Source: Desulfurococcales archaeon (GTDB lineage: Archaea; Thermoproteota; Thermoprotei_A; Sulfolobales; Desulfurococcaceae). From it: a stretch of DNA of 38,713 bases. The stretch spans positions 1 through 38,713 of the forward strand of contig JAMOPC010000361.1 of assembly GCA_027064845.1 (NCBI GenBank), given 5' to 3'. Positions within the stretch are counted from its first letter, which is position 1. Every line of letters starts with the position of its first letter. Of the stretch, positions 1 to 38,713 are shown piece after piece. The translations under genes were made by a program, and so were the position numbers. The notes beneath the pieces were generated by a model. It was given only the letters and a program-made list of their open reading frames with translations, was not told where the DNA came from and did no database searches.

Positions 1-1367
1 GTAAGAGTGCTGAGCTTAGTCAGAGATTCATATTATTGGTCAGAGTTCTTGGAAAAGACCCGTTAACGGCTTTCTCAATGCTAGCTCAGAGAACACCAAG
101 TGCTACAGTAAGAGACCTTCTCATGGGATATGTTACTACAGTGCGTGCAGGTGGTGATGTGGTTGATTATCTCAATAAGAAAGCAAGACTCTTCTTCTCA
201 GAGATCATTGTTAAGATGAAAGTCATAGCTGATAGACTGGCTGGTCTACTAGAAGCATATCTAGCCTTGGTTCTTCTCTCAATGATCAGTCTTACAGTAA
301 TGTATTTCGTGACAGTATCATTTGCTGGCACTCTCTCATTCGGTATATCTGGTTCAACAATGTTCTTATTCCTCTACGTAATGATCCCAATGATATCTGG
401 CCTCGTTATTTATTTAACAGACATAACACAATACAAGGAGCCATGGATAGATTATAGACCATACATAATGTTCTTCGGTCTTTCTCTACCACTCATGGTA
501 TTCTTCATAGTATTTGGTTTATTCCTGCCATCCGCTCTTCCCCCGGGTCATCCGCTAAGAGAGAGCTTCATTGTAAGTGGTTTAAATTATGTGTTAACTT
601 ATCCATCAAGAGCATTTAATCTACCAAGATACATGGACTCATCAATCGCTTTTTCAATAATACTGGTTTTATCAACTCTTCCAACAACGATCTATACAGA
701 GATCATTAGTAGGGAATACAAGGTTGTACAAGGAATAACCAAGTTTTTAAGAGACCTCGTCGAGATCAGAAAAACTGGAATGAGCCCGGAGAGAAGCATT
801 ATAGAATTATCCAATAGAGATTATGGGGTCTTTACCAAGTATTTAAAGAAAATGGCTATGCAGCTAAGCTTAGGCATACCATTGAGTAGAATTATTCAAG
901 ACTTATTTAAGAAAATCATAGTTTGGAGAGCTAAGGTTCTATTATATGTAATGACTGACACTATTGAAGTCGGTGGTGGAACTGTAGAAATAATGGATAA
1001 TCTAGCATGGTTTGCCGAAAGTGTCGAAGCAATAGATGAAGAAAGGAAAAAGAATCTCAGAACACTACTAATAGTCCCCTATATGGGTGCAATACTAGCA
1101 GCAGCAACCGTGATAATGCTTGCATCATTCATGGGTTCACTACAGTTCGGAGCAGGAGGAGCATACTATGCAGCAGCAGAAACTACCCTTCCAGCAATAG
1201 TATTAAACACATTCCTCATGGGACTTGTAGCAGGAAAAGTATCAAGCGGATCAGTAGCAGCCGGGTTTAAACACGCATTAATACTAACACTCATAACCTT
1301 AATATTCTTCCTAACATCACCAATATTCGAGGCAGGTCTAGGAGCATTAGGTCAACCAATAAGTTAA
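1..1367 (+). CDS. Archaeal type II/IV secretion membrane protein, FlaJ/TadC (GspF) family, 5'-truncated by the window edge
   Basis: Frame is open upstream of the listed TTG at 36 (KSAELSQRFILLVRVLGKDPLTAF...). Multi-TM architecture with cytoplasmic 'VTTVRAGGDVVDYL' and 'MTDTIEVGGGTVEIMDNLAWFAESVEAIDEERKKNLRTLL' segments typical of FlaJ/TadC. Confidence 0.8.
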   Translation, partial: KSAELSQRFILLVRVLGKDPLTAFSMLAQRTPSATVRDLLMGYVTTVRAGGDVVDYLNKKARLFFSEIIVKMKVIADRLAGLLEAYLALVLLSMISLTVMYFVTVSFAGTLSFGISGSTMFLFLYVMIPMISGLVIYLTDITQYKEPWIDYRPYIMFFGLSLPLMVFFIVFGLFLPSALPPGHPLRESFIVSGLNYVLTYPSRAFNLPRYMDSSIAFSIILVLSTLPTTIYTEIISREYKVVQGITKFLRDLVEIRKTGMSPERSIIELSNRDYGVFTKYLKKMAMQLSLGIPLSRIIQDLFKKIIVWRAKVLLYVMTDTIEVGGGTVEIMDNLAWFAESVEAIDEERKKNLRTLLIVPYMGAILAAATVIMLASFMGSLQFGAGGAYYAAAETTLPAIVLNTFLMGLVAGKVSSGSVAAGFKHALILTLITLIFFLTSPIFEAGLGALGQPIS

Positions 1368-1382
1368 CAAAGGTGATTATAG

Positions 1383-2138
1383 TTGAAGGGAGTAGGAGAA
1401 GTCATATCTACTATTATTATAATGTCAGCAATATTGGTATCAAGCATACTTATATTTTATACCTCCTTATACATAATGTCGCATAGTATTAATGCAGCGG
1501 AATATGGTTACATGAAATCATCTTTAATTAACATTGCGGTAAACACACCGCTGATAATTGAAGGAAATACATTTATAATCACTGTTCCTAAAGGATCTGT
1601 TGGAGTCGGGTATTTTGTAAACGATAGAATATATGAAGTGGACGTTTTAACAGATTCAGGCTGGGAAAGGATTACTGTGGATGATAAGCCTACCTCTATA
1701 CAAGTAACCTCGTATAAAATAGTAGTTCCTTCTAAAATAGTATATGGTTCATCCAATTTTACTGTTAATGATATTTCGTATTTACCCATAGTAGCTGAAT
1801 ATTACGATAATGGTGCATCGATAATAAATTATAATCTTACAAGATTCTTTATTAATTCATACCTTGTACAAAGTGAAAATGGCACAGAAGTATATATAAG
1901 AGCTGTTTATGTACAATTACGCGTTAGTTATATTTCAGGTCCGCATAAAGTAGTCTTTATGCCTGCAAGTAAAGTACTTGAAAAGGAATTTAGAAATGTA
2001 CAAAATATAGTATTTAAAGAAATAGATTCTAGAAGCGGAACAGTATTAAGAGAATATTCTCCGAGCGAAATATTTGCTCTAGGCTATAAAGTCAACTTAT
2101 TACTAATTGTAGAAAGAATAAACGTGGTGATGACTTAA
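1383..2138 (+). CDS. Pseudopilin-like membrane-anchored extracytoplasmic protein
   Basis: TTG start preceded by GGTGAT; N-terminal hydrophobic segment (GEVISTIIIMSAILVSSILIFYTSLYI) then beta-rich ectodomain; directly follows the FlaJ-like gene. Confidence 0.65.
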   Translation: MKGVGEVISTIIIMSAILVSSILIFYTSLYIMSHSINAAEYGYMKSSLINIAVNTPLIIEGNTFIITVPKGSVGVGYFVNDRIYEVDVLTDSGWERITVDDKPTSIQVTSYKIVVPSKIVYGSSNFTVNDISYLPIVAEYYDNGASIINYNLTRFFINSYLVQSENGTEVYIRAVYVQLRVSYISGPHKVVFMPASKVLEKEFRNVQNIVFKEIDSRSGTVLREYSPSEIFALGYKVNLLLIVERINVVMT

Positions 2139-2647
2139 TGGTATCTACTGCTGTAGTTCACGTAATAGGTTCAACAGCTTTCATAGTATTGATTGTTTTC
2201 ACTATTGCACATGTTACCTCTACCATGAAAATAATGGAAAAAGATCTAACACGAGAATACTATGAGAAAATAGCAGATAGCATCTCCGTCCAAATATTGT
2301 ATTGTTTGTTTAAGAACAGTAATTTAACTTTAAAAATGGAATATCCAGTAACAGTTGGTTATAATAAACCATACAATATCATTATAGGTTCGGGAGAAAT
2401 GATCAAATCAAAATATCCCTTCCTAACAGGGCTAACATCGTCTAATATTTATGTGGTTGTAATTTCTACAGATAATACTATATATGCATATAGAATCATT
2501 GTTGACAAGAGTTATAATAATAAGATCATTGTTTTAAATAAAGATCCAGCTTTATTTGGAAGTACAACATTAACATACATCAACATAACAGTGTTAAGAG
2601 ATAGTATTTATATAGACTTCATAATCAAGGGGGTACTATATAGATGA
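2138..2647 (+). CDS. Pseudopilin-like membrane-anchored protein
   Basis: Start overlaps preceding stop (TAATG); N-terminal TM (VIGSTAFIVLIVFTIAHV) plus small ectodomain. Confidence 0.6.
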   Translation: MVSTAVVHVIGSTAFIVLIVFTIAHVTSTMKIMEKDLTREYYEKIADSISVQILYCLFKNSNLTLKMEYPVTVGYNKPYNIIIGSGEMIKSKYPFLTGLTSSNIYVVVISTDNTIYAYRIIVDKSYNNKIIVLNKDPALFGSTTLTYINITVLRDSIYIDFIIKGVLYR

Positions 2648-3792
2648 AAGAAATAATTGAATATGTTTTAGCGGCTCTCATAATTGCTTCGTTTATTCCC
2701 ATATATGACACTGTAGTAAACAATATTTTTTATGAGCATCCGATAGCAGTAGATCAGAGCACAATTATATATATATCTTCATCCGTACGAAGTATGCTCT
2801 TAAACACTTTTTCAAAAGGAAACTTTACAATACAATTAGCAAACATAAGTGAAATAGTATTGGATTCTCTGAATTTATCAACACAGTATGGTTTAGGAAT
2901 GAAAATAGAGTCTTCTGGGATCTTAAAAGTCTATTATAACAACGGAAAAATCAGTATTTACACTTCCAGTCCCGGAATATTATATCTGTGTCTTGTTTAT
3001 TCCGATCTATCACATGATACTGTTGTATTGAAAACTCCCACAGATACACTCCTCAATGGAACAATCTATTATACTTATACGCCGTCAAGAAACGACCTGA
3101 TATTTATATCTGCTATTATTGAAACAGGAGCGGCTAAATATATAGGATACTGGGTCTCTGACGCTATTTATGAAAGTATGATCTTGAATATTAATGATAA
3201 TGTGGTTTTGGCTATTCCTGCCTCTGCTCCCAATCCGGATTATATTTATCTCTATAATATGAGAATATTAAATACAACATTGCTTTATTATACTAGTGGG
3301 GTTTATCATGCATATAATTATTCATATTCAAAATACTTTACGGAACTTAAATGGAGAGAAACAGAAGAAGGAAACGTAATAAAAGGTTATGGTTATTGTA
3401 GGAAAATTTATTCGAACTATATAGGCCGGTTTTATGATACAGTAACAATTTATGATAAGACATATTATCTCCTAAAGCTCCAAAATCTTGTTGTAAAGCG
3501 TCTATATTATGTACGATACACTTTTACACGACATAGTAGCTGGATCGACGAAACATTATTAGACGAGGAAATATCGACAGCTAGTATTTCTTACCCTTTA
3601 TATAATTTAATCGCTGTTTTTGCCAAAGATCGTGATGGCAAGGTATATTATGCATTAGCATATCCGCACAGTTTATTCATCGGCGAAAAACCTCCAGAAA
3701 AATGGCCCGTTTATACATATTCTTTTGATTTGAGAATTGGTATGATTAATTATGATGTAAGTATATATGTATGGAGGCGATATTTGAGTTGA
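2644..3792 (+). CDS. Pseudopilin-like membrane-anchored extracytoplasmic protein
   Basis: ATGA overlap with upstream ORF; N-terminal TM, Tyr/Ser/Thr-rich ectodomain. Confidence 0.6.
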   Translation: MKEIIEYVLAALIIASFIPIYDTVVNNIFYEHPIAVDQSTIIYISSSVRSMLLNTFSKGNFTIQLANISEIVLDSLNLSTQYGLGMKIESSGILKVYYNNGKISIYTSSPGILYLCLVYSDLSHDTVVLKTPTDTLLNGTIYYTYTPSRNDLIFISAIIETGAAKYIGYWVSDAIYESMILNINDNVVLAIPASAPNPDYIYLYNMRILNTTLLYYTSGVYHAYNYSYSKYFTELKWRETEEGNVIKGYGYCRKIYSNYIGRFYDTVTIYDKTYYLLKLQNLVVKRLYYVRYTFTRHSSWIDETLLDEEISTASISYPLYNLIAVFAKDRDGKVYYALAYPHSLFIGEKPPEKWPVYTYSFDLRIGMINYDVSIYVWRRYLS

Positions 3793-4172
3793 GGGTTCAA
3801 GCTACGTTAATATCTGCATACTTAGCATCCTTATTGATTGTTATTGTTGTTATGTTTCATTACGTATTCATTTTTCCTTATACTACTACACTAAGTGTAA
3901 AAACAAAATATTATGATATAAAATCAATAATTTATTCAAAACCTACTTGGACCGCTAAGCAATTAGCTAATAGTCTTCTCAATATTTTTAATGCAAAATA
4001 TATATGCGTAAATATTACTGTAGTAAATATAACTAATTCAAATGTAATATATACGGATAGCTATATAATATCCTCCATTAACAATAACTTAAATCGAGAA
4101 TATGAGTTTCGAGTTTCAAGACTTGATGCCTCTGGTCTGTATTATATATATGTTATAAGGGTTGGATACTGA
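3771..4172 (+). CDS. Small pseudopilin-like protein (start may be TTG at 3789)
   Basis: N-terminal TM (ATLISAYLASLLIVIVVMFHYVFIF). TTG at 3789 overlaps the preceding stop (TTGA) with GGAGG upstream, giving an alternative start. Confidence 0.6.
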   Translation: MEAIFELRVQATLISAYLASLLIVIVVMFHYVFIFPYTTTLSVKTKYYDIKSIIYSKPTWTAKQLANSLLNIFNAKYICVNITVVNITNSNVIYTDSYIISSINNNLNREYEFRVSRLDASGLYYIYVIRVGY

Positions 4173-6127
4173 TGAAGTCACAGTTACCAATAATTATCGC
4201 AATGATAATATTAACAGGATTAGTACTTACAAGCCTATTTTACTCAACAATTGTAACAACCTATATTAATGATGTAAACAGAGGATCCACCAAAATAAAC
4301 TGGGATCTAATTGATAATGAACTAGATACACTCGATCTTGTAGCTCTGAAGTACGCAAGTAGGTATGCATATTATAATTTTAGTAATACCTTTTTATCCC
4401 AATATTTAAACCCTATTTACAAGTTAAAGCTTTCAAAACGTAACGCTTTATACTATTCAGACTTCATAACTGATCCTTCCGAGGACTTCATATTCTGGAG
4501 CGGAAATTGGTGGTGGGACTCAACACATAACATACTTATTGGAAAAAAGACCAACAGTTTTGATTATGCAATTGCTCTTATCGATACTGATCTAAAAGAT
4601 ATTTTTAAATCAAATAGTACTGTGTACTTAGCATTTATTGGAAAAGGTGATAAGCATATAGATTACGTTATATATGGACATGTATTCTGGCCTTATATCT
4701 ATTTCCATAGAGATATATACTTATCGGGATATAACTTACTTACAAGCAAGCTTGAAATAATTCTTTATTGGTATGATTGGTTCTTAGGCTTTGAAAGAAG
4801 TGGAATAGAATATCTTAATTCAACTAGGATCGATACAGTTCCATATCTATATATTGGCAGTTATAGTTATGAATATCTCGACCATAAATATGAGAATAAA
4901 ATTAATCTCACAGTATATGATAGGAATTTATCCATGTATAATATTCAATACACATTTTACGATAGTTCTACATTACCTGATTCTTTTGATGTATTTTACT
5001 TTGGTGTAGGTGGTTACGATAATATAGAAATAGATAAAATTGTTCTATCCGCAGCGGTGGATCCTAGGTATATATATGTTAGTAATGTTCCTCCTGGATG
5101 GAGAATTATTATAACAAACGGTACTGCTTCATATGAAGGTATATCAGATGAGCAGGGTTGTGTTAAGATACTTTTTCCTGACTTAATATGGAGGAACGCT
5201 AAAATACTAGTATATACTCAAGATGATAGGAAAGTTTTTGAGGGTTCGTTCGACGTTATTGTAGGAGGCGATGAATATGAATTAGAATTGATTGTACAAA
5301 TCCCTAGTTTAGAAAACTATGATTATTACGAGGATCTACAGAACTTTTCTATTTCTATAAGAGATGCTAGTAATTGTGCACTAAATGTTTTTAAAGAAAA
5401 TGTTCTAAAAGTAATTAATAATTGGATACACTATAAGAGTGAAGAAGGGTATGTTGTTAAAGTTTCTTATTTCAAACCCTTTTATAATGTAAGTTTTTGG
5501 GTTGATAATAATTATGTATCTCATGGAAAAGGGAGTATAGGTTTTTATATTAAATACTGTATCATGTCACCTTCGGGAGAATATATGGAATTCACCAAGA
5601 GTATTAATGCTACATATTTGCTTTCATTTGATTCTGGGTATCCTTATGGTTTTGAAAATATGACATTACCTATTAACTTAACAGCTGTTCTACAAATAAA
5701 TAATAAAACATTTTATTATATGCTTTCGGTAAAAGAGCTAAGATTAAAAATATATTCGATAATATTCCATGAGCTAGAAGTATTTAAACCAAGTAGTAAG
5801 GGAACTTATACTATATCATTAGTACCAGAGAGAGTGTTATATTTACAACATGGTATAATGAGGTCATACTATAAAATAAGATATGGTAAAAGCACAACCA
5901 AGATAGCAACAATAGAACTATATCACGATGTTGTGAACAAACTATACCCAGTATTTGGCTATAAATACTCCTTTTTATGGGCTACAACTGCAAAGGCAGA
6001 TATAGACGGTGTAATTGTACCAGCTGCTCTCAAAATAGTTTTTATATACCTCTATGATCCGTGGGAAAATGAGCTCAGAGTTAGAATTTATGGCGATGAA
6101 AATAGACCAATAACCCCAATTACATAA
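4172..6127 (+). CDS. Large pseudopilin-like protein with ~600-aa ectodomain; candidate pilus-tip/adhesin subunit
   Basis: Stop/start overlap (TGATG) with upstream gene; N-terminal TM (LPIIIAMIILTGLVLTSLFYSTIV) followed by aromatic, beta-rich ectodomain. Confidence 0.6.
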   Translation: MKSQLPIIIAMIILTGLVLTSLFYSTIVTTYINDVNRGSTKINWDLIDNELDTLDLVALKYASRYAYYNFSNTFLSQYLNPIYKLKLSKRNALYYSDFITDPSEDFIFWSGNWWWDSTHNILIGKKTNSFDYAIALIDTDLKDIFKSNSTVYLAFIGKGDKHIDYVIYGHVFWPYIYFHRDIYLSGYNLLTSKLEIILYWYDWFLGFERSGIEYLNSTRIDTVPYLYIGSYSYEYLDHKYENKINLTVYDRNLSMYNIQYTFYDSSTLPDSFDVFYFGVGGYDNIEIDKIVLSAAVDPRYIYVSNVPPGWRIIITNGTASYEGISDEQGCVKILFPDLIWRNAKILVYTQDDRKVFEGSFDVIVGGDEYELELIVQIPSLENYDYYEDLQNFSISIRDASNCALNVFKENVLKVINNWIHYKSEEGYVVKVSYFKPFYNVSFWVDNNYVSHGKGSIGFYIKYCIMSPSGEYMEFTKSINATYLLSFDSGYPYGFENMTLPINLTAVLQINNKTFYYMLSVKELRLKIYSIIFHELEVFKPSSKGTYTISLVPERVLYLQHGIMRSYYKIRYGKSTTKIATIELYHDVVNKLYPVFGYKYSFLWATTAKADIDGVIVPAALKIVFIYLYDPWENELRVRIYGDENRPITPIT

Positions 6128-6287
6128 GAAATAATTATATCGAAAAACAATTATATAGCAAATATCTGAAACAAATGAATAAATCCAAAAATTATTTAAT
6201 CTATAATCGAGCAACTTATATCTGCGAAATCAATATAGCAGTATGCATGGCAGAGTTCTAAATACAGACTCTACCTGATGATGAGGC

Positions 6288-7808
6288 ATGGGCTTTGATA
6301 AGGAAAAATTCATTGTTTTAATGTTCTCGATAACTATTTTTATTATTGTATTCAATTTATTATTTCATGAAGCTATGGCCTTGTATTACGAGTTTGGTTA
6401 TAGAAGCTATAGGAATGCGTATGTTTTTGATGAGGTATGGTATGTTTCTACATCTAGAAATATTCTTTATAAAGTATTTGGGTTATCAGATATAAAAACA
6501 AATAATACCAACTATAACTATTACACAATCGTTTTTAATTCGAAGCCAAACACTGCATTAGTCAAGGACATAATATTGAAACATAAGGAATGCTATGTCT
6601 TCGTAGAAGATAATTATACCAGCTCTATACCAGCAAATGTGACAATAACCATGTCCAATACAAGCACAGTATTTACAGCGTATATAGGGAAAGGCTTAAA
6701 CGCAGTATATGTTGCAGTCAAAAACTCCCCAAATTGTAGCATTAAGTCATTAATTAAAGATCTAAATAAAACAAATAATTCAATTATAGATATTGTTCCT
6801 GGATGGGCATTACCCGATATAAGAGGAATAAATAATTACTTTAACCTAGAACACCCCCCTCTAGGCAAGTATTTAATAATCATATCAATATTGTTATTAG
6901 GCGATCATCCAGTTGCTTGGAGAATACCCAGTCTAATATGTACATCACTGATATTTGTCCTTGCCTATATTATCACAAGAGAAATCCTCATAGATTTCCT
7001 TAAACCAAAATATGCGACCCTGATCTCATTAATAACTCTTATACTAATGTATTTCGACAACATATATCACAGAGTAGGAATCTTGGCAATCCTAGATCCC
7101 TCCCTAGCATTTTTCACAATATTGGGAGTATATTTTTTTATCAAGTGCCCTTACGGAAAAACCACCAATCAAATAACAAGAACAATAATATTCTCATTAG
7201 CAGGCATTATCAAATTCTCCGGACTCTTCATAGTTCCAGCAGATATAATAGAAGGATTCCTAGTCAAGGGAAATATTCTTAAAAAATTAAGACATGGTTT
7301 CGGAGCAATATTACGATACTATGCAGTTTTCCCATTGATCTTAATACTTTTTTCCCTACCACTTATACAATACTTCGGCCCTATCACATGGTATAAAGTA
7401 TCAATAGAGGGAGCAATTAGATGGCATACATCAACAAAACTATTAACAAATACCACATATTACTCTCCACTAGACTGGTTTCTTGGAAGACATGCAATTA
7501 TTTTATGGACAGATATTTATACTAGAACACCTGTTAAGGCTGTTGGAATACCGCAAGTATATCTATCCTCATTAGTTATTGGATACATCTTGTTTCCACT
7601 TATATATAATTTACCCAAGTTCAGAAGATTAATAACTTCGTCAAACTCAATAATTCTAATGTATATCCTTCTTTATATTATTGGTAATAAATCCTTATTC
7701 AGTTACTACATAATTCAGTTTGTTGCTATATTAGAGATACAGCTAGTTGTATCAGTTATATTTGTTCTATATAGACTTGTTCAAGTAAAAATGAAGAAGA
7801 AGGCTTAA
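6288..7808 (+). CDS. GT-C membrane glycosyltransferase, PMT/GT39-like
   Basis: Multi-TM; first-loop acidic motif 'FDEVWY', later 'EHPPLGKYLI' characteristic of PMT-family transferases. Confidence 0.75.
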   Translation: MGFDKEKFIVLMFSITIFIIVFNLLFHEAMALYYEFGYRSYRNAYVFDEVWYVSTSRNILYKVFGLSDIKTNNTNYNYYTIVFNSKPNTALVKDIILKHKECYVFVEDNYTSSIPANVTITMSNTSTVFTAYIGKGLNAVYVAVKNSPNCSIKSLIKDLNKTNNSIIDIVPGWALPDIRGINNYFNLEHPPLGKYLIIISILLLGDHPVAWRIPSLICTSLIFVLAYIITREILIDFLKPKYATLISLITLILMYFDNIYHRVGILAILDPSLAFFTILGVYFFIKCPYGKTTNQITRTIIFSLAGIIKFSGLFIVPADIIEGFLVKGNILKKLRHGFGAILRYYAVFPLILILFSLPLIQYFGPITWYKVSIEGAIRWHTSTKLLTNTTYYSPLDWFLGRHAIILWTDIYTRTPVKAVGIPQVYLSSLVIGYILFPLIYNLPKFRRLITSSNSIILMYILLYIIGNKSLFSYYIIQFVAILEIQLVVSVIFVLYRLVQVKMKKKA

Positions 7809-7844
7809 AAAATATGCTTGTTTCACAAATCCTACTGAGAAAGT

Positions 7845-8297
7845 TTAGGGCAGTGTTACAGTAGCTGGATATTGTCCGCCACTGGCTGTGTGGATAACTA
7901 TACTGACTGTTTGCCCGGATGAACCAGTTATACTAAATTCTATTGTTGCTTGCGAACCAGGATACATTGTTATACCAGTAGTTGTTGAAGATACCGTGCC
8001 AGATGATGAAGCAACCGTCGGAAGGGCGGTTAAAGGAGTGTTATTCACAAATACGTTATCTATAGTCGCTATTTTTGTTCCTGTATTCTTTATAGTTATA
8101 TGAACCGTATATGTTCCTCCACTCCCTGTTGCATACGCGTTTACTATTTCTAGTTTTTCTACTCCTGTAAATGATGATGTTAGCCCTGTTATCCATAGTG
8201 CTACTGCTATGCTTATTGCAATAGCCACTGCTACAATTATTACTGTGGCTATGACTGGGGATATAGCCTTCATAGTTGTTTCACCAATATGTTTCAT
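7845..8297 (-). CDS. Archaeal type IV pilin / archaellin-type N-terminal domain protein
   Basis: N-terminus MKHIGETTMK|AISPVIATVIIVAVAIAISIAVALWITG matches the archaeal class III signal peptide/pilin helix; Thr/Ser/Gly-rich beta C-terminal domain. Confidence 0.88.
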   Translation of the reverse strand: MKHIGETTMKAISPVIATVIIVAVAIAISIAVALWITGLTSSFTGVEKLEIVNAYATGSGGTYTVHITIKNTGTKIATIDNVFVNNTPLTALPTVASSSGTVSSTTTGITMYPGSQATIEFSITGSSGQTVSIVIHTASGGQYPATVTLP

Positions 8298-8532
8298 TAC
8301 ATATGATATTATTTAGTTTATTTTTTATAAAAATGTTTATGTAATGATTTTATTAGAATTTGTATAAAGCTAATAGAATTTTTATCTTGATAATATATTG
8401 GGTATTATGTTTTAATTGATATTTATTAGTATTAGAATATTATGGTGTGTTATTATGGAATTGAAGTTGTGTTCCTTTTATACATTACATATTTATACTT
8501 TTTAAATCTATATTTATAACAACTAGCATGAA

Positions 8533-9390
8533 GTGATGAAACTATTGAATAGTTTCTTTCAGAGATATGTAATAATTTTACTTGTTAGCATAGTGCTATT
8601 GTCCTCAATGGTTCTTGTTAATTCTCAAAATCCGCAAGAGGTGTGTCCTAGTAAGTGTAAATTGGATATTGCGTTTGCTCTTGATGTTTCGGGAAGTATG
8701 TCTGGTCAGCCTCTTGATGATCTTAAGGAAGCTACAACTACGTTTATTAATATGACTTGTCCAGATTGTCAATGGAGCATTGGATTAGTTGCATTCAATG
8801 ACACGGCTATTAACTTAACCTATCTAGGTTCACCAAGTAATGGTGTATTATACCCTGTATGTACTGAGGAAAACAAGACTACGTTGAGAAACATCATATA
8901 TACATTAAATGCTGGTGGATGGACTAATATAGGAGATGCAATTTATAACGCCACAGCAATGATACTTAACAGTGATAGACCAGACGCTAATAACATTCTT
9001 ATAATTGTCACAGATGGATCGCCGAACAGACCTCTCAACGTCCCAGATCCTGAAGAATACGCTAGAGAAGCAGCAGACTATGCTAAGTCACTTGGAATAG
9101 TGATTGTAGGTATCTACGTTGGTGATGCTACAGAGGATGGAGATGAATTCTTATTGAGTATTTCGTCTTCTCCTCAACACTTTATAAATGCAAGTATTCA
9201 GAGCAATATCAATATGAGTGATGCGTTCCTGATATTGTTTAATAGACTCTGTGAATTGTCTGAGGTTAAGGTAGGTGGAGAAGTAGAGATCTCCACTATT
9301 GATTCTAGTAATAATTTAATATACATGATTACAGGATATATTGCTGTTATATCGATAGTATCAGTGCTAATAATTAAGAAGAATAAATAA
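8533..9390 (+). CDS. Secreted von Willebrand factor A (vWA) domain protein with C-terminal TM anchor
   Basis: Signal peptide; MIDAS 'DIAFALDVSGSMSG', 'TNIGDAIYNA', 'IIVTDGSPN'; C-terminal 'VKVGGEVEI...' plus TM plus KKNK. Likely start is ATG at 8536. Confidence 0.85.
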   Translation: MMKLLNSFFQRYVIILLVSIVLLSSMVLVNSQNPQEVCPSKCKLDIAFALDVSGSMSGQPLDDLKEATTTFINMTCPDCQWSIGLVAFNDTAINLTYLGSPSNGVLYPVCTEENKTTLRNIIYTLNAGGWTNIGDAIYNATAMILNSDRPDANNILIIVTDGSPNRPLNVPDPEEYAREAADYAKSLGIVIVGIYVGDATEDGDEFLLSISSSPQHFINASIQSNINMSDAFLILFNRLCELSEVKVGGEVEISTIDSSNNLIYMITGYIAVISIVSVLIIKKNK

Positions 9391-9439
9391 TAAGACATTG
9401 AATAAAAATTGAAAAGATTTTTAAACCCATACATTTTCT

Positions 9440-10327
9440 CTAACCGGTGGAATGTGGCCATATTTTGTCCTTAAAATCCTCAATAGTGATATTACAGTAT
9501 TGTTTTGGATATATATCTAATAAGTAATTATTAGTTGATAACTTGTAGTTAATCTCATATAGAACTCGACACAGCGTTTTGTTTTCTTCAATAAATTCCT
9601 TTATAAAGAGTTTGAGAGCTTGATCCGCTGTATTTATGTCTACTTTATTATTCCATCCAATATAGACTTTAGCACCTTTCTTTATGAATGCTTCAGCCAT
9701 ATCTGGTGCTGATAAGCTGTAACATGATGATACATATATTATGCTTCCTTGGAACCTTGTATTAGATGATAAAACATATAGAGGTGTTATAACAAAGTAT
9801 CTCTTTCCCGGTTCTGCAAATGGAATACCCATACCCAGGAAACCCATATATAATAGATCAGTGTGTTTATTCGGATCATATGGTTCAGAGGTAAATATCC
9901 CGACTCTTCCCACATAATTGTTTTGACTCTTTATTATTCCTCCGTGAACTCTAAGAATAATGATCCGATAATCGTTGATGAGATTGAATAATTTAAACTG
10001 TAGATTATCTACAGTAACGTTCTTACCAAGCAACATATCCACAGTAAATCCCTTTCTCTCCAGAGCGTCTTTTATGTAATGTATAAGTTCATCGTTTGGG
10101 TAAGAATCATATAATCCATCGATAATAATTGCTTTGTATCTTCTATTCTCATTAGATACACTATTATTCGAGTATTGTAGTTTAAATGATATACCAATAG
10201 CTATGACTGTGATTACTATAACCGATATAAGTGTGATCTTGATATATCTTCTACGCTTCTCTCTTCTTATTTTTTCTGCTGCAGTAAGCTTCTTACTTTT
10301 CTTCATGTTCTTACCACATCTAAACAA
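9440..10327 (-). CDS. Membrane-anchored caspase-fold (clan CD / gingipain-CHAT-like) domain protein, predicted extracytoplasmic
   Basis: Basic N-terminus then one TM (ITLISVIVITVIAIGISF); His motif 'IILRVHGG' and Cys motif 'IIYVSSCYSLSAPDMAEAFIKKGAKVYIGWNNKV', the usual His/Cys dyad layout. Confidence 0.6.
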   Translation of the reverse strand: MFRCGKNMKKSKKLTAAEKIRREKRRRYIKITLISVIVITVIAIGISFKLQYSNNSVSNENRRYKAIIIDGLYDSYPNDELIHYIKDALERKGFTVDMLLGKNVTVDNLQFKLFNLINDYRIIILRVHGGIIKSQNNYVGRVGIFTSEPYDPNKHTDLLYMGFLGMGIPFAEPGKRYFVITPLYVLSSNTRFQGSIIYVSSCYSLSAPDMAEAFIKKGAKVYIGWNNKVDINTADQALKLFIKEFIEENKTLCRVLYEINYKLSTNNYLLDIYPKQYCNITIEDFKDKIWPHSTG

Positions 10328-10342
10328 GTTGTTAAGTTTTCG

Positions 10343-11320
10343 TTACTGCTTAGTCCTCGTTTCTCTTAATTTAACAATTTTTATTTTTCCTCTTTTCTCT
10401 GTTGCGACTATATTGAGTTTTTCAAGTTTTTTTACCTTTCTAGATACAACGCTTTTAGGAATATTTAAAGACTTAGAAATTGATGATATATTGGTGGTTC
10501 CCCCGCTCTTCTTGATATAATCGAGTATGAGTAGATCCCTATCGTCTAACGCACTAGTATAAACCTGTATTTCGTGTTTCTTACGTACTAAATACCTAGC
10601 TATCAGTATAGCTGCGGGTAAGACTATAGCTAATATAATGGCTAAAAATACATATGGATATATAATGGGATTCTCGGATTTATGATCTGTTCCGGGAGGG
10701 ATGGTGTAATTGGAAGTAGTTAAAGGAGGTGATTCATTAACATGGATATAGTTACTACTTATAGGAATATAGTAGATACGGATGCAATCGGTAATGTTGC
10801 TAGGAAAATATACGAACTTTACCCAGTTCTTTGAATACATAATATCGTCAGGGATTTCTTTTGGGATAATTATCCAGGATCTATTAAACTCTATAACAAC
10901 TTTTCCTTCAGGCTTCTCTAACTTAATAAGCCATAAGCTCTTATTCTTAAATGTTAAATCATTAGTATAATATATGATCGTAACATTTGTCTCATTATAT
11001 AAAAGGATATTCAGAGTGTTTGTAGTATTATCATATTTTAATATATATGCTGTACCATTTGTATTTATGAAAAATAGATTATTAATGGGTTTTCCATCTA
11101 ATAATATCTTGTAATAGTAGTTTAGCGCCGTGAATGAGATAGTAACTTTTACTTCTCCAGTAGGGAAAACCGTATATATTGTTTCTAAGGAGTTATATTT
11201 TCCATTTATACTAATCGAATAACATGTTGGAATAATGGTATTTAGCATTAATAGAATAATTAGAAATAATGGATAAATATGCTTTGCAGAAAACTCTCTC
11301 ATAAATATTCCTCTTATCAT
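10343..11320 (-). CDS. Membrane-spanning regulator: signal peptide, extracytoplasmic domain, TM, C-terminal cytoplasmic winged HTH
   Basis: TM 'YPYVFLAIILAIVLPAAILIARYLV' followed by 'DDRDLLILDYIKKSGGTTNISSISKSLNIPKSVVSRKVKKLEKLNIVATEKRGKIKIVKL', a MarR/ArsR-like wHTH. Confidence 0.75.
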   Translation of the reverse strand: MIRGIFMREFSAKHIYPLFLIILLMLNTIIPTCYSISINGKYNSLETIYTVFPTGEVKVTISFTALNYYYKILLDGKPINNLFFINTNGTAYILKYDNTTNTLNILLYNETNVTIIYYTNDLTFKNKSLWLIKLEKPEGKVVIEFNRSWIIIPKEIPDDIMYSKNWVKFVYFPSNITDCIRIYYIPISSNYIHVNESPPLTTSNYTIPPGTDHKSENPIIYPYVFLAIILAIVLPAAILIARYLVRKKHEIQVYTSALDDRDLLILDYIKKSGGTTNISSISKSLNIPKSVVSRKVKKLEKLNIVATEKRGKIKIVKLRETRTKQ

Positions 11321-12369
11321 TTCTTAAACGTGTAATTAATCTTTACTATGGGGATTAAATTCCTTAGGTAACCTATAATAACGCCATTACAATGGATTTC
11401 TTCTCCCTGAGATAGTTTTGGTGGATTTTCTATTATAATGATTCCGTCTGAAGAGTATTTAGATTCTACATATATAATGAATACCCCACTATAAATTGTT
11501 CTATTTTCAAATATAATTGTTCCATTGACCTTATACATTCTGGTTTCAGGTATGTATATTGTTCCGGGAAGGCTATAATTGCTTAGGACTATGGCATTTA
11601 TAGACATTGTTTTATTTAGTAGGTCTTTCATTATCATTACCTTATATATGAAAGTAATATTATCTTCTTTATATTCTTTTAAGGTTTGATTATATAGTTC
11701 AATCAGGTTCGGAAGTAATATGTTATTGTAAATGTCTCTGCTCACTATACTCATCAATGTTGTATTAATTGATTTAAATAGTTCTATTAAGAATTCTTGG
11801 CTTTTCTTATTTATAATGTTTCTAATAGTTCTAGAAATGTTGTAGATGATTTTATTATTGAACTTTTCTAATTTACTTGTTTTATTAAGTTTTTCTATTT
11901 GAACTTCTTTAATTCCTGTAGTGTTTTCATATGTTTTAATGATGTCTCTTAATAGTAATTCATTATATAGGGTTTCATTATATTCTGTTTTAATATTTGA
12001 TCTTTTTATTGCTTCAATGAGTAGTAGGAATACATATTCGAGATTTGCATAACACTTTTTATTGTAACTCGTGTTGATACAATACTCCTTTGTTGATTCA
12101 ATATATTCTTCTATTTCAGGATCAATTATAGATTTGTTAATAGCTTTGATTCTTTGAACTAAGTCTTCTAGATAAAGTATTATTTTATGAAGAGATTTTG
12201 TTTTCTTAATATTTTCCTGTCTTGATCTTAAATCTTGATAAATGAATTTATTATTAATTATCTTATTTTGCGTAGTGTCGATTTCCGCTGTTATTATGCT
12301 TGTTAAGATAGGAATCAACAATATAACTATGTAAAGAAGTATAACTCTGGTTCTAAATTTTTTAAACAA
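11317..12369 (-). CDS. Secreted protein, helical Lys/Glu/Asn-rich domain plus C-terminal beta domain
   Basis: Signal peptide-like N-terminus (RVILLYIVILLIPILTSIITA); 4-nt overlap with downstream wHTH gene. Confidence 0.6.
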   Translation of the reverse strand: MFKKFRTRVILLYIVILLIPILTSIITAEIDTTQNKIINNKFIYQDLRSRQENIKKTKSLHKIILYLEDLVQRIKAINKSIIDPEIEEYIESTKEYCINTSYNKKCYANLEYVFLLLIEAIKRSNIKTEYNETLYNELLLRDIIKTYENTTGIKEVQIEKLNKTSKLEKFNNKIIYNISRTIRNIINKKSQEFLIELFKSINTTLMSIVSRDIYNNILLPNLIELYNQTLKEYKEDNITFIYKVMIMKDLLNKTMSINAIVLSNYSLPGTIYIPETRMYKVNGTIIFENRTIYSGVFIIYVESKYSSDGIIIIENPPKLSQGEEIHCNGVIIGYLRNLIPIVKINYTFKK

Positions 12370-12596
12370 GCTTAATCACCTATATACTTGATCATACTTG
12401 TTAATAATATGATGCTAATGAATTATTTTCTTAATATTATTTTAATATATTGGTTGTTTTATAGATTTAAGGACTAAACAATATTGGAACCTTAAAGAAA
12501 CTATGTCGAAACAATGATTTAATGATCTTTGTCTGAAAAGATAATCTTAATATATAGGGTAGGTTCCTATAAAATAATGAGACACTATCTAACTGG

Positions 12597-15500
12597 GTGG
12601 AAGGTATGAATAAACGTATTTCTGGCAAAATAATAACTATAGTTCTTGTAGCAATACTGATTCTAAACATTGCAACAGTCTCAGTAACCAATACAAGATT
12701 GATCTCGAATGAGCCTCATAACTATAAATCAAATGATCAAGGAACGAGAACTTTCAGCAAATTGAATGTAAATACTTTACTACTTCCACATAAGATTGAT
12801 CCGAAGATACTGGATCGTGACTACTTAGCGAAAAGAATAAGGGAACTAGAGCAAGCCAGAATCCTCGAGGAAAATGAGACCAAACTCATATTGAAAGTAT
12901 CTGATACAGCGAAATTAGATGATATTCAGAAAGTGCTAGAGAGATACTATGCCTCGATCCTTAAAGTTTATGAGTATATGGGGGTTATTCTAATAAGAGT
13001 CCCAACCGATGACGTTGTTACTGTTCAAAGGTTATCCATAGAGCTCGCTTCACTTAGCGACGTCGAATCCATATGGTTCGACGACGCCTTTAAAATTAAT
13101 ACAACGCTCTTCGATACGAGTGCTTTACTAGGTTTTGCAATATCTCACGGATACGGTATAAACGGATCAGGCATTAAAGTAGCAATACTAGATACTGGAA
13201 TTGATGCCTCACACCCAGAACTTAACGGGTCACTAATTGCATGGACCGATTTTATTAACAACCAGCAAAACCCCTATGACGATAATGGCCATGGAACTTT
13301 TGTAGCAGGCATTATAGCGGCAAGAGGAGTAGTTAGATTCATGGATGGTGAAAAATGCTGGCACACAATACTATATGATAATAGTGGAGAATTCAATTAT
13401 CCTGGACCAGCAAATCTCACTTATGAAGTCAATGTAACGGGCTATTCTGGATTTAACCTTACAGTAGAATGGTTACAGAGGTACTCCATAGAGCAAGGAT
13501 ATGATAAGGGAGAAGTATTATATAGATTTGATAACACTTCATGGACCCTGCTAGCAACCTACACTGGATCGAATTTCTCTCTTCAGCACATTCAGTATAA
13601 TATCACTATTCCAGTAAATGCCACTAAGTTCTATATATCCTTCATATATGAACCAGACTATTCCGCCCAGCGTATGGGTTGGTTCATAGACGACATTAGA
13701 ATAACCGTAAATGGCACAACCCTTCTCTACGATGACGTAGAGGGTCCACCTCCACAGGGATTAATAGAGGCAAAACTATGGGTAAGGACGACTGATAGAT
13801 TAGTTGGAGTAGCACCAGGAGCTTCTCTAATGGTTGCTAAAGTATGTAGCTCGAGTGGTGGATGTCCCTACGATGCTATCCTTAATGGAATATATTGGGC
13901 TGTTCTAGGACCAGATCAATCGCCTAACACTGGTGATGAAGCAGACGTTATCTCCATGAGTCTTGGTGGACCAGCATATAGCTATGACATTCTAATGCAA
14001 ACGATTGACTGGGCGTATTCAATGAACGTAACATGTGTAATAGCTGCTGGTAACTCTGGACCAGGATATAAGACTGTAGAATCGCCGGGTGCTGCTAGGG
14101 GAGCAATTGCTGTAGGTGCATCAACCAAGCTGAATACGATAGCTTACTTTAGTAGCTGGGGTCCAAGCCCTATTGATTATACGATCAAGCCGGATATAGT
14201 AGCTCCTGGACGTTACATAGTATCAACGTATTCAGCTCAGGCAGCAGGATATCCTTCTGGAGCCTATGTCTTAGCTGTTGGTAGCGGTACAAGCTTCTCA
14301 ACACCCCATGTCAGCGGTATTGTGGCTCTAATTAAACAGGCTCACCCAACATGGACTCCTGAAGAGATAAGAGCCGCTCTAGTATCTACAGCGACAGAAC
14401 ACATTATACCAAACTCCTACACTCCAAGCATAGTCAACCCATATATTGAAGGAGGAGGATTACCAAATATCAATAGAGCTATAGAGACAGAATTCTTGCC
14501 AGTTCCTGCGATAGTGAGTTTTGGACAAGTCGTTCCTAAGGAAGCAACTAACTTATCCAGCGAGGTACTTTTAAAGAACTATGGAACATCTCCACTAGGA
14601 GTTATCGTTATTTCAGTAGAGCTATACGATGATAAAGGAAATGATTACTCATCATGGATACAGGAACCAATAATAGGAGAATCATGGAATATTACTCCAG
14701 GAAGTAGCGCTATTCTCCCCATTAATGTCACTGTTCCTCAAGGGGCTGGCTCCGGTTACTATTGGGGAAGAATACTATTACAAACATCTGATGACCAAGT
14801 ATATCAAGTAATATTCGGGTTCACGATATTACCAATAATACATATATCAGGAACCGTATACGATGTTTCAACAGATCTTCCTCTCGGCGGCGTAAATGTA
14901 ACGGTAATCCGTGACGATACTGGAGAAGTTCTAGACTGGTGCATAACTGATAGTGAGGGCAGATTCAATGTAACGGCAATAGGTGATACACCAATTAGAA
15001 TACTAGGAAACCTTACAGGCTACTATCTCTATATGACTACAAGCTTAAGATATAGTAGCAACGTGACAGGTTTCGAGATCTACATGACTCCCAGATACGG
15101 TTACTATGATAAACAAGTGCTTGTCGTAGTGGATACAGAGTATGGCGGATGGTCTTTATCCTATGATCCTTCAGAAGATATAACGATACTTAATGGTACC
15201 TTAGGCATTGTGGACAGAATATGGCATAACTCCAAACAAGGCGTTGCATATGATGCAATAATGTCTGGTGACTTCCCCGTAGTTGTCTGGCTTAGTGATG
15301 GAATATGGAGCCCTGTCAACGATATATACGACTATATAGCCTTGATATCAGTTAGTCAAGAGAATGGTAGAGGAATTCTTCTAGAGGGCGGAGATATTGG
15401 CTGGTATCATAGCGGAGACTATCTAATGTGGTATGTAGCACACGCTCAGTTCTATCAAGATCTAGAACCCGATGTGTATCAATTATTCGTATCTAGATCA

Positions 15501-16604
15501 CATCCATTAACAAGCGTATTACCGAGCAACTTTACAATTGATTCAACTTACTCCGGTTACCCAGATGTAGTAATTCCTGTAAACAACGGTACAGATATTG
15601 TGAACTGGACAGATTATAGCGGGTCAGCTATAGTAGTATATGATGGTAGAGTGTTTGGAGGAGCTAGAACAGTATATATTGCCTTTGCATTAGAAGCTAT
15701 GGAGTCCAGCCTAAGGACAAAGTTCGCAAATATTTCGATAATATGGTTGCTTGACCAGGGATCGCCGATATATACAGGGCATAAGATCGAGGTAACCTAC
15801 AACTATAAGGCTGGAAGAATAATGGCTTACTGGCAGCCATTCATAGACCCACCATTCAATATAATAGTAGAGCAAAGAGTATACCTCAACGGCACTCTTA
15901 TAGCTACTCTTCCATCATCAGTAACTTCAATAGATCTAACATCCTATGTCGCTAAAGGCAAATTATACAATATCACAGTAGAGGCGATCGACTTATTAAA
16001 CCAGTCAACCACAGTATCTGCATTGTTTAAGATAGTACCCCCAGGACTAAAAGGTGAAGCAGTAGGTTTCTCAGAACCAGGTATATTCGAGGAGGACTTA
16101 GGATTAACATTCCCAGGCAAAGCCACAGTGTCGGTAAGGGATTCACCTGCGTCAATACAAATATATGAGCTAAACAGATTCCAATTCACACCACCTGAAC
16201 CAGAAAAAATAATACTCTATAGCGTTGACTTCAGCATACAGAACCCAGAAAACTTTGAGCAAATAATACTATCACTCAAATACCCACTCAGAATATTTTA
16301 CTTGAATAAATCCTCAGTAAAACCATACTGGTGGGATGGAAGCACCTGGAGAGAATTCAGTAACTTCACAATTGATACGAGGAACAACATATTAACGATC
16401 TATATAGACAATAGTACTACTCCATCATTATCAGATCTAATAGGAACACCGATAATAATAACTGGTGAAAAGATCCCAGTAGGCGGAGAAATAACCATAT
16501 CCAACAGCCCTGTAGAACAATCCCTAGAATTAATAGTAGCGATAATAACGAACTTAACAATAACTCTTACAGCAATTCATCTCCTAAGAACAAAAACTAA
16601 ATAA
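12597..16604 (+). CDS. Large secreted S8 subtilisin-like serine protease with inserted domain, carboxypeptidase regulatory-like domain and C-terminal membrane anchor
   Basis: Catalytic motifs 'VKVAILDTGIDASHPEL' (Asp), 'DDNGHGTFVAGIIA' (His), 'GSGTSFSTPHVSGIVALI' (Ser); 'ISGTVYDVSTDLPLGGVNVTVIRDDTGE'; C-terminal 'PVGGEITISNSP' plus TM plus RTKTK. Likely start ATG at 12606. Confidence 0.93.
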   Translation: MEGMNKRISGKIITIVLVAILILNIATVSVTNTRLISNEPHNYKSNDQGTRTFSKLNVNTLLLPHKIDPKILDRDYLAKRIRELEQARILEENETKLILKVSDTAKLDDIQKVLERYYASILKVYEYMGVILIRVPTDDVVTVQRLSIELASLSDVESIWFDDAFKINTTLFDTSALLGFAISHGYGINGSGIKVAILDTGIDASHPELNGSLIAWTDFINNQQNPYDDNGHGTFVAGIIAARGVVRFMDGEKCWHTILYDNSGEFNYPGPANLTYEVNVTGYSGFNLTVEWLQRYSIEQGYDKGEVLYRFDNTSWTLLATYTGSNFSLQHIQYNITIPVNATKFYISFIYEPDYSAQRMGWFIDDIRITVNGTTLLYDDVEGPPPQGLIEAKLWVRTTDRLVGVAPGASLMVAKVCSSSGGCPYDAILNGIYWAVLGPDQSPNTGDEADVISMSLGGPAYSYDILMQTIDWAYSMNVTCVIAAGNSGPGYKTVESPGAARGAIAVGASTKLNTIAYFSSWGPSPIDYTIKPDIVAPGRYIVSTYSAQAAGYPSGAYVLAVGSGTSFSTPHVSGIVALIKQAHPTWTPEEIRAALVSTATEHIIPNSYTPSIVNPYIEGGGLPNINRAIETEFLPVPAIVSFGQVVPKEATNLSSEVLLKNYGTSPLGVIVISVELYDDKGNDYSSWIQEPIIGESWNITPGSSAILPINVTVPQGAGSGYYWGRILLQTSDDQVYQVIFGFTILPIIHISGTVYDVSTDLPLGGVNVTVIRDDTGEVLDWCITDSEGRFNVTAIGDTPIRILGNLTGYYLYMTTSLRYSSNVTGFEIYMTPRYGYYDKQVLVVVDTEYGGWSLSYDPSEDITILNGTLGIVDRIWHNSKQGVAYDAIMSGDFPVVVWLSDGIWSPVNDIYDYIALISVSQENGRGILLEGGDIGWYHSGDYLMWYVAHAQFYQDLEPDVYQLFVSRSHPLTSVLPSNFTIDSTYSGYPDVVIPVNNGTDIVNWTDYSGSAIVVYDGRVFGGARTVYIAFALEAMESSLRTKFANISIIWLLDQGSPIYTGHKIEVTYNYKAGRIMAYWQPFIDPPFNIIVEQRVYLNGTLIATLPSSVTSIDLTSYVAKGKLYNITVEAIDLLNQSTTVSALFKIVPPGLKGEAVGFSEPGIFEEDLGLTFPGKATVSVRDSPASIQIYELNRFQFTPPEPEKIILYSVDFSIQNPENFEQIILSLKYPLRIFYLNKSSVKPYWWDGSTWREFSNFTIDTRNNILTIYIDNSTTPSLSDLIGTPIIITGEKIPVGGEITISNSPVEQSLELIVAIITNLTITLTAIHLLRTKTK

Positions 16605-16774
16605 TAAGAAACAAAAATCTTTTTTAACCCACCACATCTTGTTCTTGTTGCACAATAAGCCTTTCTTGAACCTATTGTAGTTTTTGCAATAATTGTCTAT
16701 TTTCCTATAAATCTGTTTGTACTTCGAAATACTCTTATTCTGCTTGACATAATATATAAGTTTTTACCAGAACA

Positions 16775-16784
16775 TTTATATTTA
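16775..16784 (+). promoter_or_regulatory. Candidate TATA box for the 828-aa secreted protein gene
   Basis: 'tttatattta' about 55-60 nt upstream of ATG 16838; plausible archaeal TATA, not verified. Confidence 0.3.
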
Positions 16785-16828
16785 AGATGAACCACTAGAA
16801 TTTTACAGATACAAAATATTATGAATGG

Positions 16829-19315
16829 GTGAAGTATATGTATAAAAAAGTCGGATTAGCTATAGTACTAGCGTTATTCATACTCTCAAATGTTCCATTA
16901 ATAACAGTTTCACAGGCTCCAACAGTATCATATTCTCCTATGAAGCAATTAAAAGGAGTACTAGAGGAAGATAGAGAGGCATACATGAATGCTGACGGAA
17001 ACCCCTTACATGAAGACATTGCAAACGCTGTATTTCAGGGTCCCGGCATATTTGGTTCACCTACTGTAGGTTATATGAAGAACCTAGAACTAGTATTAAC
17101 AAGGTTAGGAACCATCGGTAACATGACATATAGAGAATGGAGATGGGAAAACACACCACAAATGAGCAGCAAACCAGGATTCCCAAGCACTCTCGAAGAC
17201 GTACTTAACGGCTACCCGTTAGAGGGATGGGTAGTCTACTATAAGGCAAGAATAATTGACCCCTCCTCCGAGAGCCTTGACAACCCAAGTGGAGTGGTTG
17301 TAGCAACATACTCAGCACTAGGCAGTACATCAATTGATAAAGGAAAAGTACTACAGTCAGACTACTTCTACATTGTTGATAGTGGAATAACCTCTGAAGT
17401 ATGGGTTGACAACCCAAGACTATACGTAGTGAAATACGTTATACCACTAAGAGCTGAGATAAACCACGACAAAGAAGGTACCCCAATTAATGAAACAATC
17501 TATGCAGACTTCCAGCTAACAATCATAATCGTATTCAACAAAGTCACAAAATTCGTTGAAATATTCCAGAAACTAGATGCAACCTTAGTAGCAATGCCAC
17601 ACGATTGGAAGATAGAATTGAAATTCGGAATGGCTAGAGAAGCTATCCTAGACGCTAATCCAAATAGCGACAAAGCATTCTATGGTTGGAAAACACTAAA
17701 ACTAACCGACCCTGAGGAAGTATTCCTAGTTCTAAGCTGGGTAAACAAGACACTTGATCCATATATACAGCCTCCGGGAAGCTATTATGCAGCATATGCT
17801 TTAGCATATCCTGTCCCAGAGTCTTTTGCAATATCATCAACTATATACAACTATGACGACACGTCAGCCATATGGAGTCACAACCCAATTGATAGCGATA
17901 CGTATAAGGACTATGTAGCATTAAACCTTACCACGGGTGATCAAGCATTAATAAGATTTGATTGGAAAGGATCATTGACAATGATAGTTAATCCATCACC
18001 AACTTCTGAGACATCATCCACAGGCTGGAAGATGATAATGTACGGTATATATGATGTAACCCCAACATATGATGGCGGAGTTGGTGGAATGTTTGAAAGA
18101 GGAGAACTAATGATCAATCCTGATGAGTATTATATCGGTAATATTACCAACCTAGTAAAAATGCCTGATAATGTCACTATAACTGAGTGGTTACATACAG
18201 GCACTTTGGGCTATCTAAACGGTCTTGTCAACGAAACAACATTAATGAGCCATGAAGGCACACTTACAAAGTATGTATCATACCTCGACATTGACCAAGA
18301 CGGAAACAAGGATGAAGCAGAAGACCTAGACGGAGATAAAGTCTCTTCAAGCGATGAATACGATATAGCATACTCATGGTATCCAACAGAAGAATTTATC
18401 TGGCAGTTAAGCTGGAAGTTCAGACCACCAGTATTCTGTAAGGAAATAGAGACAGTTTGCTGCAGATACTCTGGTAATGAGTTTGTAGGAAACGACTTCT
18501 TAGTCATGCCATCACCAGGTGCTACACCAGACGCAGCAGGCTCAGCATGGTTAAACGGACTATTCGAAGCATGGCTAGTGACATTTGATGTCGAAGCATA
18601 TAACATGGAGGCAACAGTAGGATATACAAATCCGGCAAACAAGATGCTACCCTACATGATGCTAAGACTAGAGCCCATACCATCAACAACCGAAGTATAT
18701 AGATCAAGTACATGGAAGTCTGGAAGAGTAGGACATTACATGACAGACGATTTAAGAGTTTTGCCACAGATGGAGTGGACTGATGTAACATGGACTCAGT
18801 GGAGAGACGTACACTACTTCGCAATATCAGTTGCTGGCATACACCCCAACCTATTAACGTTCTATGCAAATGACTTCGTACCAATAGTAAGACCTATTGG
18901 TGGAGACTATGGCCCAGGATACTTAGTAGTACTACCAGTGACTGGACCTGTATCGATCTCAGAGTATGTTGGCGGAGACGTAGGAGCCGGAGTAATTGCA
19001 CTAGCAAGAGATCACTTCAACAATACTTACTTAATAGTATACGGATTAGACGCACAAGACACCTACTGGACAGCGTGGTTTGCAACATTCCAGTTACTAA
19101 ACTTAGATGAAGAATACCTATGCAGTCAAGCAATAATGATAGAAATAGACTACAGCAACATAGGACACGAATGGGGCGACGGAACCGGCATACCAATAGC
19201 ACATCCCAACTATCCATTCGTAAATGGTGAACCAGGATTCACAATATTATATAAGGCTATAGAACACGGAAACCTAGATGGAGACTGGAGCTGCGGCTGT
19301 GGAATCAGAATGTGA
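16829..19315 (+). CDS. Large secreted surface protein of unknown family, S-layer-like candidate (likely start ATG at 16838)
   Basis: Signal peptide (KKVGLAIVLALFILSNVPLITVSQA); no C-terminal TM; Ca-loop-like motifs; GGTGA 5 nt before ATG 16838. Confidence 0.75.
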   Translation: MKYMYKKVGLAIVLALFILSNVPLITVSQAPTVSYSPMKQLKGVLEEDREAYMNADGNPLHEDIANAVFQGPGIFGSPTVGYMKNLELVLTRLGTIGNMTYREWRWENTPQMSSKPGFPSTLEDVLNGYPLEGWVVYYKARIIDPSSESLDNPSGVVVATYSALGSTSIDKGKVLQSDYFYIVDSGITSEVWVDNPRLYVVKYVIPLRAEINHDKEGTPINETIYADFQLTIIIVFNKVTKFVEIFQKLDATLVAMPHDWKIELKFGMAREAILDANPNSDKAFYGWKTLKLTDPEEVFLVLSWVNKTLDPYIQPPGSYYAAYALAYPVPESFAISSTIYNYDDTSAIWSHNPIDSDTYKDYVALNLTTGDQALIRFDWKGSLTMIVNPSPTSETSSTGWKMIMYGIYDVTPTYDGGVGGMFERGELMINPDEYYIGNITNLVKMPDNVTITEWLHTGTLGYLNGLVNETTLMSHEGTLTKYVSYLDIDQDGNKDEAEDLDGDKVSSSDEYDIAYSWYPTEEFIWQLSWKFRPPVFCKEIETVCCRYSGNEFVGNDFLVMPSPGATPDAAGSAWLNGLFEAWLVTFDVEAYNMEATVGYTNPANKMLPYMMLRLEPIPSTTEVYRSSTWKSGRVGHYMTDDLRVLPQMEWTDVTWTQWRDVHYFAISVAGIHPNLLTFYANDFVPIVRPIGGDYGPGYLVVLPVTGPVSISEYVGGDVGAGVIALARDHFNNTYLIVYGLDAQDTYWTAWFATFQLLNLDEEYLCSQAIMIEIDYSNIGHEWGDGTGIPIAHPNYPFVNGEPGFTILYKAIEHGNLDGDWSCGCGIRM

Positions 19316-19504
19316 TCAAATTTTAAACCTTAGTATAAAAAATAAATATATAACTTTTTTTAAAACCTATAATCATTAATCTAACTCAACTCCTCAAAAC
19401 AATAAAGGAACGAAATAAAGCATATATACATTATTTTATATTAATTTGACATCATGAACTGGATAAAATGTTTTTAAGAATTATAAAAATGAAAGTGGTC
19501 AGAT

Positions 19505-20596
19505 TTGCATATTAAGATAAGTAAAAGATCAATATGCGTATTTTTAATATTTGTTATCATAAGTATAGCCTATCGAGCGTATATAATAGAATCATTTTCT
19601 CATAATAGCAGTTTCACGGATTACGGGTCGTTAGCGTCAGAAAATTCGGTTTATAATAAAGTATATGTTCCGGATAATATTTCTTCAATAAATACGGCTT
19701 TGAGCATGGTTTCTCCTGGTGGAACAATATATCTTAAAAAAGGAGTTTATAACGAATATGTCAGAATAAATAAATCAGTCAGAATTATCGGTATAGGAGA
19801 AGTTATCATAACGAACAGAATAATAATATCTTCAACGAAAAACGTGTCAATCCATAATGTATCTATATCAATCTTTCCTCCCGGTTCTGAAGAAGCACTC
19901 ATTATTTACAATTCGTCTAATATAAAATTATTCAACATTAGTTTCATTTACTCAGGTATAATAATTACTAGATCTCAAAATATATTAATAATTAATTCTA
20001 ATTTCGAAAAGGTAAGTTTTCCCTCAATAATAATAAAGAACAAATCACATAATATCACCATAGAATATAATGTTTTCAACAACGTATACACTGCATTAAC
20101 AGTCTTTGATGGAAGCAATATTATTTTTTCTTTTAACAAAATTTTCCAGACTAGGTCATATGGTGTAAAACTGTTATCTAAATCAATGAATGTAAAAGTT
20201 TATCTTAATAATTTCTACGATGATGTAAAATGCTATGATGAGGGAAGAAATAATCTCTGGTATGATCCCATTACTAAGCTAGGAAACTACTGGGAACACA
20301 CTACCAAAACAATCGAACATAATCTAAATAATCAGACCTGTAATTATTATATAAGAATAGATGGTTCAGCAAATAATATTGATAAATACCCATTATGCTC
20401 TAGTTATGAAAATTATATATCAATATTTAAGAACACCCATGATCATAGATTCGAAAATACGAGTATCACAGGTACATCAGTTCCTTCTACAAGATCCGAT
20501 AGACCTACATATATCTTAACCGCTTTACCAATATGCATCCTTATATTAGTTCTTCTAATTCTAATTTATTACAGGAGGAGAAAGAGAAATGAGTAA
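19505..20596 (+). CDS. NosD/PbH1-type right-handed beta-helix surface protein with C-terminal TM anchor
   Basis: 'DNISSINTALSMVSPGGTIYLKKGVYNEYVRINKSVRIIGIGEVIITN' NosD-like; repeated 'SKNVSIHNVSI/SSNIKLFNISF/SQNILIINSNF' rungs; C-terminal TM plus RRRKRNE. Confidence 0.8.
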   Translation: MHIKISKRSICVFLIFVIISIAYRAYIIESFSHNSSFTDYGSLASENSVYNKVYVPDNISSINTALSMVSPGGTIYLKKGVYNEYVRINKSVRIIGIGEVIITNRIIISSTKNVSIHNVSISIFPPGSEEALIIYNSSNIKLFNISFIYSGIIITRSQNILIINSNFEKVSFPSIIIKNKSHNITIEYNVFNNVYTALTVFDGSNIIFSFNKIFQTRSYGVKLLSKSMNVKVYLNNFYDDVKCYDEGRNNLWYDPITKLGNYWEHTTKTIEHNLNNQTCNYYIRIDGSANNIDKYPLCSSYENYISIFKNTHDHRFENTSITGTSVPSTRSDRPTYILTALPICILILVLLILIYYRRRKRNE

Positions 20597-21950
20597 TTCT
20601 GAAGAGAAAAATAGTATGTACATAGTATATTTCCTAATAATTTTACTATTAATTAGTTCTACGAATACCTATGTGTACGCGGATGATAAATATAAAGCAC
20701 TATCTTATCCCATAGCAATTGGATACATGGGAAATAATAGATTCATTCTATACAGTAATAATACTATATACAAAATCCTAGATGATGGAAGTCAAGAATT
20801 TTTAATCAGCATTCCTGCTTCAATAAACATATCAAGTTATACAATACATGAATTCACAATAGTTAATAATAACATCTGCTTCTTCCTCTATAAAAACATA
20901 AACAAAACCGCTGGATATACTCGGATACTTGTATGGGATACAACAAGTAAAAAAATAATATTTAATAAAACCTTCGTATTTAGCCTAATAAATAAAACAG
21001 CAGTACGGGGTAACTTAGCAACTATAGCAGCCATGACGAATAAAGGGCTTGCAGTAATAATTTCTAATACAACATCAACATATATACTCGTATACAAGAG
21101 AATAAATAATACGTTTAAATTATTTAGAACATATGATAAAACATATTCTTACACACTATATATTTACAACAACACAATCCTAGGGATAATCCCATACATA
21201 GGCACCTATTATAACAGAACAGTTCTAATACCCCATCTAGTAGACTTATTTACAAACACATCAATATTCGAGATACCATCACTAATACCCGTAATACCAT
21301 TCGGCACCCCAATAGTTCAAATATACAAAAACATGACATCTTGGATCATACACGTTACAGTAATCAATAAATTAGCCCATAGAATAGAATACTATATAAC
21401 AAAACCTAAAAGCTACGAATTAAAAGACGCATCAAAAGCATCATTCTCACCAATCCTAGACTGTGCAGTCTTCGAAACACAGAACGGAGCAATTATACTA
21501 TTACCTGACGGAACCAAGTACTTCCTGAACAAATACCTACCTGTCTTACCCCGAGAAGTCTTCATGCTAATAGACCCGCCAAATGGCATAATAGACGTCG
21601 ACCAGAACAATCATAGAATGCTCTTAAAATATAACAAGGGAAACATCACCGAGATATTCCTACTAGAAAACAATAAACTACACAAAATATACGAACTACC
21701 AGCAAAATACTCATATAAATCAAACGGATTCTATGGTACAATAAAAGGAAACTACGCCTTCCTAATAGATCCAGAAAAGCACAAACTAATAAAAATCAAT
21801 CTTGAAGAAGTATTAAAATCAATCAATAAAGGCGACGATATTAAGGTTGAAAACAATTTCCGCGTCTACTTATTAATAGCAGTTTTTATAATTAGTGTTC
21901 TCATAGTTATTTTACTTATCAAATATAGATATAAGTTAAAGCCAAAATGA
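20589..21950 (+). CDS. Membrane-anchored extracytoplasmic beta-propeller-like protein
   Basis: Overlaps upstream ORF by 8 nt; signal peptide, repeated beta blade-like segments, C-terminal TM 'VYLLIAVFIISVLIVILLIKYRYKLKPK'. Confidence 0.55.
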   Translation: MSNSEEKNSMYIVYFLIILLLISSTNTYVYADDKYKALSYPIAIGYMGNNRFILYSNNTIYKILDDGSQEFLISIPASINISSYTIHEFTIVNNNICFFLYKNINKTAGYTRILVWDTTSKKIIFNKTFVFSLINKTAVRGNLATIAAMTNKGLAVIISNTTSTYILVYKRINNTFKLFRTYDKTYSYTLYIYNNTILGIIPYIGTYYNRTVLIPHLVDLFTNTSIFEIPSLIPVIPFGTPIVQIYKNMTSWIIHVTVINKLAHRIEYYITKPKSYELKDASKASFSPILDCAVFETQNGAIILLPDGTKYFLNKYLPVLPREVFMLIDPPNGIIDVDQNNHRMLLKYNKGNITEIFLLENNKLHKIYELPAKYSYKSNGFYGTIKGNYAFLIDPEKHKLIKINLEEVLKSINKGDDIKVENNFRVYLLIAVFIISVLIVILLIKYRYKLKPK

Positions 21951-22029
21951 AATAATGATACATGAAAATTATAGTGATTTATACAGAAAATTGTCAAATA
22001 CGTAGATGTTTAGAACATAGGGAGATAAT

Positions 22030-24411
22030 ATGAACAAATATATCCCCAAATTAGAGAAAAACTTTAACAAAACAACTAAGATCTTAAAAGACCATATTTA
22101 TCCAATACTATTTTTTGCACTATTAAACCTAAGAATAATAACCTGGTTCCAACCTGGTCACGTAGTATTTTCAGGAGATTTTAGACCATTTCTTACGTGG
22201 GAGGCATTCATCAATAAAATCAATGGAGTATGGACCGAAGTGGACTTTGGCACACCTTCTTTCTATTTTACTCGAAAATATAGTATTTTTGAACTTTTTT
22301 CTATGATAGCATATCGCATATTTGGGGATTTGACAATATCACAAATTATTGCTACATACGTACTATATATGATTTTTTCTATTGTAGGATACTTTTTGTA
22401 TTATTTGCTGACGCAAAATAAGTTAATCTCGTTTGTATCAGCTTTCTTTCTCACAACAAATCCTTTACTTATAAATGATAGAGAAATTACAGCTTTAGGT
22501 TTTGTAAATTATTATTTTGTACCGACTATAATAATATTATTATTATATGTTTATTCTTTAGAAAAGAGTAATTTATTTTATGCATTTAGTGCCGGTCTAT
22601 TGGTTTTTTTAGCAACTTCAGCCTTTCCAAATCCTAAAACATTAATTTTTGTTATCACTCTAGTTATCTATATAACATTATTCCTTTTATTTAAAAAGAA
22701 ATATATAATCATAAACGTAAAGAAAAACAGTAATAAAACTATTAATATTTCATTTGTTCTGGATAGTCTCAGTATAAAACGTGTCTTAATTCATCTCTTT
22801 CTTTTTGTTGTAGGATTTTTAATTGATCTAGTACCTATTCTACATTTATATATGAGTGAACAAAAACTTATTCTAAGGACGCTTAAATGGTATCAGAATA
22901 CAAGTCCAACTTTTATAAGAAAAATAAACCCTATTGAATTCCTAAGGTTCATTTTTAGATGGTCATTCTTTAGTGGGGCATTTGGTCGTCCGTATGTTCC
23001 ATATAGGGATTTATACGTTGATAACTTATTTTTTAAACTCCTCATGTATGTTCCGTTTGTCGTGATATTAATAACAGTTATTTATTCGCTGAAATATAGG
23101 AAATATAGATTATACACGGTGTTTTCTTTTATACCATATGCATTAAGTATTCTTACGTCTTATTCCATAGTATGCAATGATTTAACATTCATGGTATTTT
23201 CTAAAAGCGCTATATTAAGATCATTAATAGAACCCGTATATTTATCCTTTTATACTGTTTTATTTGCAGCACTTATATTTGGCATATGTTTACAAATATT
23301 AAACGAAATAATAAGAAAGATTTTTAATGATATACATAAGCAGAATATTCTATCGGCATCTCTATTATTTATGTTCTTAATTCTATTTTCTGCTATAAGC
23401 TATCCATTATTTTCGGGAGATATCACTAGAAACTGGTTAGATCCAAATGTTAAAGGATATTATTTACCTATAGAAATCTATAAGGATATTAATAGAAAGA
23501 TTTCGAATGATTACTGGGTTCTCTTATTGCCTCATAGATATACGTATGTGTATTATAATGAAACTAACGAGTTATGGGGTTCAGGTAATCCTTATCCCAA
23601 GATTTTTGGTTTTCCATATATATCTGGTCTGGGTACCGAATATATTAGATCCTCGAGCGATGACGTCGTAGAATATATTTATTCACTATTTCATGATAAT
23701 CACTATGGTTCTCAAGATATTATAAAACTTTTCGGCCTGTTGGGAATAAGATATGTTCTTATTGAAAAGAACATTATATTTGGAGCAAGGGATAGCTACG
23801 ATATTTATTTAAATAAATTACTTAGTTCGAGTAATGTTGAAATTCTTTCAAATTATTCTAATAGAGTATTATTGTCCTTAAATATATCGAATAAAATAAT
23901 CTATATTGCGAAAAAATACTCCTTTTATCAAAATTATACGGATTTAGTCGAAGACGTTAAGAATATTAAATACATTAATGACCTAAAGGGCTATGTCTTC
24001 ATAGACAAGTCGTATAAATACATCTATGATCTTTTAGATAGATATCCCAATATAATAGGCGAAGGAAAATTAATTAATGTGAACAAATATTCCCCTTCCC
24101 ATATTATGGTTGAAGTTTCTAGTGATAAATACTTCATACTAGTGTTGCAGGAAAGTTATGATGATAATTGGGTTGTTTATATTAATGGAAAAAAACTTGA
24201 TCCAAGGCTTCATTTTAAGGTTAATGGATACGGTAATGGATGGTTGATACCTGTTAAGGGTTTTGCTAAGATTGACATAGTTTATTTACCGAGTAGGATC
24301 GATATTATATATACTTTTTATCCCTTCCTTTTCATAATTGCAATGATCGTTTATTATGTGTTGAATAAAGGCTTTCATAATCCTAGATTTAATTTTAGGA
24401 AGCGAGTTTAA
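22030..24411 (+). CDS. Large multi-TM protein with soluble C-terminal domain; GT-C/YfhO-like candidate glycosyltransferase
   Basis: Many TM segments; 'GDFRPFLTWEAFIN'; C-terminal 'YFILVLQESYDDNWVVYINGK' segment typical of YfhO-like proteins; adjacent to flippase and GT2. Confidence 0.55.
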   Translation: MNKYIPKLEKNFNKTTKILKDHIYPILFFALLNLRIITWFQPGHVVFSGDFRPFLTWEAFINKINGVWTEVDFGTPSFYFTRKYSIFELFSMIAYRIFGDLTISQIIATYVLYMIFSIVGYFLYYLLTQNKLISFVSAFFLTTNPLLINDREITALGFVNYYFVPTIIILLLYVYSLEKSNLFYAFSAGLLVFLATSAFPNPKTLIFVITLVIYITLFLLFKKKYIIINVKKNSNKTINISFVLDSLSIKRVLIHLFLFVVGFLIDLVPILHLYMSEQKLILRTLKWYQNTSPTFIRKINPIEFLRFIFRWSFFSGAFGRPYVPYRDLYVDNLFFKLLMYVPFVVILITVIYSLKYRKYRLYTVFSFIPYALSILTSYSIVCNDLTFMVFSKSAILRSLIEPVYLSFYTVLFAALIFGICLQILNEIIRKIFNDIHKQNILSASLLFMFLILFSAISYPLFSGDITRNWLDPNVKGYYLPIEIYKDINRKISNDYWVLLLPHRYTYVYYNETNELWGSGNPYPKIFGFPYISGLGTEYIRSSSDDVVEYIYSLFHDNHYGSQDIIKLFGLLGIRYVLIEKNIIFGARDSYDIYLNKLLSSSNVEILSNYSNRVLLSLNISNKIIYIAKKYSFYQNYTDLVEDVKNIKYINDLKGYVFIDKSYKYIYDLLDRYPNIIGEGKLINVNKYSPSHIMVEVSSDKYFILVLQESYDDNWVVYINGKKLDPRLHFKVNGYGNGWLIPVKGFAKIDIVYLPSRIDIIYTFYPFLFIIAMIVYYVLNKGFHNPRFNFRKRV

Positions 24412-24490
24412 CGTTCTCTATTTAAATATTTCTTGGTTATTTTTATTTTAGACAGCACAGGATACTTTTTGATCGAAAAGGTGTAATGTT

Positions 24491-25885
24491 ATGAGTCGCG
24501 TTTTCGGAAAAGTACTGGCTGGTGGGACATGGTTATTTTTAGCAGGATTAGTTTTTAACTTGTTTAATTTTATTTATTGGTTTTTAATTACTAGGATTGC
24601 TGGGGTTAGTATAATAGGTTTAGCATCCACGGTATATAGTTCTGCTATTATAGCTAGTACGATTGTTTCTTCGGGTTTAGATATAGCTGTTATGAGAGAA
24701 GTATCATCGTATGGATTGTTTTTAATTAAGAGGATTTTTCCCTCAATATTGATTATTTCAATGGTTTCTTTTGTTTTGTCTTATATGCTTACATTAATAG
24801 TAGGATTTGATACTGGAGTAGCAGTTATTTCTGGTATATTGGCTTTTCTCAATGTAATTAGTGTTATTTTATTAGCAGCATTAATAGGTTCTACCATGTT
24901 TAAACATTATTTTATAGCTTTAACAACTTCCTCTGTGTTAAAGCTTTTGGTAGGAATTTTCCTTATTCTTTTTGGGTTTGGCTTGTATTCGTTATTGTTT
25001 GGATTTATGGCTTATCTGTTAGCATCAATAGTGCTTTCGATCTATTCTATATATAGTACTACTCGAAAGAATATTATAGATATACAGCCAAATGAGGCCT
25101 CTATCAATTATAATATCTTTTCCTTCTTCAAGATTGGTTATTCAAATTATTTCTTTACAATAACCAATCAGATCCTAACTTATATATTCACCTATACATT
25201 CATGTTTATAGTTAGGAAAGCAATAGATACAGGAACACTTTATATTTCAATAATGATTATTACAGTTATTTCAATGTTTCCTCAAGCGTTATTAAATGCA
25301 TCTTTACCTATCAGTATCAGAGAAAAAACAGATGAAATATCTAGTAGTTTAAGACTCGGAATAGCGATTTCAGGATTTTTATGCATTTCATTATTACCAG
25401 TCTCAACAGATGTACTTGCAATTTTAAACCAAAACCTAACATATGGAGAGGAAACGCTAAATATATTAATCCTATCAGTGCCATTTATGGTCGGCCTAAC
25501 AACCTACTTAATGAAGTGGAATAAAGAGCTCAAGATAAAAAATATCATAATAGTGGGTTTTACAAGACTACTTACTCTGCTAGTCTTATTAGTATTTCTC
25601 GCCTCTCACCAAGGCATCATTGGTGCTGCCCTATCGTATCTCGTATCGAACATTATATCATATTTTGTAGCCTACATGGTTGATAAAAAATATCTAAAAG
25701 CAATTATATTTACATCAATATTTTTAATGATCGAGTATCTTATGAATCACGTCATATCATTAAAAATGCTTATACCGATTATTATAGCCATATACGCATT
25801 ATTGATCTTTAGATTAAAAATTATTAACATAGCCGAAGCAAAATTGTTCAAAAATATAGTAAAGGAAATAATTAAAAACTTATAA
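24491..25885 (+). CDS. Polysaccharide biosynthesis protein / lipid-linked glycan flippase (Wzx/MOP-like)
   Basis: About 12-14 TM segments; N-terminal 'GGTWLFLAGLVFNLFNFIYWFLITRIAGVSIIGLAS' typical of MOP flippases; between glycan genes. Confidence 0.75.
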   Translation: MSRVFGKVLAGGTWLFLAGLVFNLFNFIYWFLITRIAGVSIIGLASTVYSSAIIASTIVSSGLDIAVMREVSSYGLFLIKRIFPSILIISMVSFVLSYMLTLIVGFDTGVAVISGILAFLNVISVILLAALIGSTMFKHYFIALTTSSVLKLLVGIFLILFGFGLYSLLFGFMAYLLASIVLSIYSIYSTTRKNIIDIQPNEASINYNIFSFFKIGYSNYFFTITNQILTYIFTYTFMFIVRKAIDTGTLYISIMIITVISMFPQALLNASLPISIREKTDEISSSLRLGIAISGFLCISLLPVSTDVLAILNQNLTYGEETLNILILSVPFMVGLTTYLMKWNKELKIKNIIIVGFTRLLTLLVLLVFLASHQGIIGAALSYLVSNIISYFVAYMVDKKYLKAIIFTSIFLMIEYLMNHVISLKMLIPIIIAIYALLIFRLKIINIAEAKLFKNIVKEIIKNL

Positions 25886-25968
25886 AACTGAGATCATAAT
25901 CATTTTAGTTAATCATGATTAAAAACAATAAATAACCAATTATCGATTTATATGAAAACAAAAACAGT

Positions 25969-26817
25969 TTGCGGGACATGGAATTGAACGACGAGAGGGC
26001 TCTGGTATCTATTATTATACCGACATATAATTCTGCAAAAACCTTACCTAGATGTTTAGAATCTATCAAGAAACAAAGCTATAAAAATATAGAAATAATC
26101 ATTGTTGATAATTTTAGTAATGATAATACTGTGGAAATCGCTAAACGTTATGATGCAAGGGTTGTACAAGTAAAGAGTGAGAGGACTAAGGCTAAAAACA
26201 TAGGTCTAAGACTGGCTAATGGTAAGTATGTATTGTTTATTGATGCAGATATGGAATTAACCCCTCGAGTAATTGAAGAATGTGTACAAGTAATTAACAC
26301 TAGTTCTAAAATAGCCGGAATAATAATTCCGGAAAGAAGTGTTGGGAATAATTATTGGTCTAAAGTAAGGGACTACGAGAGAAGTTTCTATATAGGCACA
26401 CCCATAGAGTCACCAAGATTCTTTCTAAGAGAAATAGCACTAAAAGTAGGAGGATATGATGAAGACTTAATTTTTTACGAAGAGGCTACTTTACCATACA
26501 AGATAGAACAATTAGGATATTATACAAGAGCTAGAATCAAGTCTTATATTATTCATCATGAGGAAGACTTTGAATTAGCAAAATGGATCAGGAAGAAGTT
26601 TTATTACGGTAAAACATTAAAAAATTACTGTAACAAATATAAAAACAAGTATGAGTTTTATGTATCTTTTCAAGTAAAGCCTTCCTATAGGCTTGCTTTA
26701 TTTATTAGAAATAAAAGATTTTGGACAAACTTAAATTACTCATTAGGTCTAATATATCTAAAATTCTTAGAATTTATCTCGATAAAACTAGGAGAGCTAT
26801 CTAGCGTAAATCTATGA
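25969..26817 (+). CDS. Glycosyltransferase family 2
   Basis: 'VSIIIPTYNSAKTLPRCLESIKKQSYKNIEIIIVDNFSNDNT' and 'VLFIDADMEL' (GT-A, DxD). First listed ATG at 25969; alternative ATG 25978. Confidence 0.92.
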   Translation: MRDMELNDERALVSIIIPTYNSAKTLPRCLESIKKQSYKNIEIIIVDNFSNDNTVEIAKRYDARVVQVKSERTKAKNIGLRLANGKYVLFIDADMELTPRVIEECVQVINTSSKIAGIIIPERSVGNNYWSKVRDYERSFYIGTPIESPRFFLREIALKVGGYDEDLIFYEEATLPYKIEQLGYYTRARIKSYIIHHEEDFELAKWIRKKFYYGKTLKNYCNKYKNKYEFYVSFQVKPSYRLALFIRNKRFWTNLNYSLGLIYLKFLEFISIKLGELSSVNL

Positions 26818-26831
26818 TTTAGTTAAATACT

Positions 26832-28565
26832 CTATGGAGAAAAATTTGGGATAATACTTAGTAGCTTCCACAATCCTATTCCAACTATTGAGATCATGAA
26901 TAAGAATCTATGAGTAGGTTTTAGTTTCCTTAACCCCTCTCCAGCTAATACATTTATTGGCGTATTTAAAAATATCCTATAAGTCAATATATTCCAGGGA
27001 AATATAGCTAGCATATATGAAAGTATTATGCTTAGACCAAATAAGCTCATTATTTTGTCACATATCCCAAATATGCTTAGGAAATAATAGAGTGGATTAT
27101 TTAATGTACCACCAGTATATACTACGAAGAACCAATTAATGCTACTAATAAAAGATCCACTTAATGAGGCATTCTTTATTACATTTTCATTAATGATTGC
27201 TCTATCTATTAGGGCATGCTTGGATAGGAAAAGAATAAACTCAATGATTAGAAATAATGAAAAATACTTTATATGACACCCGATTTCAATACCGCGATAC
27301 TTTTGCTTAAATAACCTTATAATGACATAAATGCTAAATATAATGAAGTATTGTAGCCATGTCCATTCATGTACAAACATGGTAAGAGCATATAATAAGA
27401 TGCCTATCAAAAATTTTTTCGTATCATTATTAGTAATGTAAGGCAACGATATATAAGTTAAAGATATTGCTAATAGATTTGCTTGAAATCCGCCATAAAT
27501 AAATGTAAGAAAGATAGGTGAAAATGGTGTTAATAACAATGCATATTTAGCTGTCTCTTTATTAAACCATTTTGATGCAAGAAAATAAATTGAGTACGAA
27601 TATAGTATTAGCAAAGGTATATTGTGGTAAATGGCAATAATCTTAGGGTCAAGCTTAGTTATGTACCAGACTATGTATAGTATGGCTAAAAATAATGGTC
27701 TGTCACTATGAAGGTAAAATACATTGAAGTTCCCATAAATTAGCTGGTTAAGCCATTTATAATAGTATATCCAGTCAGTATTAATAGGATATTGATTAGG
27801 ATTAATTGACGGAAAATACGGGATCAAAACTACTATAGAACATATTAACAACCCGAGAGCAACAAATAAGGTGTTGTCTTTATATTTTCTAGTGTCTGGC
27901 TTATTAGTTACATTTTCGTTGCTACAAAATGAATAAATATTTTTGAGAAATTTGAAAAGTGATGTTTTTATATTAAAAGGCTTTACTTTACTTATAATTA
28001 TCGAAACTGCTATTATGAAAGCGGTAAATATGAAGATATAATTTAAACCCCAACCAAGATACCATAATACGATATTTGCATAAATAGGGGAATTTATTTT
28101 CATTACAGTGAATCCCAAGATCCTTAATAGTAAATAAATTATTTTCTGAATTTCTAATACTGCGAGCCCGCAAAGAATCGAATACATGAATTCTATTGGA
28201 TTTTTTAAGTAAAGGAAATAAATTAGTATGATAGCGAATAAATACAGTAGTAGTGAAAATACATAGTTATTAATACTTATTGAGTATATAATGCATACCA
28301 ATAAAGGTAAAAGAGTTAAGCTTGTTCTCTGTTTTGTTTTTAATAAAATAATCATGATCGATGAGAACAATAGACATAATAATAATATATGATCGTATAG
28401 CATTGAGCCTGTAAAAGTAAAAATATCCTTACTGTAAACTGTTACTCTACTAGTAGTAAAGGCTATTTCTACTCCGAAGATATAAGCAAGATCCATTAAA
28501 ATAATAATAGTTGCCAATCCGTATACAGAGTATATTAGGTGTTTGATAACTCTGTCGGGATTCAT
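26832..28565 (-). CDS. Multi-TM GT-C-like membrane protein
   Basis: Numerous TM helices; extracytoplasmic 'NTDWIYYYKWLNQLIYG...SDRPLFLAILYIVWYI' layout resembling GT39-like GT-C proteins. Confidence 0.5.
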   Translation of the reverse strand: MNPDRVIKHLIYSVYGLATIIILMDLAYIFGVEIAFTTSRVTVYSKDIFTFTGSMLYDHILLLCLLFSSIMIILLKTKQRTSLTLLPLLVCIIYSISINNYVFSLLLYLFAIILIYFLYLKNPIEFMYSILCGLAVLEIQKIIYLLLRILGFTVMKINSPIYANIVLWYLGWGLNYIFIFTAFIIAVSIIISKVKPFNIKTSLFKFLKNIYSFCSNENVTNKPDTRKYKDNTLFVALGLLICSIVVLIPYFPSINPNQYPINTDWIYYYKWLNQLIYGNFNVFYLHSDRPLFLAILYIVWYITKLDPKIIAIYHNIPLLILYSYSIYFLASKWFNKETAKYALLLTPFSPIFLTFIYGGFQANLLAISLTYISLPYITNNDTKKFLIGILLYALTMFVHEWTWLQYFIIFSIYVIIRLFKQKYRGIEIGCHIKYFSLFLIIEFILFLSKHALIDRAIINENVIKNASLSGSFISSINWFFVVYTGGTLNNPLYYFLSIFGICDKIMSLFGLSIILSYMLAIFPWNILTYRIFLNTPINVLAGEGLRKLKPTHRFLFMISIVGIGLWKLLSIIPNFSP

Positions 28566-28721
28566 TTATAATGTTTCACCCTCTTTCCTCTTATCATCCC
28601 TCTTATCATCTTGGAAATTTAATAAAGATAATAATTGTATTGCAATAACATTTTAATACTTAACCTCCAGAATATAATATATGATTAAATCATTTATTAG
28701 TAAAGAGAATGGGTGTGAAAT

Positions 28722-29480
28722 ATGGAAAACATGCGAGACAATATCGCAATTATTATGTTATTAGCTGTAGCTGGTGCCATGATTGGAATTACTTATGCCT
28801 TACCTTCTTCGAATATCTCGCTTCCCGTGTTTGATGTAAATGACCAATATTATTACTACTATGGGACAACGACTTCAATACCTACAACTACAACCACTAC
28901 AACAACTACACCCTCGATAACTACAACGACGAGGACCGTTACAACAACAGAAACCGTTACAATAACAAAGACACAAACAACAACAGTAACTGAAACGACA
29001 ACTGAAACAACCACTAAGACAACAACTGCTACAACTACTGCTACCTCGACCGTGACAGAGACAGAAACAACTACTTTGACCACTACGAAAACAGAGACAG
29101 CAACGGAGACACAAACAATAACAGAAACATCGACAGTGACTAAGCCAACTACAGTAACGGCCACACACACAGTCACGGAAACAACCACAAAACCTATAAC
29201 AACTACTAAGACTGAAACAACTACTGAAACAACAACATATAAGACTACAAAAATCAAGCCCGTAACTAAGACTATTACCTATACAACGACATTGGAAAAA
29301 CCAATTGAAAAAACAACTACAGTTACAGAGACAGCAAAAGAAACAGTAACAACTACTAAGACTGAAACAATTACTAAAGAGAAAACTGAGACTAATTGGC
29401 CAGCAACGGTAGGTGTCGGTATCTTAGGATTAGTGATAGGGTTATTATTAATGTACTTTATGTTGAAAAGAAGGATGTGA
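28722..29480 (+). CDS. Thr-rich mucin-like stalk protein with N-terminal signal/TM and C-terminal TM
   Basis: About 160 aa of TTT/TET/TVT low complexity; C-terminal 'NWPATVGVGILGLVIGLLLMYFMLKRRM'. Confidence 0.8.
   Translation: MENMRDNIAIIMLLAVAGAMIGITYALPSSNISLPVFDVNDQYYYYYGTTTSIPTTTTTTTTTPSITTTTRTVTTTETVTITKTQTTTVTETTTETTTKTTTATTTATSTVTETETTTLTTTKTETATETQTITETSTVTKPTTVTATHTVTETTTKPITTTKTETTTETTTYKTTKIKPVTKTITYTTTLEKPIEKTTTVTETAKETVTTTKTETITKEKTETNWPATVGVGILGLVIGLLLMYFMLKRRM
29197..29370 (+). repeat. 24-bp direct repeat (taacaactactaagactgaaacaa) within the Thr-rich region; copies at 29197-29220 and 29347-29370
   Basis: Exact repeat read directly from the sequence. Confidence 0.85.
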
Positions 29481-29591
29481 AACAAGCGGAAAATAAGATC
29501 TTTCATATAATTTATACCATATTTCTCTCAATATTTCTCTAACTTATTCATTGTAAGATAGTTCATTAAGGAACGAGAAAAGATTAAAAAT

Positions 29592-30728
29592 TTAAAAATT
29601 TTTAATCAGTGATAGGAACTCAGATGCAGTTTTTTCCCATGAAAATTGTTTAGCGTATTCGTAAGCATTTCTCCCTAAATATTTTCTCTTTTCTTCATTT
29701 TGAAGTAGATATAGTATACTATTGGCTAGTGTTTCAGCCTTTCTTGTTTTAACTAAAATACCCGTTTTCATATCTTGTATTGCATCTTTCAGTCCCGGAG
29801 CATAACAGGCTATTGTTGGCGTCATACAAGCTGCAGCTTCTAATATTGTCTGTCCCCAACCTTCTCTTATCGAAGGATAAACTAATAATTTAGACCTAGC
29901 AAGTATTCTCTTCTTTTCATGATCTGATATATTGATCTTAAATACAACTTTTTTTAAACCCAACTTTTCAGATAATCTAACTAATTGTTTAAGATATTTT
30001 GGATCAGGCCTTCCAGCAATAATAAGTTTAACACCCTTTTCCTCTTTCTCAACAAAATACCACGCCCTGAGTAAAAGATCTATGTTTTTGTATCGAGTTA
30101 TCCTACCTACATACGCGACTGCATCTTCTTTTATCTTAGAGTATTTTATACAGTCATTATAGAAATCCCAATTCAATCCATTATAGATAATTCTTATTAT
30201 ATCCTCACTATAGCCTAGGTTTATTAAATCATCTCTGGTACTTGGAGAAACTGTAACTATATATTTTATTTTTCCTTTTTTACTTGCATGAATATACATT
30301 CTGTGATATAGTTTTTCAAAAGCCCATCCAATAGGTTCTACTAATTTGTTAAAACTATATCTCCAGCAATCTTTGCATAATTGGTGTATAATCATTATAA
30401 TTGGTTCTTGTGAATAAAGTGGTGTAAAGAATGGAATGGTATTAACTTCGTCTATGACAATATCTGGTTTCCAATAATTGTTTTTAACCATATTGTATAC
30501 TTTTTTCGCCTTTAAGTATATAGTGAATCTTTCACCATATCTTAATACTAGATATCCATCTATAATTTCTTTTCGCGAGAGCTCGTTTGTTCTAGATGTT
30601 GCCAAGATTATTTCATGTCCTTGTTTTGCCAGTCTTCTTGCTATTTCATGAGTATATATCTCTGCTCCACCTGCTAATGGGTTTTTTATGCATCGCCAAT
30701 TGTACCATAGAATTCTTAGTGTCTCCAT
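29592..30728 (-). CDS. Glycosyltransferase family 4 (GT-B)
   Basis: 'NPLAGGAEIYTHEIARRLAKQGHEI' and 'LLVYPSIREGWGQTILEAAACMTPTIACYAPGLKDAI'. Confidence 0.92.
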   Translation of the reverse strand: METLRILWYNWRCIKNPLAGGAEIYTHEIARRLAKQGHEIILATSRTNELSRKEIIDGYLVLRYGERFTIYLKAKKVYNMVKNNYWKPDIVIDEVNTIPFFTPLYSQEPIIMIIHQLCKDCWRYSFNKLVEPIGWAFEKLYHRMYIHASKKGKIKYIVTVSPSTRDDLINLGYSEDIIRIIYNGLNWDFYNDCIKYSKIKEDAVAYVGRITRYKNIDLLLRAWYFVEKEEKGVKLIIAGRPDPKYLKQLVRLSEKLGLKKVVFKINISDHEKKRILARSKLLVYPSIREGWGQTILEAAACMTPTIACYAPGLKDAIQDMKTGILVKTRKAETLANSILYLLQNEEKRKYLGRNAYEYAKQFSWEKTASEFLSLIKNF

Positions 30729-30746
30729 ACTTATCAGCCAAAGGGA

Positions 30747-31481
30747 TTATTTTTGGCCATTAAGTATTTTTTGATAATACTTTATAATTCTATATCTATA
30801 AGTTATTGCAAGCAAGTCGATCATCATTCTTATGATTTCTTTTATCTTAAATCTGGACGTAAGTTTAATTTTCCATAATGCTGGAACTTCTACTATTTTA
30901 TATTTTTTCAAAGACGCTAAAACAAGTAATTCTATATCAAAAGCATACCGCTTAATGGTCATGGCCTTTGATATTTCGTCAAGTACATATCGTTTAAATG
31001 CTTTAGCTCCTGTTTGTGTATCGTTCATGTTTAAACCTAAGAAGATCTTAGCCATATAATAGAAGGATTTACTTAGAAATCTCCTTGTAGGTGATGCTAT
31101 TGTTTTTGAATCTGGATGCCATTTTGAAGTTATTACGATATCCACATCATTATTCTTAAGCATATTTACTAATAGTATGATTTGCCGGGGATCAATATCT
31201 AGGTCTCCATCGAAGAATACTATGATATCACCACAACTCCTTCTATAACCGTATAGGAGAGCGAATCCCTTCCCCATATTTTTAGGGAGTCTAAATATTT
31301 TAATGTGCTTATAGCTACTGAATTTACTTGCGTATACATAAGTATCATCATGACTTCCATCATCAACAACAATTATTTCATAATCGTTATAATGTTTCTT
31401 CATAACCTTATCCACAATATTGATCGAATACATAATGTGTTTAGACAACATATATGCTGGCATCACTACAGATACCTTCAT
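30747..31481 (-). CDS. Glycosyltransferase family 2, dolichyl-phosphate hexose synthase-like
   Basis: 'VSVVMPAYMLSKHIMYSI', 'YEIIVVDDGSHDDT', 'DIIVFFDGDLDIDP', 'NDTQTGAKAFKR'. Confidence 0.88.
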   Translation of the reverse strand: MKVSVVMPAYMLSKHIMYSINIVDKVMKKHYNDYEIIVVDDGSHDDTYVYASKFSSYKHIKIFRLPKNMGKGFALLYGYRRSCGDIIVFFDGDLDIDPRQIILLVNMLKNNDVDIVITSKWHPDSKTIASPTRRFLSKSFYYMAKIFLGLNMNDTQTGAKAFKRYVLDEISKAMTIKRYAFDIELLVLASLKKYKIVEVPALWKIKLTSRFKIKEIIRMMIDLLAITYRYRIIKYYQKILNGQK

Positions 31482-31962
31482 ATTGTCTCATCCGTAGCTT
31501 TTCTGAATTGAATGTTCCTTCTTCATAATCATAATAGTTTAATAAACATATGATTAAAAATTATTTCTATGCACGCCATCTTATAATCTACTTAATTTAT
31601 TTCAAAGAGAATGAAGAGTACAAGCATTGTTTATAAAGAACTGATCTTAGCCACAATTATGAATATTGGTTCCTTATAATCTACAAACTTTTTGATTATC
31701 TGTAAAGAATTGTGAGTTGTTTTTGTTCATTATTAACACTACTAAAAGTATAGTTGGATTCATTATTCTGAACCGCACTATATAATGTTTTTAGTCTTAT
31801 ATTTTCAGTTTGTGTTAATAATAATTTAGTGATGTAGGAGCATTGACGATTTTAAATGGATAGATGTGAGAATATGATAATATTCTTGTTTCATAATATT
31901 AAATTCAAATACTGTTCTATCTGGAATAGTTTAATTATATATTGGTTTGATATAAAAAATTG

Positions 31963-33681
31963 TTATTGTTTTTTGTGTGTTTTTGTTAGTATTGTTATTG
32001 TTGTTGTTAGGACTATTGTTGTTAGTGTTGCTATGATTATTGTTAGTGTGTCTGTGTCTGTGTGTTCTGGTGTGTTTGGTACGGTTATTTCTCCTCCTAC
32101 TTTCATGGGTTGTCCGGATAGGACGAATACTGCTTCATCTCCTGCTAGGTATTCATCCATTGTTATGTTTGCATAAACAATTTTATGATCTTTATCAATC
32201 CATGTATTACTACACCTCATATATTCTCCAGCACTAGCATTATAGTAGTAAATACCAAGACTATCCTCAGAGACACCAAGTGCTTCTAGATCATAACCAC
32301 TATAATTAACAGCTATCGTTATAGGCCAAACAACATTATTGGTATTATCAATATACAATGCATAATAATAACCTATACCATCAATCGATGCATTACCAGT
32401 AGGCTCATCATCATATGTAGCTATTGCTGTATATACATAGTCTGTGTCATTTATAGTAATAATAGAATTACCAATGACTATATTCATAAGACCCGGGCCC
32501 CATCCAACGCTTCTATAATCCACTACATATGCTACATAACCACCCTTACCAACAGTATAAATAATTCTTGTGGACCAAGGCCACACACCGTATGGAGCAT
32601 ATATGCGATATAAGTGGTCTCTTATGTGGAACCAATAATGTGGATCTATTATTGTTATGTTTTTACCGGCTAATCCATCCTCAATGCCTATGAGTGATAA
32701 GTTTAATGCGGCTTCAACATTCTTTGTATTGTAAAATGTTATATTATAGTAAACAGTATTATTATTATACCAATTCCAACTGCCTGACGACATATTATGT
32801 ATCCCGACGCTCCAAGGAGTCATGTATATTTCGTAGTCTATTGTTCCATCATTATCTATATCCACTCTGAAACTCAATTCATGCCAGTAGTCTAGTCCGT
32901 TGTATTTTGTTGTATTTATTTCTTCTGCTAGATCGAATCTTACGAATAAATGTTTATTATCTGTTGCTATGTAGATAGCTGTGAGGTTGAATTCTTGATA
33001 CGGATTAAGTATTCCATCATCACCATCCACTGCCAACAAGGCATTATCTGGCCAATCACTTGGCTCTCCATCAACAACTATATCCGCATAAGGCACCGTA
33101 TAATTGGGGAAGTAATTGTCAATAGGGTAATCATCACCATAAGTGTTACCTTCGATACCTTGTATCATTATAGTAGATCCACTAGTTATGTTTAACTTAT
33201 CTAATGGAATCATCAGAGTCATAGAATAATCGTCTCCTATAACCCATTCGCCACGCCATTCATAACCTAACCAGGTTCCATTACTAGCATAATAATTAAT
33301 CCATAGATCTGTCCAATTACCCCACTCATAACGTCTGTACCATGAGCCAATAGAAACCTCGTAGCCATCACAAGGAGTTCCTGCGCCCGATCCTGTTTTT
33401 CTATTATTATCCAGATCTAGGCGGAAGCCTAAATACCTACCAATATCATATGACACCGGAGTTCCTGAAGGGAATGGCTTGTTCCATATAGCTTTAATAA
33501 TTAGGTGCGTGCCATTGTCAGTTACTGTTACATTGTCTAGATCTATATATGTTCCAGTCTCTATTCTATCATATGCTATCACAGGATTAGATATATTCGT
33601 ATCAGTAATTACCACCATCGCCACAGTATTAAGTAATAATAATAATGATACAAGAACTGGAAAGAGATGCTTCCTCACCAT
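31963..33681 (-). CDS. Secreted DOMON/CBM9-like surface protein with C-terminal membrane anchor
   Basis: Signal peptide; 'YLGFRLDLDNNRKTGSG...CDGYEVSIG', 'FNLTAIYIATDNKHLFVRFDL' typical of DOMON/CBM9-like folds; C-terminal 'KVGGEITVPNTP' plus Thr-rich TM plus KTHKKQ. Confidence 0.7.
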   Translation of the reverse strand: MVRKHLFPVLVSLLLLLNTVAMVVITDTNISNPVIAYDRIETGTYIDLDNVTVTDNGTHLIIKAIWNKPFPSGTPVSYDIGRYLGFRLDLDNNRKTGSGAGTPCDGYEVSIGSWYRRYEWGNWTDLWINYYASNGTWLGYEWRGEWVIGDDYSMTLMIPLDKLNITSGSTIMIQGIEGNTYGDDYPIDNYFPNYTVPYADIVVDGEPSDWPDNALLAVDGDDGILNPYQEFNLTAIYIATDNKHLFVRFDLAEEINTTKYNGLDYWHELSFRVDIDNDGTIDYEIYMTPWSVGIHNMSSGSWNWYNNNTVYYNITFYNTKNVEAALNLSLIGIEDGLAGKNITIIDPHYWFHIRDHLYRIYAPYGVWPWSTRIIYTVGKGGYVAYVVDYRSVGWGPGLMNIVIGNSIITINDTDYVYTAIATYDDEPTGNASIDGIGYYYALYIDNTNNVVWPITIAVNYSGYDLEALGVSEDSLGIYYYNASAGEYMRCSNTWIDKDHKIVYANITMDEYLAGDEAVFVLSGQPMKVGGEITVPNTPEHTDTDTLTIIIATLTTIVLTTTITILTKTHKKQ

Positions 33682-33833
33682 ATCATCCTACACCCTCAAT
33701 CAATTAACCTGGCTAATTCAAAATTAGAATTTATATATGTGATATAATATAAGTTTATATCTATGCCTAGGTGTTTTATTCACACTTCTTCACCTCAATG
33801 CTAGCTAAACCAGGATATTATGAGCAATATAAG

Positions 33834-34050
33834 GGAACTTGGACCAAACCAGTTCCGCGTGGTTGCCCGTGCTTTATCTTTTGGTGACTATGGGTATTTT
33901 AGTATCTTGCACGGGGCTTCTCCCTCAGCCACTTCATGTGGTTCGGTGGTTCATCGAGGGGCTACATTGACCGCCACCACTTGGGCGGTCTTACGGGTTG
34001 TGGGGGGATGCCGTCATCGGCAAGAGCCTGATGGCTTCATTATCCAAACC
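33834..34050 (-). ncRNA. GC-rich structured element, candidate IS200/IS605-type right end / omegaRNA-like RNA without adjacent tnpB
   Basis: GC-rich island in AT-rich DNA with nested inverted repeats: 34015-34033, 33969-33990 (GACCGCC/GGCGGTC), 33922-33960 (CCCTC/GAGGG), 33865-33917 (GCCCGTGC/GCACGGGG), 33834-33856 (GGAACT/AGTTCC). Minus strand reads '...GAGGGAGAAGCCCCGTGC...TAAAGCACGGGC', like archaeal IS605-family right ends. Confidence 0.5.
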
Positions 34051-34222
34051 TCATAACATCATCTTTGTTTACCCCCATTATTTGTTCTCATAGAAAAGAA
34101 ACATAAATATAGAGACCCCGAAATTCCCAAAACACCCCAAGTACCCAAACAAGCGAATAGTCTACTAGCGTTAAAACAAGTATAGTTGTGTGGAGATCGT
34201 TTTGAAACCATGGATTTTGTGA

Positions 34223-35260
34223 TTAAGTTTTTTGTCCTTTGATAACTATTATTGTGTCTTGTTTTTCTGGTTTTGTTTCTGGGCTTGGTGTTATAGTATA
34301 TGTTTTGTCGGGTTTTATTATGGCTATTATCTTGTAGTTATGTTTTTTGTCTTTTTGGTTTAGTTCTTCTTCGATTTCTCTTATTGTTTTCCCATGGTGT
34401 TTTTCTGTTATCTTTATTTCTACAAGGTCTCCTTTTCCTCGGGCTGATATTATGTCTGTTAGTATTGTTAGTACTCCTGGTTCGAAGAGTGCTGATGCTA
34501 TTGTTCTTCCAAGTATTCTTGTTGAGACTACGTGTTTGGCTCCTGCTTCTCTTAGTAGTTGTTCTGTCTTGGCGTGTTTTACTACTGCGTGTATTTCTGC
34601 TTCTTTGTTTATGGAGCGTATTAGTAGTGTTAGGTATAGTGCTTTGCTGTCATCGCTGAGGCAGAGGAATATGTGTTTTGCTTTCTCGACACCTGCTTTC
34701 CTTAATACATCTTCTGATCCAGGGTCTCCTACTACATAGTCTATGTCTAGTGCTTTTCTTGGTTGTTGTGGTGTTACGAATCCAATGTTTTCCAAATAGT
34801 TGTTTAGTCTGAGTTCATCTATGAGTTCATAGCATGTGTCTGTGTCTCCTATGACTAGTATCTCCTTGTTTTTCAGAGGTGCCATTCCTAGACTCCTCCT
34901 AATACTAAGTGATAAGAACCAATCAGCTATAACTGATATGGTTAGAGTATATGCTATGATACCCATTATTGCGGCGAATCCTGCGACGATCCACCCCAGT
35001 CCTCTTATAGGTGTAACGTCTCCGTATCCTATTGTTGCCATCGTTATGAGACTCCAGTATAGAGCTGTATAGATATCAACATCTTCTCTTCCAGCAACTA
35101 TGTGTTCGCTATAATAGAATAGTAAAGCATTAACAATCCACATCGAGACAAAGAATAATACTACATAAAAGGCTTTCTTCCTCGTAATTCTTCTCCAAAT
35201 ACTTCTCCGTAGTAATCTATAAATTATATGTATCGGCAACCAGTGATCCCCTTTCCCCAC
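34223..35260 (-). CDS. Potassium channel with RCK (TrkA-N/TrkA-C) regulatory domains
   Basis: Selectivity filter 'TIGYGD'; Rossmann RCK 'EILVIGDTDTCYELIDEL' and TrkA-C-like C-terminus. Confidence 0.93.
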   Translation of the reverse strand: MGKGDHWLPIHIIYRLLRRSIWRRITRKKAFYVVLFFVSMWIVNALLFYYSEHIVAGREDVDIYTALYWSLITMATIGYGDVTPIRGLGWIVAGFAAIMGIIAYTLTISVIADWFLSLSIRRSLGMAPLKNKEILVIGDTDTCYELIDELRLNNYLENIGFVTPQQPRKALDIDYVVGDPGSEDVLRKAGVEKAKHIFLCLSDDSKALYLTLLIRSINKEAEIHAVVKHAKTEQLLREAGAKHVVSTRILGRTIASALFEPGVLTILTDIISARGKGDLVEIKITEKHHGKTIREIEEELNQKDKKHNYKIIAIIKPDKTYTITPSPETKPEKQDTIIVIKGQKT

Positions 35261-35429
35261 ACACTCTACGTCTCCATCATATCTCTAAGTGATTAGTGAA
35301 GAGAATTTACTCTATAGATAATAACATAATGAATACTATAAAATAATATTTAAGTTCTCTGGATCAAGTTTAATAACCAGTAACGCCTAAGGATCAAATG
35401 AATAAATAATTACGTGGTGGGGGATCGCT

Positions 35430-35627
35430 GTGAGCGAGAAGAAAACAGCCAAGGAGATAATTCTCGAAGTATTAAAGAAGGAGAAGAGACCACTAACTCC
35501 TAAGGAGATCCAGAAGCTTACCGGGCTAAACTACAATACTATCCGTGGAAGACTCCAAGACCTTAAGAAAGCTGGCTTGGTTGTTAGAACTGATAAGGGA
35601 TGGATCTATAAGGAATACGCCAAGTAA
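35430..35627 (+). CDS. Small winged-HTH DNA-binding protein
   Basis: GTG start; 'RPLTPKEIQKLTGLNYNTIRGRLQDLKKAGLVVRTDKGWIY' wHTH. Confidence 0.8.
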   Translation: MSEKKTAKEIILEVLKKEKRPLTPKEIQKLTGLNYNTIRGRLQDLKKAGLVVRTDKGWIYKEYAK

Positions 35628-35707
35628 GACAGTAATAAGTGGATTGTGATGAATTAAAACCTTTTTTCCACACTATTCCTACAAAATTCCTCATAGCTAA
35701 ACGTATC

Positions 35708-37408
35708 TTATGTTATGCTTGAGAGTGATGGTCCGAGAATTGTTCCTATGAAGTAATTTGTTACATACGTGCTAACATACATTCCGAGACCTGTTAGTAA
35801 TAACATTACTCCTAAGTAGTAGAAAACAGCATATCTCGAGCCAGGATTTACTGCTGTTAAAGTAATAGTGTTTGCAAAAGTGATTATTACGAGCATAATG
35901 TTTGTTAGAAGTGATACATCCTCTTCTCTAATATTGAAGAATTTGAATAGATCAGCAAATTCTGGTGGGACTTGGACAGCGAAGTGAGTTATTATACTTG
36001 AGAATATAGTCACGAAATTTGTGATAAGCATTAATATCAATATTGTCGCTATGTGCATTATGTAAAGTGTTGCCTCGAACGTTTTGAAGACCTGTGCATA
36101 GTTAATTCTTAATCTATAAAGCTCGTTTATGTGGTTTGAAAGCATTGCACCCGCTTCTCTAGTATTTCCACCAGCTTCTATAGTGTCAATGAATATGTGA
36201 CTACTCCTTGAGATGAATTCACTACAAGATTCTTCAGCGAAATATTTCCACGCAATCCTTGGATCAATCCTATTAACAAGTCTTACATAAAATCTTCTTA
36301 AGAGATTCTTTAATTTACCTAGCTCAGCTATAAGTAGAGGCTTTAATGCCTCAATCAGGCTTGGGACAACGCTTAAGTGTTCACCATAGCTTCTAATAAA
36401 GGCTGGGAAAAACATATCGTATTCATTTATTCTTCCTTCATGGATCTTTATAAGTATACCTATAGGTAACATGACTAGTCCGGAGAATATTAAGTACTTT
36501 GAAACTTCTTCAACGTCTAAGATCTTCATCGTATAAGATAAATAGACTATTACAAAAGCAAAGACAAGAGACGACAATATTCCTCCAATACTTATGATCC
36601 TTACAATTAATGGTTTATGTTGGGGTTTGGCTTCGAATAAGGGTTTTCTCACAAATGCTCTCAATAAGATGGCCATTCCTGATAACGTGACTCCAGTAGC
36701 TATCATTGATGTAACCATCATCTTCTGTATTCCACCAAAGATCATGCCTAAGAGGATGAGATTAGCTTGCATAAAGACTAATGCTCCCAAGAGGGTAACA
36801 TATATTCCCAGAACAACTCTGAGCGACTCGATTAGTCTATTATATGCAGATAAGTATTCACTAAACAATGTATTATACTCAATTCTCAAGTATTCTTTTA
36901 TATCACCACCTGTAGCGACAATGGCTGATAGTCTCTGTAAAAACATTTCATCAACCTTATACTTTACTTCACGCGATACAAGTCTTAGTGCTTCCGGAGC
37001 ACTGTATCCCCATTGCCCTATCAGTCCTTGAAGCTTCTTAAACAAGTTTTGATAGTACTTGCTGTAGAGGGGAGTTTCACCAATGTATTTAAACATGAGT
37101 GTTAGAGGAGGATTTCCCGTGACAAGACATCTTAAGTGTATTAGGATAAAAGTTAGATCGTCTGGGACGGGGATTATTCCAAGCCTCTTGATTGCCTTAT
37201 AATAATAGATGAAAAGAAATGAGACAAAAATAACAGTAACTCCTACAATTATGGCGGGATAGAATGGCAAGTATTTTGAGGCGAGATATACAACAATAGT
37301 ATCAAAGATTACAACAGCTATAGTTACCCATTTATGAGTAATTGCTCTCTCAATAAAGGGGTGGATAAGTTCTTTTACTCTATTAATACTTCTTACCCTA
37401 CTAGGCAT
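35708..37408 (-). CDS. Second FlaJ/TadC-like type II/IV secretion membrane protein
   Basis: Multi-TM with 'IVATGGDIKEYLRIEYNTLFSEYLSAYNRLIESLRVVLGIYV' and 'FIDTIEAGGNTREAGAMLSNHINELYRLR'. Confidence 0.8.
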   Translation of the reverse strand: MPSRVRSINRVKELIHPFIERAITHKWVTIAVVIFDTIVVYLASKYLPFYPAIIVGVTVIFVSFLFIYYYKAIKRLGIIPVPDDLTFILIHLRCLVTGNPPLTLMFKYIGETPLYSKYYQNLFKKLQGLIGQWGYSAPEALRLVSREVKYKVDEMFLQRLSAIVATGGDIKEYLRIEYNTLFSEYLSAYNRLIESLRVVLGIYVTLLGALVFMQANLILLGMIFGGIQKMMVTSMIATGVTLSGMAILLRAFVRKPLFEAKPQHKPLIVRIISIGGILSSLVFAFVIVYLSYTMKILDVEEVSKYLIFSGLVMLPIGILIKIHEGRINEYDMFFPAFIRSYGEHLSVVPSLIEALKPLLIAELGKLKNLLRRFYVRLVNRIDPRIAWKYFAEESCSEFISRSSHIFIDTIEAGGNTREAGAMLSNHINELYRLRINYAQVFKTFEATLYIMHIATILILMLITNFVTIFSSIITHFAVQVPPEFADLFKFFNIREEDVSLLTNIMLVIITFANTITLTAVNPGSRYAVFYYLGVMLLLTGLGMYVSTYVTNYFIGTILGPSLSSIT

Positions 37409-37424
37409 TTTTGCACCTTCAGAT

Positions 37425-38713
37425 TTATGTTAATAGATCTCCTCGTAGAAGCCTCTTGTATGCCTCTTCTAGTCCTAATTCATATGTTTTCACAATTGCT
37501 TTGTATACATCATAGTAGTTAACAATATTTTTATCCGCTAGGGCTCGCAAGAACTTTGCTCTGAGATCCAGCTCCTCATATATCAGCTTTATATTCTTCC
37601 TAGAAATACCTCTCATCACAGCTATCTTTTCCTCCAGTAGATAACTAGCTCCCCTACCAGCAAATCTATGAGTATCAGTTGTGGGGTCCCAAGTGAAGAC
37701 TGGAACAGCCGCTATGGAATCCGTAGTCGGGTCATAACCTATAATCTCATAGACAGAAATCATCCTACGCACAAGTAATCCAGTCTTACTATAAACAGAT
37801 GATTGGAACCATGCAATATTCAAGTTATCAAGATTAGTCTTAGGCACTTGGATCGGATAATTCGTAAGCCTCTGCAAAAGCCTCTCAAGATTAGCAGCAT
37901 GAAAAGTAGCCATAACAGGGTGACCAGTATTGTGTAGTGCTACTGGAATGTCTCCGCCTATAAATAGTTCGGTTTCAGGTACAGAAACATCGTATACATA
38001 GCCATGGTATTTCTCTTTTCTCACGTCTATTATTTCTAAAAACGCTATATCGCTCTCTAAGATAATTTTCAACCTATTAAGGATCTCTTTAGAATCTTCA
38101 TCAAGTGTTTCTATATATCTTTCTATAAATGCTATAATTTTCCTAGCTGTTTTTCTCGAAATATATCTTTGCTTTCCACTCCTATACCTACGTACAACAT
38201 AAGTTAATTCGAATGGCAGCTTTGAATCTAGATCATTTGACTCCAGTATACGTATTATTGGTTTTAACGGGATCCTATCACTCCAAGATCTTATTCTACG
38301 TTTATTGAATAACCTAATATGTATATCATAGTATTTCCCATATTTTTTATCACGTATTACAAACATTTTTGACTCAAAACCAGCTAGCCTAGCCAACCAT
38401 ACTAATTGTTTTGCCAAATACTTGTTCTTAGTAGTATACACTACGATTCCTTCACGAATACTTGTTCTCCTAGCATCAGCTAGATATCCCTTAAAGAACT
38501 CTTCTATAACGTCACTGGGAGAGTTCCATAGAATCGAAGGTATGTGTTTTTCTTCAAGTTTCGAGCCAATAAGTGATGCAATAGTGTATGCTAGAGGTGC
38601 ATTATAGACTCTAATTATGTCGTAGCTTTTCCTATTTCTAATTGATACATTGGCTCCTAGTTCTTTAGCAATATTTACTACTTTTTCTATTATCCATTGC
38701 TCGTTCTTACCCA
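37425..38713 (-). CDS. Type II/IV secretion ATPase (FlaI/TadA/KlbA-like) interrupted by an intein; 5' part outside the window
   Basis: C-extein 'TGHPVMATFHAANLERLLQRL...' is the secretion ATPase His-box region. Frame is open past listed ATG 38441 to the window edge (...NEQWIIEKVVNIAKELGANVSIRN...FFKGYLADARRTS...). Confidence 0.85.
   Translation of the reverse strand, partial: GKNEQWIIEKVVNIAKELGANVSIRNRKSYDIIRVYNAPLAYTIASLIGSKLEEKHIPSILWNSPSDVIEEFFKGYLADARRTSIREGIVVYTTKNKYLAKQLVWLARLAGFESKMFVIRDKKYGKYYDIHIRLFNKRRIRSWSDRIPLKPIIRILESNDLDSKLPFELTYVVRRYRSGKQRYISRKTARKIIAFIERYIETLDEDSKEILNRLKIILESDIAFLEIIDVRKEKYHGYVYDVSVPETELFIGGDIPVALHNTGHPVMATFHAANLERLLQRLTNYPIQVPKTNLDNLNIAWFQSSVYSKTGLLVRRMISVYEIIGYDPTTDSIAAVPVFTWDPTTDTHRFAGRGASYLLEEKIAVMRGISRKNIKLIYEELDLRAKFLRALADKNIVNYYDVYKAIVKTYELGLEEAYKRLLRGDLLT
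37929..38713 (-). other. Intein C-terminal portion with LAGLIDADG-type homing endonuclease remnant
   Basis: Blocks F/G: 'GYVYDVSVPETELFIGGDIPVALHN' followed by Thr+1 extein; upstream DOD-endonuclease-like 'FFKGYLADAR...VVYTTKNKYLAKQLVWLARLAGFES'. Junction N|T at 37929/37928. Confidence 0.88.

Follow-up and report, generated by a model that had tools for sequence, protein, structure and literature searches.

The window analysed here, a stretch of 38,713 nt that is part of a 2.49-Mb assembly in 523 contigs, carries on its minus strand a gene (positions 9440 to 10327) for a 295-aa protein without any Pfam or NCBIfam assignment. It raises the question of what this protein does and with which of the surrounding gene products it works. 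An earlier note on this DNA had tentatively read the gene as the caspase-like component of a three-gene operon devoted to sensing at the cell surface.

Gene arrangement in the window

Three minus-strand ORFs form the putative operon, and their arrangement agrees with the one described in the earlier note. The first gene encodes an orphan secreted protein of 350 aa (11317 to 12369) with a hydrophobic segment at its N-terminus, for which the family-profile search gave no match. It overlaps by 4 nt (ATGA; 11317/11320) with the gene of a 325-aa membrane-tethered winged-helix regulator (10343 to 11320), and the TTG start codon of the 295-aa ORF (10327) is located 15 nt past the stop codon of the latter. 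An alternative start of the peptidase gene, the ATG at 10306 (residue 8), is preceded by a GGTAAG box and would leave a gap of 36 nt; judging from the sequence it is probably the likelier start, the TTG being doubtful.

The hydrophobic segment at the N-terminus of the 325-aa protein is followed by an ectodomain, a single transmembrane helix (TM) and a cytoplasmic winged helix near the C-terminus (HTH_24, residues 258-305, E=5e-7). The proposed topology of an outside domain, a single TM and an inside winged helix-turn-helix (wHTH) domain was thus confirmed.

Elsewhere in the window a type IV pilin-like protein with similarity to UpsA is encoded at positions 7845-8297 (NCBIfam NF046073, E=2e-9, below the cut-off), and a T2SSF-type pilus assembly gene at 35708-37408.

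A family of predicted membrane-anchored peptidases with a caspase fold

In the 295-aa protein a basic N-terminus and one TM (approximately residues 33-52) precede the motifs R-V-H-G-G (H128) and S-S-C-Y-S (C202), in line with the predicted N-in/C-out orientation and extracytoplasmic domain. Sequence searches of the PDB with the single protein and with a 14-row profile yielded no clan CD match, and a fold prediction was therefore needed. AlphaFold predicted the structures of the window protein and of a Dehalococcoidia member with a pLDDT of 89 each. In the models H128 is positioned directly past β3 (residues 120-126) and C202 past β4 (196-199) of an α/β/α sheet, which corresponds to the order and placement of His and Cys, and to the caspase/hemoglobinase fold, by which clan CD is recognised. 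Foldseek placed CHAT proteases at the top and separase, legumain and gingipain lower, with moderate TM-scores of 0.3-0.5; flavodoxins were among the matches via the common Rossmann-like core, and the receptor matches look to us like fusion constructs. The transmembrane anti-sigma factor DdvA (8rot, 8rw5) was matched by both models. The caspase-like assignment made in the earlier note is supported by these models, and we take the clan CD membership of the predicted peptidase as computationally established.

In the profile searches the window peptidase matched neither the C25 nor the CHAT family, and two other, divergent members remained sub-threshold (C25, 15.3 bits against a cut-off of 23; CHAT, 18.4 against 24). 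There was no match to PF04203, and the fold differs from the β-barrel of sortases (C60). A match to PF09721 was likewise not obtained, the protein having a single TM instead of a polytopic architecture, and no sequence match to C13 was found.

A search of 60 related genomes detected 13 homologs of the peptidase in which R126, H128, C202, G218 and D235 are invariant, and in a sample of the phylum Thermoproteota the peptidase was present in 65 of 398 genomes. A named genome collection added members from Bathyarchaeota, Pyrodictium and other Desulfurococcales, Terraquivivens, a Baldrarchaeota MAG, Dehalococcoidia and Desulfobacterales; the range of the family comprises Thermoproteota, Bathyarchaeia, one Asgard MAG, Dehalococcoidia and Desulfobacterales. 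Of the 125-member alignment, all 124 sequences that could be aligned at this position have H128, and all 125 have C202. Due to this conservation the two motifs are not a product of chance, and the His-Cys dyad postulated earlier holds across the homologs. The family to which the peptidase belongs, undescribed and unannotated so far, consists of cysteine proteases with a caspase fold and a membrane anchor; its members come from archaea and from some bacteria. In the open-access papers searched, no archaeal sortase that is caspase-like or of clan CD was found.

In a divergent subgroup (L145-L149) the Arg ahead of the catalytic His is replaced by Asn (N-T/S-H-G) and no VGG neighbour (see below) is present; some of its members carry an additional C-terminal TM. 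Three Dehalococcoidia genomes (G423, G529, G586) encode three peptidase paralogs each.

Companions of the peptidase gene

According to the earlier note, the peptidase would cleave or sense at the surface and the membrane wHTH protein would relay the signal to the DNA. The 4-nt overlap in the genome of the window and the genuine wHTH domain are consistent with such a system. However, no homolog of the 350-aa gene was detectable in 60 relatives, and the membrane wHTH type, which occurs in 44 of 61 genomes and was matched mostly via its wHTH part, was never encoded near the peptidase gene in the 11 other peptidase-carrying genomes. On these two findings the three-gene operon was rejected as a conserved unit. 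A survey of gene neighbourhoods in related genomes showed no co-occurrence of the three genes, whereas the peptidase itself recurs. Moreover, the recurrent neighbours of the peptidase, across more than 100 loci, are genes for proteins with a distinct C-terminal tail, referred to as VGG-CTERM. It therefore seems highly improbable that the operon is a surface-sensing system. The wHTH protein and the 350-aa protein are local operon companions of the peptidase, being neither core parts nor conserved partners.

A common tail on neighbouring surface proteins

The statistics of this analysis build on called ORFs and on a simple rule for hydropathy. The neighbour directly upstream of the peptidase gene encodes a secreted C-anchored protein in 29% of 74 loci and the neighbour directly downstream in 16%, compared with 0-11% for other positions. 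The ectodomains of these anchored neighbours are unrelated (CARDB, PKD, InlB-type repeats, SBP, S8, β-helix, VWA), yet their C-termini are built alike: a spacer separates VGG(E/Y/I) from a TM, and the end is basic. A motif followed by a TM and a basic C-terminus, shared by secreted proteins that are unrelated in other respects, is the pattern of a tripartite sorting signal.

When anchored proteins encoded adjacent to the peptidase were compared with other anchored proteins, VGG came out on top among 2,576 k-mers (22/30 vs 4/51, p=1.3e-9). Since the motif had been discovered post hoc in these first loci, it was tested in further ones, and it is the replication sets that carry the weight: in 39 further loci VGG was present in 18 of 25 adjacent anchored proteins and in 4 of 29 non-adjacent ones (p=2e-5). 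A [VI]GG-CTERM gene directly adjoins the peptidase gene in 30 of 68 non-redundant loci, the background being 12 of 553 genes, and in the archaeal loci PEF-type tails occupied this position in 0 of 34 cases. About half of the peptidase loci are without an adjoining VGG-CTERM gene. None of the curated NCBIfam sorting-domain models, including GlyGly-CTERM, matched the VGG tails above cut-off.

Three proteins in the window carry the tail and are predicted substrates of the peptidase. The first is a secreted S8 subtilase encoded on the plus strand at 12597 to 16604 (PF00082, E=5e-57), divergently from the operon, where the earlier note had indeed located an S8 protease gene and had considered it a possible target. 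The link between this gene and the operon stands; it now has the appearance of an enzyme and its tagged substrate, since the protein ends in a VGG-CTERM (16479 to 16604, plus strand; VGG codons 16479-16487; E=2e-11 with the A4 tail model) of the form ..KIPVGGEITISNSP..TM..LLRTKTK. The second is a secreted VWA-domain protein (8533 to 9390, plus strand; PF00092, E=1e-17), the gene of which converges on the peptidase gene and the tail of which (9271 to 9390, plus strand; VGG codons 9271-9279; E=4e-10) reads ..VKVGGEVEIS..TM..KKNK. Whereas these two genes flank the peptidase operon, the third, encoding a secreted protein of 572 aa, is located at 31963 to 33681 on the minus strand (VGG codons 32092-32100; E=3e-10). 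A search for VGG tails in the remainder of the assembly retrieved only a fragmentary near-copy of the 572-aa protein.

The window furthermore contains a surface module of three genes on the plus strand (16829 to 21950), which encode proteins of 828 aa, 363 aa (β-helix) and 453 aa. It is homologous to a three-gene module in another archaeal family (L016; identities 36%, 27% and 27%) that is located directly upstream of a peptidase gene and forms one operon with it, the peptidase gene being the last.

Co-occurrence of tail and peptidase across genomes

In Thermoproteota, searched with the VGG-tail profile, unlinked VGG-CTERM proteins were found in 11 of 65 genomes with the peptidase and in 4 of 333 without it (p=8e-7), and in Dehalococcoidia, searched with archaeal-trained tails only, full-motif matches were found in 7 of 20 and 0 of 177 genomes, respectively (p=4e-8); related genomes are not independent events in these counts, which is partly offset by the replication in a bacterial class. 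One genome (G556) encodes a single peptidase and 12 VGG-CTERM proteins, most of them with an N-terminal signal; an example of their tails is VGGEVYPVDRLQILMPWLGLAALMALAMAVVVIMKRRRTA. Exceptions occur in both directions. Some peptidase-carrying genomes (G032, G041) have no detectable VGG tail, and three or four genomes without the peptidase have plausible ones (G067, G372, G337, perhaps G223). The VGG-like matches in G226 and G184 and one of the two in G223 were rejected as false positives, as they turned out on inspection to be C-termini of transporters or coiled coils. Signal and enzyme co-occur across genomes, imperfectly and with a few exceptions.

Genes for surface proteins generally cluster, and the peptidase and the tailed proteins could merely be co-located in such neighbourhoods, with no enzyme-substrate relation between them. 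This is very unlikely, considering that the enrichment beside the peptidase is limited to VGG-bearing C-anchored proteins and that unlinked VGG proteins co-occur with the peptidase in two domains of life. The pairing of rhombosortase with GlyGly-CTERM was defined by a many-to-one pattern and by adjacency when the system is dedicated (Haft 2011, PMC3237569); the VGG-CTERM proteins are likewise many to one peptidase in G556 and adjoin it in dedicated systems.

An enzyme of a known type, rhombosortase or archaeosortase, might nevertheless process the VGG-CTERM proteins, the caspase-like protein having another role in the same surface modules. In favour of this, GlyGly-CTERM is the signal of rhombosortase (PMC3237569), and exosortase/archaeosortase genes (PF09721) are present in 12 of the 31 peptidase-carrying genomes checked; a gene of this family also occurs in Bathyarchaeia and in the assembly of the window itself. 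Against it, both exosortase and sortase domains (PF09721, PF04203) are absent from all seven Dehalococcoidia genomes with VGG tails, the tails match no curated model above cut-off, and in the archaeal loci those of the PEF type never adjoin the peptidase. Although rhombosortase and GlyGly-CTERM (PMC3237569; PMC6219818) resemble the present system in the tripartite tail with GG, TM and basic end, in the many-to-one ratio and in the frequent adjacency of a single target to its enzyme, rhombosortase belongs to the polytopic rhomboid serine proteases, in contrast to the single-TM clan CD cysteine peptidase described here, and VGG falls outside the GlyGly-CTERM model. Archaeosortase A/PGF-CTERM and exosortase/PEP-CTERM share with it the tripartite tails, the occurrence on archaeal surface proteins and the Cys nucleophile. 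However, the PF09721 enzymes are polytopic, unrelated to the peptidase and directed to a different motif, and they are absent from 19 of the 31 genomes checked. Judging from the sortase and exosortase/archaeosortase domains looked for, processing by one of these known enzyme types seems unlikely.

Proposed function

From the fold, the conservation of the dyad, the adjacency, the co-occurrence and the many-to-one ratio, all of which were computed, we infer recognition, cleavage site, transfer and anchor as follows. The product of the gene at 9440-10327 would be held in the membrane by its N-terminal anchor with the active site outside the cell, where it would recognise secreted proteins at the end of which V-G-G(E/Y/I) is followed first by a spacer and then by a TM helix with a basic tail. 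The membrane-held precursor would be cut at or near GG, with Cys202 forming a thioester and His128 assisting, and the part comprising TM and basic tail would be released. The acyl-enzyme would most likely be passed to the amine of a lipid or glycan anchor, in the manner of sortase, PorU and GPI transamidase, or alternatively to water, which would result in hydrolytic release. In the window the flanking S8 protease, the VWA protein and the 572-aa protein are the predicted substrates. We consider it quite probable that the peptidase is a clan CD sortase- or transamidase-like enzyme for VGG-CTERM proteins. It probably represents a novel enzyme type, with the anchoring or trimming of surface proteins as its task.

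The hydrolytic variant, a sheddase or C-terminal signal peptidase which frees VGG-CTERM proteins from the membrane without attaching them to a new anchor, is rather less probable. Most clan CD enzymes are endopeptidases (PMC12445089). A hydrolase would account for every genomic association seen, and release could be of benefit to S8 protease substrates such as those in the window and in L108. Most substrates, however, are large and adhesin-like or S-layer-like (PKD, CARDB, InlB-repeat) and are expected to stay on the cell, and other enzymes acting on tripartite signals keep their substrates anchored (PMC11980579).

For the sortase- or transamidase-like reaction clan CD offers two precedents, PorU (PMC4560394) and PIGK (PMC9098846). 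PorU (PG0026) of type IX secretion, a C25 enzyme with the Cys/His dyad of clan CD, has been suggested to cleave off a signal at the C-terminus and to attach a glycolipid. It is located in the outer membrane and its signal is a folded CTD domain, in contrast to the VGG-TM-basic tail, and within the present family C25 was reached below threshold in one member. The GPI transamidase subunit PIGK/Gpi8 (C13) is likewise a membrane-associated, extracytoplasmic clan CD enzyme, and its substrates present a small residue, a hydrophilic spacer and a hydrophobic tail. It acts within a multi-subunit eukaryotic complex and without a fixed motif, whereas the peptidase is paired with the VGG motif and has no C13 match. 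The best structural matches, CHAT and TPR-CHAT (Craspase), are cytosolic CRISPR/defence proteases with other domains, and the peptidase family remains below the Pfam cut-off for CHAT.

Surface-protein attachment in Crenarchaeota, Bathyarchaeia and Dehalococcoidia is largely unknown, and the known enzyme types looked for, sortase and exosortase/archaeosortase, do not account for their VGG-tailed proteins. A caspase-fold enzyme together with a defined motif and a substrate list would suggest a likely function for many unannotated proteins. Whether these enzymes form a widespread separate class of prokaryotic sorting/anchoring enzymes of caspase fold, dedicated to VGG-CTERM in Thermoproteota, Bathyarchaeia, Asgard archaea, Chloroflexota and Desulfobacterota and adding a new lipid or glycan anchor as the mechanistic counterpart of GPI transamidase, appears evenly balanced to us; if true, GPI anchoring, which a clan CD transamidase carries out, would have its parallel in prokaryotes.

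Tail variants

In five loci of the Dehalococcoidia (L304, L305, L306, L308, L309) the tail variant VGG(I/V)S...TM...WYARRRWLR was found beside peptidase paralogs. Bathyarchaeia-type loci (L117, L127, L131, L135, L143) also contain proteins with IPEF or VPEF tails, which do not adjoin the peptidase; such PEF-type tails are probably targets of archaeosortase. Finally, a membrane wHTH protein in another genome (G406; L258, positions 863-1717) carries PVGGE directly before its TM, with the wHTH domain in the cytoplasm, and this regulator may possibly be processed itself.

What the first reader, a model, noticed from the sequence alone, without database searches (positions are those of the whole stretch)
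33820..34060. Orphan structured RNA / solo IS605-type omegaRNA-like element without tnpB
Seen: a ~220-bp GC-rich island between two AT-rich genes, carrying at least five nested stem-loops with compensated stems. On the minus strand it ends '...GTGGCTGAGGGAGAAGCCCCGTGC-(loop)-TAAAGCACGGGC', which resembles IS200/IS605 right-end hairpins downstream of archaeal tnpB. No tnpA/tnpB ORF is nearby. Inference: a solo (MITE-like or domesticated) omegaRNA able to be served in trans by a TnpB elsewhere, or a new structured ncRNA. The sequence beyond the hairpin (forward positions below ~33865) would be the guide.
Basis: partly seen in the sequence, partly recalled or inferred. Interest (0 to 1): 0.72.

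Follow-up and report, generated by a model that had tools for sequence, protein, structure and literature searches.

The report
Archaeal IS607-type mini-transposon carrying omegaRNA end
The structured GC-rich patch is a 304-bp, gene-less relic of a jumping gene in a hyperthermophilic archaeon: it kept both transposon ends and what looks like the guide-RNA end of an RNA-guided enzyme (TnpB) but lost the enzyme itself, and it belongs to the IS607 (serine recombinase) family rather than IS200/IS605.

Summary
Window 33859-34162 (minus strand) is a mobile, non-autonomous element (MITE) of 304 bp, part of a dispersed family in Desulfurococcaceae. Copies share sharp ends (GACTATT...; ...GCACGGGCAACCAC) with unrelated flanks. 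In the genome that matches Staphylothermus marinus, one copy interrupts a gene that is intact, with a base-exact empty site, in eight other genomes. A congener carries a complete parent-type element with the same ends, an IS607 serine recombinase TnpA (NCBIfam equivalog, E=4e-58) and TnpB; Y1 TnpA of IS200/IS605 was not found in the window's genus. So it is IS607-type, not IS605. The window's right part is the frameshifted 3' coding tail of such a tnpB, folded into helices with real compensatory changes; a covariance model of it also hits the 3' ends of independent full-length tnpB genes, where omegaRNA scaffolds lie. No compatible TnpB was found in the held genome (92% complete), expression is untested, and no empty site was found for this copy. 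S. marinus IS607 MITEs were reported in 2009, without the omegaRNA link. Service in trans by TnpB/TnpA is plausible but unproven.

The parts
33859..34162 (-). Whole element: 304-bp non-autonomous IS607-type element (MITE), left end at 34162, right end at 33859
   Evidence: Both ends match dispersed copies with unrelated flanks
34118..34162 (-). Left end GACTATTCGCTTGTTTGGGTACTTGGGGTGTTTTGGGAATTTCGG
   Evidence: 88% identical piece at own-genome C209, 85% at C69; shared with tnpB-carrying S. marinus elements (L063, L097, L098) and with the IS607 element G002:C102
34103..34112 (-). TATA-like AT-rich stretch CTATATTTAT, possible element-borne promoter (inference only)
   Evidence: Several other short copies carry TTTATA/TTTAAA at 51-89 nt from the left end; the window copy lacks the strict motif
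33859..33992 (-). Structured RNA region (predicted omegaRNA scaffold, 3' part), modelled as R1
   Evidence: Covariation; covariance model R1 hits 3' ends of tnpB genes not used in training, e.g. L063 E=2e-19, L070 E=2e-13
33984..33990 (-). Helix 1, 5' arm (partner 33969-33975)
   Evidence: All 7 pairs have double compensatory changes
33969..33975 (-). Helix 1, 3' arm
33956..33961 (-). Helix 2, 5' arm (CCCCTC; partner 33920-33924)
   Evidence: 2 of 5 pairs with double changes, 90% of cells paired
33920..33924 (-). Helix 2, 3' arm
33909..33917 (-). Terminal hairpin, 5' arm GCCCCGTGC (one extra C against relatives)
   Evidence: 96% of cells paired across relatives; stem kept in several S. marinus copies whose loop shrank from 36 to 8-10 nt
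33865..33872 (-). Terminal hairpin, 3' arm GCACGGGC
33859..33864 (-). Right terminus AACCAC; the last AC is inferred to be the 2-bp core shared with the target
   Evidence: Conservation stops here; inferred from the empty site of a sister copy
33873..33998 (-). Pseudogenised C-terminal tail of IS607 TnpB: TRKTAQVVAVNVAP / DEPPNHMKWLREKP / VQDTKIPIVTKR*, in three different frames
   Evidence: Frame-by-frame alignment to the TnpB of G002:C102, TRKAGPVVPVDVAPDEPPNHMRWLREKPVQ...
33839..33858 (-). Host sequence past the right end; would be the guide if an omegaRNA is made (GCGGAACTGGTTTGGTCCAA)
   Evidence: Sequence plus the rule that the right end marks the scaffold 3' end and the guide follows it (PMC10278001); inference

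Best explanation
The feature is a miniature, non-autonomous IS607-family element: both transposon ends plus the 3' end of tnpB, which doubles as an omegaRNA scaffold, with tnpA and most of tnpB lost. Supported here: family membership of both ends, repeated insertion of the family at new sites, IS607 (not Y1) parentage, descent of the right part from tnpB coding sequence, and a conserved RNA structure. Inferred: an IS607 TnpA acting in trans joins the ends and inserts the element over a 2-bp AC core (donor joint RG-AC-N, most often T then A). Inferred and untested: transcription from inside the left end could give an omegaRNA with a guide read from host DNA past 33859, which a TnpB supplied by a related element could use to cut the restored empty site (predicted motif 5'-RGAC) and so keep the element in place. 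The window copy may now be a passive relic.
For: Dispersed copies in 14 of 61 genomes. Sharp ends with near-random flanks. A copy inside an ABC/GNAT gene of G024 has a base-exact empty site in G016 and seven other genomes. Parent type in the same genus: G002:C102 has left end, serine TnpA (transpos_IS607, 196 bits against cut-off 110), TnpB (guided_TnpB, 106 against 100) and right end. Y1 TnpA is lacking in this genus. Tail of tnpB in three frames. Covariation, and model R1 at independent tnpB 3' ends. Imperfect subterminal inverted similarity (window 3/500 shuffles; L063 0/500), as described for IS607 (PMC6188088). The S. marinus genome paper itself reports IS607 elements and about 260-nt MITEs (PMC2678158).
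Against: No empty site for the window copy itself: synteny breaks there. The ends carry AC, not the GG usual for IS607. No compatible tnpB or full-length serine TnpA was found in the held assembly (one Resolvase fragment at a contig end). Parent-type TnpBs have Gln in place of the RuvC-III catalytic Asp in four loci, so that branch may not cut DNA. No expression data. One relative (own-genome C69) shows only weak end-to-end similarity (37/500).
Confidence: 0.82

Rival explanations
1. An IS200/IS605 (Y1 TnpA) solo element: the terminal hairpin is a TnpA recognition palindrome.
For: A terminal hairpin next to a tnpB 3' end is also typical of IS200/IS605; 3 of 40 family genomes have Y1 TnpA.
Against: The complete relative with the same ends carries an IS607 serine TnpA. 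No Y1 TnpA in the own genus or in S. marinus, which holds many copies. The left end shows an inverted similarity to the right end, as described for IS607.
Confidence: 0.05
2. A dead relic only: sequence left by an old IS607 insertion, with RNA structure inherited from the parent and no present RNA or trans mobility. (This is a narrower form of the best explanation, not an alternative origin.)
For: The tnpB tail is frameshifted; no compatible TnpB or full-length TnpA found in the assembly.
Against: Both termini and all three helices are intact in this copy; short copies are the most numerous form in S. marinus, so such elements do move.
Confidence: 0.45
3. A domesticated omegaRNA kept by the host, used with a TnpB or TldR-like protein as an RNA-guided regulator or nuclease.
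For: Structured RNA without tnpB; parent-type TnpBs in three genera lack the RuvC-III Asp.
Against: Not found at an orthologous position in relatives (though synteny breaks there); no compatible TnpB found in the genome.
Confidence: 0.07
4. A housekeeping or other known ncRNA (C/D box sRNA, SRP, RNase P) or a small protein gene (78-aa plus-strand ORF).
For: Weak C/D-box-like hit sR10, 9.8 bits; open plus-strand frame 33820-34056.
Against: sR10 gathering score is 45 bits; no Rfam match at gathering; box D (CTGA) is not conserved in the alignment; the ORF has no Pfam match.
Confidence: 0.02

Closest known systems
S. marinus ~260-nt MITEs related to IS607 elements (PMC2678158, 2009)
   Same: Same left and right ends, similar size, same family of archaea, tied to IS607 tnpB genes; one interrupts the same ABC/acetyltransferase gene seen here
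   Different: The paper linked them to the region upstream of the transposase ORFs and counted 14; here the right part is shown to be the tnpB 3' coding tail with a conserved RNA structure; the window copy is a diverged subtype closest to TnpA+TnpB elements
IS607-family insertion sequences (PMC6188088)
   Same: Serine TnpA with N-terminal HTH, tnpA-tnpB order, imperfect subterminal inverted similarity, no target duplication beyond a possible 2-bp core
   Different: Inferred core dinucleotide AC instead of GG; the window copy has no genes
IS607 TnpB reRNA of the RAGATH-18 type (PMC11061315)
   Same: Guide RNA of an IS607 TnpB
   Different: No Rfam RAGATH-18 match; here the RNA overlaps the tnpB coding end, whereas reRNA is separate from it; known target motifs AGGAG/GAGGG, here predicted RGAC
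Archaeal TnpB/omegaRNA of Sulfolobus islandicus (PMC10640517)
   Same: Scaffold at the conserved tnpB right end with hairpins near its 3' end, guide in the non-conserved flank
   Different: Assigned there to IS200/IS605; target motif TTTAA; no sequence relation tested here
PATEs, palindrome-associated mini-elements of IS200/IS605 (named in PMC7290912; details from own knowledge)
   Same: Gene-less derivatives of a tnpB-bearing insertion sequence
   Different: Derived from Y1 elements

Membership tests
Non-autonomous IS607-type element | Same ends as a complete IS607 element | tested here: met
   G002:C102 left end 2932, right end 4970 around transpos_IS607 TnpA and TnpB
Non-autonomous IS607-type element | Dispersed copies with unrelated flanks | tested here: met
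Non-autonomous IS607-type element | Precise insertion of the family shown by an empty site | tested here: met
   For a sister copy (L064) in 8 genomes; for the window copy itself none was found
Non-autonomous IS607-type element | GG at termini and target (stated for most, not all, IS607 members) | tested here: not met
   AC conserved at both ends in most copies; usual GG
Non-autonomous IS607-type element | Imperfect subterminal inverted repeat between the ends | tested here: met
   Window 3/500 shuffles; L062, L063, L059, L097, L128 0/500; C69 weak
IS200/IS605 element | Y1 TnpA linked to the family | tested here: not met
TnpB omegaRNA | Lies at the tnpB 3' end with the scaffold ending at the right end | tested here: met
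   R1 hits at 3' ends of independent tnpB genes; tail homology in the window
TnpB omegaRNA | Conserved RNA structure | tested here: met
TnpB omegaRNA | Transcribed and bound by TnpB | not testable with these tools
   No expression or binding data
RAGATH-18 reRNA | Match to the Rfam model at gathering score | tested here: not met
   No Rfam match in the window

The most novel reading that the evidence does not exclude
The mini-elements are self-contained guide-RNA genes: a left end with its own promoter plus a full omegaRNA scaffold, so each copy makes a guide for its own empty site and borrows both TnpA and TnpB in trans to move and be retained, using an IS607 branch with an AC core and, for some TnpBs, an altered RuvC site.
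Probability: 0.25. Interest if true: 0.65.

Novelty: new variant of a known kind. Interest (0 to 1): 0.42.

Why it matters
Gene-less elements that keep the omegaRNA end would be a natural test of whether TnpB can serve elements that lack it. S. marinus has full-length tnpB elements and many such mini-elements in one genome, so guide use in trans could be read from small-RNA data. It also reinterprets MITEs published in 2009 and points to an IS607 branch with an AC rather than GG core.

Tried and rejected
Rfam at gathering and at E<=10: nothing credible. tRNA search: none. C450 and C89 in the own genome, weak Cas12f1-like_TNB hits: by their translation a radical-SAM-like protein, not TnpB. C176 in the own genome: broken tnpB with other ends. 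Empty site at the K+ channel gene: orthologs lack the element downstream, but synteny breaks, so inconclusive. Empty site from L059 flanks in G016: only element matches and short gene pieces. Viral contig scans failed twice with no answer. The TATA count script picked up false elements and near-palindromic motifs, so its totals are not used. A PIN-domain copy mentioned in the literature was not joined across its flanks.

Full report
What is there. The GC-rich patch between the genes at 31963-33681(-) and 34223-35260(-) is real. It has no Rfam match and no tRNA. A DNA search found diverged copies in the own genome (C69, C209) and in 14 of 61 related genomes, with 12 matches in one complete genome, G024. 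G024 (1,570,485 bp) is taken as Staphylothermus marinus because its size, its tnpB elements and the interrupted gene fit the genome paper (PMC2678158); the handle itself is unnamed.

Boundaries. Copies share a left end GACTATTYGCTT and a right end GCACGGGCAACCAC, beyond which flanks are close to random: at most 0.24 bits at left positions -2 to -12, with A favoured at -1; right +1 T 27/45, +2 A 24/45. The automatic left-end list includes a few false rows. In the window this puts the element at 33859-34162, minus strand, 304 bp.

Mobility. In G024 one copy (L064) splits an ABC/GNAT gene. Joining the flanks with one GAC restores a 651-aa frame. Eight other genomes have the uninterrupted gene, and the aligned joint in each shows the expected three bases at the insertion point. 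The bases shared by both ends and the target are AC, which fits a 2-bp serine-recombinase core but differs from the GG usual in IS607 (PMC6188088). For the window copy no empty site was found: K+ channel orthologs have other downstream DNA.

Family. G002, a congener, has a complete element at C102: left end (2932), serine recombinase, TnpB, right end (4970). NCBIfam calls the first protein transpos_IS607 (196 bits, cut-off 110) and the second guided_TnpB (106, cut-off 100). Y1 TnpA was absent in nine genomes tested and present in only 3 of 40 in the family, all in another genus. S. marinus itself has no serine recombinase match, so there its many short copies have no visible TnpA; the paper reports one truncated first ORF.

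Right end is tnpB tail and RNA. The window right part matches the C terminus of the G002 TnpB (TRKTAQVVAVNVAP in one frame, DEPPNHMKWLREKP in the next) and then reads VQDTKIPIVTKR* in a third frame, like the tails of other TnpBs of the group, so two frameshifts have occurred. In 14 right ends of this subtype three helices are supported: 38 double-changed cells against 13 +/- 3 in shuffles, none of 500 reaching it, and slid controls fall to 38-54% paired. A model from these 14 (R1) hits the 3' ends of tnpB genes not in training: L063 E=2e-19, L070 2e-13, L112 4e-16, L126 2e-10. In several S. marinus copies the hairpin loop has shrunk from 36 to 8-10 nt while the stem is kept. Single-sequence folding is not remarkable for the minus strand (z=-1.4).

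Function. The right end of tnpB elements marks the scaffold 3' end and the guide follows in host DNA (PMC10278001; PMC10640517). By that rule the window guide would run from 33858 downward. Expression, binding and cleavage are untested. The held assembly (523 contigs, 92% complete) shows no matching TnpB of the parent type, only a broken one, and a serine recombinase fragment at a contig end. Parent-type TnpBs carry Q where the solved Cas12f-like chain has Asp in its RuvC-III stretch; that this Asp is the catalytic one rests on my own knowledge. So part of this branch may not cut.

Known or new. S. marinus MITEs related to IS607 were published in 2009, linked to the region upstream of the transposase ORFs. 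The tnpB-tail/omegaRNA reading, the inferred AC core and the congeneric TnpA+TnpB parent were not found in the papers I could search, which cover open-licence papers only.

Noticed in passing
L128 3631-5055, L129, L130, L132 (G002:C102, G034:C1, G009:C103, G009:C27): TnpBs of this IS607 branch have ...CGFTFNAQYVACLN..., i.e. Gln at the RuvC-III Asp position, in four loci from three genera; possibly nuclease-altered TnpBs still inside transposons.
   Followed up: partly
L063 899-2119 and relatives: S. marinus-type TnpBs keep the RuvC-III Asp but lack the zinc-ribbon cysteines; their stop codon lies inside the terminal hairpin.
   Followed up: partly
window 37425-38441 (-): C-terminal part of an intein (Pfam Intein_splicing, below cut-off) ending in VALHN-TGHPVMATFHAANLERLL, apparently within a secretion ATPase next to a T2SSF gene at 35708-37408.
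   Followed up: partly
G000 contigs C361/C480 and C450/C89: The window's assembly (2.49 Mb, 6% contamination) seems to hold two strains: 90% identical K+ channel genes and near-identical genes on separate contigs.
   Followed up: no
L097, L099, L102, L104, L105 (G024): Short copies in which the right-end hairpin loop shrank from 36 to 8-10 nt while the stem and terminus are kept.
   Followed up: partly
L003 728-1801: 358-aa open frame on the same small contig as an element copy; by its sequence it looks like a LAGLIDADG-type homing endonuclease (not scanned).
   Followed up: no
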